A stretch of 64,000 bases of DNA. Origin: Bryobacterales bacterium F-183 (lineage in GTDB: Bacteria; Acidobacteriota; Terriglobia; Bryobacterales; Bryobacteraceae). Positions 1 to 64,000 of the stretch are shown piece by piece. Location: positions 3,100,001 to 3,164,000 of the forward strand of contig AP025252.1 of NCBI GenBank assembly GCA_016865505.2. The letters run 5' to 3'. The first letter of the stretch is position 1. The number at the start of each line of letters is the position of its first letter. The notes below the pieces were generated by a model. The model made no database searches. It had not been told where the DNA came from and worked only from the letters and a program-made list of their open reading frames with translations. The position numbers and the translations under genes were made by a program.

Positions 1-1
1 G

Positions 2-433
2 CAGGATCCACGCTTTGGCGTGATCGTACTTTGCGAGGTGGCGTCGCGCGCACTGTCCCCGGCGGTGAACGACCCCGGCACGGCGATCGACATCATCAAC
101 ACGTCGGTGCGGGTGCTTGCGCCCTGGGTGTCCCGCCATGACACGCCCGACCCTGACCCGATCTACCCAGCCATTCACGTCCGACCGCTGGCGACTGCCG
201 ATTTGTTCGACGACATTTACGGACCCATCGTGCGCGATGGCAGCGGTATGGTGCAGGTGGCGGTGAAGGTCCAGAAGGCGATGGCGTCGCTGGCGAGGAT
301 GGGAGACGCGGAAACCAAAACCGTAGCGGTAAGGGTTTCGGAGTACGCGTTTGCCCACGCCAAGGAAGCGTTGCGATTGCCGGACGATAAGGAGACGATA
401 CGGTCGCTGGCGGAAGCCGTAAGAGAGGTTTGA
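2..433 (+). CDS. DUF2254 membrane protein, C-terminal fragment
   Basis: The reading frame is open from the left edge and stops with TGA at 431-433, so only the last 143 codons are present. The stretch FGVIVLCEVASRALSPAVND, followed by a DPGTAIDII-type continuation, matches the conserved C-terminal part of DUF2254 predicted membrane proteins. That family has N-terminal transmembrane helices (outside this window) and a soluble C-terminal part. Its function is unknown. The GTG at position 20 is an internal codon, not a start. The gene converges on the leu operon with a terminator hairpin between them. Confidence 0.75.
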   Translation, partial: QDPRFGVIVLCEVASRALSPAVNDPGTAIDIINTSVRVLAPWVSRHDTPDPDPIYPAIHVRPLATADLFDDIYGPIVRDGSGMVQVAVKVQKAMASLARMGDAETKTVAVRVSEYAFAHAKEALRLPDDKETIRSLAEAVREV

Positions 434-443
434 CCAAATGAAA

Positions 444-466
444 AAGCCTCCCGTATGGGGAGGCTT
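444..466 (-). terminator. Intrinsic terminator of the leu operon
   Basis: A 9-bp perfect stem (AAGCCTCCC at 444-452 with GGGAGGCTT at 458-466) has a 5-nt loop. Read on the minus strand it is followed by a run of T, so it should end leuABCD transcription just after leuD. On the plus strand the T tract is weak (CTTC). Confidence 0.75.
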
Positions 467-484
467 CTTCAGGATGCGACTGGT

Positions 485-1081
485 TTATGCGAGGGTGTTC
501 AGCGAGCCCACGCGCTTGGCCTCGAACGCCTCAATCGCAGGACCCTGCTGCAGGATGTACCCCAGCTCGTCGACGCCTTCCAGCAAGCAGTGCTTCATGA
601 AGGGGTCGACCGGGAACGTGACGCTGCGGCCGTCGGCGATCGTCAGGGTCTGGCTCGCCAGATCGATCTTGACCGTGCTGTCCGGGTTGGCGAAAAGCCA
701 GTCCTGAATGTCCTTGGGGACCACGATCGGGAGCAGGCCGTTCTTCAAACTGTTGCCCTTGAAGATGTCCGCGAACGACGTGCTGATGACCGCGCGGAAG
801 CCGTACTGCGTCAGCGCCCAGGGAGCGTGCTCGCGGCTCGATCCACAACCGAAGTTGTCTCCCGCCAGCAGGACGGCCTTTGACTTCGACGCTTCCTGAT
901 TCAGGATGAAGTCCGCTTTGGGGGAGCCGTCGGCTTCGTAGCGCCAATCGTAGAACAACTGGTCTCCGAGGCCGGCTTTGGAGATCGTCTTCAGAAAGCG
1001 GGCCGGGATGATCTGGTCCGTGTCGATGTTGTCGATGCCCATCGATACGAACTTGCTTTCTAGGGTCGTAAACTTGGCCAT
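485..1081 (-). CDS. leuD: 3-isopropylmalate dehydratase small subunit LeuD
   Basis: LeuD pairs with LeuC to form cytoplasmic isopropylmalate isomerase, which converts 2-isopropylmalate to 3-isopropylmalate in leucine synthesis. The 198-residue length is normal. The N-terminal region contains IDNIDTDQIIPARFL, and GDNFGCGSSREHAPWAL in the middle is the swivel-domain signature of aconitase-type small subunits. The gene begins 3 nt after the leuC stop, so translation is probably coupled, and it is the last gene of leuABCD. With CimA in this window it is also expected to isomerise citramalate for isoleucine synthesis, since the same enzyme normally serves both pathways. Confidence 0.95.
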   Translation of the reverse strand: MAKFTTLESKFVSMGIDNIDTDQIIPARFLKTISKAGLGDQLFYDWRYEADGSPKADFILNQEASKSKAVLLAGDNFGCGSSREHAPWALTQYGFRAVISTSFADIFKGNSLKNGLLPIVVPKDIQDWLFANPDSTVKIDLASQTLTIADGRSVTFPVDPFMKHCLLEGVDELGYILQQGPAIEAFEAKRVGSLNTLA

Positions 1082-1084
1082 GGC

Positions 1085-2491
1085 TTAGCTGAGGCTCCTG
1101 ACGTCGGTGACTTTGCCGGTGACGGCCGATGCTGCCGCCGTGAGCGGGCTGGCGAGGAAGGTACGGCCGCCCTTGCCTTGGCGTCCTTCAAAGTTGCGGT
1201 TGGACGTGGACACGCTGTATTCGCCGGGGCTCAACTGGTCGCCGTTCATGGCGATGCACATCGAGCAGCCAGCTTCGCGCCAATCTGCGCCTGCTTCCTT
1301 GAACACCTTGTCCAGACCTTCTGCTTCGGCCTGACGCTTGATGATCTGTGAGCCTGGGACCACCATCATGCGAACTCCGGGAGCGACCTTGCGGCCTTTC
1401 AACACCGAGGCCGCGGCGCGGAGGTCCGACATGCGGCTGTTGGTGCAGCTGCCGACGAACACGACGTTGACGGGCTGTCCGGTGAGGGGCTTGCCGGCTT
1501 CGAGGTTCATGTACTGGAGGGCCTTGATGAGCGAATCGCGTTCGAGCGGGTCGCTGTAGGAGGCCGGGTCCGGGATGTGGCCGCTGATGGGCATGCCCAT
1601 GCCGGGGTTGGTGCCGAAGGTGATCATTGGCTCCAACGCGTCGGCGTCGATGGTGACGGACTTGTCGTAGGTGGCGCCGGGGTCGGTGGGGAGTTGCTTC
1701 CAGCGCTCGACGGCGGCGTCCCAATCGGCGCCCTTGGGGGCGTAGGTACGGCCCTTGAGGAATTCGAAGGTCGTTTCGTCCGGGGCGATGAGGCCGGCGC
1801 GGGCGCCTGCTTCGATGGCCATGTTGCAGACCGTCATGCGCTCTTCCATGCTCAGCGAACGGATGGCCGAACCGGTGAACTCGAAGACGCAGCCCGTGCC
1901 GCCGCCGATGCCGATCTTGGCGATCAGCGCGAGGATGATGTCCTTGGCCGAGACGCCGGGCTTGAGTGTACCGTCGACGCGGACTTCGTAGGTCTGCGAC
2001 TTTTGCTGCAGCAGGCACTGCGTCGCAAGGACGTGTTCGACCTGCGAGGTACCGATGCCGAAGGCCAGCGCACCGAACGCGCCGTGGGTGGCCGTATGAG
2101 AGTCACCACAGACGACCGTCATGCCCGGTTGGGTGAGGCCGTGCTCGGGTCCGATGACGTGGACGATGCCCTGCTTTTCGTGCTTGTAGCCGAAGTGGGG
2201 GATGCCGAATTCGGTGCAGTTCTTTTCAAACTGATTGATCTGCGTTTCCGCCACCGTGTCGAGGATGGGCAGCGAGAAGGAGTGAGTCGGGCTCGAATGG
2301 TCGACAGTTCCGAACGTCAGGTCCGGACGGCGAACCTTTAAGCCGCGCTCGCGCAAGCCGCTGAAGGCCTGCGGGGAAGTGACTTCGTGCACCAGGTGGA
2401 GATCGATGTAGATCAACGCCGGGGCGCCGGGATTTTCGGCGACCAGGTGCTGGTCCCAGATCTTTTCAATGATTGTGCGTGGCTTCGACAT
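1085..2491 (-). CDS. leuC: 3-isopropylmalate dehydratase large subunit LeuC
   Basis: This is the iron-sulfur subunit of isopropylmalate isomerase, 468 residues, the usual length. The [4Fe-4S] ligands are visible as VGSCTNSR (about residue 350) and the CSMC pair (about residues 407-410). The N-terminal substrate region [20 protein letters not shown] is intact. Its ATG overlaps the leuB stop codon (TAATG), so translational coupling is expected, and leuD follows after 3 nt. The product works with LeuD in the cytoplasm. Confidence 0.96.
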
Positions 2492-3555
2492 TAGATGGCC
2501 TCACAAACTGCATTGCCGACTTCTTCCGTCGTCGCAGGGGTGCCCTTGGGACGGAGGTCGGCGGTGACCTTGCCGCTATCGAGAACCTTCTCGACCGCAG
2601 CGTAGACGGCCTGGGCTTCGGCCTTGAGATTGAAGCTGTATTCGAGCATCGCGGCGATGGAGCCGATGGCCGCCATGGGGTTCGCCTTGTTTTGTCCGGC
2701 GATGTCGGGGGCGGAGCCGTGAACGGGTTCGTACAGGCCCTTTTCGTCACCGAGCGAGGCCGAGGGCAGCATGCCGATGGAGCCGGCAAGCACTGCGCCT
2801 TCGTCACTGAGGATGTCGCCGAACATGTTTTCGAGCAGTACGATGTCAAAGCGCTTGGGAGCGAGGATCAACTGCATGGCGCAGTTGTCGACAAGAATGT
2901 GTTCGAGTTCGCAATCCGGGAACTCCGGCGCGACCTCGTTGACGACCTTGCGCCAAAGCTGCGACGTTTCGAGTACGTTGGACTTGTCGACGCTTGCGAC
3001 CTTCTTGCGGCGCTGGCCGGCCAGCTTGAACGCCATGCGAGTGACACGGGCGATTTCCTTGCGCGTGTACGTCATGGTGTTGGTGCCACGCTCGTCGTCA
3101 CCGCTGCCTTCAATACCGCGGGGCGTGCCGTAGTAGATGCCGCCGGTGAGTTCGCGCAGGATGATCATGTCCACGCCGTCGATCAGGTGGTTCTTGAGCG
3201 GCGAGGATTCAAGCAGGGACTTGTACGACCGCACGGGGCGCAGGTTGCCGTACACGCCGAGCAGCTTGCGCAGGGCCAGCAGACCGCGCTCGGGGCGCTT
3301 TTCCGGCGGCCAGTTGTCGAACTCGGGCAGACCAAACGCACCCATTAAGGTGGCGTCGGCTTTGAGGGCGAGGTCGGCGGTTTCCTGGGGCAGGGGAGTG
3401 CCGGTCTTGTGGATGGCGATGCCACCCATGAGGCCTTCGGTGAGGGTCAACGTGTGACCGAACTTCTTGGTTACCGTTTCAAGTACGCGGACGGCTTCGC
3501 GCGTGACTTCTACCCCGATTCCGTCACCGGGGAGAATGCAGATGTTCAGATTCAT
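2491..3555 (-). CDS. leuB: 3-isopropylmalate dehydrogenase LeuB
   Basis: LeuB is an NAD-dependent oxidative decarboxylase that converts 3-isopropylmalate to 2-oxoisocaproate; in citramalate-pathway organisms it also acts on 3-methylmalate. The 354-residue protein starts with the family pattern [14 protein letters not shown] and carries the ELTGGIYYG segment and the [16 protein letters not shown] cofactor region. It lies between leuA (3-nt gap) and leuC (1-nt overlap). Nothing in the sequence looks abnormal. Confidence 0.96.
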
Positions 3556-3558
3556 TGG

Positions 3559-4740
3559 TTAGTCGGCCTTAGCGGCAGCGGCGGCAGAGGAAGCTTCCTT
3601 GACGGCCGCAATCATCTCCAGAATTTCGTCGTTCATGACACCCTTCTTGGTGTCGGCGAGCGCGGTGAACTTGGTGTACACCTGGTGGAGTTCTTCCTTG
3701 GTGAGAACAAAACCCAGGTCCTCGCAGCGCTTGCTAAGGGCGTGGCGTCCGCTGTGCTTGCCGAGGACAAGCTTGCCTTCGGGTACGCCGACGCTCTTGG
3801 GATCTACGATTTCGTAGGTGGACTTGTTTTTGAGGTAGCCATCCTGGTGGATGCCGGCCTCATGGGCAAACGCGTTCTTGCCAACAATCGCCTTGTTGGG
3901 TTGCGGGCCGAAGCTGATGATGGAGCTCAGCAACTGGCTGGCGGAATAGATGTTTTCGGTGACGATCTGCGTCTGGTAGGGGAACTGGTCGTTGCGGACC
4001 TTCATCACCATCACCACTTCTTCGAGCGCGCAGTTGCCGGCCCGTTCGCCGATGCCGTTGATGGTGCATTCAATCTGGCGTGCGCCTGCTTCGACGGCGG
4101 CGAGCGAGTTGGCTACGGCAAGGCCCAAGTCGTCATGGCAGTGTACGCTGACGATGGCGGTGTCGCCCAGCGCCTTGTGGATGCGGCTCACCATCCGCGC
4201 GTACTCGACGGGTACGCTAAAGCCGGTGGTGTCGGGAAGGTTTACCGTGCGTGCGCCGGCGGCGACCACGGCTTTGGAAATCTCTTCCAAATAGTCCAGG
4301 TCGGTACGGGAGGCGTCTTCCGCGGAAAACTCGACGTCGTCGACGTACTGGCGGGCGAGGGTGACGGCGTTCACCGCGTCCTCGAGCACCTGCTGGCGCG
4401 ACTTCTTGAGCTTGTATTCCAGGTGGATATCGCTGGTGGCGATGAAGGTGTGGATGCGCGGGCGCTTGGCGTGCTTGAGCGAACTGGCGGCGCGTTCCAC
4501 GTCCAACTTATTGGAGCGGGCAAGAGCTGCAACCTGCATCCAGGGGTACTGACGGCTGACTGCGTCTACTGCTTCGTAGTCGCCCTCGGAGGCAATGGGG
4601 AAGCCGGCCTCCATAATGTCCACTCCCAGGTCGGCTAACTTAGCCGCCATTTTGAGCTTTTCGGCCACGGTCATGCTGCAACCGGGACTCTGCTCACCGT
4701 CTCTCAGCGTCGTATCAAAGATGTAAACGCGATTGCTCAT
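3559..4740 (-). CDS. leuA: 2-isopropylmalate synthase, short form without regulatory domain
   Basis: The enzyme condenses acetyl-CoA with 2-oxoisovalerate, the committed step of leucine synthesis. The HMGL-type catalytic barrel is complete: [16 protein letters not shown] at the N-terminus, [12 protein letters not shown] with the metal ligands, and [10 protein letters not shown]. The protein is only 393 residues and stops shortly after the linker, in an Ala/Lys-rich tail, so the C-terminal leucine-binding domain (LeuA_dimer) of about 120 residues found in ordinary 500-residue LeuA is absent. leuB starts 3 nt after its stop, so there is no room for a lost domain. The ATG at 4740 is chosen because GAAAGG lies just upstream; an in-frame start at 4797 exists but adds a poor N-terminus. 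First gene of leuABCD. Confidence 0.88.
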
Positions 4741-4838
4741 GGTGATTACCTTTCGCTTTGCTGCTATGCCAATGGGAGAGGCCGGTAAGCATCCCATATT
4801 GAGTTATTATCAGGCGGCCGGTTTGGATTTGGCAAATT

Positions 4839-4872
4839 TATAATCTTAATGTTTCGATGCAAATGGTAGAAT
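4839..4872 (+). promoter_or_regulatory. Divergent promoter region between leuA and the secreted-protein gene
   Basis: The 138-nt gap between leuA and the next gene is AT-rich. TATAAT occurs at 4839-4844 and TAGAAT at 4867-4872; the latter sits 6 nt before the GTG start at 4879, so the mRNA for that gene may be leaderless. No convincing -35 element, leader peptide or leucine attenuator could be seen on the leuA side. Confidence 0.35.
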
Positions 4873-4878
4873 TCGCAC

Positions 4879-5517
4879 GTGATACGACTCTGGGGTGCCT
4901 TGCTGGTGGTGGTTTGCTGCGCTTGGGCGCAGGAACAGACGGATGCACGGTGGGATGCGAAGATCACGCTGGAGGATAAGGTAAAAGTACCGTTTTCCTT
5001 GCAGTTTCAGGCAGGTAAGGACGGTACGGCATCGGCGGCCTGGGGCGACTTGCGGTCGTCCAGCGGTACGGCGAAGGACGGCAAGCTAGTGCTGGAGTTT
5101 GCGAGCATCGGCGGGCGGATTGAGGCAGCTTACGACGGCAAGACGTTTGAGGGTGATTACACCGTTGGCGGCCAGCGGTATAGGATCGAGGCGGCTCCGT
5201 TTTGTACCTGCGGCTTCCAGGGCGAGGCCGGGCCGGATATCGCCGGAGTGTGGGCGCTGTCGGGCAGCGGCGCGGGTACGCTGACGGTTCGCCGGGTGGG
5301 CGACGATACGTTTGCCGAGTTGGCGCTGCAGGATCAGGCCGTGGTGAAGCATCTCTTCGGGCGGTTCGACGGATTGTCCTTCGCGCTGGCGGCGTTTGAC
5401 GGCAAGCGCGGGGTGCTGGTGGATGCCGAGCCTGCAGCAACCGGCGACATTTTGAAGATTACTGTGCAGTTTCCCGGCAGGAAACCGCTTGCGTTCACAG
5501 GGACGAAACGGAAGTAA
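4879..5517 (+). CDS. Secreted hypothetical protein
   Basis: A 212-residue protein of unknown function. The first 17 residues (IRLWGALLVVVCCAWAQ) form a signal peptide with probable cleavage after AWA. The mature part is rich in alternating hydrophobic and Gly residues and predicted beta strands, with a single CTC pair near residue 114. It is compatible with a small periplasmic beta-barrel, but this is inference. The start is GTG with no Shine-Dalgarno sequence; a TAGAAT box lies 6 nt upstream. The next gene begins 6 nt after the stop, so the two are probably one transcript. Confidence 0.7.
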   Translation: MIRLWGALLVVVCCAWAQEQTDARWDAKITLEDKVKVPFSLQFQAGKDGTASAAWGDLRSSSGTAKDGKLVLEFASIGGRIEAAYDGKTFEGDYTVGGQRYRIEAAPFCTCGFQGEAGPDIAGVWALSGSGAGTLTVRRVGDDTFAELALQDQAVVKHLFGRFDGLSFALAAFDGKRGVLVDAEPAATGDILKITVQFPGRKPLAFTGTKRK

Positions 5518-5523
5518 ACGAAC

Positions 5524-7662
5524 ATGGCCAAGATCGCGATCACAGACAAGCTGGGTGTGGACCTGATTGCCGCGGACACGCTGCCGGGGTCGGGCATTGC
5601 GAAGTACTTTCGCGCCGACGTGGCGAGGTTTTATGCCGGGGCGGAACTGGCCGCCGCGATGGCTACACCGCTTTCCGGCTTGAAGAAAACGCCGCTCGGA
5701 TTGGCGATGACCTTTGCGGATGCCGGGGTGTTTGGGACGTCCGGCGTGGATTGGAAGTTCAGCGCGGGGTCGCGGGTGAGCGTGATCCCCAATGGGGCGA
5801 CCTTGGCGGTGGCGTTTGCGCCGTCGCTGAGCGCCAGTAGCAGCGTGAGTCCAGCGAGTGGTCTGAAGTTCGGGTTTTCGGCCGGGGGATCGGTGGAGTT
5901 CCGGGCCTCGCGCGAGTTTGCGAAGCCTGACAAGACGCTGTTGAAGGACGCGCTAGGGGCGTTGCTGGCGTCGGGCGTGGTACCGGCCAATGTGCTGGAT
6001 GTCCAGCAGATGCCAGTGGGCGATGCGGCATCGGTGGCCGGTTCCGGCAACCTGCGCGTGTCGGCCAAGTTCGACATCGCACGGGCGGTGAATCCGATGG
6101 CGATTCCCGGCATGGCGCTGGGCGAGTTCGCCAAGTTGGAACTGAACGCCGGGGCGAGCGTCAGCGTTGGCGCTTCGGTGTCGGTGCGCGGCAGCTATGA
6201 AGTACTGGTGAAGAAGACCGATGCGGCGACCGTGACCGTCACGTACCGCAAGACGGCGGCGTCGCAGTTCCAGTTTGATGTGAACGCTTCTGTAGGTGTG
6301 TCGCTTGATGTGCTGGGCACGGATGTACTGCCCAAGTTGCTGGGGTTCTTCTCCAAAGATCCGCAGGTAGAGGGACTGCAAAATCTGCCGCAGGCGCAGC
6401 AGGTGGAGATCGCGGCGGCGGTGGCGGCGAGCGTCAACCGTACCTTGGAACTGTCGCTTTCGGCGAGCATCGCGGCGGTGCGTGAGAATAGCGACCTGTT
6501 TGCCTATGCATTTGATTTGAACCTGCTGGATGCGGCAGGTGTCGCGGCATTGAACGCCGCGCTGCAGGCTGACCTGACGGCCTTGACGGGTACGATGTCG
6601 ACGAGTTTGCCGCAGGGCGTAACGATGCTGCGGTCGGCCTTTGAAGAGACGCTCAAGCGTAGCGTGCAGTGGAAGCTGAACTTGCTCGGGATCGTGAATG
6701 TTACGCGGCTGAGCGAGTTGGTGCGTAGCGGCAAGGTGCTGTTCGACGCGCAGAGCGGGGAACTGCTGATTACGGATTCCGCGACTGCGAAAAAACTAGC
6801 AGTGACGGCGATGCCGTTGATGGCCGATAGCGAAAAGGTCCGGCACTTGCTGTTGCAGTCCATGGTGGTGACGGCGGCGTACCGCGCGTCAGGTGCAGTC
6901 CCGATAGCAAGTGAGTTGTCCGGCAGCATCCGGTACTTTGAGCAAACCGCGAACGCGAATGCCACGACTTTGGCGGATTACCTCGACAATCTGATGGGTT
7001 GCGGGTTGATCGATGCTGGGGCCAAGGACAAGTTTCTGACGTCCGGCTTTGTTGCGGGGCGGGCCAGCGTGATGCTTGAAGCATCGTTTGTCGACTCACA
7101 CTTTCGCGCCATGTTTTTGGATGCGAAGGGCAAGGCGCGCAAGCAGGACGAGTACGAAACGATTGGCCGCAATGCGGTGGCGGCGATCATTCAGCCGGAT
7201 GAGCCGGACGCATTTCGACGCCTGCCGATGATGACCGGTGAAGCGAAGTCCAACACGCTGTGGCGCAAGATGACGGAGAAGGGACAACCGGGGATCGCGG
7301 GGTTGCTGCCCAAGCAGTACAACAGCGGCGTGTACCTGCAGTTGGTGATCGGCGATTATTCGGTGATCCGTTGGTGGGCGCGGGCGATGCGCGAGGCGGC
7401 GGAGCAGGTGGAGGCGATGGACCAGTTCCTGCAAACGCTTGCTGACCGCACGCCAGAATCACTGTCCACTGATAAGGCATTTGCCGAACAGCGCCGGCGA
7501 ATGAGCAAGGCGCTGGCGGATGTCGCCAATGAATCCCTGCCCAGCTTGCTCGATGCCTGGGGCGTAGTGGCGCTGTACGCTGCGGCAAAGGGCGCAGAAA
7601 GCGTACGGGGCGTAGTGATGACGGCGGGCGGAGGCATCCTGGTACGGCAGGTGCCCGCTTAG
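5524..7662 (+). CDS. Large hypothetical protein of unknown family
   Basis: A 712-residue protein that I do not recognise. It has no signal peptide or clear transmembrane segment. Residues 50-250 are rich in Ser, Ala, Gly and Val in alternating patterns (for example LNAGASVSVGASVSVRGSYE), suggesting a beta-rich region. The following 250 residues look mostly helical, and the C-terminal 200 residues contain several Trp and long helices. Codon usage resembles that of neighbouring genes, so recent transfer is not indicated. It follows the secreted 212-residue protein by 6 nt, and its TAG stop overlaps the TAA of the convergent gene through TTAG. Confidence 0.7.
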   Translation: MAKIAITDKLGVDLIAADTLPGSGIAKYFRADVARFYAGAELAAAMATPLSGLKKTPLGLAMTFADAGVFGTSGVDWKFSAGSRVSVIPNGATLAVAFAPSLSASSSVSPASGLKFGFSAGGSVEFRASREFAKPDKTLLKDALGALLASGVVPANVLDVQQMPVGDAASVAGSGNLRVSAKFDIARAVNPMAIPGMALGEFAKLELNAGASVSVGASVSVRGSYEVLVKKTDAATVTVTYRKTAASQFQFDVNASVGVSLDVLGTDVLPKLLGFFSKDPQVEGLQNLPQAQQVEIAAAVAASVNRTLELSLSASIAAVRENSDLFAYAFDLNLLDAAGVAALNAALQADLTALTGTMSTSLPQGVTMLRSAFEETLKRSVQWKLNLLGIVNVTRLSELVRSGKVLFDAQSGELLITDSATAKKLAVTAMPLMADSEKVRHLLLQSMVVTAAYRASGAVPIASELSGSIRYFEQTANANATTLADYLDNLMGCGLIDAGAKDKFLTSGFVAGRASVMLEASFVDSHFRAMFLDAKGKARKQDEYETIGRNAVAAIIQPDEPDAFRRLPMMTGEAKSNTLWRKMTEKGQPGIAGLLPKQYNSGVYLQLVIGDYSVIRWWARAMREAAEQVEAMDQFLQTLADRTPESLSTDKAFAEQRRRMSKALADVANESLPSLLDAWGVVALYAAAKGAESVRGVVMTAGGGILVRQVPA

Positions 7663-8222
7663 CGCTCCTGTCGGGCGCGGCGTTCCTGCCGGGTGAGCGG
7701 GATGGCGTGCCGATCCCGCAGGATAGCTTTGGCGCGCTGTTCATGGTCGGGCGACGGGGTGTCGCTCATGAGCCAACTCCAGTACTCTTCGGGGTCGACG
7801 GTGACATCGCGGTACCTGCCGATGCGTACTTTGAGCGGGCCAAGTTCCAGCCCCTTGGACTGGCAGTGCAGGATCGCATGGCCTACGGATTCCATGAGCG
7901 ACCCGGCCTGGAGGTTGCGCAGGGTCGTGTCCCCACCAGCCAGGGTGACGGTGCAGATACCGCACTGCATGAGTTCCCAATCGCACACACTATGGAGCGA
8001 GTGGAAATAGCAAGGTAGCTTGCCGTTGTGCAAGGCCGCGCCGTTCTCATACGACGCCTTGCCGCCCGGGATCACACGAATCCGGCGTCGCGGATCCGGC
8101 GGCTGTTCGCAAAGATTGCGTGCGACGGACGCGGCGTGCATCGAGCTACGCGCACGTACGGAAAATTCCAGCATCCCGCCTGCTAGGACGGGGAAAAGCA
8201 CCAGGCAACCGCGCTCCGGCAT
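7659..8222 (-). CDS. Hypothetical protein with CxxC motif
   Basis: A 187-residue cytoplasmic protein of unknown function. Visible features are a Cys/His-containing centre (LPCYFHSLHSVCDWELMQCG, then IC), which could bind a metal, and a basic C-terminus ending in RQERRARQER. TATGAT lies 6 nt before the ATG and there is no Shine-Dalgarno sequence, so the mRNA may be leaderless. The stop overlaps that of the convergent 712-residue gene by 4 nt. No family assignment is offered. Confidence 0.6.
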   Translation of the reverse strand: MPERGCLVLFPVLAGGMLEFSVRARSSMHAASVARNLCEQPPDPRRRIRVIPGGKASYENGAALHNGKLPCYFHSLHSVCDWELMQCGICTVTLAGGDTTLRNLQAGSLMESVGHAILHCQSKGLELGPLKVRIGRYRDVTVDPEEYWSWLMSDTPSPDHEQRAKAILRDRHAIPLTRQERRARQER

Positions 8223-8265
8223 GAGTCGATCATAGCGCGAAAAGCGAACAAAAGGCGAATATCGG

Positions 8266-9492
8266 TTACTGTGCCGGTGTCAGACGTTTGGGCATCCCTG
8301 GCAGTTGGGACAGGGGCGACCATTCGGGTGCCGGGTGGAAGACCAGGCGGGTGAACTCGTCCTGCCCTTTGCCAAAAACGCCTTTTTTCTCGAAGGCGGA
8401 GGCACCAGGGGCGAGGTAGTACACTTCGCCGTACAGCTTTTGCATGGCCCATACGCCGCCTTCGTTGTCGATGGCCAAAGCGACGACACCCTCGGGGGTG
8501 GGATATTCGCGGGCGTTGACAGTCCCTCCCTTGCGAATCGCATCAGCCGGTACGTGGATCACCATGTTGTTCTCGTCGGCGACCCAAAAGCCACCGTTCT
8601 TATCGATCGCGGCCTGCCAGAGAGCACCACTATCGAACTTGGTGAGCGCAGTAGCGTCGGCGCGCGTGAGCTTGCCCGAGGTCTTGAGTTTTGCTGCGGG
8701 GATCACAGCAAGCAGTTGACGCCGGTACAGCAGGAGGTCGCCACCGGGGAGGAATAGCATGCCCGTCCCAAGGCCTTCTTCTTCGTCCTCGGTAACTTCG
8801 ATCTTGGCTTTGAGGCTGCCGTCTTTGAGGTTGTAACGTACGAGCGTCCGGCCATCCACCTGCCAGACCGTAACGCCGTCCGGATCGAGGCAGAAGCCGT
8901 TGGGAATGGTGCCGGTGACCTTGCTGGGTGTTCCTTGTCCGGACGGAGAAAGGCGCATCAGGGCGTTGGTATTCCAGCCGTCGCCGAAATAATAATTGCC
9001 CTGCGCGTCGACGGCTCCGCCAAGCAAGCGAGGACCCGTGGTGATGATCTTGTCGCCGTTGGTGAAGCCTCCTGCAGCGAGTTTGGCTTCGGAGATCGCG
9101 CGGAGCTGACCTTTGGAGAAGTCGTCGGCGTCAGGGTCGATGCGGGCAGTGGCGATCCAAAGCATGCCGCTAGTGGGGCGCGCGGCGTAGCTGAGGCGCA
9201 GCGTCACTTTTTCACCAGCTTTGACGGTACGTTCCACCGGCGCGGCTTCCATGATGGTGTCGACGATCTTGCCGGGTTGCCGGAAGGCCACGCCTGACAA
9301 ACGGTACTTACCGGGCAGGTTGGCGACATAGGTCGCCGGGTCCGGGTTGGCTACCTTTTGGCCGTTGGGCAGTACCAATTCCAGGGCAGGGCGAGGTCCT
9401 TCTTTGGGAACTCCGGCAAGGTCAATCTGTATGACAGGCGACGGGGGAGCGGCTTGCGTGAGGAAGGCGGCCGCCGCGATCAAATGAAACAT
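8266..9492 (-). CDS. Secreted beta-propeller (NHL/SMP-30-like) protein
   Basis: A 408-residue exported protein. The N-terminus (MFHLIAAAAFLTQAAPP) is a signal peptide. Residues 20-130 resemble an immunoglobulin-like or carbohydrate-processing accessory region. From about residue 150 there are repeated blade-like segments (GGAVDAQGNYYFGDG, PNGFCLDPDGVTVWQ, AAIDKNGGFWVADE, ALAIDNEGGVWAM), as in six-bladed propellers of the NHL or SMP-30 type. No catalytic metal site could be verified, so the enzymatic role is unknown. TATACT lies 8 nt upstream of the ATG. Confidence 0.7.
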   Translation of the reverse strand: MFHLIAAAAFLTQAAPPSPVIQIDLAGVPKEGPRPALELVLPNGQKVANPDPATYVANLPGKYRLSGVAFRQPGKIVDTIMEAAPVERTVKAGEKVTLRLSYAARPTSGMLWIATARIDPDADDFSKGQLRAISEAKLAAGGFTNGDKIITTGPRLLGGAVDAQGNYYFGDGWNTNALMRLSPSGQGTPSKVTGTIPNGFCLDPDGVTVWQVDGRTLVRYNLKDGSLKAKIEVTEDEEEGLGTGMLFLPGGDLLLYRRQLLAVIPAAKLKTSGKLTRADATALTKFDSGALWQAAIDKNGGFWVADENNMVIHVPADAIRKGGTVNAREYPTPEGVVALAIDNEGGVWAMQKLYGEVYYLAPGASAFEKKGVFGKGQDEFTRLVFHPAPEWSPLSQLPGMPKRLTPAQ

Positions 9493-9518
9493 CCTTCATG
9501 AGTATAGCGGCCTCAAGT

Positions 9519-9770
9519 TCAAGTCTTCCATTCGCGCGAGTAAGTTCTACCGCCGCATTCTTCGCATTTTCTTACTTTCCGTTCCATTGCTGCACCGCAA
9601 CTCACACACTTTCGCTGTTTGCGGGGTGCTGCCAAGGCGGCAAGGAGTCCCACAGGGCCTAGCGCAAAGCTACACAATTCCCAGCGTTTGAAGAAAGCGT
9701 AGCGGGATCGCGCCACGCAGTAGGCGACGGTGCCGGACAGGAGCCAGATACAGAGAATCAGAACGGTCAT
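9519..9770 (-). CDS. Small membrane protein with C-terminal zinc ribbon
   Basis: An 83-residue protein (95 if the in-frame TTG at 9806 is the start, which adds RRIK before the helix). It has one or two hydrophobic helices in the first 50 residues, then a zinc-ribbon-like C-terminus with CVSCGA and CEECGG. The function is unknown; the layout resembles small membrane-anchored zinc-ribbon proteins. It lies on the same strand just downstream of tRNA-Arg(TCT), so it could be expressed from the tRNA promoter. No ribosome binding site distinguishes the two possible starts. Confidence 0.55.
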   Translation of the reverse strand: MTVLILCIWLLSGTVAYCVARSRYAFFKRWELCSFALGPVGLLAALAAPRKQRKCVSCGAAMERKVRKCEECGGRTYSREWKT

Positions 9771-9826
9771 CACGTACAACTTGATACGTCGCACGTGAAT
9801 TGCCAATAGGCGCTAGAGGGGAGAAA

Positions 9827-9903
9827 TGGTAGTCCCGACAGGACTCGAACCTGTGACCCTTTGCTTAGAAGGCAAATGCTCTATCCAGCTGAGCTACGGG
9901 ACC
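9827..9903 (-). tRNA. tRNA-Arg (anticodon TCT)
   Basis: Read on the minus strand, the gene folds into a full cloverleaf: acceptor GGTCCCG with CGGGACT (one G-U pair), D-arm GCTC/GAGC, anticodon stem TTTGC/GCAAA with loop CTTCTAA (anticodon TCT), and T-arm ACAGG/CCTGT with TTCGAGT. The CCA end is encoded. It decodes AGA. Confidence 0.96.
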
Positions 9904-9934
9904 GCCTCACTTTTCATTCTAGAATATGTCGTAA

Positions 9935-11794
9935 ATGCCCATCCTGACCTCCACGCTGATTTTCGCCGCGGCTACCGCTTTTGCGGCGCAGGACTCTACG
10001 TCCGCCGGGTTCCTGGAATGGATGGACCGGATCGCGCAGAAACAACTGGATCAACGCGAGGCGAAGATCGCCTCTGTTCGCGATGCCAATCAGGCCCGGG
10101 CACGGCAGGCGGAGGCTCGGGCGAAGATCCTGCAGTTGATTGGTGGGCTGCCGGATTATGCGGGTCCTTTGAAGGCGCAGACGCACGGGGCGCCGCTTGA
10201 TGGTGGCGATTACACGATCGAGCGCGTCACGTTTGAGAGCCTGCCCGATTTTCTGGTGACGGGCAATCTGTTTATCCCCAAAAAGCCCGGCAAGCATCCG
10301 GCGATCCTATTTCCGTTGGGCCATTGGGACCAGGGCAAGCCGGCTGCGCAGCATATGGCCGGGAACCTGGCGGCCAAGGGATTTGTGGTCCTGGCGTACG
10401 ACCCCATTGGGCAGGGCGAACGGCAACAGGCTTTTGATGCGCGGGCCAACCGGTCCTTGATCGGCGGGAGTACGGAACAGCACTTTATGGCCGGCGCGAA
10501 TGCGATTCTGATCGGCCAGAGTTTTGCGCGATACCGGATCTGGGACGCCAAGCGCGGCATCGACTATCTGGTGAGCCGTCCGGAAGTGGATGCCGAACGG
10601 ATCGGGGTAACCGGATGTAGCGGCGGGGGTACGGTGACGACGTATATTTCCGCGCTCGATCCCCGGGTGAAGGTGTCGGCGCCGGCCTGTTACATGAACT
10701 CGTTCCGGCTGGTGTTTACCGGTCCTGTAGGCGATTCCGAACAGAGTCCCCTGGACTTCATCTCTTCGGGGCTCGATGAGACGGACTACGTCGAACTCTT
10801 TGCGCCGAAGCCCTGGCTGATTTCGAGTACAGAACTGGACTTCTTTACGCCCGCCGGAGCGAAGATCGTGTACGAGGAAGCCAAGCGCTGGTACAACCTG
10901 TTTGGCGCGGAGGACAAGATCAAGTGGGTGGTGGGTCCTGGCGGGCACGGTACCCCGGAGAAGGTCCGCGAAGAGATTTACGGCTGGATGATGAAGTGGC
11001 TGAACGTGCCGGGCTCGAACAAGGATGCCAAGGTGCGCATGTATCCGGATCATCAGCTGTGGGTGATGCCGAAGGGGCAGGTGGCCGGCAAGTCCCGCGA
11101 GATTTACGAAGTGATTCGCGACGAGATGAATGCCAAAAAGGTCGCGAATGCGGACCTGCAGGGCTATCTCAAGAAGTGGATCTATCAGCCGGAGGAGACC
11201 AGCCCGACCCTGCATTATCAGTATGAAGGTCCGGCAGGCAACATCACCAAAGCGACCCTGATTGTCCAGACGATGCGTGAGCCTTCGCCGCAGTTCAAGC
11301 AACTGGCGGCGGAGGGTCCGACGGCGCTGGTGACGCCGCGCGGGTTGCCGGTGCCGGGTACGCCGAATCTGAGCGGGGATTGGATCGCGAACACGAGGTC
11401 CTGGCTGATTGGGCGGAATCTTCCGGCGATGCGCGCTAAGGATATTTTGCGGGCTGTCGATGAACTGGAAAAGAAGGGCGCGAAGCAGATTACTGTGGTC
11501 GCCTCGGATGTTCCGGGGATTTGGGCTTTGCTAGCGGCGGCGGTAGATCCGCGCATTACGGAACTGCAGATTGAGCGGACGCCATACAGCGTGCGGGCGT
11601 CGTTCGATAGCCCGATGCACCGCAACCTGCATGATGTCGTCATGCCTGGCTTTGCGCTGCTGGGCGATTATCGCGATCTTGTTGCGATGATTCAGCCGTC
11701 GCGCAAGGTAGTGTGGAAGGATCCGACGGACTGGATGCGGAACGTAGTGCCGCTCACAGATCCGCTGTATACCTACTCAACCTACTCCCACTGA
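9935..11794 (+). CDS. Secreted alpha/beta hydrolase, acetyl xylan esterase-like
   Basis: A 619-residue exported hydrolase. The first 18 residues are a signal peptide ending in AFA. An N-terminal helical part (to about residue 80) precedes the alpha/beta-hydrolase core, whose nucleophile elbow is GVTGCSGGGT at about residue 229 (GxSxG with Cys before Ser). WLISSTELDFF and GPGGHGTP supply the likely acid and His regions. After about residue 400 there is a second, partly similar domain that may be a degenerate hydrolase fold. The fold fits acetyl xylan esterase or dienelactone-hydrolase-like enzymes; the substrate is unknown. TAGAAT lies 9 nt before the ATG. Confidence 0.8.
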   Translation: MPILTSTLIFAAATAFAAQDSTSAGFLEWMDRIAQKQLDQREAKIASVRDANQARARQAEARAKILQLIGGLPDYAGPLKAQTHGAPLDGGDYTIERVTFESLPDFLVTGNLFIPKKPGKHPAILFPLGHWDQGKPAAQHMAGNLAAKGFVVLAYDPIGQGERQQAFDARANRSLIGGSTEQHFMAGANAILIGQSFARYRIWDAKRGIDYLVSRPEVDAERIGVTGCSGGGTVTTYISALDPRVKVSAPACYMNSFRLVFTGPVGDSEQSPLDFISSGLDETDYVELFAPKPWLISSTELDFFTPAGAKIVYEEAKRWYNLFGAEDKIKWVVGPGGHGTPEKVREEIYGWMMKWLNVPGSNKDAKVRMYPDHQLWVMPKGQVAGKSREIYEVIRDEMNAKKVANADLQGYLKKWIYQPEETSPTLHYQYEGPAGNITKATLIVQTMREPSPQFKQLAAEGPTALVTPRGLPVPGTPNLSGDWIANTRSWLIGRNLPAMRAKDILRAVDELEKKGAKQITVVASDVPGIWALLAAAVDPRITELQIERTPYSVRASFDSPMHRNLHDVVMPGFALLGDYRDLVAMIQPSRKVVWKDPTDWMRNVVPLTDPLYTYSTYSH

Positions 11795-11927
11795 AGACCT
11801 GAGATCGCCCTACGGTTTTCTACCTATAAACAGTACTCTTCGGGCCGACGATTGAATTCGTAGGAAAAACTTTCCCTTCGTACCAGTGGCTTTGGCTACC
11901 GGTGTGGAGGGGGCGCCGAGAGTACAA

Positions 11928-14363
11928 ATGACGAAGCGAATTGTAGCGATAGGTTTTTTGCTGGCCGGAGCATTGTTCGCGCAGCAGCAGGGAGTGGTTG
12001 GCACCAGTGTCCGGGTGTACACCGAAGGCGCGAGCGGAGCCCGGTTTATGGTGGATGGCCTCACCTATTTCGGGTCGCAGACGTTTACCTGGCCGCATGG
12101 CAGCAAGCACGTTATCGAGTTTCCGCTGAAGGTGCGGGTCGACGGGTCGTTTGAAAACTATCAGGAAAGTCTGGATAAGCAGTCGCAGTTTTCGTTTTCC
12201 GGCTGGCAGGATTCCACGGGCAATACCTACGGCGGGTTCAGCCAGATTACGTTTGTTGCCGATGGCATTGCAACGTTCGTAAAGGGTGGCACCAGCCCGG
12301 CGCATCGGGTATCGCTGCGGTTTTCCACGTTTCCCAGCAATCCGACCTGTACGCCATTTGGGCCGATCCCGCAGGACTCCGTTCGCACCGGTTTTGTGCT
12401 GATGGGCGGTAGCTGCTTTGGCGCCGATGCGGATACGTTTCTGCCCGCAGGCCCTACGACGTTGACTGCGATCCCGTTTCCCGGTTCCGTGTTCCTGAAC
12501 TGGTCGATCAACGGTAGCGTTTCGACGGGTGCTTCGAGGACCTTCAATCTCGCAGGTCCGGTGACCATTGCGGCGCAGTTTACAACCTCGAAGCGCGTAC
12601 AGTTTTTGACCGAGCCTCGCGGCCTGAATGTGCTGGTGGATCGTTCGCCGACGCCGACGTCGGGCACGTTTACGCTAGCTGACGATGCGTTGACGCGTGG
12701 CAATCCCACCTGCCAGTCCAATCTGAATTTGCCCCCGAATCCGCCGGTGACCATTCCCGTGCTCTGCTACGGCGAGTTCGACTTTGTACCGGGATCGCGG
12801 CACACCATTGGTGCTCCGTCGCCGCAGTACACGCCGGAAGGCCAGATGGTGGTGTTCGACAAATTCGACAACGGCCTCGGTGACAATGCGGTGTTCATTG
12901 CATCCACCGACCTTTCGAAGCGCGACATCCTGACGGCGAAGTTCGTGCAGGGCTACAACGCGTCGTTCCTCACGAATCCGCCCAATTTGAAGCTGAGCAT
13001 CGACGACCGGGATACGTTGTTTCTGAACTACAACTTTGCCTGGGGCGTCGGGCATACGCACTGGGTGTCCGCCCCGCTTGAGCAGCGGGATTCCAACGGT
13101 CGCTTGTGGCGCTTCAAGCGCTGGTCCAACGACGGTCCTGCACGTCAGATGTTGACGGTGAACGGTCCGATCCGGTTGACGGCCGAGTACGAAGCGCAGC
13201 CGCAGTTGGTGATCACGTCGAATCCTCCGGGCCTGTCGCTCCGTGTAGACGGGGCTAACTGCGCGACGCCATGCACTTTGGACCGCGCACCGGGCGCGCA
13301 AGTTCGGGTGATGGCTCCCCAGACGATTTCGATTACACCGCAGTCCCGCTACGAGTTGATTGGCTGGAATGACGGTGAGGCCTCCGAGCGTATGGTGACG
13401 TTTGACACCGATCGTCAGGTTTACCAGGCGATCTACCGGATCACGCATCAGTTGTCGGCGGTGTCTGACCCCGCCAATGGCGTCACGTTCACCTTTGATC
13501 CTCCGGGTACCGAAGGGTTCTATTCGAGCGACGCTGCGGTTACGGTTCGCGCTGAGGTCAAGAACGGCTATAAGTTCCGCCGCTGGGAAGGCGACCTTGC
13601 CGGTACGTTCCAGCAGGGCACGCTGGTCATGAATGCGCCTCGTTCGGTACTGGCGAGGCTCGACAAGGTTCCCTTTATTCCTCCGGCAGGCATCCGCAAT
13701 GCGGCCGGTGAGACGCCCGATGGTGTCGTCGCGCCGGGGTCGCTGATCTCGATCCTCGGTGAGAGCCTCGCGGCAGGCTATCAGGCGGGACGTCCGGTGC
13801 CGCTGCAGCAGGCAATTGGCGACGTGACGGTTCGGATTGGTGAAAGCCTCCTGCCGCTCGTTTCCGTATCGCCCACTGAGGTTCGCGCACAGTTGCTTTC
13901 GACCATTGGCGAAGGCGACCGGGAACTTCGCGTCAAGTGGGGTTCGAACCCCGAAGTGGTTGGCAAGTTCACGGTGGCGCGGAATGCCCCCGGTCTGTTC
14001 ACGCGCGACGATCAGCCGATTGCGCTGGCAACGCATGAGGACGGATCGGCGATCACGCAGCAGTCTCCCGCGCGCCGCGGCGAAGTGGTGACGTTGTTCG
14101 GCACGGGCTTTGGTCCTTATCAGTCCCTTGTGCTGGACGGCTTCCCGCATGTCACGGGTGGTGCAAATCTCGTCGTAGATCCGGTGGATCTGTTGAGCGG
14201 CGAACGGCTGTTTGTGCCGGAGTTCACGGGCGCATCCCCGAGCTTGGTGGGCATCACGATTGCCCGCTTCCGCGTGCCGCAGGACGTCGAAGGCAACGTG
14301 TTGCCGCTGGTCGCCCGGGTCAACGGGCGGTTGAGCAACACCGTCGAACTTCCGGTCGAGTAA
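11928..14363 (+). CDS. Secreted multi-repeat protein with TIGR03437 C-terminal domain
   Basis: An 811-residue extracellular protein. The ATG at 11928 gives a good signal peptide (TKRIVAIGFLLAGALFAQ); an upstream in-frame start at 11886 does not. The middle holds repeated domains: PEGA-like segments (PRGLNVLVDRSPTPTSGTF; PPGLSLRVDG followed by CATPCTL) and an InlB B-type repeat (SDPANGVTFTF through KNGYKFRRWEGD, about residues 515-580). The last 240 residues (VAPGSLISILGESLAAG; ARNAPGLFTRDDQP; GEVVTLFGTGFGPY) match TIGR03437, a domain concentrated in Solibacter-type acidobacteria. The likely role is cell-surface adhesion or binding; no enzymatic site is visible. Confidence 0.8.
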   Translation: MTKRIVAIGFLLAGALFAQQQGVVGTSVRVYTEGASGARFMVDGLTYFGSQTFTWPHGSKHVIEFPLKVRVDGSFENYQESLDKQSQFSFSGWQDSTGNTYGGFSQITFVADGIATFVKGGTSPAHRVSLRFSTFPSNPTCTPFGPIPQDSVRTGFVLMGGSCFGADADTFLPAGPTTLTAIPFPGSVFLNWSINGSVSTGASRTFNLAGPVTIAAQFTTSKRVQFLTEPRGLNVLVDRSPTPTSGTFTLADDALTRGNPTCQSNLNLPPNPPVTIPVLCYGEFDFVPGSRHTIGAPSPQYTPEGQMVVFDKFDNGLGDNAVFIASTDLSKRDILTAKFVQGYNASFLTNPPNLKLSIDDRDTLFLNYNFAWGVGHTHWVSAPLEQRDSNGRLWRFKRWSNDGPARQMLTVNGPIRLTAEYEAQPQLVITSNPPGLSLRVDGANCATPCTLDRAPGAQVRVMAPQTISITPQSRYELIGWNDGEASERMVTFDTDRQVYQAIYRITHQLSAVSDPANGVTFTFDPPGTEGFYSSDAAVTVRAEVKNGYKFRRWEGDLAGTFQQGTLVMNAPRSVLARLDKVPFIPPAGIRNAAGETPDGVVAPGSLISILGESLAAGYQAGRPVPLQQAIGDVTVRIGESLLPLVSVSPTEVRAQLLSTIGEGDRELRVKWGSNPEVVGKFTVARNAPGLFTRDDQPIALATHEDGSAITQQSPARRGEVVTLFGTGFGPYQSLVLDGFPHVTGGANLVVDPVDLLSGERLFVPEFTGASPSLVGITIARFRVPQDVEGNVLPLVARVNGRLSNTVELPVE

Positions 14364-14392
14364 GGTCAGTGCAGTCGCGCGGGGCGTAGGCC

Positions 14393-14421
14393 TTGCCGCT
14401 GCGCGGCGAATGTATTATTAT
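14393..14421 (+). promoter_or_regulatory. Candidate argF promoter
   Basis: TTGCCG (14393-14398) and TATTAT (14416-14421) are separated by exactly 17 nt, a good sigma-70-type pair. The -10 element lies inside the first candidate ARG box, so ArgR binding would block it. Confidence 0.55.
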
Positions 14422-14446
14422 TCAGTCCAGAGAATAAATTTTCACT
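14409..14446 (+). promoter_or_regulatory. Two tandem candidate ARG boxes (ArgR operator) upstream of argF
   Basis: Box 1, AATGTATTATTATTCAGT (14409-14426), differs from the core TGAAT-N4-ATTCA at one position. Box 2, AGAGAATAAATTTTCACT (14429-14446), differs at two. The boxes are 2 bp apart (20 bp centre to centre), which matches the tandem arrangement of classical ArgR/AhrC operators, where boxes lie 2-3 bp apart. The position over the -10 element implies repression by arginine-bound ArgR. No argR gene is in this window. Confidence 0.5.
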
Positions 14447-14470
14447 GCGCACGTACTCGCGACGTGCGCA
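14446..14470 (+). other. Perfect hairpin in the argF 5' leader
   Basis: A 9-bp perfect inverted repeat (TGCGCACGT at 14446-14454 with ACGTGCGCA at 14462-14470) has a 7-nt loop, in the untranslated leader between the promoter and the Shine-Dalgarno sequence. It is followed by GTTCCGTCTTTT, a weak T-rich stretch. It may stabilise the mRNA or act as a weak attenuator; no role can be shown. Confidence 0.45.
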
Positions 14471-14515
14471 GTTCCGTCTTTTGTATGGACTTTGCTTGAA
14501 GGAGGTGGCCGCAAA

Positions 14516-15463
14516 ATGGCCAGTGCGCCAGTCGCCCAGATGCCGATGAATCCTATTTCGCTCGGATGTTCCGATTTCACGCGTGACACGGATGTCACGA
14601 CGCAGGAACTGTTGCATCTGCTCGATCTCGCTTCGGAGATGAAGCGGAATCCGCGACGCTTTGCCACCTCGCTTTCCGGCCGCTACGCTGCGCTCCTGTT
14701 CGAAAAGCCATCGCTGCGCACTCGCCTCACCTTTGAGTTGGCGATGAAGCAGTTGGGCGGGGATTCGGTGACCAGCGCCGGGTTGATCGGCGAACGCGAA
14801 CCCTTGAAGGACATCGCCCGCAATCTGGATCGCTGGGTGCACGGCATTGTCGCGCGCGTCTTCACGCATCGCACGATTACGGAGCTTGCGCAGTGGTCCA
14901 AGGTTCCGGTGGTGAACGCGCTTTGCGACAAGTTCCATCCCTGCCAGGCGCTGGCGGATGTGCTGACGGTACGCGAGCATTTCGGCTACACCGATGGGCT
15001 GACCCTGGCGTTTATCGGCGACGGCAACAACGTCGCACATTCGCTGCTGCATACGTGCGTACGGCTGGGGATGAACTTCCGCCTCGCGTGTCCCAAGAAC
15101 TATGAGCCGGACGCTGAGTTGGTGGCGGAGGCTCGCGCGATGGCTCCCAAGGCGGAAATCGTGATCACGAATGACCCGTATGAGGCCGTCGACGGTGCGC
15201 ATGCCGTGTACACCGACGTTTGGGCCAGCATGGGGCAAGAGGCGGAAGCGATCGAGCGCCGCGCGATCTTCCATGCCTACCAGGTGAATTCGGAACTGAT
15301 GGCTGCGGCGGCAAAGAATGCAGTGTTTATGCATTGTCTGCCGGCCAAGCGCCAGCAGGAAACAACGGACGACGTGATGGAAAGCCCGCAGTCTGTGGTG
15401 TTCGATCAGGCGGAGAATCGCCTGCATACCCAGAAAGCGCTGTTGCTCACGTTGTTGCAGTAA
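14516..15463 (+). CDS. argF: Ornithine carbamoyltransferase
   Basis: The enzyme makes citrulline from ornithine and carbamoyl phosphate in arginine synthesis (cytoplasm, trimeric family). The 315-residue protein has the carbamoyl-phosphate loop as FEKPSLRTRLTFE (SLRTR replaces STRTR, a variant known in this family), HPCQALAD, and the ornithine-binding HCLPA motif near residue 280. The start at 14516 is set by a strong AAGGAGGTGG ribosome binding site ending about 8 nt upstream; earlier in-frame starts would lie in that site. It is a single-gene unit with its own promoter, ARG boxes and terminator. Confidence 0.94.
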   Translation: MASAPVAQMPMNPISLGCSDFTRDTDVTTQELLHLLDLASEMKRNPRRFATSLSGRYAALLFEKPSLRTRLTFELAMKQLGGDSVTSAGLIGEREPLKDIARNLDRWVHGIVARVFTHRTITELAQWSKVPVVNALCDKFHPCQALADVLTVREHFGYTDGLTLAFIGDGNNVAHSLLHTCVRLGMNFRLACPKNYEPDAELVAEARAMAPKAEIVITNDPYEAVDGAHAVYTDVWASMGQEAEAIERRAIFHAYQVNSELMAAAAKNAVFMHCLPAKRQQETTDDVMESPQSVVFDQAENRLHTQKALLLTLLQ

Positions 15464-15481
15464 GCGCTACAAGCAATCGCA

Positions 15482-15516
15482 AAAGGCCGGGACCCTGATG
15501 AGGGCTCCCGGCCTTT
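15482..15516 (+). terminator. Bidirectional terminator between argF and the VIT/vWA gene
   Basis: An 11-bp stem (AAAGGCCGGGA at 15482-15492 with TCCCGGCCTTT at 15506-15516) encloses a further CCCT/AGGG pairing. T-rich ends exist on both sides, so it can end both the plus-strand argF and the minus-strand gene transcripts. Confidence 0.85.
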
Positions 15517-15534
15517 CTGCATTTTGCAGCGCGT

Positions 15535-17862
15535 TTAGCGTAGCGAACTGGCTGCAGGGCTGATCGCACGTACCTCGGAGATCGCCGCTAACTTCTCCAA
15601 GTCGCTTGCCTGCACCGTGCCGGTCAGCATCTGTCCTGAACCTGTGGCGAAGGTGAAGCCTGCGGCCTTCAGTCTGGCAAGAACCGCCGGAGACGTCTGC
15701 GTACTCAACCAGATGGTGACTCGCACCGTTTGTGTAGCGGGCAGGTTCATCAGGCTGGGGTGGATTTTCGCAGCGATTGCGAGAACGGGCGCTTCCTTCT
15801 CCTCCGCACGTACCGGGCGAACGGTTTGCCGAACGCGACCGGCGTCCATCGCCGGCATAGGCGCAGAAAGTTCCACACCGCCTTTGGGCGCAAAGCTGGA
15901 CGGGGCGTACGACGCTTGCATGGCGAGCTTGCGCATTTCGCCTCCGACACGGTCGTAGCTCACGCCTTCGGGCATCTCTACCGGCACCTGTACGGTGTGC
16001 TGGCGGCCACCTTCATTGACGACCTTGTCTTCCACCGCGACAAACGACGTGAACTGGGTCATCAGGCGGAACTTCAGGCCCAGGTCGGTGATTTGCTGCT
16101 TCACCTCGGCGTTCGGATTGCCATAGTTGATGTTGCGATAGTCACTCGCGGTAAGCTCTTCCACCTTGCGGCGAGCCCACATCGTAGCCAGTACATTGTG
16201 CTTCTCGTTGGCGGCAGCAAAGTCGATCTCAATGTCCTTCTGATACGGCTTGCCGGCCACCTTGCCATGGATGCGAATGGTCCGCTTGCCGGTGAACTTG
16301 CCGTCAAACCGTCCGTTCAGCACCAGCGGTTTCGCGGCAAACATATCGTTGATGCGCTGCGGGTACACGTCGGCGATGGGGAGTCCGTTCCAGTCAATCT
16401 GAATGTCGGTGAGGAGCGGCGAATGCACGCGCTGGTGGAAGGTTTTGGCAGCCGCGGAACCATCTTCGGTGAGAGTAACGAACTGCGTTTCCCCGCGACC
16501 CTGGCGTCCCATGCCGTCGAGCAGAAAGCGGTTGACGGAGTTGCCGATCCCAAAGGCGAAGACGCGCGCATTGCTGTTGCGCCGGATCTCGGCGAGGATC
16601 TCCATGTCATTGCCGACTTCGCCGTCGGTCATAAAGCAGACGATGCGGACCTTTTCGGGATGGTCTTCCATGCCGGCGAACGCGGCGCGGATGGCCTTCA
16701 TCATTTCCGTACCGCCCCGGCCGTCACGAGTCTTCATAAACTCCCAAGCCGTGTTGATGTTTTCACGCGTGGCGGGTACGGGCTTGGGGAACAGAATGTG
16801 TTCGTCGCCTGAAAAGGTAATGAGGTTGAAGGTATCGCGCGGGTGGAGTCCGTCAAAAGCGTAGCGGATGGTTTCCTTGATCTTGTCCATCGGGTAGCCG
16901 TGCATCGAGCCCGAGGTGTCGATCACGAATACGATCTCTTTGGGCGTAATCTCGGACTCGGCAACGCGGTCTGGCGGCTGCATAATCAGCGTAAAGAAGC
17001 CGTCGTGATTGGTGGGGTTGCGATGCAGCAGGACGGCGTCCTTGATCTTGGCTCCCGCAGCGGCGTAGCGCAGGATGAAGTCTTTGTTGGGGATCGACTG
17101 CGCGTTCTTGAGAGCGACCATCATCACGCCTTTGCCGCCGCCTTGCAGGACGTCGATGTTGTGGGACGGCGAGCTGACAGGACCGATCTCCATACCCGCA
17201 TTGACGGAGACCTTGACGTTGATGTCGTGCCCGGCGCGGGTGCCTTGCGGGGTACGGTTGACACGCACGGCTTCAGGGTTGGCCATCTCGGCTGGCGTAT
17301 AGCGAGGTCCGACGACCATGGGGAAGACGAACTCGTAATCGCCGTCCTCATACTTGAGCGTTTCGACGTACTGGATGTGAATCTTGACGGTGTCGCCGGG
17401 CATGATGTTGGCGACGTGCTGTGTGAAGAGGTTGGGTCGCTCCTGGTCAAGCAGGGAAGCGCGCTGGCCGTTGTTGCGAGCGTCGTTATAGATCTTGCGG
17501 GCGTCTTCTTTCTTTTTGATTTGCGCTTTGATGACGCGCTTGCCGATCCACATCTCCATAGAGTCGACGGCGGCGTCGTGGGGGAGCGGAAATTTGTAGA
17601 CGGCTTCGATGGGAGTTTTAGAGTCGTTGGTGAACTCCTGGACGACGCTGACGCGCGCGAGGTAGCCGGAGATTTCGGCGTTGACGTCGGTGTGCTTCAA
17701 GGGGCAGAGCGCGGTGGGCTTCTGGGAGTCCTTGTCGATGACATAGAGCGCGCCTTCTGTCGCTTCGCCAGTTTTGGCCGCGCCGGGTTTAGCGGCTTGT
17801 AAAGAGAATACGGCGGCAGCGGCAATGCCCAGCGCCGACATGTATTTGATCTTGTTGTCCAT
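15535..17862 (-). CDS. Exported VIT and von Willebrand factor A domain protein
   Basis: A 775-residue exported protein. The ATG at 17862 gives a signal peptide (MSALGIAAAAVFSLQAA); the frame extends further upstream but would run through the divergent gene's start region. Residues 40-170 form a VIT domain (ISGYLARVSVVQEFTN and YKFPLPHDAAVDSMEM). A vWFA domain follows at about 300-480, with an intact MIDAS motif DTSGSMHG. The C-terminal 80 residues (TVRVTIWLS, VLARLKAAGF, LAAISEVRAISPA) resemble a subtilase-propeptide or inhibitor-like domain. Such inter-alpha-trypsin-like proteins are thought to bind surface partners; the ligand is unknown. Confidence 0.82.
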   Translation of the reverse strand: MDNKIKYMSALGIAAAAVFSLQAAKPGAAKTGEATEGALYVIDKDSQKPTALCPLKHTDVNAEISGYLARVSVVQEFTNDSKTPIEAVYKFPLPHDAAVDSMEMWIGKRVIKAQIKKKEDARKIYNDARNNGQRASLLDQERPNLFTQHVANIMPGDTVKIHIQYVETLKYEDGDYEFVFPMVVGPRYTPAEMANPEAVRVNRTPQGTRAGHDINVKVSVNAGMEIGPVSSPSHNIDVLQGGGKGVMMVALKNAQSIPNKDFILRYAAAGAKIKDAVLLHRNPTNHDGFFTLIMQPPDRVAESEITPKEIVFVIDTSGSMHGYPMDKIKETIRYAFDGLHPRDTFNLITFSGDEHILFPKPVPATRENINTAWEFMKTRDGRGGTEMMKAIRAAFAGMEDHPEKVRIVCFMTDGEVGNDMEILAEIRRNSNARVFAFGIGNSVNRFLLDGMGRQGRGETQFVTLTEDGSAAAKTFHQRVHSPLLTDIQIDWNGLPIADVYPQRINDMFAAKPLVLNGRFDGKFTGKRTIRIHGKVAGKPYQKDIEIDFAAANEKHNVLATMWARRKVEELTASDYRNINYGNPNAEVKQQITDLGLKFRLMTQFTSFVAVEDKVVNEGGRQHTVQVPVEMPEGVSYDRVGGEMRKLAMQASYAPSSFAPKGGVELSAPMPAMDAGRVRQTVRPVRAEEKEAPVLAIAAKIHPSLMNLPATQTVRVTIWLSTQTSPAVLARLKAAGFTFATGSGQMLTGTVQASDLEKLAAISEVRAISPAASSLR

Positions 17863-17955
17863 TGTGTTGTTGAGGCAACCTCCGACTGGGAAATGCCGCG
17901 AGTGGAGAGAGCCTTTCGAAGTTCTGGAAGATTTGTTGCAGGTAGAATCGGACCA

Positions 17956-18882
17956 GTGGCTATCGCTGTTTGGTTTGCAGTGCTCTCCCTGGCGCAGACC
18001 GACGAGAGTCTCGTCGCCGCTGCCAAGTCTCCGGCTACCCTGGCGGACTTTCTGAAGAGTGGCGCCGATTTCGACTGGCAAACCGTTTGGAAAGTTTTGG
18101 GCGTCCGTGATCCGGTGCTTCGTTCGGCCCCTTGCCCGGCCGATTGGAAACCGTGTCCGGTAGAACTTGTACAAACGGGGTCGCCCGATCAGGTGATCCT
18201 AATCGCTCAGGCGGCGTTCGGGCATTCGCAGGACGTCTATCTGCGCTTCGACCGGCAAAAGACTGGTGAGTGGAAGTGCGAAGGCGCCTGGCCTGCGGAA
18301 TCGAACGAAGATTTTCACGCGTACAAAATCATGAGAGCCGGACAGAAGCGATTTCTGCGGATTTCCAGCAATCGATCACAGGTCGGTTTTCTGATCAGTC
18401 ACATCTTCGAGGAGTGGTTTGACTTAACACAACCGGGTTTCCAGCCTGTGTTTTCGATCACGACGGAGGGCGGGCACTCAGCCTTTGGCTTTGGCGTCAG
18501 TCGCGATGTAAAGACAGATGTGCGTTCTCGCCCGTTGTCGGGTGTCGATCAGCTTGAGGTCGACCTGAACGTCGTGTTCAACGGTCTAGGCCTGCAACAG
18601 CAGAATGTTTTTCGGGGAGTCTATCAGCGCCAGAGGGGTGAGCGTAACTTCCGTCTTGTCGGGGCTTTTTCGGGCAAGAAGGCCATTCCTACTTCGGACT
18701 TTTTGGCTCTGGCGGACCCGTTTGATGGGCTTTCCAATCAACTGGTGCGATATGCCTTGCCTGCACTTCGAAAGGTCGCCTCGGGTTCTGACATGCAAGC
18801 GAAGGAATGGCTGAGATCGTTTCTGCGGGATGCTGCCGATACGGCGGCGAAGCGAGAGCTATTGATCCTGCTAAAGCGTTAG
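17956..18882 (+). CDS. Secreted hypothetical protein
   Basis: A 308-residue protein with signal peptide VAIAVWFAVLSLAQT. The GTG at 17956 is preferred because it begins the signal peptide and has TAGAAT 7 nt upstream; the frame is open back to 17893. The mature protein has a Cys pair around PCPADWKPCP and mixed alpha/beta sequence, and ends in a helical segment (AKRELLILLKR). No family is recognised. It is transcribed divergently from the VIT/vWA gene. Confidence 0.62.
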   Translation: MAIAVWFAVLSLAQTDESLVAAAKSPATLADFLKSGADFDWQTVWKVLGVRDPVLRSAPCPADWKPCPVELVQTGSPDQVILIAQAAFGHSQDVYLRFDRQKTGEWKCEGAWPAESNEDFHAYKIMRAGQKRFLRISSNRSQVGFLISHIFEEWFDLTQPGFQPVFSITTEGGHSAFGFGVSRDVKTDVRSRPLSGVDQLEVDLNVVFNGLGLQQQNVFRGVYQRQRGERNFRLVGAFSGKKAIPTSDFLALADPFDGLSNQLVRYALPALRKVASGSDMQAKEWLRSFLRDAADTAAKRELLILLKR

Positions 18883-18924
18883 GGAAGGTCCTGAGGCGCG
18901 TGCCTACACATGTGGTTAAAGCAC

Positions 18925-18946
18925 GGTGTCAGACCGGTCTGACACC
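18925..18946. repeat. Perfect 22-bp palindrome (REP-like)
   Basis: The half-site GGTGTCAGACC is followed directly by its reverse complement GGTCTGACACC. It lies in the 108-nt gap between two plus-strand genes, about 35 nt before a TATACT box. It could be a REP-type element, a factor-binding site, or a small terminator without T tract. No second copy was noticed in this window. Confidence 0.6.
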
Positions 18947-18990
18947 AAGATTGAGGAACTTTAGGAGGCTGGCGGGATTATACTGACGTC

Positions 18991-19602
18991 ATGACGCAGA
19001 CCATCGAACATGCCATGGTGCGGGCGATGTCGCGTACGCATCAGCGGTTCCAGGACCTCATCGTCAGTCTGGCGACCATGACCACCCTTGCTCCATTTGC
19101 CGGGCTGTTCTGCACGCTGCTCCTCATTGTTGGCTCATTTCGCGCTCCAAGTGGCGAAAAAGGACAGGCGCTCGCGAACCTCACCAATGACCTTGGCCTT
19201 GCGTTGGTACCGACTGCGTTTGGGATCGGCCTAGGTCTGATGTGTTCATGCGCCTACCGGTACTTCCACCGGCGGCTTGCCATCCTTGACCGCGAGATGA
19301 CGGTGACCGCCGAGGTGTGGACAGATTGGTTTCTCGTCGTCGGTGCCGGCAATGCTGCTTCGACGCGAGATCATGACCTGCACCTGGAAGTCCTCGACCC
19401 AGGCGACGCTTGGCACCACTCCATCAAAACCGTTTCCGCGATCCTCGCCTTTGGATGGGTCGCGCAAACCGTCGCACTCTTCTGGCTGGACTTCATTCCA
19501 ATGGCCGACGCGCCCGGTGCCGCCTTACGATCGCTGGTGCTGCCTGTCCTGTGCGCCTTCCTCGCTACGCGCGCGATCTGGGTCGACCTGCTGCGTCGCT
19601 AA
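18991..19602 (+). CDS. MotA/TolQ/ExbB-type membrane protein, probably truncated
   Basis: A 203-residue membrane protein with an N-terminal soluble helix and three hydrophobic segments (about residues 27-47, 68-88 and 150-195). The segment LATMTTLAPFAGLFCTLLLIV and ALVPTAFGIGLGLM fit the proton-channel family of TolQ/ExbB/MotA, but no ExbD, TolR or TonB gene is adjacent. TATACT lies 6 nt before the ATG, suggesting a leaderless mRNA. The TAA at 19600-19602 is followed in the same frame by 25 more codons encoding another hydrophobic helix, so the present stop may be a recent nonsense mutation. Confidence 0.6.
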   Translation: MTQTIEHAMVRAMSRTHQRFQDLIVSLATMTTLAPFAGLFCTLLLIVGSFRAPSGEKGQALANLTNDLGLALVPTAFGIGLGLMCSCAYRYFHRRLAILDREMTVTAEVWTDWFLVVGAGNAASTRDHDLHLEVLDPGDAWHHSIKTVSAILAFGWVAQTVALFWLDFIPMADAPGAALRSLVLPVLCAFLATRAIWVDLLRR

Positions 19603-19680
19603 CCTTCCACTGCCCTGGTCATCGCGGCCGTCGCCGCTCTGGCGTGGACCATCTTCCTGCGGACCGGAATGTTTTATTAG
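19603..19680 (+). pseudogene. In-frame hydrophobic extension after the TolQ-like stop codon
   Basis: Directly after the TAA, the same frame encodes ALVIAAVAALAWTIFLRTGM and then stops with TAG at 19678-19680. The codons have the high third-position GC of real genes here. The simplest reading is that this was the last transmembrane helix of the TolQ-like protein, now cut off by a nonsense codon. Readthrough or coincidence are alternatives. Confidence 0.4.
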
Positions 19681-19718
19681 TCAATGTGATGATAAGCCGA
19701 TTTAATCAGACTTCCATC

Positions 19719-19747
19719 TTGCATTTAACTCGCTTGTCGGCTATTCT
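19719..19747 (+). promoter_or_regulatory. Promoter of the ilv leader and operon
   Basis: TTGCAT (19719-19724) and TATTCT (19742-19747) are 17 nt apart. Transcription would start near 19754, leaving about 10 nt before the leader peptide, including AGAGAG as its ribosome binding site. Confidence 0.6.
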
Positions 19748-19764
19748 CAAAAACAGAGAGACGC

Positions 19765-19869
19765 ATGATGCTTACGCCCAACCAACCGGTTCTCAGCACC
19801 ATCCTGCCGCTTTCTCTGGTAGCCGTTCCGCGAATTATCGTAGGGGTCGTACCAGACTACCCCGCCTGA
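19765..19869 (+). CDS. Branched-chain amino acid leader peptide of ilvBNC-cimA
   Basis: A 34-codon open frame starts with two consecutive ATG codons and ends in TGA at 19867. Fourteen residues are Leu (5), Val (6) or Ile (3), concentrated in STILPLSLVAV and PRIIVGVV. AGAGAG lies just upstream as a ribosome binding site. The composition, the position right after a promoter and the terminator directly downstream match the regulatory peptides of ilv attenuators (IlvL-type). The peptide itself is probably non-functional: its translation rate reports on charged Leu, Val and Ile tRNAs. Confidence 0.75.
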   Translation: MMLTPNQPVLSTILPLSLVAVPRIIVGVVPDYPA

Positions 19870-19938
19870 ACGGTTGACGGAATTTCCAACACGAAGAAGG
19901 CCACCGGCGGGGTAAACAGCTCCCACGGTGGTCTTTTT
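19858..19938 (+). promoter_or_regulatory. Transcription attenuator (antiterminator and terminator) of the ilv operon
   Basis: The terminator is GGCCACCG (19899-19906) pairing with CGGTGGTC (19926-19933), extended by an inner GGG/CCC pairing and followed by T5. The competing antiterminator is a perfect 9-bp pairing of TACCCCGCC (19858-19866), the last codons of the leader peptide, with GGCGGGGTA (19906-19914). A ribosome that reaches the leader stop would cover 19858-19866 and allow termination; one stalled at the Ile/Val codons (19834-19848) would leave it free and favour readthrough into ilvB. A shorter GGGGT/ACCCC pairing (19843-19847 with 19859-19863) could act as the pause hairpin. Confidence 0.72.
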
Positions 19939-19978
19939 CGTTTCTTTCCAACGCTTTAGTAGGAGAATTTAAACTCGC

Positions 19979-21739
19979 ATGGCTCAGACCATATCGGGAC
20001 AACAGGCAACGCAGGGACCGCTCTTGAGCGGCGCTCAGATTCTGCTGGAATGCCTGGCGCGGGAAGGCGTCGATTGCATGTTCGGTTATCCGGGCGGCGT
20101 CACCATTCCCTTATACGACGCGATGTACAGCAATCCGCTCAAACACATTCTCGTACGCCACGAGCAGAATGCTGCGTTTGCTGCGCAGGGCTATGCCCGC
20201 GCCACCGGCAAAGTAGGCGTTTGCTGCGCGACGTCGGGACCCGGCGCCACCAACCTTGTCACCGGCCTTGTCGATGCCATGATGGATTCCATTCCAATCG
20301 TCGCTTTGACCGGTCAGGTGTCCACCTCCCTCATCGGTAGCGACGCGTTCCAGGAAGCCGATACCTTCGGCATCACCCGCTCGGCCACCAAGCACAACTT
20401 CATGGTCCAGAACGTCAAGGACCTCGCCCAGGTGATCCACGAAGCGTTCTACCTGGCTGCTTCCGGCCGCCCGGGTCCTGTGCTGGTCGACATCCCCAAG
20501 GACGTCTTCCAGGGCCACACGCACTATAAGCCCGTCGACGAAATCCACCTGCCCGGCTACAAGGTCTTCTCCGAAGGCCACACCGGCCAGATCCGCCGGG
20601 CTGCCCAGATGATTTGGGATGCCAAGCGTCCGTATGTTGTCGGTGGCGGCGGTATCGTCCTCGCCAATGCGGCCAAGGAATTCACCGAACTGGTGGAAAC
20701 CATCGACGCGCCGACCGTAACCACGCTGCTCGGCCTCGGCGGTATCTCCACCGGGCACCCGAACTTCATCTCCATGCCCGGCATGCACGGGTCCTATGCG
20801 GCGAACATGGGCTTGCACGGTTGCGACCTCATCATCGCCCTGGGCATCCGGTTTGACGATCGCGTCACCGGTAAGCTGGCCGCTTTTGCGCCGCACGCCA
20901 AGGTCATCCACATCGATATCGACCCTGCGGAAATTTCGAAGAACCGGCTGGCGGACCTGCCCATAGTCGGTGATTTGAAGCGCGTTCTTCCCAAGCTGAT
21001 CCGCGAGGTGAAGGACCTGAAGGCCACCGAACACGGCAAGAACTACCAGGCTCGCGTGGATTGGTGGAAGCAGATCCGTTCGTGGAAGGAAGAGCACCCG
21101 CTCGAACCCAAGACCTCGACGACCGAGATCAAGCCGCAGCAGTTGATGGTGGAAATCGATAAAATCAGCGGTGGCGAGGCGATTGTTGCGGTGGACGTGG
21201 GCCAGCATCAGATGTGGGCTGCACAGTTCATCAACTTCCATCACCCGCGCCTGTGGTTGTGCTCGGGTGGCTTGGGCTCGATGGGCTTTGGCCTGCCTTC
21301 GGCAATGGGCGCGCAGATGGCGCTGCCGGACAAGCTGGTGTTTGCGATTTGCGGTGACGGCGGCTTCCAGATGTCGCTGCCAGAGCTGGCAACGCTCGTC
21401 AACAATGGCCTGAATGTGAAGATCATTGTGATGAATAACGGCTACCTGGGTATGGTTCGCCAGTGGCAGGAGCTGTTCTACAACAACCGGCTGTCGTCGG
21501 TGGAGTTGTGCTCGTTCCCCGATCCCGCGATGTTGGCCGGCGCGTACGGCTTTAAGGGCCGGACGGTGGAAAGCCCGCTCGATCTGCCGGCGGCCTTGAA
21601 GGAAGCGGTGGAGTACAACGGCCCGTACCTGCTGAACGTGAAGGTGACGCCGAATGAGAACGTCTTCCCGATGGTTCCGGCCGGCGGCGCGCACAATGAG
21701 ATGGTGCTTGGTCCACCCAAGCCGGTGAGCGTGGCGTAG
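19979..21739 (+). CDS. ilvB: Acetolactate synthase large (catalytic) subunit
   Basis: This thiamine-diphosphate enzyme makes 2-acetolactate for valine and leucine and 2-aceto-2-hydroxybutyrate for isoleucine. The 586-residue length is standard. The catalytic Glu lies in RHEQNAAFAAQGYAR, the FAD-binding middle domain is present, and the thiamine-diphosphate/Mg motif is GDGGFQMS with its NN end. AGGAG lies 13 nt before the ATG. It is the first structural gene of ilvBNC-cimA, behind the leader peptide and attenuator; ilvN follows after 19 nt. Confidence 0.96.
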   Translation: MAQTISGQQATQGPLLSGAQILLECLAREGVDCMFGYPGGVTIPLYDAMYSNPLKHILVRHEQNAAFAAQGYARATGKVGVCCATSGPGATNLVTGLVDAMMDSIPIVALTGQVSTSLIGSDAFQEADTFGITRSATKHNFMVQNVKDLAQVIHEAFYLAASGRPGPVLVDIPKDVFQGHTHYKPVDEIHLPGYKVFSEGHTGQIRRAAQMIWDAKRPYVVGGGGIVLANAAKEFTELVETIDAPTVTTLLGLGGISTGHPNFISMPGMHGSYAANMGLHGCDLIIALGIRFDDRVTGKLAAFAPHAKVIHIDIDPAEISKNRLADLPIVGDLKRVLPKLIREVKDLKATEHGKNYQARVDWWKQIRSWKEEHPLEPKTSTTEIKPQQLMVEIDKISGGEAIVAVDVGQHQMWAAQFINFHHPRLWLCSGGLGSMGFGLPSAMGAQMALPDKLVFAICGDGGFQMSLPELATLVNNGLNVKIIVMNNGYLGMVRQWQELFYNNRLSSVELCSFPDPAMLAGAYGFKGRTVESPLDLPAALKEAVEYNGPYLLNVKVTPNENVFPMVPAGGAHNEMVLGPPKPVSVA

Positions 21740-21758
21740 TAGGAAGGACTTTCAGCTA

Positions 21759-22337
21759 ATGATCCAGATCATTTCTCTTTTAGTGGAAAATAAGCCGGGC
21801 GCGTTGATGCGCATCACCGGTCTGCTGACGGCCCGCAACTACAACATCGAAAGCCTGACGGTGGCGCGGACCCTCGATCCCGATCTGTCGCGGATGTCGA
21901 TCGCGGTGGATGTGGACCCGAAGCTGCGGCAGCAGGTGGTCAAGCAGATGAATAAGCTCGTGAACGTACTGCAGGCGTCGGATCTCACCGACGGTCCGGC
22001 AGTGGCTCGCGAACTGGTGTTGCTGCGCGTTCGCACGGCGATCGAAAATCGCACGGCGGTGCTCAAAGAAGCAGAGATCTTTGGGGCGCGCGTGGTGGAT
22101 TCGTCCACCGAAGGCTTTGTGCTCGAAGCGACGGGCGATGCCGAGAAATTGGACACGTTTGTCGATCTGATGCGAGCGTATGGCGAGATCGAAGTAACGC
22201 GTTCGGGCGTAGTCGCAGTAACGCTGGAGAACAAAAAATTACGATTGTCCCCGCCGGTGCCGGCCCCGTCCTCCGGAGTTGTATACGAAGGAGAAGAAGA
22301 GGCAGCAGCAGCGGCAGTGGATGGAGTTTTACGGTAA
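21759..22337 (+). CDS. ilvN: Acetolactate synthase small (regulatory) subunit
   Basis: The 192-residue regulatory subunit binds valine and activates IlvB. The N-terminal ACT domain is clear ([20 protein letters not shown], then NYNIESLTV), followed by the C-terminal ALS small-subunit domain ([25 protein letters not shown]). The last 20 residues are an acidic, Ala-rich tail ([12 protein letters not shown]). It follows ilvB by 19 nt. Confidence 0.94.
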
Positions 22338-22345
22338 ACAACTAT

Positions 22346-22379
22346 AGCGGCCCAACGCGAGAAGAAGCGGCGGGCCGCT
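22346..22379 (+). other. Intercistronic hairpin between ilvN and ilvC
   Basis: An 8-bp stem (AGCGGCCC at 22346-22353 with GGGCCGCT at 22372-22379) lies in the 62-nt gap, without a T tract. It may protect or process the mRNA, or partly terminate transcription before ilvC. Confidence 0.45.
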
Positions 22380-22399
22380 TCACTATTTCTAGGAACACG

Positions 22400-23425
22400 A
22401 TGCCAAGAAGATTTTACGAGAACGATGGAAGTCTCGACCTGCTTCGGGACAAGACGATTGCGATTATCGGCTACGGCAGCCAGGGACATGCGCACGCGCT
22501 GAATTTGCGCGATAGCGGCCTGAATGTCGTGGTCGGCCTGTACCCGGGCTCCAAGTCCGCGGCCAAGGCCGAAGCCGCCGGCTTGAAGGTGATGTCCACC
22601 GCCGATGCCGCCAAGGCTGCCGACGTGATCATGATCCTGGTGAGCGATCACATCCAGGCAGACCTGTACGAGAACGACATCAAGCCGGGTCTCGCGCCGG
22701 GCAAGACGTTGATGTTTGCCCACGGGTTCAACATCCACTTTGGATTCATCAGCGCGCCGGAAGGCGTGGACGTGAGCATGGTGGCTCCCAAGGCCCCCGG
22801 ACATCGCGTACGCGAACTGTATGTGGACGGCGTTGGCGTTCCTGGATTGGTGGCGGTGCATCAGAATGCATCGGGTAAGGCGCTGGAGCAGGGTTTGGCG
22901 TACGCCAAGGGCATCGGCTGCTTGCGCGCTGGCGTAATCGAAACCAACTTCAAGGAAGAGACCGAAAGCGATCTGTTCGGCGAACAGGCTGTGCTTTGCG
23001 GCGGCGCTGCGGAACTCATCCGCGCGGGCTTTGAGACTCTCGTCGAAGCTGGCTATGCCCCGGAAATCGCGTACTTCGAGTGCTTGCACGAGTTGAAGCT
23101 GATTGTCGATCTCATCTATGAGGGCGGCTTGAGCTACATGCGTTACTCGGTGTCCGACACGGCGGAATACGGCGATTACACGCGTGGTCCTCGCGTTGTG
23201 ACCGATGAGACTCGCAAGGAGATGAAGAAGATCCTTGCCGAGATCCAGTCGGGCCAGTTCGCTAAGGAATGGATCGGCGAGAACAAGGCCGGCCGTGCGA
23301 AGTTCCTGGGCATGCGCGCGGGTCAGGAAAAGCAGTTGATCGAAACCGTCGGCGCGGATCTGCGCTCGATGATGACGTTCCTCAAGAAGAAGAAAGAAGC
23401 GGGCGTACCTGTAAACGCTCAATAA
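22400..23425 (+). CDS. ilvC: Ketol-acid reductoisomerase
   Basis: The enzyme rearranges and reduces acetohydroxy acids to dihydroxy acids with NADPH and Mg2+. The 341-residue class I form has the Rossmann motif [17 protein letters not shown] near residue 25 and the knotted C-terminal domain with metal ligands around [17 protein letters not shown] and ECLHELK. It is the third gene of the ilv operon. ilvD, the next pathway enzyme, is not in this window. Confidence 0.96.
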
Positions 23426-23433
23426 CAACCTGG

Positions 23434-23462
23434 GGCGGAGGGAAAGCAGGTTTCCTTCCGCC
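23434..23462 (+). other. Intercistronic hairpin between ilvC and cimA
   Basis: A 12-bp stem with one G-U pair (GGCGGAGGGAAA at 23434-23445 with TTTCCTTCCGCC at 23451-23462) has a 5-nt loop. No T tract follows, so an mRNA-stability or processing role is more likely than full termination. Confidence 0.5.
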
Positions 23463-23492
23463 TCAAACCAATCCCAACGGGAAGACCAGACC

Positions 23493-25103
23493 ATGAAGAT
23501 CTTTACCTTCGATACAACCCTCCGTGATGGCACGCAAGGCGAGGCCGTTTCCTTTTCTGTGGATGACAAGCTGATTATTGCGCAGAAACTGGATGAGCTG
23601 GGGATTGACTATATTGAGGGCGGCTGGCCGGGTTCGAACCCGAAAGACAAAGACTTTTTCCTTCGCGCGCAGACCGAACTGAAGCTGAAACATGCCCGTC
23701 TGGTGGCCTTCGGCGCCACGCGGTTCGCGAAGAATCCTGTGGATCAGGACCCCAGCGTACGCATGCTGGTGGAGGCGGGTACGCCGACGATTTCGATCTT
23801 CGGCAAGAGCTGGGATTTTCACGTCACCCGCGCGCTGGGCATTCCGCTCGAAGAGAATCTGAAGCTGATCAGCGAAACAGTGTCGTACCTGAAGTCCCAC
23901 GGCAAGGAAGTGGTGTACGACGCGGAGCACTTCTTTGACGGCTACAACGCGAACCCCGAATACGCGCTGTCGACCTTGCAAGCCGCCAAGGATGCAGGCG
24001 CCGATGTGCTTTGCCTGTGCGACACCAATGGCGGCAATCTGCCGGATCGCGTGGCCGAGGTTTGCGCCATCGTACGCAAGCGGTTTGATGGGGTGCTGGG
24101 CATCCATCCGCACAACGATACGGATTGCGCGGTGGCGAATGCATTGGCCGCCGTGGACCAGGGCTTTACGCACGTGCAGGGTACGTTCAACGGGTACGGC
24201 GAGCGTTGCGGCAATGCCAACATCTGTTCGCTGATCGCGAATCTGGAATTGAAGCTGGGGCATACGACGATTGGCCGGGACAAGCTGGCGAATCTGACGC
24301 CGGTGGCTCGGTATATCGCCGATCTGGCGAACCTGAAGGTGCCGAACGGGCAGGCGTACGTCGGACAGTCGGCCTTTGCGCACAAGGGCGGCATCCACGT
24401 CAGCGCGATCATGAAGGACTCGGCGACATACGAGCACACCAAGCCCGAGTACGTCGGCAACCGCCAGCGCGTGTTGCTGAGCGACATGTCGGGCCGGTCC
24501 AACGTGTCGTACAAGCTGGAGCAGCATGGCCTTGCGGGAGTCAGCGACGCGGGCCGCCGGGAGTTGCTGGACCGCATCAAGCAGATGGAGTTCCAGGGCT
24601 ACGATCTGGAAGCGGCGGAAGGTACGTTTGAGCTGCTGGTACGGCAGGCGCTGCGTCCGGGCGTGCAGTTTTTTGAGACGATCGGGTTCGACGTGACGAC
24701 GCGCATGATCGGGTCGTACAACACGATCACGACGGCGACGACGACCTTGAAGCTGGACGACAACGTGCATACGGCGACGGCGCAGGGGCATGGTCCTGTG
24801 AACGCGCTGGACATCTGCCTGCGGCAGTGCCTGGCGACGCGGTATCCGGCGATCAGCGAAGTGGAACTGACGGACTACAAGGTACGAGTGCTGGATTCGC
24901 GCAAGGGTACGGCGGCGAAGGTACGCGTGCTGATTGAGTGGACGGACCATAAGAAGAGCTGGTCGACAGTTGGTGTGTCGGAGAACGTGATTGAGGCTAG
25001 CTGGCTCGCCTTGGTGGATGGCATCAAGCTGGAGTTGATGCGGTTGACGGACAAGGATGAGTCGGTGTCGAAAGCGGTGGAAGACTACTGCTGGGGCGTT
25101 TAG
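23493..25103 (+). CDS. cimA: (R)-citramalate synthase
   Basis: CimA condenses pyruvate with acetyl-CoA to citramalate, the first step of threonine-independent isoleucine synthesis. The 536 residues carry the HMGL-like barrel ([47 protein letters not shown]) and a C-terminal LeuA-type regulatory domain (from about residue 400) that in characterised enzymes senses isoleucine. EGGWPGSNPKDKDFF and the length separate it from LeuA. It is the last gene of the ilv operon, 67 nt after ilvC, and its TAG overlaps the convergent stop codon through TTAG. Confidence 0.9.
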   Translation: MKIFTFDTTLRDGTQGEAVSFSVDDKLIIAQKLDELGIDYIEGGWPGSNPKDKDFFLRAQTELKLKHARLVAFGATRFAKNPVDQDPSVRMLVEAGTPTISIFGKSWDFHVTRALGIPLEENLKLISETVSYLKSHGKEVVYDAEHFFDGYNANPEYALSTLQAAKDAGADVLCLCDTNGGNLPDRVAEVCAIVRKRFDGVLGIHPHNDTDCAVANALAAVDQGFTHVQGTFNGYGERCGNANICSLIANLELKLGHTTIGRDKLANLTPVARYIADLANLKVPNGQAYVGQSAFAHKGGIHVSAIMKDSATYEHTKPEYVGNRQRVLLSDMSGRSNVSYKLEQHGLAGVSDAGRRELLDRIKQMEFQGYDLEAAEGTFELLVRQALRPGVQFFETIGFDVTTRMIGSYNTITTATTTLKLDDNVHTATAQGHGPVNALDICLRQCLATRYPAISEVELTDYKVRVLDSRKGTAAKVRVLIEWTDHKKSWSTVGVSENVIEASWLALVDGIKLELMRLTDKDESVSKAVEDYCWGV

Positions 25104-25432
25104 GGACTCGGCACAAAAACTACTTCGCCATGGCGAAGACCTTCAAGGGCCTTCGCTATGGCGTCGACCAAAGGGATTAAGTCTTCGAGTTGATTGGAAG
25201 ACGGTCGAACCACAACGATCGCGATGCGGCGGCTGAGGATGTTTTGCTGCTTTTGGATGCTGCGGTCCACTGTCACCATCGCGTCATATCCTGCTGACTC
25301 AGCCTCGCTTAGCAGGTGCCCATTCTTGAGGCCCTTGAACCCCGCAAACTCCACTGTGTGAACCTCGCGTTCGTCGCCGGACAAGTAGTTTCGAAAGTCC
25401 AGCGGCAAACACTCATCGAGCAAGATCTTCAT
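25100..25432 (-). CDS. DUF5615 PIN-like protein, putative toxin
   Basis: A 110-residue protein with the DUF5615 start MKILLDECLPLDF, an Asp/Glu-containing PIN-like nuclease core, and a conserved DAMVTVDRSIQKQQN segment. Such proteins commonly sit next to DUF433 proteins and are predicted toxins of VapBC-like modules; nuclease activity is inferred. Its start overlaps the DUF433 gene by 4 nt, so the pair is translationally coupled. The stop overlaps the cimA stop by 4 nt. Confidence 0.82.
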   Translation of the reverse strand: MKILLDECLPLDFRNYLSGDEREVHTVEFAGFKGLKNGHLLSEAESAGYDAMVTVDRSIQKQQNILSRRIAIVVVRPSSNQLEDLIPLVDAIAKALEGLRHGEVVFVPSP

Positions 25433-25641
25433 GCGATCTTGGCGAGTAGTGACTCTTTCGCTTCCTCGATCGCCTGAACCGCTAGTTCACGACTTACCGT
25501 CGGGAACTGACGGAGAAACTCGCCAAGGGGATGCCCGCCTTCGAGATAGTCGATGAGGTTCTGGAACGGGACGCGAGTGCCGCGGAAGCACGGCGTGCCG
25601 CCCATGATCTCAGGGTCAGATATGATTGCACGGGGCGTCAT
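25429..25641 (-). CDS. DUF433 protein, putative antitoxin
   Basis: A 70-residue DUF433 protein with the family pattern ISDPEIMGGTPCFRGTRVP followed by LIDYLEGGHPLGEFLRQFP, a winged-helix-like DNA-binding fold. It is the expected antitoxin and autorepressor of the DUF5615 partner encoded immediately downstream. TACAAT lies 6 nt before the ATG, suggesting a leaderless mRNA, and inverted repeats just upstream look like operators. Confidence 0.82.
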   Translation of the reverse strand: MTPRAIISDPEIMGGTPCFRGTRVPFQNLIDYLEGGHPLGEFLRQFPTVSRELAVQAIEEAKESLLAKIA

Positions 25642-25650
25642 GACTCCATT

Positions 25651-25668
25651 GTATGGGCTTTACCATAC
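25651..25668 (-). promoter_or_regulatory. Inverted repeat at the DUF433/DUF5615 promoter
   Basis: GTATGG and CCATAC flank a 6-nt spacer as a perfect inverted repeat, overlapping the upstream half of the candidate -10 box TACAAT (25648-25653, minus strand). This is the expected place for an autorepressor operator. Confidence 0.4.
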
Positions 25669-25680
25669 GTGTAGATCGAA

Positions 25681-25716
25681 TACCCATAAAGGGTACTCAA
25701 ATACCCTTATTGGGTA
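25681..25716. promoter_or_regulatory. Two tandem TACCC-N5-GGGTA inverted repeats
   Basis: TACCCATAAAGGGTA (25681-25695) and TACCCTTATTGGGTA (25702-25716) have identical arms, AT-rich spacers and centres 21 bp apart, so both lie on the same face of the helix. They lie upstream of the DUF433 promoter. They are good candidates for cooperative operator sites, most simply for the DUF433 antitoxin. Confidence 0.45.
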
Positions 25717-25768
25717 CGTCGCTCGGACGTGTAAAGTCTTTCGAATCAACAAAGATGCGGAAAAGTCG

Positions 25769-26446
25769 CTAGGCTTTGCTGGTGGATGCTGCTTCGGCCT
25801 TTGCTCGGAGGCGCTGCTCGCGGCGGGCCAGGCGTGCCGCTCGGCGATTCTGACGCTCGAGCTCCAAAAGCTCCTGGCGGCCGCGGAGTTTGATCTGGTC
25901 GTCTACCTTGCGCCAGAACTTGCTGAAGTAATCTACTGCCGATACGATCGCGAATACCACTACCGCCCACATTGACCAGCGGGCGTACGGTTCCAGGTCC
26001 GGGAAGCTGGTGCTGAGGAGGACCAGGCTGATTGCGACCACTTGCATGAACGTTTTCGTCTTGCCCAGTTCGCTGGCCTTGATTGTGTAGCCTTCTGCCG
26101 CTGCAATGCTGCGGAGGCCGGAGACGGCGAATTCGCGGGCTACGATTAGGATCGCGATCCAGCCGGGGAGGCGGTTTACTTGCACCAGCGAGATCAGGGC
26201 GGCCGAGATGAGCAGTTTGTCGGCGATGGGGTCGAGCAGCGTACCGACCGTGGTGACCTGCTTCCAGCGACGGGCGAGGTAGCCGTCCAGGATGTCCGTG
26301 AAGGCGGCGAACAGGAAGATCGACAGCGCCAACAGGTTGTGATCGTGAAACGGCCAGGGCAGCCATGCGCCTTGCTGTACCAGTGCTGCAACGAGCAGCG
26401 GGACAACAAAGATTCGCAAGAGCGTTAAAACGTTGGGCAGATTCAT
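25769..26446 (-). CDS. pgsA: CDP-diacylglycerol-glycerol-3-phosphate 3-phosphatidyltransferase
   Basis: PgsA makes phosphatidylglycerol phosphate in the inner membrane. The protein has 225 residues and several transmembrane helices. The full CDP-alcohol phosphatidyltransferase motif is visible around residues 49-75: DILDGYLARRWK, then GTLLDPIADK. The C-terminus is longer than usual, with a charged, Arg-rich tail (QNRRAARLARREQRLRAKAE). It is 31 nt downstream of hflX and probably shares its transcript. Confidence 0.92.
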   Translation of the reverse strand: MNLPNVLTLLRIFVVPLLVAALVQQGAWLPWPFHDHNLLALSIFLFAAFTDILDGYLARRWKQVTTVGTLLDPIADKLLISAALISLVQVNRLPGWIAILIVAREFAVSGLRSIAAAEGYTIKASELGKTKTFMQVVAISLVLLSTSFPDLEPYARWSMWAVVVFAIVSAVDYFSKFWRKVDDQIKLRGRQELLELERQNRRAARLARREQRLRAKAEAASTSKA

Positions 26447-26477
26447 TTACAAACCTGTCAACGCCATAATAGCGAGT

Positions 26478-27881
<1,404 letters not shown>

Positions 27882-27887
27882 AGCGGA

Positions 27888-28238
27888 CTACGAATGTTCT
27901 GGTTGCGGGGTACCAGGCATACCATGCTGACCACCGCCGCCACCGCCAGGAGCATGGCCACTGCCGCCGCCTACAGGCCCGGGCGCGCCAGCGTGGCCGC
28001 CACCGCCGGAACCAGAGTGGAACGGCTTAGAAAGTACTACGGTAGAGATCGCATGCTTAAAGATCAACTGCTCTTGGTTGTTCGTCTCCAAAATGACCGA
28101 GTACTTGTCGAAACTCTTGATCTTTCCGCTCAGCTTGACTCCGCTCATGAGGTAGATCGTGAGGAAAGTCTTATCTTTACGGGCGTTGTTCAGGAACGCC
28201 TCTTGAATGTTTTGCGACAGCTTCTCCATTGCTTGCAT
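27888..28238 (-). CDS. hfq: RNA chaperone Hfq with long glycine-rich tail
   Basis: Hfq is a hexameric Sm-like RNA chaperone for small RNAs. The Sm1 part ([39 protein letters not shown]) and Sm2 motif FKHAISTVV are intact. The protein has 116 residues; after about residue 75 it continues with a tail rich in Gly, His and Pro ([19 protein letters not shown] and [14 protein letters not shown]) not found in short Hfq proteins. GGACAA precedes the ATG. It heads the hfq-hflX-pgsA unit and is divergent from the cyclophilin gene. Confidence 0.93.
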
Positions 28239-28312
28239 TTGTCCTTTGACTGTCGTTCTTATGTCCCCTGCCCCTATGGAAAGGCAGAATGTTCCTTCAT
28301 AATAACGTATAT

Positions 28313-28798
28313 ATGCCTACGCAATACCAGGGTCCGCCCTCGATGACGATCGACCCGAACAAGAACTACACGGCTACGTTCGAGACGTCCAAAGGTACTA
28401 TCGTTTGCGAGCTGTACCCCAAGAACGCCCCGAAGGCCGTGAATAACTTCGTCTTTCTTGCGAACGACAAGTTCTATGATGGTACGGTTTTCCACCGCGT
28501 CATCAACAATTTCATGATCCAGGGCGGTGACCCGACGGCTACGGGCCGTGGCGGTCCGGGCTACCGGTTTGAAGATGAGTTCCAGGGCAACGACTGGAAG
28601 CGCCACCAGGTGGGCAGCTTGTCGATGGCGAATGCCGGCCCGAACACGAACGGCAGCCAGTTCTTCATCACGCACATTCAGACCGATTGGCTGGACGGCA
28701 AGCATACGGTGTTCGGCCAGGTGCTGTCGGGTCAGGATGTCGTCAACGCGATCGCGCAGGGCGATGAACTGAAGTCCGTTACGATTCAGGAAAGCTAA
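28313..28798 (+). CDS. Cyclophilin-type peptidyl-prolyl isomerase
   Basis: A 161-residue cytoplasmic cyclophilin. Active-site elements are present: [15 protein letters not shown] (catalytic Arg), then [20 protein letters not shown] and [12 protein letters not shown]. No signal peptide is seen. The ATG at 28313 is preferred because CATAAT lies 9 nt upstream; an in-frame ATG at 28289 would lie before that box. The next gene begins 6 nt downstream. Confidence 0.9.
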
Positions 28799-28804
28799 GG
28801 CTGG

Positions 28805-29920
28805 ATGAGATTCCACGCGGGGGCGCTTCTGTTGCTGTGGCTGCAGAGCGCCCTCGTTGTGTTTGCGCAATCGGGAGTCACGATTCGTAAGGTACGAGTG
28901 GTGGATGTCGAGCGCGGTGTGGTGACGTCGCCGCGTACGGTGTACGTTGCCGGGGATCGTGTGAGTGCGTCCGTTGTTGCCGGCAATGGTGATGTTCGCG
29001 TGGTGGATGGTACCGGCAAGTTCTTAGTACCAGGCCTTTGGAATATGCATGGCGCGGTGACTGCTGCGAATGCCACTGCGATGGTGCTGCGCGGGATCAC
29101 CGGGGTTCGCGATATGAGTGCGGAGCCTTTGTCCGCGATGCTGGAGCTTTATCGCAAGATCGAGATCGGGGCGTTGCGCGGGCCGCGCATTTTGACCGGT
29201 GGTCCGGCGATGACGTTTGGGTCTGCGTCGGAAGCGCGAACCTGGTTCGACGGGATGTACCGCACGGAAGCCGATTTTGTGCGGTTTGGCGAAGGGATCG
29301 ACCCGGAGGCGTACATCGCGCTGGCCGAGCAATCGCGCAAGTGGCGATTGCCGTTGGTGGGTCCGCTGCCGCCGACGGTACGGCTGATGGATGCGGTGGC
29401 GTTGCGGCAGTCCTCGATTGAAGGTACGCGGGGGTTGGATCGCGTGGCTTGCGAAGGGTTTTTCTATGCGGGTCGCGACGGGGTCTGGTTTACGCCGATG
29501 ACGCGTGAGGCCGACCGCGAGCTGATGCGCTGGATGCGCGGTTGCGGCGCACGCATGCTGGCTGGAGCGCCGGACGGGGATCTGCACGCGGAGCTTGAGG
29601 CGATGGTGGCGGAAGGCGGGTTTACGCCAATGGCCGCGCTGCGTGCCGCGACGTATGAGGTAGGGCAGTTTCTGGGGAGCGACGTCGGCGGCGTTGCGGT
29701 GGGAAAGCTGGCGGATCTGGTGTTGCTCGATGCCGACCCGACCTTGGACATCCGAAATCTGCGGCGGGTACGCGGCGTCGTTTTGCGCGGCAAATGGATC
29801 GATGTCCCTACAATGGGAACATCAGCCACCAGCGATTCCAGGTCCGGCACGCGGCCGCCCGCGGCATCCTCAGCGAAACCTCCGGCTTCATCCGCGAGGC
29901 CGGGTTCACCCATTCGCTGA
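28805..29920 (+). CDS. Exported amidohydrolase-family protein lacking metal ligands
   Basis: A 371-residue protein with a signal peptide (RFHAGALLLLWLQSALVVFAQ). It has the amidohydrolase layout: GTGKFLVPGLWNMHGAV near residue 75, LRGITGVRDMS, and a C-terminal GKLADLVLLDADPTLDIRN. The key residues differ from active enzymes: HxH is replaced by MHGAV, the downstream His regions read SSIEGTRG, and the Asp region reads LAGAPDGDLH. It is therefore probably a pseudoenzyme. The last 40 residues are low-complexity (Ser/Pro/Ala/Arg) and come from reading 127 nt into the next gene, as if the original stop were lost. Confidence 0.68.
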   Translation: MRFHAGALLLLWLQSALVVFAQSGVTIRKVRVVDVERGVVTSPRTVYVAGDRVSASVVAGNGDVRVVDGTGKFLVPGLWNMHGAVTAANATAMVLRGITGVRDMSAEPLSAMLELYRKIEIGALRGPRILTGGPAMTFGSASEARTWFDGMYRTEADFVRFGEGIDPEAYIALAEQSRKWRLPLVGPLPPTVRLMDAVALRQSSIEGTRGLDRVACEGFFYAGRDGVWFTPMTREADRELMRWMRGCGARMLAGAPDGDLHAELEAMVAEGGFTPMAALRAATYEVGQFLGSDVGGVAVGKLADLVLLDADPTLDIRNLRRVRGVVLRGKWIDVPTMGTSATSDSRSGTRPPAASSAKPPASSARPGSPIR

Positions 29921-30687
29921 CGCCGGCGCGCAATTGCACGTACGGCTGTACGTACTGCTATGTGCCGACGATGGGGCTGTACGGCGGGCTGCAGCCTGAG
30001 GACTGGCGACGTTGGGGCCAATTCACGACATACAAGCAGAATGCGCCGGAATTGCTGCGGAAACAGTTGCGGCCGGGGCAGGTGATTTACTGTTCGCCGC
30101 TGGTCGATCCGTATCAACCCGCGGAAGCAACCGAGTTCGCGATGCCTGCGATTCTGCGCGAGTTGATTGCCAAGCCGCCCGCGCGATTCGTGCTGCAGAC
30201 GAGGTCGCCGCTGTGTGTACGCGATGTTGACCTTTTCGCGGAGCTATCCGCGCTTACAGAAGTACGGGTGAGCTTTTCGTTAACCACTGATTTGGAAAGT
30301 GTACGCAAGTTGTACGAGCCGCATTGCGAAAGCTTGCAGGAGCGCTTGGACGCGATTGCACGGTTGCGCGGCGCAGGGCTGAAAGTGCATGCGACACTGG
30401 CTCCGATGTTGCCGTCGAATCCGGAAGTACTGGCGCGGCTGGCTTGTGAGGCGACGGAGCGCGATTTGATTGGGGATCCGTTTCATGTTCGCGCGACGAA
30501 GAGGCACGGAGCGACCACGCGGGAAGCGGCGTTTCGTATTGCCGAGCATCATGCCGGGCATGCGGAGTGGTTTGAGCCGGAGTTCCAGCAGCGGGCCATG
30601 GAGCGGATGTCGGCGGTGGCGACGAAAGAGTTTGGCCGAAGATTTTTGGCCGGGCCTGAGGGCTTCCGGCTGTTGACTGTGAGTTGA
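29794..30687 (+). CDS. Radical SAM protein (SPL/Rv2578c-like)
   Basis: A 297-residue radical SAM enzyme. The cluster motif CTYGCTYCY (CxxxCxxC) at about residue 49 is preceded by GFTHSLTPARN, as in the SplB-like group of COG1533. The later IYCSPLVDPYQPAE segment fits this group; the substrate is unknown. The only normal start is the ATG at 29794, 127 nt inside the amidohydrolase frame. A TACAAT box lies at 29809-29814, and an in-frame ATC, not a normal start, is 6 nt beyond it. The stop overlaps the ALDH gene start region. Confidence 0.75.
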   Translation: MDRCPYNGNISHQRFQVRHAAARGILSETSGFIREAGFTHSLTPARNCTYGCTYCYVPTMGLYGGLQPEDWRRWGQFTTYKQNAPELLRKQLRPGQVIYCSPLVDPYQPAEATEFAMPAILRELIAKPPARFVLQTRSPLCVRDVDLFAELSALTEVRVSFSLTTDLESVRKLYEPHCESLQERLDAIARLRGAGLKVHATLAPMLPSNPEVLARLACEATERDLIGDPFHVRATKRHGATTREAAFRIAEHHAGHAEWFEPEFQQRAMERMSAVATKEFGRRFLAGPEGFRLLTVS

Positions 30688-32213
30688 ACAAAACGATTAT
30701 GGTGCAAGCGAGCAAGATCCTCGAAAAGCTGGGCGTCAGCGAAGTTTCCAGCGGCGTGTATTCCACCGAGTGGATGCAGGGCGGCGGCGGTGTACTGACG
30801 TCGACGAGCCCGATTGACGGGTCCGTTGTGGGCAAGGTGCGAATGGGCGATTCGCAGGACTACGACGACCTCATCTTTGAGGCGCAGCGCGCGTTTGCCA
30901 AATGGCGGATGGTTCCGGCGCCGAAGCGCGGGCTGATTGTCCGCGAGATTGGCAATGAACTGCGGAAGTACAAGGATGATCTTGCAGCGCTGGTGACTTT
31001 GGAGATGGGCAAGCTGCTTGCCGAGGCCAAAGGTGAAGTGCAGGAGATGATCGACATCGCGGATTATGCGGTGGGATTGTCGCGGCAGTTGTACGGCAAC
31101 ACGATGCATTCGGAGCGCCCTGGGCATCGGATGTACGAGCAGTGGCATCCGCTGGGGCTTGTCGGCGTGATCACCGCGTTCAACTTTCCTGTCGCGGTGT
31201 GGAGTTGGAATGCGCTGATCGCGATGGTCTGCGGCGATGTGGTGATCTGGAAGCCTTCGCCGAAGACTCCGATTACGGCAGTAGCGGTGCAGACGATTTG
31301 TGCGCGTGTGCTCGAAAAGCACGGTCATGCTGGCGTGCTGAACCTGATTGTGGGTACCGATGATGAGATCGGCAAGCGGATGTCGAAGGACAAGCGGTTG
31401 CCGCTGATCAGCGCGACGGGTTCGTCGCATATGGGGTCGATTGTGGGCGAGGAGGTCGCGGCGCGGTTGGGACGTTCGCTGCTGGAGTTGGGCGGCAACA
31501 ACGCGATCATCGCGATGGACGATTGCGATGTAGACATGCTGGTTCGCGCGGTGGTGTTTGGTGCCATCGGTACGGCAGGGCAGCGGTGTACGACGACCCG
31601 GCGATTGTTCCTGCAGAGTGGGATCGCGGCGCAGGTGACTGAGCGGCTGATCAAGATCTATGAGGGTCTGACGATTGGGGATCCGTTTGATGCGAAGACG
31701 GTGATGGGTCCGCTGATTGACGAGCATGCGATCACGTTGATGCAGACGGGCCTTGAGATGATCCGCGACCAGAACGGCGAGGTCCTGTATGGTGGCGAGC
31801 CTCTGCAGGGGTGTTATGTGAAGCCCTGCATCGTGCGGGCGCACAAGCATATGAAGGTGGTGAAGAACGAGATTTTTGCCCCGATTTTGTATGTGTTTGA
31901 GTTCGAGGATCTGGACGAGGCGATTGAGATCCACAACTCGGTGCCGCAGGGATTGTCGTCGGCGATGTTCACGAAGAATGTACAGGCGGCGGAGATCTTC
32001 TTGAGCCATCGCGGGAGCGACTGCGGGATTGCGAACATCAACATCGGTACGAGCGGCGCGGAGATCGGCGGCGCGTTCGGTGGCGAGAAGGATACGGGCG
32101 GAGGTCGCGAGTCGGGGTCTGATTCGTGGAAGGCGTACATGCGGCGGCAGACCTGTACCATCAACTGGTCGAACGACCTGCCGCTGGCGCAGGGGATCAA
32201 GTTCGACGTTTAG
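30684..32213 (+). CDS. Aldehyde dehydrogenase, ALDH7 (antiquitin) type
   Basis: A 509-residue NAD-dependent dehydrogenase. Catalytic Cys lies in GAIGTAGQRCTTTRR and Glu in LLELGGNNAI; the NAD segment AFNFPVAVWSWN and the C-terminal GGEKDTGGGRESGSD are typical of ALDH7, the alpha-aminoadipate semialdehyde dehydrogenase family (lysine degradation). The substrate is inferred from the family. The start could be the TTG at 30684, overlapping the radical SAM stop by 4 nt, or the ATG at 30699, which fits the family's usual N-terminus. The TAG overlaps the convergent beta-lactamase TAA through TTAG. Confidence 0.88.
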   Translation: MNKTIMVQASKILEKLGVSEVSSGVYSTEWMQGGGGVLTSTSPIDGSVVGKVRMGDSQDYDDLIFEAQRAFAKWRMVPAPKRGLIVREIGNELRKYKDDLAALVTLEMGKLLAEAKGEVQEMIDIADYAVGLSRQLYGNTMHSERPGHRMYEQWHPLGLVGVITAFNFPVAVWSWNALIAMVCGDVVIWKPSPKTPITAVAVQTICARVLEKHGHAGVLNLIVGTDDEIGKRMSKDKRLPLISATGSSHMGSIVGEEVAARLGRSLLELGGNNAIIAMDDCDVDMLVRAVVFGAIGTAGQRCTTTRRLFLQSGIAAQVTERLIKIYEGLTIGDPFDAKTVMGPLIDEHAITLMQTGLEMIRDQNGEVLYGGEPLQGCYVKPCIVRAHKHMKVVKNEIFAPILYVFEFEDLDEAIEIHNSVPQGLSSAMFTKNVQAAEIFLSHRGSDCGIANINIGTSGAEIGGAFGGEKDTGGGRESGSDSWKAYMRRQTCTINWSNDLPLAQGIKFDV

Positions 32214-33139
32214 TTGGATGCCGTAGCAGCTTTGGCGATGGCTGCGATCATCGCGGCGCGTTCGTCGGGGGACGCGGTTGAGTCCCCGACGAAGACGGCG
32301 ATGGAGATCTTGCGGCCGTCGGGCGCGGTGAGGATGCCGACGTCATTGGTGGCGACGGTGAGACCTCGGCGCGTGCCGCTGCTTCCGGTTTTGTGTGCGA
32401 GTTTCCAGGTGGATGGAGTGCCTGCCTTGAGACGGTCTGCGCCGGTGGTGCAGTCTGCCATCGCTTGCAGGATGAAGGCTGTGCGGTCGGGAGGCAGAAG
32501 GTCGCCATTCACGAGGCGCGTCAGGAAGGTCGTCATGGCCTTCGGAGTGGATGTGTCGCGCGGGTCAGCCTGGTAGCGCTTGTAGGCGGCGTAGCGCTTT
32601 CCTTCGGGAATCTTGGCAATTGCCGCTTCGAGAACCTTGGGGTCGATGAACTCGTCGCGCCAGGTGAGGCCGTCTGTCTCCGTCTGCAAATGGCGTTCGT
32701 CACGATCCACACGCATGCCCGTGATGCCTTTGCGGATGAGGAAGGCGTGGACGGCTTTGGGTCCACCGAGGCGAGCAATGAGGATGTCGCAGGCGGCGGA
32801 ATCGCTGGTCATGATCGTACTGCGGATGAGTTCGCCGATGGTGGTCTTGTAGCCGTTGGGGGTGACGTACTGGGCGATGGGCTGTACGGAGACGCTGAGG
32901 TCCTTGGGGTAGACCGTGATGGGCTGGTTGACGCGGAAGCGGTCGTCATCGAGTACGGCAACGCTGACGATGAGCTTGACCACGCTTTGGAGAGAGAAGC
33001 GCTCGTCGCCGCGGGTACAGTTGAGCTTGGTGCCGTCCTGAATGCAGGCGCCTACGCGGCCGGGGAAGTTTTTGGTGATGGTGTCGAGGTCTGCGGCCGG
33101 AGTGGCGAGGGTTGCCAGGAGCACTAGGCTGGAGATCAT
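32210..33139 (-). CDS. Class A beta-lactamase-like serine hydrolase
   Basis: A 309-residue exported protein with signal peptide MISSLVLLATLATPA. Class A motifs are in order: SVVK at 52-55 (SxxK), SDS at 112-114 (instead of SDN), a likely general-base Glu at 148 in DERHLQTE, and HKTGSSG at 249-255. It resembles the extended A2 subclass (PER/CfxA-like) more than TEM. Chromosomal context and ordinary base composition argue for an intrinsic gene. Activity against beta-lactams is inferred. It is not adjacent to the BlaI/M56 pair at 49-51 kb. GATAAT lies 9 nt before the ATG. Confidence 0.85.
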   Translation of the reverse strand: MISSLVLLATLATPAADLDTITKNFPGRVGACIQDGTKLNCTRGDERFSLQSVVKLIVSVAVLDDDRFRVNQPITVYPKDLSVSVQPIAQYVTPNGYKTTIGELIRSTIMTSDSAACDILIARLGGPKAVHAFLIRKGITGMRVDRDERHLQTETDGLTWRDEFIDPKVLEAAIAKIPEGKRYAAYKRYQADPRDTSTPKAMTTFLTRLVNGDLLPPDRTAFILQAMADCTTGADRLKAGTPSTWKLAHKTGSSGTRRGLTVATNDVGILTAPDGRKISIAVFVGDSTASPDERAAMIAAIAKAATASN

Positions 33140-33152
33140 GCTTTTCCAATTA

Positions 33153-34124
33153 TCAGTCGGGAAGTGGGAGTTGGGTGAGGTAGGTCAAGGGTACGGAATG
33201 GGTTTGGACCTGCATACGTTCCGTGGCCAAGGTAAGCAGGCGGCGACCTGTGCGTAGCCAGATCTGCGGGTTCGCATAGTAGCGCCACGGGGTGCGGCGG
33301 AGTTCTGCGGTACGCCATTTCTGGACTTGCTCCTGAGTGATGACGGGGAGCGCGATCGATTCCGCTTCTGTGGCTCGACGGAAGATTCCCCACAAGATCC
33401 CGCCGTCGCTGGAGGTTCGGAGTTCGAGCGGCTGGAAGCCGGCCATCGCGGCAGCCAGGTGGAGATTGTCCAAATGAAAGTGGACCAGGTGCGCGGGGTG
33501 GAAACGATGGCTGGGGTGTACGAGATGGAAGGCGGCGTTAGGGACTTCGATGGCGAGCAGGCCGGCAGGGCGTAATAGGGTCGCCATGCGACGGAGGGCC
33601 GCGACGGGGTCCGGATGATGCTCCAGCATGTGGAAGGCGGAGATACCGTCGAACTCACCGGCGCGATGGTTGAGGTCCTCAAGGAAGCCGACCTGAACGC
33701 TCAATTTGAGCGAAGACTGCATGTATTCGGCGTAGCCGCGATTGGGTTCGAGAGCGGTGACGGAGAAACCCTTGCGCTGCATCAGGTAAGCAAACTCGCC
33801 ACTGCCGGCACCGACATCGAGCCAGTTCTGGCCGTTGCGCGTCGCATGAGGGGTGAGCCACGAAAGACGGTCGCGAGCGGCGGCGGCGGCTCGGATGACG
33901 TGATGCGGCTTGGGGCGTAGGACACCTTTGTACTCGGCACGGTAGCGTTCCTCATAGAACTGGCGCAGGGTCGCGTCGTCGGGGAGGGGGTCCACGCGGA
34001 ACAGGCCACAATTGAGGCAAAAGAGACTACGGAGAGGGCGGCCATGCCGGTCCTTGTCGTGGACGAGGAGCGCTTGAGAAGAGCGGCATAGAGGACAGTT
34101 GCTGGCTGGGGTGGGGTCCGGCAT
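33153..34124 (-). CDS. SAM-dependent methyltransferase with N-terminal zinc ribbon
   Basis: A 323-residue cytoplasmic protein. CPLCRSS (about residue 10) and CLNCGLF (about 36) form a zinc-ribbon-like start, as in methyltransferases that act on cell-surface glycolipids or polyketide-like substrates. The class I motif is WLDVGAGSGEFAYLM at about residue 100, with the downstream GEFDGISAFHMLEHHPDP. The substrate cannot be deduced. It lies just upstream of the beta-lactamase gene (13-nt gap). Confidence 0.83.
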   Translation of the reverse strand: MPDPTPASNCPLCRSSQALLVHDKDRHGRPLRSLFCLNCGLFRVDPLPDDATLRQFYEERYRAEYKGVLRPKPHHVIRAAAAARDRLSWLTPHATRNGQNWLDVGAGSGEFAYLMQRKGFSVTALEPNRGYAEYMQSSLKLSVQVGFLEDLNHRAGEFDGISAFHMLEHHPDPVAALRRMATLLRPAGLLAIEVPNAAFHLVHPSHRFHPAHLVHFHLDNLHLAAAMAGFQPLELRTSSDGGILWGIFRRATEAESIALPVITQEQVQKWRTAELRRTPWRYYANPQIWLRTGRRLLTLATERMQVQTHSVPLTYLTQLPLPD

Positions 34125-34221
34125 TTTAGCGACGCGCTTCTTACAGCGTCACGTTATTGTTTCATAGCAGTGGAGTGCGATGTTTTGGGGGACGAGTAAG
34201 GCAGGCAGTAGACTGGGGATC

Positions 34222-34611
34222 ATGCTTCCTACAGTTTTCGAAGTTCCGGGATTGCCGCCGGGGAATGACACGTACTCGCAGGTGTCGATGCTGGGCGATT
34301 TGGTGTACGTGTCGGGTCAGTTGGGTGTGGATCCGGCGACGGGGCGGCTTGCGGAGGGCGGGGTACAGGCGCAGACGCGGCAGGCGATCCTGAATGTCGC
34401 GCGTTGTTTGGAGGCGGCGGGGAGTTCGCTGGAGAGGGTCGCGAAGGTGAACTTGTACTTAGTGGACTTTGCTTCGAGTATTGGGTCGGCGAATGTAGTG
34501 TATGCGGAGTACTTCAGGCATCGGCCGGCGAAGACGGGAGTGGGGGTCGCGTCGCTGTGGGGTGGTGCGTTGGTGGAGATTGAGGTGGTGGCGGGTAGGA
34601 GTGTTTCCTAG
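34222..34611 (+). CDS. RidA-family protein with altered active-site position
   Basis: A 129-residue Rid-family protein (YjgF/YER057c/UK114 fold) with YVSGQLGVDPATG and the ending GGALVEIEVVAG. True RidA enamine/imine deaminases carry an essential Arg in PAR near residue 105; here it is PAK, so deaminase activity may be lost or altered. The ATG at 34222 has TAGACT 7 nt upstream (leaderless pattern); the frame is open further upstream, to 34180. The stop is 2 nt from that of the convergent gene. Confidence 0.85.
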   Translation: MLPTVFEVPGLPPGNDTYSQVSMLGDLVYVSGQLGVDPATGRLAEGGVQAQTRQAILNVARCLEAAGSSLERVAKVNLYLVDFASSIGSANVVYAEYFRHRPAKTGVGVASLWGGALVEIEVVAGRSVS

Positions 34612-34613
34612 CA

Positions 34614-34838
34614 TCAGGGGCCGGGTGAGGCAAAGACTGACTTGACTGTTTGGTAGGCCCACTGCAAGTGATGACGTTCCCCGATGAGGTGTCCAATGAT
34701 GCCCAACGCCTCAACCAATATGAACAGTATGGCGGGTGGAGGCTTGATTGTCTTCGGCGGCGGTAGCGGCTTCCAATCGGGATCCACGCACTTGAGGCAG
34801 ATGGCGACAGCCGCTTTGCAAGTGGGGCATTGATTCAA
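34614..34838 (-). CDS. Small protein with N-terminal zinc ribbon and hydrophobic helix
   Basis: A 74-residue hypothetical protein. CPTCKA and CLKC near the N-terminus form a zinc-ribbon-like pair. After a Pro-rich linker, residues 38-52 (ILFILVEALGIIGHL) are hydrophobic and probably a single membrane helix. GGAGG lies about 10 nt before the TTG start. It is downstream of tRNA-Arg(CCG) on the same strand, about 230 nt away. Function unknown. Confidence 0.5.
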   Translation of the reverse strand: MNQCPTCKAAVAICLKCVDPDWKPLPPPKTIKPPPAILFILVEALGIIGHLIGERHHLQWAYQTVKSVFASPGP

Positions 34839-34900
34839 GCAGGGTGGCCTCCTGTGAGCAAGATAGTCCTGATGCTAACAGGTTTTACTTGGTTCAAAGG

Positions 34901-34933
34901 CCGGTTCCACGCCATGCCTTTCGAGGGAACCGG
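34901..34933. repeat. Inverted repeat in the intergenic region before tRNA-Arg(CCG)
   Basis: CCGGTTCC (34901-34908) and GGAACCGG (34926-34933) form an 8-bp stem with a 17-nt loop. The 34839-35068 region holds no credible ORF. The role is unknown; it could be a transcription-factor site or an RNA hairpin. Confidence 0.35.
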
Positions 34934-35027
34934 TTGAAGATCTTCAAGTAGTGGCCCGGCCTGAAGTCGCTTGGAAATTCTGATTTAGATTGGCCAGGCG
35001 ATCGTAGATCGCACTGCACCAAATGCG

Positions 35028-35052
35028 AAGGCCGACCTAGCTGGCCGGCCTT
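35028..35052 (-). terminator. Possible terminator of tRNA-Arg(CCG)
   Basis: AAGGCCG (35028-35034) pairs with CGGCCTT (35046-35052) just downstream of the tRNA on the minus strand. The T tract is poor, so termination may be partial. Confidence 0.4.
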
Positions 35053-35068
35053 GAACTTTCGAATTTGA

Positions 35069-35146
35069 TGGTACGCCCGATAGGATTCGAACCTATGGCC
35101 TTTTGCTCCGGAGGCAAACGCTCTATCCGGGCTGAGCTACGGGCGC
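35069..35146 (-). tRNA. tRNA-Arg (anticodon CCG)
   Basis: On the minus strand the cloverleaf is acceptor GCGCCCG with CGGGCGT (one G-U pair), D-arm GCTC/GAGC, anticodon stem TTTGC/GCAAA with loop CTCCGGA (anticodon CCG), and T-arm ATAGG/CCTAT. The CCA end is encoded. It decodes CGG. Confidence 0.95.
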
Positions 35147-35168
35147 ACGTGACTTCAGTATAGCTGGT

Positions 35169-35741
35169 CTACTTCTTCTTGGCTACCGAAGATGTCGCGG
35201 GCTTGGCGGCTGACGACGTCGCGGCGGGGGCGGCGCCTTCCTTTAACAGCGCCTCAATCTGCGTGCGGAGGTAGGCTTCGTCCTGGAGTTTGGGGTCGCC
35301 GAGGGGCGGGGACTGGACTCGGATCTGGCCCTTCTTGTCGATCAACACAATCTGAGGGACCACGAAGCGTTCCATGGCGGAAAGCGACAGGTACGTCATG
35401 ACCTGTTCGCGGCCGGCGGCTGCTACGGGGAACTTGGCGCCGTAGTCGCGGATGAAGTCCGGCACCAGCATCTGGGCCATGTCGTTGAAGGCTACACCGA
35501 GAGCCTGGAAACCCTTGCTGCCGTAGTCGTTCTGGAGCTTCGAAAAGATGCCCGCCGTGTGCTGGCAGTGGGGGCAGGTGGTAAAGAGAAACTCCACCAG
35601 GACCACTTTGCCACGGTGCTTGGACAGCAGGTCCTGCTTGCCGCCGGGGTAGTTGAGGACGAACTCGGGACTCTGTCTGGGCACCTCTGCCGCGAATACG
35701 GACAGTGCCAAACCAAGCGATAGCGCGAATGCCTTCATCAT
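35169..35741 (-). CDS. Exported thioredoxin-like (TlpA/redoxin) protein
   Basis: A 190-residue periplasmic protein with signal peptide MKAFALSLGLALSVFA, a redoxin fold with active site CPHC (C56-C59 from the first ATG), and the cis-Pro region VVPQIVLID. It is likely a thiol-disulfide oxidoreductase or peroxidase-like protein. The C-terminal 25 residues are an Ala/Ser/Lys-rich tail. Two adjacent ATG codons could start it; the second (35738) lies 6 nt from a TAGAAA box. The gene stands alone between tRNA-Arg and glgC. Confidence 0.8.
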   Translation of the reverse strand: MMKAFALSLGLALSVFAAEVPRQSPEFVLNYPGGKQDLLSKHRGKVVLVEFLFTTCPHCQHTAGIFSKLQNDYGSKGFQALGVAFNDMAQMLVPDFIRDYGAKFPVAAAGREQVMTYLSLSAMERFVVPQIVLIDKKGQIRVQSPPLGDPKLQDEAYLRTQIEALLKEGAAPAATSSAAKPATSSVAKKK

Positions 35742-35785
35742 CGATTTCTAGTTTATCAGGCGAGTCCCGAGGTGATACGGTTTCA

Positions 35786-37048
35786 CTAAATCTGCATGGA
35801 TGAGATCTCTACGCGCGAACGGTTGCCTTCCACGACGACCACGCCGCCCTGGGTGACGTGGAAGCCTTCGCGCTTGCCGCAGTTGGGGTCATAGAGAAGG
35901 CCGATTTCGTCGCCGGGCGCCACCTCTACGTTCTTGTCGAGGATGGCTTTGTGGATCTTGGCTCCGGCGCCGATGATGCAGTTGTCGAAGACGATGGAGT
36001 CCTCGATGACTGCGCCGTCGAGCACGCGGACGCCGCGGCCCAGCACGGAGTTCTTGACCATGCCCCCGGCGAGGATACTGCCTCCGGCGACGATGGAGTC
36101 GATGGCTTGGCCGCGCTTGCCCTCCTCGTCGAACGTGAACTTGGCGGGCGCGTCGGAGTAGCTTGCGGTGCGGAGCGGCCACTGGCGGTTGTAGAGGTTC
36201 AGGGCCGGGTGGACGCTGCGGAGGTCCATGGAGGCCTCGTAATAAGCGTCGGTGGTGCCGACGTCGCGCCAGTAGGCGGCTTGACCCTTGGGGTCGCCGG
36301 GGATCTGGTTGGTCTGAAAGTCGTAGGCGTACATGGGCTCGCGGCCCACGAGGCTGGGCAGGATGTCGCGGCCGAAGTCGTGCGTGGAGTTCTTGTTCTT
36401 GCCGTCCTTCTCCAACTCGTTGACCAGGAGGTCTGTGGAGAAGACGTAGTTGCCCATCGATGCCAGGCAGTAGCCGGGGCGGTTGGGCATTTCGGGGGGA
36501 TTTTTCGATTTTTCGACGAAGCCGATGATGCGGTTTTCAGCGTCCACCTGCAGGACACCGAATTCCGTGGCTTCTTCTTTGGGAACTGGAATGGCGGCGA
36601 CGGTGACTTTGGCGCGATGTTCAGCGTGGTATTCCACCATCTCGCGGATGTTCATGCGATAGATGTGGTCCGCGCCGAAGATGACGACCAGGTGCGGGTG
36701 CGCCTGCTCAATCAGGTTGATGTTCTGGTAGATCGCGTCCGCTGTGCCGCGATACCAATCCTCGCCATCGGAGCGCATCTGGGCGGGTACGGGGATGATG
36801 AAGTTGTCTTTCATCATGCCGCCGAAGTCCCAGCCGTCGCTGAGGTGTTGGAGCAGCGACTGGCTCTTGAACTGGACGAGAACATAGATCGAATAGAGTC
36901 CTGAGTTGACGAGGTTGCTCAGAACGAAATCGATGATGCGGTAGCGCCCTCCGAAGGGAACTGCGGGCTTGGCTCGTTCCTTCGTCAGCGGGTAGAGACG
37001 GGTTCCTTTCCCGCCGGCCAGAACGAAGCTGAGTACGCGGACTTGCAT
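35786..37048 (-). CDS. glgC: Glucose-1-phosphate adenylyltransferase
   Basis: GlgC makes ADP-glucose, the committed step of glycogen synthesis. The 420-residue enzyme has the nucleotidyltransferase motif GGKGTRLYPLTKERAKPAV at residue 13, then the YRGTADAIYQN and HIYRMN segments, and a C-terminal left-handed beta-helix with hexapeptide repeats. The pattern VEKSKNPPEMP is typical. GAGGACACC precedes the ATG. No other glycogen gene is adjacent. Confidence 0.95.
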   Translation of the reverse strand: MQVRVLSFVLAGGKGTRLYPLTKERAKPAVPFGGRYRIIDFVLSNLVNSGLYSIYVLVQFKSQSLLQHLSDGWDFGGMMKDNFIIPVPAQMRSDGEDWYRGTADAIYQNINLIEQAHPHLVVIFGADHIYRMNIREMVEYHAEHRAKVTVAAIPVPKEEATEFGVLQVDAENRIIGFVEKSKNPPEMPNRPGYCLASMGNYVFSTDLLVNELEKDGKNKNSTHDFGRDILPSLVGREPMYAYDFQTNQIPGDPKGQAAYWRDVGTTDAYYEASMDLRSVHPALNLYNRQWPLRTASYSDAPAKFTFDEEGKRGQAIDSIVAGGSILAGGMVKNSVLGRGVRVLDGAVIEDSIVFDNCIIGAGAKIHKAILDKNVEVAPGDEIGLLYDPNCGKREGFHVTQGGVVVVEGNRSRVEISSMQI

Positions 37049-37135
37049 GTTTCTAGGTGTCCTCTTGGCCCTTCAAGAGCCGTATAGTAAACAGCAATAC
37101 AACAGCTAAAGCATACCCATCATGCCACAGGGCAA

Positions 37136-37975
37136 TCACAAGCGGAGGAGGGTGGCGGGTTCCAGGTAAGAGCCCTGCCAGAGCAGGGAGAAGTGGAGGT
37201 GCGGACCAGTGACTCTGCCGGTAGCGCCGCTCTTGGCGATTGGTTCGCCTTTGCCAATGTTTTGCCCTTCTTTCACCAGGAATTCGGAGAGGTGCATGTA
37301 GAGGGTAAAGATCGATTCACCGTGGTCGATGACGACGAGTCCGCCTTCAAAGTACATGGGCTGGGCGATGCGTACGATGCCGGTGTTGGCGGCGCGTATG
37401 ACGGTGCCGGTTGCGGCGGCGAAATCGAGGCCCTGGTGCGTGCTGCGCGTCTTGCCGTTGTAGGTACGGCGGGCGCCGAAGGGTGAGGTCTGGCGAGTAT
37501 CGCTGGGGGCGGCAAAGCGTCCTCGCCAGAGTCGCTCTTTGGGCGAGTTGGCGAAGACCTGCTTCTTGATTTCGCGTTCCCTGTTGATGCGATCTTCGAG
37601 TTCTTTTGGTGGATCCAGGAAACGAGGGTCGACGCGGATCCGCGATACGGGGTAGAGGCGAGACTGTACGAGGACCGGGATGGTGAGGTCGCCAATGATG
37701 AGCGGATGGCGACCGGGCTTGGTGGCGAGGTCGACGCCGGCGAGGGCTGTGAAGAGCTTGCCTTCGGGGTCGGCGGGACGGAACTCGATCTTGCGTCCGA
37801 GCCAAGTGGCGGAGCCGGAGAGCGTGGTGGAGCGAAATAAAACGGGCGCCCCGTTGAAGAGTGGACGGGGCGCCCATTGTACCGGCAGGGCCGGCGGAGG
37901 TTGTTGCTTCTTTTTGGCCTTTGGTGCAGCGACCGCAGCGAGCTGCAAAAACTCTCTGCGGTCGGGCAGCAGCAT
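37136..37975 (-). CDS. M23 family metallopeptidase with Tat-type signal
   Basis: A 279-residue exported peptidase. The N-terminus DRREFLQLAAVAA fits a twin-arginine signal. The C-terminal LytM/peptidase M23 domain (about residues 165-279) has its zinc ligands in THQGLDFAA and GPHLHF, so peptidoglycan endopeptidase activity is likely. Residues 40-140 are a separate N-terminal domain. The start is 3 nt after the gyrB stop, so it may be co-transcribed. Confidence 0.88.
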   Translation of the reverse strand: MLLPDRREFLQLAAVAAPKAKKKQQPPPALPVQWAPRPLFNGAPVLFRSTTLSGSATWLGRKIEFRPADPEGKLFTALAGVDLATKPGRHPLIIGDLTIPVLVQSRLYPVSRIRVDPRFLDPPKELEDRINREREIKKQVFANSPKERLWRGRFAAPSDTRQTSPFGARRTYNGKTRSTHQGLDFAAATGTVIRAANTGIVRIAQPMYFEGGLVVIDHGESIFTLYMHLSEFLVKEGQNIGKGEPIAKSGATGRVTGPHLHFSLLWQGSYLEPATLLRL

Positions 37976-37978
37976 GGT

Positions 37979-40443
<2,465 letters not shown>

Positions 40444-40487
40444 GCAGGTTAGGCAGATTTTCGCCATGCTGCGGCATACTGGTAGAG

Positions 40488-41024
40488 ATGGAGACCATTA
40501 CCCTTGGCGGCGGCTGTTTCTGGTGTCTCGAAGCGGTTTACGATGACATGCGCGGCGTGGTTTCGGTGGAGTCCGGATACATGGGCGGGCATGTGCCGGA
40601 CCCGACATATCGCGCGGTGTGCACTGGGAGTACAGGGCATGCCGAAGTGGTTCGCGTGACGTTTGATGAGACCGTTGTGACGTTGCGCGATGTGCTCGAG
40701 GTGTTCTTTACGATTCACGATCCGACGACGTTGAATCGTCAGGGCAACGATGTGGGTACGCAGTATCGTTCGGCGATCTTTTATGAGACGGAAGCGCAGC
40801 GTACGGTGGCCGAAGAAGTGATGCGCGAGATGGCGCAGGCGTTTGACGATCCGATTGTGACGGAGTTGACGCCTGCTGTAGAGTTTTTCATCGCTGAGGA
40901 TTACCACCAAGAGTATTTTGCGAACAATCCATATCAGCCGTACTGCATGTTTGTGGTGAGTCCGAAACTGTCGAAGTTCCGGAAGAAGCATGCGGAGATG
41001 AGCAAGGCTAGCGGAATGAAGTAA
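40488..41024 (+). CDS. msrA: Peptide-methionine (S)-S-oxide reductase
   Basis: MsrA repairs methionine sulfoxide in proteins. The 178-residue protein has the catalytic GCFWCLEAVYDDM motif at residue 9 and the conserved YHQEYFANNP segment near residue 140. No signal peptide is visible, so it acts in the cytoplasm. CATACT lies 7 nt before the ATG, fitting the leaderless pattern. It overlaps the convergent gene by 17 nt. Confidence 0.95.
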   Translation: METITLGGGCFWCLEAVYDDMRGVVSVESGYMGGHVPDPTYRAVCTGSTGHAEVVRVTFDETVVTLRDVLEVFFTIHDPTTLNRQGNDVGTQYRSAIFYETEAQRTVAEEVMREMAQAFDDPIVTELTPAVEFFIAEDYHQEYFANNPYQPYCMFVVSPKLSKFRKKHAEMSKASGMK

Positions 41025-41466
41025 CGACCTTGCCTACCAGTTGATCGAGTTCTGTCTTGCGGGACGCGGGGTAGGTGAGCAGCAGGGTCTTGAAGGTGTT
41101 GTCGACCAGGAAGGTCTTGCGGTAGAAGATCTGTCCTTTGGCGGTGGTGCCGCTGGCGACGAACCATGGAGGTCGCAGGAGCTTGTAGGTGACCTTGGCG
41201 CCTTCCTTCTCGAAGGCCGCAACGGTGGATTCGTAGGCGGCGGGGAGCTTTTCATCCAGCGCATTCAGCGAGCCCCAAACGGTGAGGACGATGGATTTGT
41301 CTTTGGAGATGAACTTCTGCCCGTCTGCCGCGTCGGGTTCGCCTTGGGGTTCGAGCAAGGTGGCTGGGTAGCTCACGCAGTAGGCATACTTGGCGTTGCA
41401 GTACTTTTCGAGGTTCTGCGCGGAGGCTGTTAGCGCGAGGGCGGCGATGAGCGGGAGTAGCTTCAT
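41008..41466 (-). CDS. Secreted hypothetical protein
   Basis: A 152-residue protein with signal peptide MKLLPLIAALALTASA and a small mature domain (CNAKYAYCVSYPATLLEPQG, KDKSIVLTVWG) of unknown function; the two Cys near residue 26 may form a disulfide. The ATG overlaps the GNAT stop codon (ATGA), making it the last gene of the 44.9-41.0 kb operon. It overlaps msrA by 17 nt at the 3' end. Confidence 0.72.
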   Translation of the reverse strand: MKLLPLIAALALTASAQNLEKYCNAKYAYCVSYPATLLEPQGEPDAADGQKFISKDKSIVLTVWGSLNALDEKLPAAYESTVAAFEKEGAKVTYKLLRPPWFVASGTTAKGQIFYRKTFLVDNTFKTLLLTYPASRKTELDQLVGKVVTSFR

Positions 41467-42116
41467 GGTTCGAGGCTCCTTTGCATGAACGCGGTGTCGA
41501 GCCAGCGGTCGAACTTGTAGCCTACCGCATTGAGGTTGCCGGCGTGTTCGAAGCCGCACTTGGCGTGTAGCGCGACGGAGCCTGCGTTTTCCATGCCTCC
41601 GCCGATGACGGCGATCATCTGCTTGTAGCCTTTGGACGAGCAGTCTGCAATCAGCGCTTGTAGGAGCGCGTTGCCGATGCCTTGGCCTGCGAAGTCCGGG
41701 TGGATGTACACCGAGTCCTCAACCGTGAAGCGATAGGCTTGGCGAGGACGGTACGGCGTGCAGTAGGCGTAGCCGGCAATTTGCAGTTCCGGCGTTTCGG
41801 CTACGAGGTATGGCAGTTTGTGGGACTGTACGGACTGCATACGCGAGAGCATTTCGGCCTCGCTTGGCGGGTCCGTCTCGAAGCTACCGATGCCTGTGGT
41901 GACCCAGTGCCCGTAGATCTTTTGGATTTGCGGAACGTCTTCCGCCGTGGCGTGGCGCAGACCCATCCAGCCGTAACATTCGCGTACGGGGATGTGTGGG
42001 TATTTGGTGAAACGGTCCGGCTGGCGGAGGGCCATGCCACAAAGGTAGAAGACGGAGCCCCGGTCAGAACGGATCAGGCGGCAGTGGATGCAGGTTCCGC
42101 ACAAGCCCGGGGCCAC
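41463..42116 (-). CDS. GNAT acetyltransferase with N-terminal Cys-rich extension
   Basis: A 217-residue protein. From about residue 51 (MGLRHATAEDVPQIQKIYGH) it is a phosphinothricin/methionine-sulfone-type N-acetyltransferase: VEDSVYIHPDFAGQGIGNAL contains the acetyl-CoA loop, then IGGGMENAGSVALHAKCGF. The first 50 residues (CGTCIHCRLIRSDRGSVFYL, then CGM and ECYGW) hold five Cys and one His, like a stand-alone small zinc-binding protein. The frame is continuous, so either this is a fusion or the acetyltransferase starts at the ATG at 41966. The GTG at 42116 is 5 nt after the hemL stop. Confidence 0.75.
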   Translation of the reverse strand: MAPGLCGTCIHCRLIRSDRGSVFYLCGMALRQPDRFTKYPHIPVRECYGWMGLRHATAEDVPQIQKIYGHWVTTGIGSFETDPPSEAEMLSRMQSVQSHKLPYLVAETPELQIAGYAYCTPYRPRQAYRFTVEDSVYIHPDFAGQGIGNALLQALIADCSSKGYKQMIAVIGGGMENAGSVALHAKCGFEHAGNLNAVGYKFDRWLDTAFMQRSLEP

Positions 42117-42121
42117 GGTGG

Positions 42122-43384
42122 TTAACTCTCGAAGTAACTGCGGATGACGTTTACAGTTGTTGCGATGTCCTCGTCGGTGTGAGCGGCCGAGATGAAGGCA
42201 GCCTCAAACTGCGACGGCGGGAAGTAGACGCCGCGTTCCAAGAGATAGTGGAAGAAGTCGCCAAAGCTCTTGGTGTCCGCCGTCTTGGCCGATTCCCAAT
42301 CCGTGACCGGGGTGGGCTTGAAGAAGAACGTAATCATCGAGCCGAAGCGGTTGACGGTGATGCTGGACGGTACGGCTGCGGCGAGGGCTGCGGTGCTCTT
42401 GTCGATACGGTCGTAGACTTCGGGGTGGGACTTCAGGTACCGCACCATGGCGAGGCCCGCGGATACGGCTACGGGGTTGCCGGAAAGCGTCCCAGCCTGA
42501 TAAACAGGGCCTGCGGGGGCGACCTTCTTCATGATGTCCTCGCGGCCACCGTAGGCGGCGAGGGGGAGTCCACCGCCGATGATCTTGCCGAGGGTGGTGA
42601 GGTCCGGCTTGATGTTGAAGACCTGCTGTGCGCCGCCTAAGGCGAGACGGAAGCCGGTCATCACTTCGTCAAAGATCAGAAGTGCGCCGTGCTTTTCGGT
42701 GAGCTGGCGCATGGCCTGCAAAAAGTCCTGGGTGGGGATGACGCAGCCCATGTTGCCGACCACGGGTTCCACGATGACAGCAGCGATCTTGTCGCCGTAG
42801 TTGGCGAAGGCGGCTTCCAGCGCGGGTACGTCGTTGTACGGCAGCGCGATGGTGGTGTCGGCGAAGGCTTTGGGTACGCCCTGGGTATCCGCGATGCCGA
42901 GGGTGGCCATTCCGGAGCCGGCTTTGACCAGGAGTGAGTCGACGTGGCCGTGGTAGCAGCCTTCGAACTTGATGGTGAGGTCGCGCTTGGTGTAGCCGCG
43001 GGCGACGCGGAGGGCCGACATGGTGGCTTCCGTACCGGAGTTGACCAAGCGGACCATTTCGATGGAAGGTACGGCGCCGATGATTTCGGTGGCGAGTTCG
43101 ACTTCGCGGCCGGTGGGGGCGCCGAAGCTGGTGCCGAGTTCCAGGACTTCGCGCAGGGCTTCGATGACTGGTTCGGGGCGATGGCCGAGGATGTGTGGTC
43201 CCCAGGAGCCGATGTAGTCCAGGTACGAATTGCCGTCCGCGTCCCACATGCGGGGGCCTTGGCCGCGCTGCATGAAGCGGGGTGTGCCGCCGACGCCGCG
43301 GAAGGCGCGTACGGGGGAGTTTACGCCGCCGGGAGTCACATGCTGGGCGCGCGCAAAGAGGTTTTCGGAATTGGACGTATTCAT
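42122..43384 (-). CDS. hemL: Glutamate-1-semialdehyde 2,1-aminomutase
   Basis: HemL is the PLP-dependent aminomutase that makes 5-aminolevulinate, the tetrapyrrole precursor, in the C5 pathway. The 420 residues include NSGTEATMSALRVARGYT, the Asp of LLIFDEVMTGFR and the PLP Lys of TTLGKIIGGGLPLAAYGG. The ATG at 43384 overlaps the upstream oxidoreductase stop (ATGA). hemA and hemB are not in this window. Confidence 0.95.
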   Translation of the reverse strand: MNTSNSENLFARAQHVTPGGVNSPVRAFRGVGGTPRFMQRGQGPRMWDADGNSYLDYIGSWGPHILGHRPEPVIEALREVLELGTSFGAPTGREVELATEIIGAVPSIEMVRLVNSGTEATMSALRVARGYTKRDLTIKFEGCYHGHVDSLLVKAGSGMATLGIADTQGVPKAFADTTIALPYNDVPALEAAFANYGDKIAAVIVEPVVGNMGCVIPTQDFLQAMRQLTEKHGALLIFDEVMTGFRLALGGAQQVFNIKPDLTTLGKIIGGGLPLAAYGGREDIMKKVAPAGPVYQAGTLSGNPVAVSAGLAMVRYLKSHPEVYDRIDKSTAALAAAVPSSITVNRFGSMITFFFKPTPVTDWESAKTADTKSFGDFFHYLLERGVYFPPSQFEAAFISAAHTDEDIATTVNVIRSYFES

Positions 43385-44541
43385 ACTTTTGACGGGAAGA
43401 AGGTGCGCAGCATCATGTCCGGGAACAGGCCGCTGGCGGTTTCGAGCAACCGCTTTTTGAGGGTCAGATAGTTTTGGCTGCCAGCGAAGAGGTCTTCGAC
43501 GACCTGGGTGAGTAGCGGACTGCGGCGCATGAGTTGGATCATGCGGCTGGTCATGCTGGCGCCGAAGATGGATTCGCAGAAGAGACGCTTGGAAAGATGC
43601 GCGCCGTAGGTGAGGTCGTCGATGAATTCGCGCTTCAACTGGTCGCGATACGCGGCTTCGGATTCGATGGTGCCGTGTTCGAGCAGGGAAGTGGCGGCGA
43701 CATCGCCGGAGCGTACGGCGTAGTAGATGCCTTCGCCGGTGACGGGGTCGACGAGGCCGGCGGAGTCGCCTACGGCAAGCCAACCGTCGCCTGCGACGCG
43801 ATGGCTGCGCCAGCTGGACTGTTCGAGTGAGGGCAGCATGTGGCCGTAGAAGCGAGCGTCCTTGTACGGGATGCCTTCTTCGTCCATGTAGCGCTCGAGG
43901 CGGGCGCGCATGGCCTGTGCCGATTCGCCTTTGCCGCAGATGCCGACGGAAAGATGACCGAGGCGCGGGAAGACCCAGATGTAGCCTTCAAAGCCTTGGA
44001 GAAAGCGGATGTCGACATGGTCGCGATCGGAGTCCACGAAGTAGCCGAGTGCGGTCATGGTGTCGCCATCGCGCCATTCGGCTCCCATGTTGCGGAGAGG
44101 ATTGCGTGCGCCGAGGGCTACGATGCAGGAGTCCGCGTGGATGTTGCCTTGCTTGGTGGTGATGTTCCAGCCGCCATCGGAGGCGCGTTCGGCAGCGGTG
44201 ACCCGGGATTTGACGATGTCCGCACCCTGCTTGGCCGCGCGTTCGAGCAGCATGCCGTTGAGGTCCTTGCGGGCGTAAATCAGAAGGGGCTGTGACATTT
44301 CGAGGGTCGCGGAGCCGGCGGAGGGTTCCGACAGGCAGGAGTTGCGGACGAGCTTTTTGGGCGTGTCGTTTTCGATGAGGAAGGGGTACTCTTTGTACGC
44401 CTTGCAGGTAACACCGCCGCCACAGGGTTTTTCCCAGGCGAGCTTTTCGTCAATCAGGATGGCTTTTACGCCACCCTGTGCAAGTCGGGCGGCGGCGACA
44501 GAGCCCGCCGGCCCTCCACCCAGCACCGCGACTGTCTTCAT
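43381..44541 (-). CDS. FAD-dependent oxidoreductase, geranylgeranyl reductase family
   Basis: A 386-residue flavoprotein. It has an N-terminal FAD motif TVAVLGGGPAGSVAAARLA, a CGGGVTCKAY segment as in ChlP/GGR enzymes, and GDSAGLVDPVTGEGIYYAV, the second FAD motif. Family members reduce prenyl chains of lipids, quinones or chlorophyll; others are halogenase-like. The 4-nt overlaps with both the lipoprotein gene and hemL put it in the tetrapyrrole operon, but the substrate is unknown. The ATG at 44541 is chosen because the FAD motif starts there. Confidence 0.85.
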   Translation of the reverse strand: MKTVAVLGGGPAGSVAAARLAQGGVKAILIDEKLAWEKPCGGGVTCKAYKEYPFLIENDTPKKLVRNSCLSEPSAGSATLEMSQPLLIYARKDLNGMLLERAAKQGADIVKSRVTAAERASDGGWNITTKQGNIHADSCIVALGARNPLRNMGAEWRDGDTMTALGYFVDSDRDHVDIRFLQGFEGYIWVFPRLGHLSVGICGKGESAQAMRARLERYMDEEGIPYKDARFYGHMLPSLEQSSWRSHRVAGDGWLAVGDSAGLVDPVTGEGIYYAVRSGDVAATSLLEHGTIESEAAYRDQLKREFIDDLTYGAHLSKRLFCESIFGASMTSRMIQLMRRSPLLTQVVEDLFAGSQNYLTLKKRLLETASGLFPDMMLRTFFPSKV

Positions 44542-44930
44542 TGCTGCGATCCGTGAGGGGAGCCTCCGGCAGCAGGGGGAGGAGCGGGGAGCGCGCCACC
44601 GTGATTGCTCATGCCGGAATCCTGCTTGCCCTTCACTTCCCACTTGTCGCCCTTGCGAACCAGCGCGTAGCTCATCTGCATGCCATCTTTCATGCCCTTT
44701 GGAGTGACGCTGATGGTGGCTTTGGCCTGGTCCTTTTCGAAGGATACCGATGCCACCTGCACATCCATACCGTCCATGTTGAGATCGCCTCTTTTCGACA
44801 GATGCTCAACCACGGCCTGACGGACTTCTTCTTTGTTGTTGATGTCTTTGCCGCCGCAACCGGCCAGGAACAACGCTGGCAAGCCCGCAAACGCGGCCAG
44901 GGCCGAGAGCGCGATGGATCTTCTGTTCAC
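44538..44930 (-). CDS. Predicted lipoprotein
   Basis: A 130-residue exported lipoprotein. The signal VNRRSIALSALAAFAGLPAL ends in the lipobox FLAGC at about residue 25. The mature part is a small alpha/beta domain (VRQAVVEHLSKRGDLNMDGM, KATISVTPKG, KGDKWEVKGKQ), like small nuclear-transport-factor-type or DUF4878-like lipoproteins. The GTG at 44930 is preferred, with CATAAT 6 nt upstream. It is the first gene of the five-gene operon (lipoprotein, oxidoreductase, hemL, GNAT, secreted protein). Confidence 0.72.
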   Translation of the reverse strand: MNRRSIALSALAAFAGLPALFLAGCGGKDINNKEEVRQAVVEHLSKRGDLNMDGMDVQVASVSFEKDQAKATISVTPKGMKDGMQMSYALVRKGDKWEVKGKQDSGMSNHGGALPAPPPAAGGSPHGSQQ

Positions 44931-44974
44931 CCTACGATTATGCGACATTCAGGCCGATGTTCGCCCTGCGATCG

Positions 44975-45388
44975 TCAGTAATCGTCGTCGTCGCGGTGGG
45001 ATTTGACGAAGGCGAGGATGTCGAAACGCTGGATCTCGCGTTCCGGAAAAAAGCTGTTGAAGGCGTCGTCTTCGTCCGTATAGACGTCGAAGACGGTGGT
45101 GAGTTTGGTGAGGACCAGGAGCTCGAGATCCCGCTTTTGGAGGCCGACCAATTTGAGGCCACCGCCGGCCTTTTTTGCTTTGGTGAAGCAGAGGACCAGG
45201 GCGCCGAGGCCCGTACTGTCGACATACTCGATGCGGCTGAGGTTGAGGATGATGCGAGATTCGCCGCGTGCGATCGACTGTTCCACAGCGTCGCGGAACT
45301 GAGTGGCTGCGGGTCCGACGACCAGTCTGCCAATCAGGTCAAAGATCGCGACCCCCTCGCGGTCCCTCCGCACGAGCTGCAAAGACAT
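44975..45388 (-). CDS. STAS-domain anti-sigma-factor antagonist
   Basis: A 137-residue protein with a STAS domain: FDLIGRLVVGPAATQFRDAV, then RIILNLSRIEYVDSTGLGAL, where the Ser of DSTGLG (about residue 58) is the expected phosphorylation site of SpoIIAA-like proteins. A 30-residue C-terminal extension ends in DDDDY. No partner kinase or sigma factor gene is adjacent. TACCAT and GGAG precede the ATG. Confidence 0.88.
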   Translation of the reverse strand: MSLQLVRRDREGVAIFDLIGRLVVGPAATQFRDAVEQSIARGESRIILNLSRIEYVDSTGLGALVLCFTKAKKAGGGLKLVGLQKRDLELLVLTKLTTVFDVYTDEDDAFNSFFPEREIQRFDILAFVKSHRDDDDY

Positions 45389-45413
45389 GAACTCCAATGG
45401 TAACTGAGATAGG

Positions 45414-45459
45414 AAAAGGGACGCGCCAGGTGTTTGCATGGCCGGGTCGCGTCCCTTTT
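45414..45459 (-). terminator. Strong terminator downstream of the 45.5-46.4 kb gene
   Basis: A 12-bp perfect stem (AAAAGGGACGCG at 45414-45425 with CGCGTCCCTTTT at 45448-45459) has a 22-nt loop. It lies between two minus-strand genes, so it should separate their transcripts. Confidence 0.75.
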
Positions 45460-45479
45460 GGATTTTGGTTTTGGTTCCG

Positions 45480-46445
45480 TTATCGGCGAGCGATGCGGAC
45501 GGGCTTGCGGGCGAAGACGCGTTCGAGGAGCGATTCCGGGATGGCGATGGAGATCTTCATGACGTTGGCGTCGGTGGAGAGCTGCATCTTGGAGAGCAGT
45601 TCCGCCATGTCCTGTGCGCCGCCTGCGCGGTTGCCACCCTGGGACTGTACGATCTGCGCCAGGAAGCGGAAGACATCGGCGAGGGCGGTAGCGTCCTTAT
45701 CCGAGCGGGTGATGGCTTCGCCGGTGACGCGGGCGTTGCTGTCGGTGAACTTGATGCCGCCGGCTGCGCCCGTAACCGCCTGCAGGAGGCCTTCCTTCAT
45801 GGCACCGCCGAGGTTGGGGTCCGCAATGCGGGCTCCCAGGAAGTCCGCAGGCGATGCTGCGCTGTAGAACCAGGCGTCGTTGGCGGCGCTGAGTTCCGCG
45901 ATCTTGCGAGTGACCGATTCCGGCAGGCGCTTGCTCGAGTTGGCGCGCTGGTCAAGAGCGGCGCGTACAGCCGAGGTGTTGCCCATGACTGCGATGGAGG
46001 CATCCACAAAGGCGATGGCGCCTTCTTTGTGACTGGCGAGATCGACACCGCGGTAGTTGGTGATGGCAGCGCCGTGCTGACGGGCGAGGTCCATGATGCG
46101 GGTGGGTGTGAATACGCCACGGCCAACGATCACGGGTTCCATTTTTTCGCCGGAGCTAACGGTGGCGACGACGAGTTCCGTCAGGTCGCGACGGGGGTCA
46201 AAGCCCGTTTCTGTGATGAACTTGCGAAAGCCTGCGTCGTCCGATTCCATTTGCGAAAGAACGAAGCGTCCAAAAGCGCTGTTCTTGGCCTGGGCGACGT
46301 GGACGCCGGAGACCATGGTGGCGTCGGCCGGGATCAACGCGGAGAGCGCGGGATCGACGGCAGCCGAGGCGGACAGTGCCGCGCCGGTGAGGGCGACGGT
46401 GAGGCCGATGAAGAAGCGGCGACGGGTTTCTAATGCTCGAACCAT
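45480..46445 (-). CDS. Exported hypothetical protein
   Basis: A 321-residue protein with an export signal (ETRRRFFIGLTVALTGAALS, with RRRFF suggesting Tat-like or Sec export). The mature part repeats alpha/beta units (PADATMVSGVHVAQAKNSAF, RRDLTELVVATVSS, FVDASIAVMGNTSAVRAALD), as in bacterial proteins of unknown function related to DUF3352. It ends in a basic tail. GAGGTG lies 11 nt before the ATG. No function is offered. Confidence 0.68.
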   Translation of the reverse strand: MVRALETRRRFFIGLTVALTGAALSASAAVDPALSALIPADATMVSGVHVAQAKNSAFGRFVLSQMESDDAGFRKFITETGFDPRRDLTELVVATVSSGEKMEPVIVGRGVFTPTRIMDLARQHGAAITNYRGVDLASHKEGAIAFVDASIAVMGNTSAVRAALDQRANSSKRLPESVTRKIAELSAANDAWFYSAASPADFLGARIADPNLGGAMKEGLLQAVTGAAGGIKFTDSNARVTGEAITRSDKDATALADVFRFLAQIVQSQGGNRAGGAQDMAELLSKMQLSTDANVMKISIAIPESLLERVFARKPVRIARR

Positions 46446-46514
46446 TGTGTTTTGTGCACCTCGTGATTGAGTTTACGCCTGGAAGACGCCGTGCGTTCCC
46501 CGTTATTACAACGA

Positions 46515-47612
46515 TTATTCGGAAAAAACCGGGGTCGTCCCTTTTATTTGGATGCCGAAGCCTTCCAAACCGACAGCGCGGCGAGGCCGGTTGGTGAGTA
46601 GGCGAATGGTGGTAAGTCCAAGATCGGCAAGGATTTGGGCTCCGATTCCGATTTCGTGTTGGGCGGTGGAATCAGCGCCTTTGCGGTCAAGTTGGCTGAT
46701 GGCATTGTAGCCATGGGGGAGGCCGATGCCGGTTTGGTGAAGGTACACGATGACGCCGCCGTCGCGCGCGATGCGAGCCATGGAGGCGCGGAGGGTCTTT
46801 TCGCAGTCGCAATCGGTGGAGCCGAAGATGTGTCCCAAAGTGCAGTGCGTATGCATGCGGACGAGAACATCCTCTTTGCCCGCGACATCCCCGTTGACGA
46901 GCGCGACGTGACGTTCTCCGGTGATGGGGCTGGAGTAATGTACTGCCTGGAAGGTACCGAGGTCGGTGTGGACGGGGCCTTCCGCTACGCGTTCGGTGAA
47001 GCGTTCGGTCTGCAGGCGGTAGCGAATGAGCTGTGCCACCGAGATGAGCTTGATGCCGTGGTGCGCGCAGAACTCGATGAGTTCGGGTACGCGGGCCATG
47101 GAGCCGTCCTCATTCATGATTTCGCAGATCACGCCGCCGGGGCCGAGGCCGGCGAGACGGGCAAGGTCGACGGCGGCTTCGGTTTGGCCGGCACGCACGA
47201 GAACGCCGCCTTCACGGGCGCGGAGCGGGAACATATGGCCGGGGCGCGCGAGGTCGGTGGGTTTTGTTGCCGGATCCATGGCGACGCGAATGGTCAAGGC
47301 GCGGTCTGCGGCGGAGATGCCAGTGGAGACGCCTTCGCGCGCATCGATGGATTCACAAAAGGCCGTTCCAAAACGCGAGGTATTGGCGGGGGAGATGAGG
47401 TGGAGGTCCAGTGCTTCGCAACGGTCGGGACTCATCGCAAGACAGATGAGACCTCGTCCGTACTTGGCCATGAAGTTGATGATTTCCGGAGTGATGTGCT
47501 CGGCAGCGACGGTGAGATCGCCTTCATTTTCGCGATCTTCGTCGTCGACGACGACCAGCATCCTGCCAGCGCGAAATTCCTCGATCGCCTCCGGAATGGA
47601 CGCGAAAGACAT
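46515..47612 (-). CDS. ribBA: Bifunctional RibBA-type riboflavin synthesis protein with divergent GCHII domain
   Basis: Residues 1-200 are 3,4-dihydroxy-2-butanone-4-phosphate synthase (VDDEDRENEGDLTVAAEHIT, ARPGHMFPLRAREGGVLVR), apparently intact. Residues 210-365 are a GTP cyclohydrolase II domain: zinc ligands are present in THCTLGHIFGSTDCDCEKT. The usual RQEGRGIGL loop is replaced by YLHQTGIGLPHGYN, and the ADSRDY-like motif by GADSTAQHEI, so the cyclohydrolase may be inactive or altered. The ATG at 47612 has TATCCT 8 nt upstream. No FMN riboswitch could be seen in the short upstream region. Confidence 0.88.
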   Translation of the reverse strand: MSFASIPEAIEEFRAGRMLVVVDDEDRENEGDLTVAAEHITPEIINFMAKYGRGLICLAMSPDRCEALDLHLISPANTSRFGTAFCESIDAREGVSTGISAADRALTIRVAMDPATKPTDLARPGHMFPLRAREGGVLVRAGQTEAAVDLARLAGLGPGGVICEIMNEDGSMARVPELIEFCAHHGIKLISVAQLIRYRLQTERFTERVAEGPVHTDLGTFQAVHYSSPITGERHVALVNGDVAGKEDVLVRMHTHCTLGHIFGSTDCDCEKTLRASMARIARDGGVIVYLHQTGIGLPHGYNAISQLDRKGADSTAQHEIGIGAQILADLGLTTIRLLTNRPRRAVGLEGFGIQIKGTTPVFSE

Positions 47613-47728
47613 ATATAACCAGGATACTTGGTATTCTGGAGTTGCCAGCATCCCGCTCCGTTGGTCAGCAGTTCTCCCCTTACCCGTAGTGTCCCTTTAG
47701 GTTGTGCCTAGGAAAGGAAGTCGCAGGA

Positions 47729-49429
47729 GTGTTTTGTTCAGGTCTGAAACAATTCAGCAGGTTTATGTTCTTGGTGAGCCTTGCCACCTGTTCGTTGATG
47801 GCTGCGCCGAAGTTGCGCCTCAGCAGTGCGGCGGCGGGTCCGTTCTCTATTGCACAGGGCCAAAACGGCAGAACGCAGACGGTGGATGCGTTCAATGCTG
47901 GCGACGGTGAACTGGGCCTGTCTGTCAGTTCGTCGGAAAGCTGGCTGGTGGCGTCCGTCGGCGGGTCGCAAAGCTGCGGTCAGCCGGGCGGTGTTTGTTT
48001 TCCGGTACGGATGGAATTGCAGACTTCGCAGTTGAGCAAGGGCATTTATACCGGCTTTGTCACGGTGTCCGACCCGAATGCGATTGACGCGCCGCAGACG
48101 ATTTCTGTGACGGTGCAGGTGGGCGGCGGCGTGCCGTCGAACGTACAGATGTACGTGCCGCCGACTGGGGCGGAGGTACGGCGGACGTTTACGACGAGCA
48201 CGTCGTTCCAGGCGAGCGCTTCTTTGTCCGGGGGCCCGAGGTTGCGCGTGCTGGGATCGGGCGGCGGTAGCTTCCGGACGGTGTATTCGTACGATCTGGT
48301 GGCGACAGCCGATGAGGGGACGCCCGAGGGCGAGTACAACGGCAGTATGACGATCAGCGGGTCGTCATTGAGCGATGACAATCGCACGGTGCCGGTACGG
48401 GTACTGGTGACGCAGAAGGCGATTGCTGTGGCGTCTGTGGAGCGGATTCAGTTCCGGATCGCGCAGGGTGCGCTGCCGGTGACCAAGATCTTTTATCTGG
48501 CGAATGCGGGGATGGGTGGGCTTACGGTGTCCGGGGTGGATGCATCGACCGAAGAAGGCGGCGGTTGGCTGTCCGGCAGCTTTGACGGTACGGCGATTTC
48601 AGCGGTTGTGAATGCGGATGGGTTGGCGCCGGGGCGGTATCGCGGCAAGGTGACCGTCAAGAGCGACGCTGCCAACGATGCGTTGGAAGTTCCGGTAGTG
48701 ATTGAGGTGGTGCCCTTGGGCGCTCCGCTGATTTCGTTTCACGGTGTAGTGACAACTGTCGGGAATGAGCCGGATTTGCTGGCACTCGGAGATCTTGTCA
48801 CCGTGCAGGGCGAGATGTTTGTGGGTGCCGGCGCGGGCGGCGAGAAGGTGGCCGACGGGCAGGCTTGGCCGCAATCTCTGACGGGTGTGTCGGTGTTGTT
48901 GAATGGCGCGCCGTTGCCGGTGTCGCGAACGTCGTACGGCGAGATCGACGTACAGATTCCATACGACGCTCCGGAGGGCGAAGGCGTGGTGTATGTCGAG
49001 CGCGACGGGCAGATGTCGAATGGTGCGTCGGTGCAGATTGTGCGCGTGCGTCCGCGGATCTTTTGGGTGACGGACGAGGGCGGCAACTTTGTGGCGACGG
49101 CGGGCGGAGGTCCGATTACGCCGGTAGCTGCTGGGTCGACCATCCACTTTATTGGGGCTGGCTTCGGTCCGCCGACATTCCCGGTGCAGGCTGGTACGGT
49201 GTCGCCGTCGGATCCTCCGGCAACGATTGATCCGTTCCCGGCGGTGCGGTTTGGCGGGTCGCTATTCAACCCGGCGCCGGAGATCGCGCCTTCATATGCG
49301 GGGTTGATGCCCGGTACGGTGGGGATCTATCAGATCACAGTGACGATCCCGCAAGATGTGAATCGCGGGGAACGGGTGCCGGTAGCGGTGAGCGGGGCGC
49401 GAGATCCGATCTTCTTAAACGTTCAGTAA
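47729..49429 (+). CDS. Secreted Ig-repeat protein with TIGR03437 C-terminal domain
   Basis: A 566-residue extracellular protein. The GTG at 47729 is chosen because GGAAAGGAAG lies about 8 nt upstream and it gives a full signal peptide (LKQFSRFMFLVSLATCSLMA); an ATG at 47765 is an alternative. Two BACON/Ig-like repeats (GLSVSSSESWLVASV; GRYRGKVTVKSDAAN) precede a TIGR03437-like C-terminus (ITPVAAGSTIHFIGAGFGPP; GIYQITVTIPQDVNRGERVP). It probably serves as a surface or matrix-binding protein. It is divergent from ribBA and ends at a strong terminator. Confidence 0.75.
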   Translation: MFCSGLKQFSRFMFLVSLATCSLMAAPKLRLSSAAAGPFSIAQGQNGRTQTVDAFNAGDGELGLSVSSSESWLVASVGGSQSCGQPGGVCFPVRMELQTSQLSKGIYTGFVTVSDPNAIDAPQTISVTVQVGGGVPSNVQMYVPPTGAEVRRTFTTSTSFQASASLSGGPRLRVLGSGGGSFRTVYSYDLVATADEGTPEGEYNGSMTISGSSLSDDNRTVPVRVLVTQKAIAVASVERIQFRIAQGALPVTKIFYLANAGMGGLTVSGVDASTEEGGGWLSGSFDGTAISAVVNADGLAPGRYRGKVTVKSDAANDALEVPVVIEVVPLGAPLISFHGVVTTVGNEPDLLALGDLVTVQGEMFVGAGAGGEKVADGQAWPQSLTGVSVLLNGAPLPVSRTSYGEIDVQIPYDAPEGEGVVYVERDGQMSNGASVQIVRVRPRIFWVTDEGGNFVATAGGGPITPVAAGSTIHFIGAGFGPPTFPVQAGTVSPSDPPATIDPFPAVRFGGSLFNPAPEIAPSYAGLMPGTVGIYQITVTIPQDVNRGERVPVAVSGARDPIFLNVQ

Positions 49430-49434
49430 GGTGG

Positions 49435-49464
49435 AAGGCGGGGCAAAAGCTGCCCCGCCTTTTT
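49435..49464 (+). terminator. Bidirectional terminator after the TIGR03437 gene
   Basis: An 11-bp stem (AAGGCGGGGCA at 49435-49445 with TGCCCCGCCTT at 49451-49461) has a 5-nt loop and a following T tract. It separates this gene from the convergent M56-TonB gene. Confidence 0.9.
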
Positions 49465-49467
49465 CGT

Positions 49468-50661
49468 TTACGGCGCCAGTGTGTAGGTGACTTCAATGCT
49501 GGTCTCGACGGATACGGGGTTGCCGTTGAGGAGCACCGGTCGGTATTCCCACTGCTGTACGGCTTTCATGGCGGATTCGACGAGGAGCGGGTGTCCGCTG
49601 ATGACGTGTAGCTTGGCCACTTTACCCTTGTCGTCCAACGTGGTTTCAAATACGACTTTGCCTTGGATGCCTAGCTGCTTGGCTTCGGCTGGATAGACCG
49701 GTGGGACTTTCTTGATGATTTTGAGGTCCTCTACCTTGACCTTGATGGGCTTGGTGGTGCTGCTGCTTTGCGGGAAGCCTTGCAGTGGGGCTGCGGAGGC
49801 TGAGAGGAAGATGAGGCCGATGGCAGCCACGGTGAGTGCGGCGAAGGCTGCGGCCTTATGGTGTTTGGTCATGACATTCTCCTTGAGTTGATGGATGGAT
49901 TGCAGCCGTTCGGCAAGGGAACAGCCGCGGAACATGGAAGTGGCTGCAAGGGTGGAATGGTTGCGGCGAGCGGTGTGCCAAGTGGCGACGAGGAGCAGCG
50001 ATTCGGTGTAGCGGTCCTGGCCTACGCGATTGGCGACGGCTGCGTCCACGGCTTGTTCACGGTCGGTACGCAGGTTGCGGAGCACCCACCAGATGGCCGG
50101 GTGAAACCACAGTAGAGCAGCACAGAGTTCTTCGGCGACGGTCTGCGGCCAGTCTTGGCGGCGGATGTGTTCGCGCTCGTGTTCGACCATCGGGAGACGC
50201 TGGGCTTCTGGGATGGTAAGGGCTTGTGGTGGCAGCAGGATCACGGGATCGAGCCAGCCAAAGGCGACCGGAGAGTGGACTTGGTTTGAGATGCCGATGT
50301 TCTGTTGATGTGGCTTGGCTGTGCGGCGGAGACGGCGAAGTCCATAGAGGCCGACAGCTAGGCGGGCGAACATCGCGGAAGCGCCGATGAGCCAGATGGT
50401 TTGCGCGCTGGGCAAGACGAGGCTGACGTCCTGCGAGGCGGCCTCCATCACGGCGGTGACGCGCTGTACGGGCGCCGATACTGTGACTTTCGACGAGGGT
50501 TGTAGCCAGGGAAGGGCGAGGGCAAGCAGTAGGGTGGCTTGCCAGACACGGACTCGCATGGCGGCGTCGCGCACGCGGCAAATGCGGAGGATTGCTGCTG
50601 CGCCGGCGACCAGCACCAGCACCTGCAGGCTGTAACGGAGGAGGATCGCCCAGGTGATCAT
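49468..50661 (-). CDS. M56 (BlaR1-type) membrane peptidase with C-terminal TonB domain
   Basis: A 397-residue membrane protein. The N-terminal part has three to four transmembrane helices and the zinc motif HEREH (HExxH) near residue 167, with AVDAAVANRVG downstream, typical of peptidase M56. Another hydrophobic helix follows at about residue 280. The C-terminal 90 residues (PPVYPAEAKQLGIQGKVVFE, AMKAVQQWEYRPVLLNGNPV) form a TonB C-terminal domain rather than the penicillin-binding sensor of BlaR1. It overlaps the BlaI-type gene by 4 nt and is probably its antirepressor. Confidence 0.85.
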   Translation of the reverse strand: MITWAILLRYSLQVLVLVAGAAAILRICRVRDAAMRVRVWQATLLLALALPWLQPSSKVTVSAPVQRVTAVMEAASQDVSLVLPSAQTIWLIGASAMFARLAVGLYGLRRLRRTAKPHQQNIGISNQVHSPVAFGWLDPVILLPPQALTIPEAQRLPMVEHEREHIRRQDWPQTVAEELCAALLWFHPAIWWVLRNLRTDREQAVDAAVANRVGQDRYTESLLLVATWHTARRNHSTLAATSMFRGCSLAERLQSIHQLKENVMTKHHKAAAFAALTVAAIGLIFLSASAAPLQGFPQSSSTTKPIKVKVEDLKIIKKVPPVYPAEAKQLGIQGKVVFETTLDDKGKVAKLHVISGHPLLVESAMKAVQQWEYRPVLLNGNPVSVETSIEVTYTLAP

Positions 50662-51032
50662 TTCTTGTCCTTTAGCGCTTTGCGGAGACGTTCGATGTCG
50701 GCGGCGGTGAGCTTGTTGTCCTCAATGAGGTGCAGCAGCAAGGGCTCTGCGGAGCCGTTGAAGACGCGGTTGACGAAGTCCTGCACCATGCCTCCGATGA
50801 CGCGCTGTTTGGCTTCTGACGGGCGGTAGACATGGGCTTTCTCGCCTTGTGTTTTTTTGAGGCGGCCTTTGCGTTCGAGCACCTGCATCATGGTCATGAC
50901 AGTGGTGTAGGCGATTTCGCGTTCTTCGAGGAGACGCTCGTAGACTTGGCGGACTGTGGCCTCGCCGAGGTCCCACACGATTTTCATGATTGCGAGTTCC
51001 TGTTCAGTGAGGGTTGTTGCTTTGGGGCGCAT
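50658..51032 (-). CDS. BlaI/MecI/CopY-family transcriptional repressor
   Basis: A 124-residue winged-helix repressor. It has the family N-terminus LTEQELAIMKIVWDLGEATV and YTTVMTMMQVLERKGRLKK (recognition helix region), with a C-terminal dimerisation part. It should bind the palindrome directly upstream and repress itself with the M56-TonB gene; cleavage by the M56 protein would relieve repression. No target beta-lactamase is adjacent. Confidence 0.9.
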   Translation of the reverse strand: MRPKATTLTEQELAIMKIVWDLGEATVRQVYERLLEEREIAYTTVMTMMQVLERKGRLKKTQGEKAHVYRPSEAKQRVIGGMVQDFVNRVFNGSAEPLLLHLIEDNKLTAADIERLRKALKDKK

Positions 51033-51035
51033 GTC

Positions 51036-51051
51036 TACTAATTATTTAGTA
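51036..51051 (-). promoter_or_regulatory. BlaI-type operator palindrome
   Basis: TACTAA and TTAGTA flank an AT-rich 4-bp centre as a perfect 16-bp palindrome, 3 nt upstream of the repressor's ATG. This matches the general form of BlaI/MecI operators (TACA/TGTA type half-sites), although the half-site differs. A second short palindrome (ACGAATTCGT, 51051-51060) adjoins it. Confidence 0.55.
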
Positions 51052-51108
51052 CGAATTCGTTCGAATTGCAATAGGAAAGTTGGCGGCAAATGGGACAATG
51101 GACATACA

Positions 51109-51381
51109 GTGCGACAGCTTGCGGAACTTTCCGGAATCGGCAAGGCAGCGTTGCGCGACTTTGAGTTGCTGGGTGTTCACTCGGTTCCGAAGCTTGCGCA
51201 GTGCGATGCCGATGAGCTTTACCACCGCCTTTGCGAGTTAACCGGGCAGCGGCAGGACCCTTGTGTCTACGATGTGTTGCGGTGCGCCATTGAGCAGGCG
51301 CGCGATCCGGAACTGGAGCCTGAGAAGCGCAAGTGGTGGTACTGGAGCAAGGTTCGAAAAGCGCAGGGTCCGGTGCTGTAG
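51109..51381 (+). CDS. Helix-hairpin-helix protein, Cdd1 (pathogenicity locus) family
   Basis: A 90-residue protein with a helix-hairpin-helix-type motif (RQLAELSGIGKAALRDFELL) and the family's second half (QRQDPCVYDVLRCAIEQARD, then KWWYWSK). It matches the Cdd1 family, which has no known function. The start is taken as the GTG at 51109, with GACAAT 9 nt before it; the frame is open further upstream into the repressor gene but would overlap the operator. thrC begins 7 nt downstream, so the two are probably co-transcribed. Confidence 0.7.
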   Translation: MRQLAELSGIGKAALRDFELLGVHSVPKLAQCDADELYHRLCELTGQRQDPCVYDVLRCAIEQARDPELEPEKRKWWYWSKVRKAQGPVL

Positions 51382-51388
51382 ATAACGA

Positions 51389-52693
51389 ATGCCAACGAGT
51401 TTTCTTCGCTGTTTCAACACCGCCTGTGCGGCCGTGTATCCGGTGACCGAGGTCATCTACAATTGCCCGAAATGTGGGGGCCTGCTGGAGGCGGCTTACG
51501 AGAAGCCGACTTGGACCGCCACGGAGATGAAGCGGACTTTTCGAGAGCGCCGCATGGACAATGCGCCGATCAATCAGAGCGGCATCTGGCGGTATCGCGA
51601 GCTGTATCCGTTCTTGGATTCGGACGAGCACATCGTTACGTTGCGGGAAGGGAACACGCCGCTGCTCGATGCGCCTCGCGCGGCGAAGTACGGCGGGCTG
51701 GATCAGATCACGTTCAAGCATCAGGGGTTTAATCCCACGGGGTCTTTCAAAGACAACGGCATGACCTGCGGTGCGTCACAGGCGCGGCGTTTGGGCATGC
51801 AGCGCGTGGCTTGTGTGTCGACGGGCAATACGTCTGCGTCGATGGCGGCGTACGCGAGTGCGGGCGGTTTGCAGCCGATTATCTTTATTCCGCACGGGAA
51901 CATTTCGTACGGCAAGCTGGCGCAAGCGTTGGAGTACGGCGCGCAGACGTTGCAGGTGGAAGCGAACTTTGACCAGATTCTGGCCCTGGTTCGTGTACTG
52001 GCCGAGCGGCTGGGCATTTATCTGCTGAATTCGATCAATCCGTTCCGCATCGAAGGGCAGAAGAGCATCGCCATCGAGATGATGGATCAGCTGGATTGGA
52101 ATCCGCCAGACTGGATCGTGCTGCCGGGTGGGAATCTGGGCAATGTGTCCGCAGTGGGTAAGGGTCTGCGGGAGTTGAAAGAGCATGGGTTCATCACCAA
52201 GCTGCCGAAGCTTGCGGTGATTCAGGCTGCTGGTTCCGCGCCTTTTTACGACTACATGGCGGAAGCAGGACGTACGTTCCATTCCGTGACGCATCCGGAA
52301 ACGTTGGCGACGGCGATCAAGATCGGCGATCCGGTGAGCTGGCCGAAGGCGGAGCTTGAGATTCGTACGGCAGGCGGCGTGGTGGAGAGTGCGTCCGAGC
52401 AAGAGATTGCGGACGCTAAGGCCGTGATTGGCGCGGCGGGGATCGGGTGTGAGCCTGCGTCTGCGGCTACGCTGGCGGGCATCAAGAAGCTGACGGCGGC
52501 TGGTGTGATCCGCGCGGATGAGCACGTGGTGGCCATCCTAACCGGGCATGTGCTCAAGGATCCCGATTACATTTATCGCTATCACACGGGGCAGTTGAAA
52601 GATCCTGCCGGTTCGGCGATTGCGGCTACCTTTGGCAATGCGCCTACGGTTGTGCCGAACGACGCGGACGCGATTGCTAAGTTACTCGGGTAA
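51389..52693 (+). CDS. thrC: Threonine synthase
   Basis: ThrC converts O-phosphohomoserine to threonine with PLP. The 434-residue protein has an N-terminal zinc-ribbon-like part (CFNTACAAVYPVTEVIYNCP, then KCG), the PLP Lys in GFNPTGSFKDNGM, and a GGNLGNVSAVGKGL phosphate-binding loop. It is the shorter threonine synthase type found in many bacteria. The stop overlaps the convergent metallo-hydrolase gene by 12 nt. Confidence 0.93.
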   Translation: MPTSFLRCFNTACAAVYPVTEVIYNCPKCGGLLEAAYEKPTWTATEMKRTFRERRMDNAPINQSGIWRYRELYPFLDSDEHIVTLREGNTPLLDAPRAAKYGGLDQITFKHQGFNPTGSFKDNGMTCGASQARRLGMQRVACVSTGNTSASMAAYASAGGLQPIIFIPHGNISYGKLAQALEYGAQTLQVEANFDQILALVRVLAERLGIYLLNSINPFRIEGQKSIAIEMMDQLDWNPPDWIVLPGGNLGNVSAVGKGLRELKEHGFITKLPKLAVIQAAGSAPFYDYMAEAGRTFHSVTHPETLATAIKIGDPVSWPKAELEIRTAGGVVESASEQEIADAKAVIGAAGIGCEPASAATLAGIKKLTAAGVIRADEHVVAILTGHVLKDPDYIYRYHTGQLKDPAGSAIAATFGNAPTVVPNDADAIAKLLG

Positions 52694-53446
52694 GGGCCAG
52701 ACGAGGCGCTCGCCGAGTTCGAGTACACGATGAGGCTGCCGGATGCTGGTGGCTTCGCGTACGAAATCCTGCGGGTCCGCGGTGTTGAATTCGAACATGT
52801 CGTAGTGGCAGGGGATGACGAGCTTGGCGCCGATGTACTTGCCGAGGTACGCGGCTTCTAACGCGGACATGTTGCCGACTTTGCCGTTGATGGGCAGGAG
52901 GGCGATGTCGATACCTTGCGGCTTTAGCGTTTGCACCATGCCCTGGTAGAGCAGGGTGTCGCCCGAATGATAGACGGTGAAGTTGCCGAAGCGTACGACA
53001 TAGCCCAGGTATTCGGGCGTTTTCTCTTCATGCTTGGCGGGTACGGCGAGGAACTCGAAAGGTCCCACAGAGGTGGTTTCGCCGGGCGCGAGGCCGAGGG
53101 GCCATTGGGGATCGCAGCCTAAGCGGTTGACCACGAAATCGCGATTTACTTCCGGAATCACGAGTTGCTTGGGCTGCATGGCGCCTAAGGTTTCCGCATC
53201 CAAATGATCGGTGTGATTGTGGGTGGACGTGGCCACGTCGACGAAGCGGAGAGTGGCGGGGTCGGCGACGATGGGCTTCATGCGGACGTGCGGCTTGTTG
53301 GTGTTGGCGTACTTGCGGGTGAGCGAGTCCGACAGGTAGGGGTCGAAGCAGAGCCAGGCGTCCTCAAAGTTGATGAGGAAGCCGCTTTGGCCTAGCCACC
53401 AGAGGGCGAAGGTGCCGTGTGGTGCTGGTGTAAGGTCCAGGCTCAT
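52682..53446 (-). CDS. UlaG-like metal-dependent hydrolase
   Basis: A 254-residue metallo-beta-lactamase-fold hydrolase of the UlaG/UPF0173 type: GTFALWWLGQSGFLINFED, the zinc motif STHNHTDHLD, LPINGKVGNMSALEA, and HYDMFEFN. Known members include the L-ascorbate-6-phosphate lactonase UlaG, so lactone opening of an oxidised sugar is a reasonable inference. The ATG at 53446 overlaps the MetE-like stop (ATGA); it is the last of the six coupled genes starting at 57.8 kb. Confidence 0.83.
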   Translation of the reverse strand: MSLDLTPAPHGTFALWWLGQSGFLINFEDAWLCFDPYLSDSLTRKYANTNKPHVRMKPIVADPATLRFVDVATSTHNHTDHLDAETLGAMQPKQLVIPEVNRDFVVNRLGCDPQWPLGLAPGETTSVGPFEFLAVPAKHEEKTPEYLGYVVRFGNFTVYHSGDTLLYQGMVQTLKPQGIDIALLPINGKVGNMSALEAAYLGKYIGAKLVIPCHYDMFEFNTADPQDFVREATSIRQPHRVLELGERLVWPLPE

Positions 53447-54480
53447 AGTTCTGCGCGTACGATCTTGACGCCGTCCACCAGGGATCTCAGCTTGCGCTTG
53501 GCGGCCCAGCGGGCGGTTTGCGAGAGTCCACAATCGGTGGAGAACGATAGCTTGTCGGGGGCGACGTAGTGCAGACAGCGCCGTACGCGGGCGGCGATGT
53601 CGAGCGGCGTTTCAATGTAGTAGCTCTTGACGTCGACAATGCCGACCGCGACTTCGGTGTACTTGGCGATCTCGCCGATCAGTTCCAATTCCGAGAATTC
53701 GCGGGATGCCATTTCGACGTGGATCTCGTCGGCGTGCATTTGAAAGAACGCCGGGAACATCGGCGCGTACTGGCGGGGGCCGACGGCGCGGGCTTTGTAG
53801 TTGCCGAAGCAGAGATGGGTGCAGATACGAGTCTTGCCGCGGACGCTTTCGACGGTGCGATTGAAGATGTCGACGAAGCGGAGAGGGTCCTCACGGTAGG
53901 CGTAGCAGGACATGGAGGGCTCGTCGACGCAGATCTCCTGGCAACCGGCCTCGACGAGCGATTCGAGTTCCTTGCGGACGATTGGCAGCAGCGCTTCGGT
54001 GACGGCCCAACGGTCGGTGTACATCGAGCCTGGGGTGAGGCGGCCGCTCAAGGTATACGGGCCGGGCACGCTCATTTTGAGCACGGGTCCAGTGGCTGGG
54101 GCGAGGCGCTTGAGGCGGAGGTACTCGTCCAGCGACCCGAGGCCCATGGGCGCTTTGAGTTCGCTGGTGATGGTGTGTTTGCCGCGCTGGTCGTGCGCGG
54201 GGGGGCCGAAGGCGCGCGGGGAGCGCGATTCCATCTCGATGCCTTCGAGGAAGCCGTAGAAGGAGAGGTTGAAGTCCAGGCGGGTTTGTTCGCCGTCGGA
54301 GATGACGTCGAGGCCTGCGGCCATCTGGTCATGAATCGCAGCGACGACAGCGTCGTCCTGCATTTCCGCGATGTCGTCCTGCGCGAAGTCGTCCAGGTGT
54401 TGCGCGGCGTGTTCGAGCCAGCAGGGGAACGGGTAGCTGCCGATGACTGTGGTGCGTAGCGGGATGTTCGTAAGGCTCAC
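53443..54480 (-). CDS. Core MetE-like (cobalamin-independent methionine synthase-type) enzyme
   Basis: A 345-residue protein matching only the C-terminal catalytic half of MetE. It starts with TVIGSYPFPCWL; zinc ligands are visible as His and Cys in THLCFGN (about 217), a Glu downstream, and Cys in STDCGLSQTAR (about 317); GDGEQTR is present in the form SDGEQTRLDF. Such core-MetE proteins transfer methyl or alkyl groups from non-folate donors. In a sugar-type operon its donor may be a methylated metabolite. It overlaps the SDR gene and the UlaG-like gene by 4 nt each. Confidence 0.85.
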   Translation of the reverse strand: MSLTNIPLRTTVIGSYPFPCWLEHAAQHLDDFAQDDIAEMQDDAVVAAIHDQMAAGLDVISDGEQTRLDFNLSFYGFLEGIEMESRSPRAFGPPAHDQRGKHTITSELKAPMGLGSLDEYLRLKRLAPATGPVLKMSVPGPYTLSGRLTPGSMYTDRWAVTEALLPIVRKELESLVEAGCQEICVDEPSMSCYAYREDPLRFVDIFNRTVESVRGKTRICTHLCFGNYKARAVGPRQYAPMFPAFFQMHADEIHVEMASREFSELELIGEIAKYTEVAVGIVDVKSYYIETPLDIAARVRRCLHYVAPDKLSFSTDCGLSQTARWAAKRKLRSLVDGVKIVRAEL

Positions 54481-55190
54481 GAAAGGCTCCAGCCTCCGTC
54501 GACGGACAACACTTGGCCGGTGATGTGCTTCGACTCTTTACCCAACAGGAATAGCGCAGCGGAGGCGATGTCGTCTGCGTCCAGGATGCCGTTGCTTAAG
54601 GGCTGCTTGCGCGCCATGAAGTCCATAATGACGGGGTCGGTTTGTGCGCGGGCGGTCATGGGGGTGCGGACGAGGCCGGGCGCGATGATGTTCATGCGGA
54701 TGCCTTTGGGCGCGTAGTAGGAGGCAGCGGCGCGGGTCATGGCGATGACGCCGCCTTTGGCTGCGCCGTAAGCATGCGTCGCGAAGTGCGCCGGTTCCGG
54801 GTACTCGATAAGGACGCTGCCCAGATTGACGATGGCGCCCTTCTCGGATCGTGCCAGCCAGTGGCGAATGATGGCGCGGTTGATGAGAAAGACCGTGACG
54901 GCGTTGGCCTCAATGGTGGCGCGGAAGGCATCAAGGGTGCATTCATCGAGGGGGCCATCGCCGAAGCGGCGGCCGCTCATGCCGGCAACGTTGAAGAGAC
55001 CGTCGATGCGGCCATCCATCGCTGTTGCAGCGGCGGCGACGGCTGCTTCGGTTTGGGCTTCATCGCGAAGGTCCGCCTGGAAGTCCGCGGTGTCTTCGAG
55101 GCCGATGGTGAAGACGCGGTCTCCACGGCTGCGTGCCATGTCGGCTGCTGCTTGGGCGATTCCCGTGGTGCCGGTGATCAGAAAGTTCAT
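54477..55190 (-). CDS. Short-chain dehydrogenase/reductase (SDR)
   Basis: A 237-residue NAD(P)-dependent oxidoreductase with the variant glycine motif FLITGTTGIAQAAADMA, the catalytic Ser in IVNLGSVLIEY, YGAAKGG (YxxxK), and the C-terminal HITGQVLSVDGG of classical SDRs. The substrate is unknown; a sugar, polyol or hydroxyacid is likely from the operon. The start is 3 nt from the upstream gene's stop. Confidence 0.87.
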   Translation of the reverse strand: MNFLITGTTGIAQAAADMARSRGDRVFTIGLEDTADFQADLRDEAQTEAAVAAAATAMDGRIDGLFNVAGMSGRRFGDGPLDECTLDAFRATIEANAVTVFLINRAIIRHWLARSEKGAIVNLGSVLIEYPEPAHFATHAYGAAKGGVIAMTRAAASYYAPKGIRMNIIAPGLVRTPMTARAQTDPVIMDFMARKQPLSNGILDADDIASAALFLLGKESKHITGQVLSVDGGWSLS

Positions 55191-55193
55191 GTT

Positions 55194-56228
55194 TTAGTAG
55201 GTGACGCGGGTCCACTTTTTTTGGCGCATGGAGCGGTAGCCGGCGTCGAGGATGCAGTTGACGATGTAGCCGTCTTCGTAGGTTTCGCGTGGCGCTTTGC
55301 CGTCGCGTACGCATTCGACGAAGTGGCGCATTTCGGCCTGGTAGCCGTAGGCGAAGGCTTCTTCGGGTAAGGGGCGAGTCCAGCCGGAGTCGCTGTCGGC
55401 TTTTTCAATGACGTAGCCGGCGCTGCGGGTGGTGAAGGATTGCAAGGGCGTGCCGCGGGTAACGTCGGTGAACAGAGAGCCTTCGGTGCCGTGGATTTCG
55501 TTACGAAGGTCGAGGCCGCCTTTGGTGGTCCAGGAAAGTTCGCAGTGGGCGATGCCGCCGGAGTGGAACTTGAGGAGCAGCAGTGCGTTGTCTTCGCCTT
55601 TGGTCTTGTCTTTGTGTACGAGGTTGGCGCCCCAGGCCATGACTTCGGTGATGGAGTCCTCTTTGCCGAAGAAGTAGCGGGCGGCTTCTACGGTGTGGCA
55701 TGCGAGGTCGTTCATGGCGCCGCCGCCGGTCTTGTCGATGTCCCAGAAGTGAGGGCTGTGAGGTCCGGAATGGGACTCGCGGGAGCGGACCCAGAGTACG
55801 CGGCCGATGCCACCGGCCTCGATGGTTTCGCGAGCTTTGACGACGCAGGGGGAGAAGACTTCTGTCTCGGCATAGCCGTGCATCGCGCCCGACTTCTTTG
55901 CTGCATCCATCATCTGCTTGGCTTCTTTGCGGTCGCGGCCGAGCGGCTTGGTGCAGACCTGATTGCGGCGTGCTTTGGATAGCGCGAGGGACAGCGGCAG
56001 GTGCGATTCGTTGGGGGTCGCGATGATGTAGAGATGGATGTCGTCGCGGGCGATGAGCGAGTCCACGTCGGTGGTGCTGGTGGGGATGTTCCAGCGGTCG
56101 CCGAAGGTTTTGGCGCGCTTTTTGTTGCGCGAGTAGTTGGCGACCACGCGATGGCCGTTGACGTTGGCGAGACCCTGCATGTAGAACTCGGCGACGAAGC
56201 CGGAACCGAGGATCGCGATGTTCACCAT
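55194..56228 (-). CDS. Gfo/Idh/MocA-family oxidoreductase
   Basis: A 344-residue sugar- or inositol-type dehydrogenase. The Rossmann motif is NIAILGSGFVAEFYMQGLA; the conserved Lys lies in QVCTKPLGRDRKEAKQM, and GGGAMNDLACHTVEAARYF carries the family's substrate-site Asp and His. It oxidises or reduces a sugar derivative; the exact one is not deducible. It sits 6 nt after the SIS gene and 3 nt before the SDR gene. Confidence 0.9.
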   Translation of the reverse strand: MVNIAILGSGFVAEFYMQGLANVNGHRVVANYSRNKKRAKTFGDRWNIPTSTTDVDSLIARDDIHLYIIATPNESHLPLSLALSKARRNQVCTKPLGRDRKEAKQMMDAAKKSGAMHGYAETEVFSPCVVKARETIEAGGIGRVLWVRSRESHSGPHSPHFWDIDKTGGGAMNDLACHTVEAARYFFGKEDSITEVMAWGANLVHKDKTKGEDNALLLLKFHSGGIAHCELSWTTKGGLDLRNEIHGTEGSLFTDVTRGTPLQSFTTRSAGYVIEKADSDSGWTRPLPEEAFAYGYQAEMRHFVECVRDGKAPRETYEDGYIVNCILDAGYRSMRQKKWTRVTY

Positions 56229-56234
56229 GTTGGC

Positions 56235-57008
56235 TTACTCCTCATAGAGGTGCCGCAGAGAAACGCGGTATGCCTCATAGAAACGATCGAGTTGTTCGGC
56301 GGCACTGGTGTTGCCGACAAATTGATGAGAGGGTAGCAAGACGGGCTTGTAGCCTTTGGCCAGCAGGCGTTCGGCAGTCTCGCAGCGTAGCATGTTGATG
56401 ATCATGCCGCCGGTGACGGTGGAGGTCGGGCCGGTGCGCCATTCGAGGCCTGGAAGTTCGACGACACAGTCCCCGGGCGGGCACTGGTTGTCGATCACGA
56501 TGTCGGCGTAATCGATGAGCTTTTTGCCGGAGGAGTGTCCGGAAGGGGCGTTCTCGCAGTGTTTGCGGGCAACAATGGCGATGACCGGTAGACCTCGCCG
56601 CTGTGCGCCTGCGGCCATTTCGACGATCACGGGCCGGATGCCGGAGGTGGAGATGACGATAAACGCGTCGTTGGGGCCGAACTTGAAGCCCTTCAGGATT
56701 TCTTCTGAATAGCCTTCGTACTTTTCGAGATGGAGCGGCGCGCGGAGGCCGTTCATCCCGATGATGTTGGCGTGATTCGAGAGGGCGAGTTCCGCCATCG
56801 CGACCCAACCGGCGTAGCAGCCTTGGCGCGGGGTCATCTCCTCGCACATCATGCGGGAGTGGCCGTTGCCGAATAGGAAGATCAGGCCACCTTTGGAGAT
56901 ACGGTCGGCGCAGAGTTCGGCGGCCTTGACGATGTTGTCGCGCTCGTTGCGGTACAGCGATTCAACGAGTGCGGTAGTGCGTTCAAAGTAAGTATCGAGG
57001 GCGCTCAT
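56235..57008 (-). CDS. SIS-domain phosphosugar-binding protein (UPF0309-like)
   Basis: A 257-residue protein with a sugar-isomerase fold: GGLIFLFGNGHSRMMCEEM and NDAFIVISTSGIRPVIVEMA carry the phosphosugar-binding Ser/Thr loops. It resembles the UPF0309 group, whose reaction is not established. It overlaps the DeoR-type regulator by 4 nt, pointing to metabolism of a phosphorylated sugar together with the divergent ROK kinase. Confidence 0.85.
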   Translation of the reverse strand: MSALDTYFERTTALVESLYRNERDNIVKAAELCADRISKGGLIFLFGNGHSRMMCEEMTPRQGCYAGWVAMAELALSNHANIIGMNGLRAPLHLEKYEGYSEEILKGFKFGPNDAFIVISTSGIRPVIVEMAAGAQRRGLPVIAIVARKHCENAPSGHSSGKKLIDYADIVIDNQCPPGDCVVELPGLEWRTGPTSTVTGGMIINMLRCETAERLLAKGYKPVLLPSHQFVGNTSAAEQLDRFYEAYRVSLRHLYEE

Positions 57009-57781
57009 ATGCGTTGGATCTGCGCTCCCAGCTTGCGGTAGGGCGCGAGTTTGCGTTCGCTGGCGCCTGTGTCGGTGAGGATCAAGTCGACATCCTTGAG
57101 GCCGCAGATGAAGTTGTTGGCGACGATCGAAAACTTGGTGTGATCGGCGACCACGATCTTGCGGCGGGATTGCTTCAGTAGAACTCTGTTGATGGCGGCT
57201 TCCTCGGGGTGCGAGTCCGTGAGGCCCCGTTCGGGGTGGATGCCGGTGACGGACATGAACACCTGGTCAAAATACATTTCGCGGATGGCGGCGAGAGTGT
57301 TGGGTCCGGCGAGGGAGAACCAGCCACCGTGCAGGAAGCCGCCGGTGACGAAGATCTTGATGTCGTCGCGACGGGCGAGTTCGAGCGCGATGTTCAGGGT
57401 GTTGGTGACGACCGTGACCTTCTCAAGCGGAGGCAGAGATCGCGCAATGTGGGTGGTTGTGGTGCCGGCGGCGAGAGCGATGGTCTGGCCGGGCTTGATG
57501 AGGCGGGCGGCGGCGATGCCGATGCGCTTTTTCTCATCCACCATGCGGCGGATCTGTTCCTGAAAGGAGGAATCCTGCCGGAAGGATTCGTGTACGACGG
57601 GTTCGACGGCTACGGCTGAGCCGTGTTCGCGTTTGAGCAAGCCTCGGCGTTCGAGTTCGCTGAGGTCGCGCCGGATGGTGGCGGCAGAGGTCTGCAGTTT
57701 GGTGGCGAGCTTATCCACCGAGACACGGCCAGTGCGGTGGACAGTTTCGAGAATTAACGTAACTCGGGATTCCGGAGTCAT
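57005..57781 (-). CDS. DeoR/GlpR-family transcriptional regulator
   Basis: A 258-residue regulator. The N-terminal helix-turn-helix (VSVDKLATKLQTSAATIRRD, then LSELERRGLLKREHG) and the C-terminal DeoR sensor domain (IALAAGTTTTHIARSLPPLE) are both clear. Such proteins respond to sugar phosphates. It is the first gene of the six-gene operon and probably represses it and the divergent ROK kinase. Confidence 0.92.
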   Translation of the reverse strand: MTPESRVTLILETVHRTGRVSVDKLATKLQTSAATIRRDLSELERRGLLKREHGSAVAVEPVVHESFRQDSSFQEQIRRMVDEKKRIGIAAARLIKPGQTIALAAGTTTTHIARSLPPLEKVTVVTNTLNIALELARRDDIKIFVTGGFLHGGWFSLAGPNTLAAIREMYFDQVFMSVTGIHPERGLTDSHPEEAAINRVLLKQSRRKIVVADHTKFSIVANNFICGLKDVDLILTDTGASERKLAPYRKLGAQIQRI

Positions 57782-57807
57782 CGGGTTTGGGGGTCCAGTG
57801 TAAGCAA

Positions 57808-57857
57808 CGTTGTACCAACGATACAGGAAGATTCGTGCTCATTTCAACGCGAAATGA
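57808..57857. promoter_or_regulatory. Two inverted repeats between the DeoR operon and the ROK kinase
   Basis: CGTTG-TAC-CAACG (57808-57820) and TCATTTC-N5-GAAATGA (57839-57857) are perfect inverted repeats inside the 122-nt divergent intergenic region. Either may be the DeoR operator controlling both directions. Confidence 0.45.
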
Positions 57858-57903
57858 ACACGGCCTGTGCTTAGATGACGATTCGGTTACCCTGTGCAGG
57901 TAC

Positions 57904-58818
57904 ATGCCAGTCCTAGGAATTGACATTGGCGGGACCCAGATCAAGGCGGGTCTTGTTTCGGATGAAGGTACGGTGCTGCGGGCGGAAAAGGTTCCGACAC
58001 CGGGTACGCTGGAGGCGTTCGGCGCAGCGCTGCGCGCGGTTGTGGAACGACTGCTCGAGGGTGTCGGCAGCGTTGCGGGCGTGGGGATCGGATGTAAGGG
58101 CGTGATCCATCCAACTGATACGACGGTGATCACGTCGCCGGGGCCGATCCGGTATCTGGATGGGACGAAGCTGTCTTCGTTCTTTCCCGACGGTACGCGA
58201 GTGGTGGCCGACAACGATGCGCGTGTCGCTTTGGCGGGCGAGATCGTGTGGGGCGCGGCGAAGGGATGTACGGATGCGCTGATGCTGACCTTGGGTACTG
58301 GCGTTGGCGGGGGGATTCTGTCCGATGGCAAGATCCTGCGCGGGGCGACGGGGATCGCGGGGCACTTGGGACATTACACGGTGGAGCGCGACGGGCAGCT
58401 TTGTATCTGCGGGAATCGTGGCTGTGTGGAGACGATTTTTTCTGCGCGGTCCATTGAGAGCGAGGCTGCGGCGGTGCTGCATCGCGCGGCGAAGACGTCG
58501 ATGCCTGCGGGCGCGACGTGCCGTGAGGTGTTTGAACATGCAAAGGCCGGCGATGCGGCCGCACAGATGATTATCGATGGCGGGGTGTCGAAACTGGCCG
58601 GGGCGATTGCGGGGATGTTTCTGATGTTTGACCCGCAGGTGATGATTATCGGCGGGCAGGTGGCACAGGCTGGGGATCAGATCTTTGTGCCGCTGCGGGA
58701 GCAGGTACACGCCAGGACGCGGGAGTTCCTGGCGCGTGAGATTCCGATTGTGCCCTCGCAGGTGGCGGATTCCACCGGCGTGCTAGGCGCGGCAGCGGTG
58801 TTACTTTACCAGTTCTAG
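57904..58818 (+). CDS. ROK-family sugar kinase
   Basis: A 304-residue cytoplasmic kinase. The ATP motif LGIDIGGTQIKAGLVSDEG starts at residue 4, LTLGTGVGGGILSDGK follows, and the ROK zinc motif is CICGNRGCVE near residue 165. The typical substrates are glucose, ManNAc or other hexoses. It is divergent from the DeoR-SIS-dehydrogenase operon and is its likely kinase. It overlaps the convergent CBM9-like gene by 18 nt. Confidence 0.88.
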   Translation: MPVLGIDIGGTQIKAGLVSDEGTVLRAEKVPTPGTLEAFGAALRAVVERLLEGVGSVAGVGIGCKGVIHPTDTTVITSPGPIRYLDGTKLSSFFPDGTRVVADNDARVALAGEIVWGAAKGCTDALMLTLGTGVGGGILSDGKILRGATGIAGHLGHYTVERDGQLCICGNRGCVETIFSARSIESEAAAVLHRAAKTSMPAGATCREVFEHAKAGDAAAQMIIDGGVSKLAGAIAGMFLMFDPQVMIIGGQVAQAGDQIFVPLREQVHARTREFLAREIPIVPSQVADSTGVLGAAAVLLYQF

Positions 58819-59478
58819 AATTCCGAACTTCGAGGGCGTGTGGTACGACGGGCTATCGACCTGGCGCCAGGCGAAGAACTTGCGGTTTGGCGGGGCGTCC
58901 TCAATACGGTAGAAGTTGGTGCGGAACTTGGTGCCTGCGGCAACCTTGTCCGTGGTGATAGATGAGATGGGGATGCGGAAGAGGCCGTACCAGATCTTGT
59001 TCTGCTTGTCGATCTTGGCGTTGGTCTTGTAGCCGGAGTTCCACTCGATCAGCGTTTTCTTTTCGTCGCGGCGGATGTCAAGGTCGACCCATTCGTTTTG
59101 CGGCGAGACCTGGAACTCGCGGTAGCGCTCGATGTTCTGGAAGTCGGCGCCGATGAACATTTCACAGACGTCCCAATCCCAAAGCTTGTTGGTGTCGGCG
59201 GTGGTCTGCGGGTCCGGCTTCAGGTACATGTTTTCGTACGGCGCGACGTATAAGACCCAGAGATTGTCTTTGGTCCAGCGGACGCGGACTTCTGTGGGCT
59301 TGTGCGGGTGCTGTTCGCCGCGGGGACCTTTATTGAAGCTTGCGACTTCGGTTTGGGCCCAAAACTTGGACTTAGGGTTGAGGTCGTCGAGCTTGCCTTC
59401 GGACTTGGCGAAGGAGGCGGTGAGCACGCCGTCTGCGGAAAGCAGGGTGGCGGCGGCCAGTAGGAGTACGGGTGTCAT
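58801..59478 (-). CDS. Exported CBM9-like protein
   Basis: A 225-residue protein with signal peptide TPVLLLAAATLLSADGVLTA. The mature part has the carbohydrate-binding-module-9-like pattern (VRVRWTKDNLWVLYVAPYEN, WDVCEMFIGADF, EFQVSPQNEWVDLDI, WYGLFRIPISSI). Such domains occur alone in acidobacteria and may bind or process carbohydrates; no catalytic site is visible. The start overlaps the GNAT stop by 4 nt. Confidence 0.75.
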   Translation of the reverse strand: MTPVLLLAAATLLSADGVLTASFAKSEGKLDDLNPKSKFWAQTEVASFNKGPRGEQHPHKPTEVRVRWTKDNLWVLYVAPYENMYLKPDPQTTADTNKLWDWDVCEMFIGADFQNIERYREFQVSPQNEWVDLDIRRDEKKTLIEWNSGYKTNAKIDKQNKIWYGLFRIPISSITTDKVAAGTKFRTNFYRIEDAPPNRKFFAWRQVDSPSYHTPSKFGILELVK

Positions 59479-60155
59479 GATTTGAGTCGTTCCAGCGTGT
59501 AACGGCCAGTGCTCCCATCATAATCAGTCACGATGTAGCCGGCGGCCATCCGCGATTGGAATTCGGCGCGGGTATGTTCTCGCCAGGTCCATTGTTCGTC
59601 GCGGGGGAGCGAGTCGATGTCGCGGGGGATTTCGATGTACGCCGGGTCTGTGCCTTGCGGTTTGGGTTGGTTGAGGAGCCAGGTGACCCAGAGGCGGTCC
59701 GTACCGGTGCCGTGGAGAAAGCTGGAGGTGGATTCGCCGTAGAAGTTGATGCGGTACTCGTCGCAGATGACGCCGAGTTTGCGGAAGTTGAAGTGGGCGT
59801 TACGGGAGCGGAGGGGGTCGAAGGTCCATGTAATACGGTCGACACCCATGGCGAGTACGCGGTCACGCTGGGCGAGTTTGAGCTGGTGGCCGACGCCTTT
59901 GTCGCGGTAACTGTCTTTGATTGCCAGCATGTCGGAGTGGACCTCGCGATGGCCTTGGCGGAAGCCGGCAAAGCCGCTGGAGAAGCCGACCAAGGTGCCG
60001 CCGTCAAACGCGCCTAGGAGGACACCGCCGATTTCGAGGGCGACGCGGAATACGCCGCCGTTGACGATGTCGAGGTCCGAAAAGCCCCAGACCTCGCGCT
60101 GCATGTCCTCGACGGCGGTGAAGTCCTCTGTGGTGTGCAAGTCGCGGATCTGCAT
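59475..60155 (-). CDS. GNAT-family acetyltransferase
   Basis: A 226-residue protein with GNAT features: residues 1-60 (VEDMQREVWGFSDLDIVNGG), the acetyl-CoA loop region IKDSYRDKGVGHQLKLAQRD, and ITWTFDPLRSRNAHFNFRKL, a pattern of the COG3375 group. The substrate is unknown. It is divergent from miaB and overlaps the CBM9-like gene. Confidence 0.8.
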   Translation of the reverse strand: MQIRDLHTTEDFTAVEDMQREVWGFSDLDIVNGGVFRVALEIGGVLLGAFDGGTLVGFSSGFAGFRQGHREVHSDMLAIKDSYRDKGVGHQLKLAQRDRVLAMGVDRITWTFDPLRSRNAHFNFRKLGVICDEYRINFYGESTSSFLHGTGTDRLWVTWLLNQPKPQGTDPAYIEIPRDIDSLPRDEQWTWREHTRAEFQSRMAAGYIVTDYDGSTGRYTLERLKS

Positions 60156-60216
60156 GGCGGGCAGGACTCAGGGTACCAATCCGCGGATATCGTCTGGATA
60201 CAATGAAGACAGCGGA

Positions 60217-61530
60217 ATGAAGAAGTTCTACATCGAAACGTTTGGCTGCCAGATGAACGTTCACGACTCCGAAAAGGTGATCGGGACGCTGGTGACGGAC
60301 GGTTACAAACAGGTCGAGACGTTCGAAGAGGCGGATCTTGTCCTGTACAACACCTGTTCGATTCGCGATAAGGCGGAGCAGAAGGTGTTCAACCGTCTGC
60401 AGAACTTCAAGAAGGCCGGCAAGGGCAAGACGTTTGCCGTGATCGGGTGTGTGGCGCAGCAGGAAGGCGAGAAAATCTTCGAAAAAGCGCCGCATGTGAG
60501 CCTGGTGGCAGGGTCGGCAAGTTACGGCAAGCTGTCACAACTGCTGGTGCAGATCGAGAAGGGTGACAAGCGCGTTACGGGTTTGACCTTTGACGCCAAT
60601 GAGGCGTTTGAGACGCCGATGACGCGTCGCGACAATCCGCATCGGGCGTATATCACGATCATTGAAGGTTGCGATAAGAACTGTGCGTACTGCGTGGTGC
60701 CGTTTACGCGCGGACCGGAGCGCAGTCGTACCAGCGAGAGCATCATTCGCGAGGCGCATGAGATTGTGGCGATGGGCTACACGGAGGTCCAGTTGCTGGG
60801 CCAGAATGTGAACAGCTATCGCGATCCTTCGCCCGCGGGGTACAACTTTGCGCAGATCCTGCGAGCTGTGGCGGAGGTGCCGGGCATGCGCCGGGTGCGC
60901 TTTACGACGTCGCATCCGCGGGACTTTGGGAAAGACATCGTAGATGTGATCGCTGACAATCCCGTGATCTGCAACCACGTACATTTGCCGGTACAATCCG
61001 GGTCCAGCCGGGTTTTGGAAGGTATGCTGCGGTCGTACACGCGGGATGAGTACATGCGGCGGATCGACTGGATGAAGAACTGTGGACAGGACATCGCGCT
61101 GACCACCGACATCATTGTCGGGTTCCCCGGGGAGACCGAAGCCGACTTTGAGCAGACCCTTTCGCTGCTCGATGAGGTGGAGTATGATTCGGTCTTCAGT
61201 TTCAAGTACTCGAAGCGGCCGAATACGCCGGCGTTGAGCTTGGACGATCACATGGACGAGGACGAGAAGAGCCGCCGCTTGTCGATTTTGCAGGAGCATC
61301 AGCGGCAGATCCAGATTCGGCGTAACGCCGGATATGTGGGCAGAGTCGAAGAAGTACTTGTGGAGGGCTTTAACAAGGCTACGGGCCAGTGGATCGGCCG
61401 CACGGGACAGAACAAAACACTGAACTTTCTGCATCATTCCGGCGATGAGAACCTTACGGGGACTTATCTGCATGCGCGCGTGACGCGATCTGGTCCCAAC
61501 TCGTTGACGGGCGAGAGCGTCGTTCAGTAG
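60217..61530 (+). CDS. miaB: tRNA-2-methylthio-N6-dimethylallyladenosine synthase MiaB
   Basis: MiaB adds a methylthio group to i6A37 of tRNAs. The 437-residue protein has the N-terminal UPF0004 domain with Cys in ETFGCQMN, YNTCSIRD and IGCVAQQ, the radical SAM motif CDKNCAYCVVP (CxxxCxxC), and a C-terminal TRAM domain. The MiaB type rather than RimO or MtaB is supported by LLGQNVNSY and VRFTTSHPRDF. The ATG at 60217 follows TACAAT by 12 nt. The DUF151 gene lies 31 nt downstream. Confidence 0.94.
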   Translation: MKKFYIETFGCQMNVHDSEKVIGTLVTDGYKQVETFEEADLVLYNTCSIRDKAEQKVFNRLQNFKKAGKGKTFAVIGCVAQQEGEKIFEKAPHVSLVAGSASYGKLSQLLVQIEKGDKRVTGLTFDANEAFETPMTRRDNPHRAYITIIEGCDKNCAYCVVPFTRGPERSRTSESIIREAHEIVAMGYTEVQLLGQNVNSYRDPSPAGYNFAQILRAVAEVPGMRRVRFTTSHPRDFGKDIVDVIADNPVICNHVHLPVQSGSSRVLEGMLRSYTRDEYMRRIDWMKNCGQDIALTTDIIVGFPGETEADFEQTLSLLDEVEYDSVFSFKYSKRPNTPALSLDDHMDEDEKSRRLSILQEHQRQIQIRRNAGYVGRVEEVLVEGFNKATGQWIGRTGQNKTLNFLHHSGDENLTGTYLHARVTRSGPNSLTGESVVQ

Positions 61531-61561
61531 TAGGGGTAGTGGTGGTAGCGGAGGAGCAAAA

Positions 61562-62047
61562 ATGGAAGTCGAAATGAAGATCCGGGGGCTGATGATGGAC
61601 CCCGTTACGAATATGCCGATCGTGGTACTGAAGGACCTCAGCGGCAATAGCATCCTCCCGATCTGGGTCGGCATCTACGAGGCCAATGCGATTGCGTTGG
61701 AGATTGAAAAGGTGAGTACACCTAGGCCGATGACCCATGACCTGATCAAACTTTTGTTGATGGGTTTGGAAACGGGTGTCCGCAAGGTGGTGGTGAACGA
61801 CCTGAAGGACGACACCTTCTTTGCGGTGATCTGGCTGGAGAAGGAAGGGCAACTCATCAGCATCGATTCGCGGCCGAGCGACGCTCTGGCGATCGCGCTG
61901 CGGCTGGATTGCCCGATTTACGTGGAAGAGACGGTACTCAAGACCTCGAAGGCGGCCAACGCGGTGTCGGACAAGGTGAACAGCGACGAGATGCGCAAGT
62001 GGCTGGAAAACCTGCCCGATGAGGACATGGGCCGCTACAAGATGTAG
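61562..62047 (+). CDS. Bifunctional nuclease family protein (DUF151)
   Basis: A 161-residue protein with the DUF151 pattern: MDPVTNMPIVVLKDLSGNS, LPIWVGIYEANAIALEIEKV, PRPMTHDLIKLLLMGL, and SIDSRPSDALAIALRLDCPI. Plant and bacterial homologues were reported to have nuclease activity; the physiological role here is open. It sits between miaB and a small gene 2 nt downstream, probably in one transcript. Confidence 0.9.
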   Translation: MEVEMKIRGLMMDPVTNMPIVVLKDLSGNSILPIWVGIYEANAIALEIEKVSTPRPMTHDLIKLLLMGLETGVRKVVVNDLKDDTFFAVIWLEKEGQLISIDSRPSDALAIALRLDCPIYVEETVLKTSKAANAVSDKVNSDEMRKWLENLPDEDMGRYKM

Positions 62048-62049
62048 GC

Positions 62050-62352
62050 ATGCTGGACAAGTTGCAGCGGTTAGTGGATGCCGGGATCGAACTGGTTCCG
62101 GCGGTTGAGATCACCACACACTTTATCTTTCAGCGGGACGGGTTTGCGGCTCTGGTGGAGCGGCGCGGCGACGGCTTTGGCGGCATCGGGTCATCCGGAT
62201 TGCTGACGACCGAGGCTGGACTGGCGATGCTGGTGTGGCGCGGCGAGCAGGCGCACTTTGTGGGGCGCGGGTACGACCGTCCGGCTACGGATGAGGAAGT
62301 ACAGAAACTGCGCGCGTTCTCGGCGGACTTGACGGCTGCGCTTACTTCTTGA
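62050..62352 (+). CDS. Small hypothetical protein
   Basis: A 100-residue cytoplasmic protein of unknown function, starting 2 nt after the DUF151 stop. It has a helix (LDKLQRLVDAGIELVPAVEI), a beta-like region (FAALVERRGDGFGGIGSSGL), and a C-terminal helix (DEEVQKLRAFSADLTAAL). No conserved catalytic motif was found. It overlaps a convergent small gene by 11 nt. Confidence 0.62.
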   Translation: MLDKLQRLVDAGIELVPAVEITTHFIFQRDGFAALVERRGDGFGGIGSSGLLTTEAGLAMLVWRGEQAHFVGRGYDRPATDEEVQKLRAFSADLTAALTS

Positions 62353-62569
62353 ATTTCTTCGGCTTCTTAAACTTCGGTACACCCTGGCGCTTCATCTTGG
62401 CGGGCTTGAGTTCGCGCGGCTTGCCGTCGTAGTGCGAGACCTGTCGCGACTGCGGCTTTTGCTGCGTTTTGGCGCCTTGCGGCATCTCGACAATCTCAAA
62501 ACCCTGTTCCTGCAATTGCTTGCTGGGCTGATCTTGAAAGGTCAACAGGAGTGCGATTGCGTACATCAT
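62342..62569 (-). CDS. Small exported Lys-rich protein
   Basis: A 75-residue protein: a short hydrophobic start (MMYAIALLLTFQ) and a basic tail rich in Lys, Pro and Gln (KPAKMKRQGVPKFKKPKKFK), suggesting export and binding to anionic polymers or RNA. It starts at the adjacent ATG codons at 62569 or 62566 and has no partner genes. The frame continues upstream antisense to the next gene, but that part is not credible. Existence is uncertain. Confidence 0.45.
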   Translation of the reverse strand: MMYAIALLLTFQDQPSKQLQEQGFEIVEMPQGAKTQQKPQSRQVSHYDGKPRELKPAKMKRQGVPKFKKPKKFKK

Positions 62570-62617
62570 TACCCTTGATAATCGGCTGTAACTGGCGGTG
62601 ACATAATGGCCGAGGCC

Positions 62618-63841
62618 ATGATTTTGCACCGCCGTTCGCTGCTGCTTACCCCGTTTTTGCTCGCTGGACAGACGTCTGTTCCGGTTCGAGCGATTACGAA
62701 GGGTCCGAAGTTCCACTGGTTTGGGTACTACGACAAGCTGCAGATCGATCCTGGCAATCGTCTGGTGTTGGGGAACCAGGTGGATTTTGAACACCGGTCG
62801 CCGGGGGCTGAGGACGTGATCCAGGTCGGGTTCGTGGACACGGCGGGCGGCAAGGATACCTGGCACGAGATCGGGACGACGAGGGCTTGGAACTGGCAGC
62901 AGGGGTGTATGCTGCAGTGGATTCCCGGGTCGCGCGAGGAGGTGCTTTGGAATGATCGTGTGGACGGGCAGTTTGTCGCGCACATCCACAATGTACGGAC
63001 GGGGAAGCGGCGGACGATCGGGTCGCCGGTGTACACGCTGAGTCCTGATGGCAAGTGGGGGCTGGTGTGCGATTTTCCGAGGCTGAATCACACTCGGCCT
63101 GGGTACGGATACGCGGGGCTTGCCGATCCGAATCGCGAGGTAGCGGCGCCGGAGAATAGCGGGATCTGGAAGGTGGATCTTGCCACGGGTAAGCGGCAGC
63201 TTCTGTTTTCGATCGCCGACATCGCGAAGATTCCGAATCGGGAGCCGTATTCGAAGGGCGCGGTCCACTGGTTCAACCATCTGCTGGCATCGCCGGACGG
63301 GAAGCGGTTTATCTTTCTCCATCGCTGGCGCGGGGAGAAGGAGGGTAAGAGCTTTTCGACCCGAATGTTCACGGCCGATTCGAGTGACGGCGGCAAGTTG
63401 TACGTGGCCGATCCGTATGGGAAGACGTCGCACTTTATCTGGCGCGATCCGCAGCATATTGCCGCTTGGGCTTGGCACCCGTCGCATGGGGATAAGTTTT
63501 ATCTGTATCGCGACCGGACCGAGCAGGTGGACGTGATTGGCAAGGATACGATGACCGTGAACGGGCATCTGAGTTATCTGCCGGGCAGGAGATCGCACTG
63601 GATTTTGAACGATACCTATCCCGATAAAGAGCGGATGCAGAATCCGTTTCTGTTCGATACGCGGGATGGGCGGAAGATCGCGCTGGGACGGTTCTTGGCG
63701 CCGCCGGAGTACACGGGGGAGTGGCGCTGCGACACGCATCCGCGGATCAGTCCGGATGGGAATACGGTGATCATCGATTCGGCGCATGGCGGCAATGGCC
63801 GCCAAATGTACGCGATCGATATCGCAGCCTTAACCAGGTAG
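62618..63841 (+). CDS. Exported beta-propeller protein with Tat-like signal
   Basis: A 407-residue protein. The ATG at 62618 gives an N-terminus MILHRRSLLLTPFLLAGQ with RR-SLLL, similar to Tat signals; an ATG at 62606 overlaps the CATAAT box. Repeated blade segments (SPVYTLSPDGKWGLVCDFPR; HLLASPDGKRFIFLHRW; HPRISPDGNTVIIDSAHGG) suggest a TolB-like or oligogalacturonate-lyase-type propeller. The catalytic identity is unclear. It overlaps the convergent fragment at 63830. Confidence 0.72.
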   Translation: MILHRRSLLLTPFLLAGQTSVPVRAITKGPKFHWFGYYDKLQIDPGNRLVLGNQVDFEHRSPGAEDVIQVGFVDTAGGKDTWHEIGTTRAWNWQQGCMLQWIPGSREEVLWNDRVDGQFVAHIHNVRTGKRRTIGSPVYTLSPDGKWGLVCDFPRLNHTRPGYGYAGLADPNREVAAPENSGIWKVDLATGKRQLLFSIADIAKIPNREPYSKGAVHWFNHLLASPDGKRFIFLHRWRGEKEGKSFSTRMFTADSSDGGKLYVADPYGKTSHFIWRDPQHIAAWAWHPSHGDKFYLYRDRTEQVDVIGKDTMTVNGHLSYLPGRRSHWILNDTYPDKERMQNPFLFDTRDGRKIALGRFLAPPEYTGEWRCDTHPRISPDGNTVIIDSAHGGNGRQMYAIDIAALTR

Positions 63842-64000
63842 GCCAAGCACCTCGGTGAGTGGTGTGCCTGGGGTTGTGACGAGTCGCCCTGCGTGTACAC
63901 GAGCCGTTGTCAGCCTCGTGAGCTCCCCTTGATATGGCTCGGATGCCCACGGGTTCAAATAGAGCGTAGCTGTGGCGTTGAACCCACGCGAGGTTGTTGC
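63830..64000 (-). CDS. C-terminal fragment of an unidentified protein
   Basis: On the minus strand a frame is open from the right edge and stops with TAA at 63830-63832. It encodes 56 residues, ending TARVHAGRLVTTPGTPLTEV followed by LGLPG. The convergent stop overlap with the beta-propeller gene and the plausible codon use support a real gene that continues outside the window. The family is not recognised. Confidence 0.4.
   Translation of the reverse strand, partial: ATTSRGFNATATLYLNPWASEPYQGELTRLTTARVHAGRLVTTPGTPLTEVLGLPG

Follow-up and report, generated by a model that had tools for sequence, protein, structure and literature searches.

A probable ribosome-mediated attenuator ahead of ilvBNC-cimA in Bryobacteraceae, and how its leader codons relate to the gene downstream

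Whether the DNA ahead of ilvB in Bryobacterales bacterium F-183 works as a transcription attenuator, in which a short leader peptide reports the supply of branched-chain amino acids, is the question raised by this locus. An earlier note, made from the sequence alone, had proposed such a device. We analysed the window (the whole stretch of 64,000 nucleotides, contig AP025252.1, positions 3,100,001 to 3,164,000), followed the locus through related genomes, and compared leaders at different genes of the pathway.

Parts of the ilvB leader region

The genes downstream were identified with NCBIfam equivalog models, and all four scored above cut-off (Table 1), in agreement with the ilvBNC-cimA operon that the earlier note had named. 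Direct reading of the sequence placed the proposed promoter hexamers, TTGCAT (19719-19724) and TATTCT (19742-19747), 17 nt apart. The leader ORF opens with an ATG at 19765 and closes with a TGA at 19867-19869 (translation MMLTPNQPVLSTILPLSLVAVPRIIVGVVPDYPA), and 5 Leu, 6 Val and 3 Ile make up the 14 of 34 codons that had been counted before. The terminator with its T5 was likewise borne out: its segment has a folding energy of -33.7 kcal/mol (z -7.5), and none of 200 dinucleotide shuffles equalled it. The segments 19858-19866 (TACCCCGCC) and 19906-19914 (GGCGGGGTA) are fully reverse-complementary, which gives the perfect 9-bp antiterminator of the earlier note, with its 3' arm inside the terminator. 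The whole leader (19757-19945) folded with z -3.5 (1 of 200 shuffles as good), the antiterminator segment taken by itself gave a moderate z of -2.5 (4/200), and the possible protector segment alone was at chance level (z +0.6, 146/200). The 3' end of the terminator lies about 20 nt ahead of the ilvB AGGAG and does not mask it.

Table 1. Features of the leader region and operon, in window coordinates
Feature	Position	Strand	Basis
Promoter CTTGCATTT-N15-TATTCT (= TTGCAT, 17 nt, TATTCT)	19718..19747	+	conserved element in family loci
Leader peptide ORF, 34 codons, Ile/Val control codons towards 3' end	19765..19869	+	sequence and conservation
Control codons Ile-Ile-Val-Gly-Val-Val, codons -11 to -6 before stop	19834..19851	+	position-specific Ile/Val enrichment, 34 family and 13 order loci
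Possible protector segment 1 (GGGGT), partner 19859-19863	19843..19847	+	present in computed folds
Antiterminator 5' arm (segment 2), last three leader codons, beside stop	19858..19866	+	sequence, conservation, covariation
Antiterminator 3' arm (segment 3), within terminator hairpin	19906..19914	+	sequence, conservation, covariation
Intrinsic terminator hairpin, T5 at 19934-19938	19891..19941	+	z -7.5; 0/200 shuffles as good
ilvB, acetolactate synthase large subunit	19979..21739	+	TIGR00118, 774 bits vs cut-off 538
ilvN (ilvH), acetolactate synthase small subunit	21759..22337	+	NF008864, 181 bits vs cut-off 119
ilvC, ketol-acid reductoisomerase	22400..23425	+	NF004017, 547 bits vs cut-off 336
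cimA, citramalate synthase	23493..25103	+	TIGR00977, 682 bits vs cut-off 450

Counted back from the last base of the stop, control codons -11 to -7 lie at a distance of 22-36 nt, and segment 2 runs up to the stop codon. A ribosome covers about 12 nt downstream of its A site; with this footprint, a ribosome stalled at the control codons would free segment 2, and one terminating at the stop would cover it.

The window also holds a leuA-type gene at 3559-4797 on the minus strand, whose TIGR00973 match is below cut-off, followed by an ORF at 2491-3555 (-) that resembles leuB. No leader was seen upstream of this leuA-type gene (L199). A codon-density scan upstream of leuA at 13 close-relative loci, one of them (L197) wrongly anchored, found none with at least 6 of 8 Ile/Leu/Val residues. 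The same scan upstream of trpE covered 13 loci; the anchor of L213 was wrong, and nine matches (L215-L223) start inside the protein.

Conservation in the family, the order and the phylum

IlvB was located in 61 genomes, 37 of them from the same family; 34 of these have intact upstream DNA, and three (G004, G017 and G024) were left out because the ilvB start is missing. The results showed a leader, an antiterminator and a U-tract terminator ahead of ilvB in 34/34 family loci, so the leader ORF and pairing expected in close relatives are conserved throughout the set. Each family locus carries a short ORF with an Ile/Val-rich end, its final codons mostly Pro (29/34) and Ala (32/34), and a hairpin (-19.9 to -39.2 kcal/mol) whose following 7 nt include 4 T or more. 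A density of 7 or more Ile/Leu/Val among 12 residues was reached in 26/34 family regions, compared to 2/34 reverse strands and 1.3% of shuffles. For L015, L021, L032 and five order loci the leader stop was assigned manually. A Bryobacterales contig (L035, CALMAV010000446.1) has an ilvB-type promoter (CTTGCATAAAA...) and no such leader or terminator, an apparent loss of the attenuator, and L036, one of the nearest named contigs (70-75% IlvB identity as a group), bears the complete element.

Outside the family, 13 loci of the order were fetched from 20 genomes. A Pro-Gly-stop leader end was present in 12/13 and a convincing terminator hairpin in 8/13. None of the 13 regions reached 7/12 Ile/Leu/Val; 8 had 6 and 4 had 5, and reverse strands had at most 5. 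Five loci of genus g38 (L122, L123, L125, L126 and L128) keep the leader end and pairing segments and have no convincing U-tract hairpin; in another g38 genome (G040), locus L235 has the leader, the pairing segments and a T6 tract.

The control codons hold a register counted from the stop. In the 34 family loci, Ile occurs at -11 (18), -10 (17), -9 (21) and -6 (16) and Val at -7 (27) and -5 (24), with Leu rare at these positions; in the 13 order loci, Ile occurs at -10 (13) and -9 (10) and Val at -7 and -5 (13 each). The earlier note had named conservation of Leu, Val and Ile codons in relatives as a supporting sign; it is seen here for Ile and Val. Because Ile and Val codons keep a fixed register at -11 to -5, the comparison supports a signal made of Ile/Val more than of Leu, whose presence would be incidental. 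Codon choice in the leaders also differs from that of 11 window genes: ATT makes up 58% of Ile codons (vs 22%), GTA 53% of Val codons (vs 16%) and GTG 4% (vs 41%).

Pairing of the antiterminator was assessed by a per-position covariation count, with a register selected for each sequence separately, under real and under swapped partners (n = 41; L010, L014, L121, L122, L125 and L128, 6 of 47, left out). Paired cells amounted to 89.6%, compared to 80.7% (sd 1.1) with swapped partners, and two-sided cells numbered 27, compared to 17.1 (sd 3.1); 0/500 swaps reached the observed value in either measure. Weaker measures on the same 41 sequences were reached more often, in 17/500 swaps for extra pair types and 50/500 for positions with a two-sided change. 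The count replaced whole-segment swaps, which were uninformative in the family and order, where 7/34 and 2/10 loci fell in the best 5%, and did better in other families (6/12). Against synonymous recoding with assumed codon weights, the antiterminator had a modest advantage (mean z -1.0, 3/44 below 0.05), because the Gly-Pro-Ala ending of the leader itself encodes the pairing.

A protector hairpin (1:2) is present in the classic trp, his and ilv leaders. One can be formed here; it was not supported as a conserved part, being at chance level against shuffles and not kept beyond codon constraint (against synonymous recoding, the family had a mean z of -0.86 and the order one of +0.45, 9/47 below 0.05). 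The covariation anticipated in three pairings was thus found for the antiterminator, and the protector is not conserved.

The promoter read by the earlier note proved to be a recurrent element. CTTGCATTT with at most one mismatch occurs in 34/34 family loci (22 exact), compared to 2/34 reverse-strand controls, a test that is not independent since the element was first spotted by eye in the consensus-promoter scan output of the same loci. TAnnnT follows TTGCAT by exactly 17 nt in 29/34 family loci, and a mid-spacer CTTnT recurs too. The family consensus reads CTTGCATTTnnnnnrCTTnTnnnnTAnnCT (window 19718-19747, L004-L033, L114-L116 and L133). Its full exact pattern (CTTGCATTT...CTTnT...TAnnCT) was found once, at ilvB, in 4/9 genomes searched and was absent from the other five; in the window's genome it matches once. 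Locus L007 has a 9-mer match that is not the likely promoter, and the variant CTTGCATAAAA is seen there and at several ilvB loci of genera g9, g217 and g224. Outside the family the element was not found in the order (2-4 mismatches in 13/13 loci), and among 12 separate cimA copies (described below) none has the exact 9-mer and L248 has it with one mismatch. Measured against the consensus promoter, the one in the window looks weak (7/12 bases); the consensus scan lists none here and shows no excess in family loci (1/34 at 9/12 or better; shuffles 9.4%). The specificity of the element exceeds the needs of a usual -35 box, and it is possibly the binding site of a regulator.

A covariance model (R1) was built from 42 sequences; the alignment behind it (A1) leaves out the five g38 loci without a convincing hairpin (5/47). 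With E-values that are rough, R1 matched at E ≤ 1e-5 in 205/237 family genomes, 137/148 good-quality genomes and 73/76 genera, counts in which 34 genomes match by construction, having supplied training sequences. No R1 match was found in 32/237 family genomes, some of them incomplete. Six weak matches (G002:C35, G058, G008:C20, G015:C211, G014:C135 and G036:C264) lack an Ile/Val-rich leader where one is usually located and are read as ordinary terminators or chance.

Outside the order, 297 genomes of the phylum were searched, and 60 loci were read from 59 of the 150 with a strong IlvB match. At least 7/12 Ile/Leu/Val were encoded in 9/60 regions, compared to 1/60 reverse strands and 0.5% of shuffles. 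Ten loci from seven other Acidobacteriota families (f64, f16, f75, f26, f74, f36 and f70) carry leader-terminator devices made of an Ile/Val-rich ORF, a T-tract hairpin and a pairing of the leader end with a terminator arm (duplex -13.5 to -31.8). These devices differ in sequence from family to family; the pairing of L150 is broken up, f26 has the device in one of four loci, and two further cases (f43 and f28) are weaker. Across these 12 loci the own partner paired at a mean of -21.2 kcal/mol, compared to -13.7 kcal/mol for swapped partners. The device is absent from 10/10 loci of the class-level family f8, where L136 has an Ile/Leu-rich ORF without a terminator, and from three more class-level loci. 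Ile/Leu-rich ORF ends also lie ahead of ilvB at L054, L084 and L098, on contigs titled Aliifodinibius, Balneolaceae and Balneolales.

Leader codons at cimA, ilvB and leuA

Extra R1 matches sit upstream of other genes of the ilv pathway. Seventeen genomes had more than one match; 16 were re-searched, and the extra match of G002 was read separately. In g9, g217 and g224, cimA has its own attenuator apart from ilvB, at a distance of 2.7 Mb in G009 and 18 kb in G387 and on different contigs in the remaining cases, and G411 (g222) adds one more separate cimA copy with an attenuator. We compared the last 15 leader codons at each gene, in genomes picked for more than one R1 match (single-match g217 genomes were left out). 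In the separate cimA leaders (L242-L248, L250, L251, L226/L253, L257, L258 and L266), Ile outnumbers Val in 13/13 (mean 3.9 Ile and 0.7 Val); at ilvB in g9, g217 and g224 the balance is reversed, with Val ahead of Ile in 12/12 leaders (mean 0.3 Ile and 5.0 Val; 8 of the 12 without Ile). The other family ilvB leaders (n = 33) are mixed (3.3 Ile and 3.4 Val). G411 combines an Ile-rich cimA copy with an ilvB leader that is yet of the mixed kind. The sole leuA copy (L254, G521:C95:5058-5176; n = 1) has 7 Leu, 0 Ile and 0 Val. Three orphan copies (L228, L268 and L255) ahead of acetolactate synthase small-subunit-like genes have Ile-rich leaders. G481 has a second match with an equal score and the same leader end; the contig stops after it.

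Citramalate synthase works in the isoleucine pathway and LeuA in that of leucine, so the leader codons fit the gene downstream and track its end product. A branch separates the 12 Val-rich ilvB rows from the rest (SH-aLRT 97 in a quick tree that leaves out L236 as too short), and the P of 2e-5 for the codon contrast is therefore not phylogenetically corrected; the contrast appears to come mostly from a single relocation inherited by many descendants, with isolated cases besides. Where a bin is contaminated, the second copy may stem from another organism, which leaves the match between gene and codons unaffected. A tentative reading, somewhat short of probable, is that the attenuator serves as a portable sensor module in the order: copies at cimA, leuA and orphan ilvN would re-evolve codons for their own product (Ile, Leu and Ile, respectively), the ilvB left behind would turn to Val, and in parallel the ilvB-specific promoter element would mark a second layer of control.

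Proposed mechanism, rival readings and known systems

We conclude that a ribosome-mediated transcription attenuator very probably controls ilvBNC-cimA. The order of events that we infer is as follows. RNA polymerase would start near 19754, and a ribosome would begin the 34-codon leader. With ample charged Ile- and Val-tRNA, the ribosome would reach the UGA at 19867-19869 and cover segment 2, the hairpin at 19891-19941 would form, and transcription would stop near 19938. Under a shortage of Ile-tRNA or Val-tRNA, the ribosome would stall in Ile-Ile-Val-Gly-Val(-Val); segment 2, left uncovered, would pair with segment 3 (19906-19914), so that the terminator could not close and the operon would be transcribed. 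The ribosome-position reading of the earlier note is thus supported, on comparative evidence, by the conserved leader, the Ile/Val codons, the terminator and the covarying antiterminator. In these Acidobacteriota, leader and RNA switch together probably let a stalled ribosome report a shortage of isoleucine or valine.

Three other readings of the same parts were weighed. Leader translation might instead act on ilvB translation or on Rho loading, and the five g38 loci, with leader end and pairing segments in place and no convincing U-tract hairpin, would suit such a scheme; we consider it very unlikely, given the U-tract hairpin in 34/34 family loci and in the g38 genome locus L235, and a terminator that ends ahead of the ilvB AGGAG without masking it. 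A plain terminator beside a chance ORF is still less likely: a constitutive partial terminator would set the operon level and the ORF would go untranslated. Short ORFs do arise by chance, the hairpin is very strong alone, and possible leader starts and lengths vary widely among relatives; a plain terminator, however, gives no reason for the fixed Ile/Val register, the covarying antiterminator or the gene-dependent leader codons.

Direct sensing of tRNA or of a metabolite such as ppGpp, by a T-box or small-molecule riboswitch with the ORF incidental, appears the least likely of the three. Its terminator/antiterminator logic would be identical, and other ilvB genes are under T-box control. According to the part of the source available to us, a ppGpp riboswitch controls some ilvB genes (PMC10272879). 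Against this, the window contains no leader-type Rfam family at gathering score (two tRNAs only), the segment 19650-20000 gives two chance-level Rfam matches at E ≤ 10, and 20 related loci have no Rfam match above gathering score. No Rfam family was matched for a T-box, ppGpp or other riboswitch, and these candidates were rejected. What is conserved is the codons and both arms, with no conserved domain resembling an aptamer, and the leader codons vary with the gene. A Thr_leader match at L147 is sub-threshold (32 bits vs 55).

Among known systems, enterobacterial ilvGMEDA and ilvBN have leader-peptide attenuators, and the earlier note likened the present locus to ilvGMEDA. The likeness in mechanism stands: both have a leader rich in the end product, a mutually exclusive antiterminator and intrinsic terminator, and ilv genes downstream. 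It does not extend to layout or descent, since here the protector hairpin is not conserved and the 5' arm of the antiterminator is made up of the final codons of the leader, next to the stop; the controlled genes, moreover, are ilvBNC-cimA, and the sequence comparison was made through Rfam only.

A comparison within the phylum was provided by a 2010 paper, which, in the part available to us, states that hardly any attenuators predicted in Acidobacteria could be tied to a function, and names leader-peptide systems only for Proteobacteria, Actinobacteria and its own Firmicutes case (PMC2965389). The earlier note knew of no described case; we, too, found no description of a leader-peptide attenuator in Acidobacteriota in the open-access literature, among the matches listed. 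The comparative evidence points convincingly to a known mechanism newly seen in this phylum; priority is not proven, because the ilvB-OMG motif is said to span 'various bacterial phyla' and some of its members may be Acidobacteriota (PMC10272879, as far as available to us). Leader-peptide attenuation would thereby extend to a dominant soil phylum, the family-wide differences between cimA, ilvB and leuA leader codons provide a natural test, of a kind seldom available, of whether control codons correspond to the product, and the family-wide set of leaders makes the codon-register question directly testable.

A further described counterpart is the uORF of Corynebacterium ilvBNC (ilvB-II motif), which shares a branched-chain-rich upstream ORF, a terminator and a proposed ribosome-mediated attenuation; it belongs to a different phylum, and the available part of the report does not mention separate copies matched to cimA or leuA (PMC10272879). 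No Rfam family matched here, and the comparison with ilvB-OMG and ilvB-II is by their description in the available text. The actinobacterial amino-acid attenuators (Seliverstov 2005, PMC1262725, available to us in part) belong to another phylum and are likewise leader-peptide attenuators recognised by comparative genomics.
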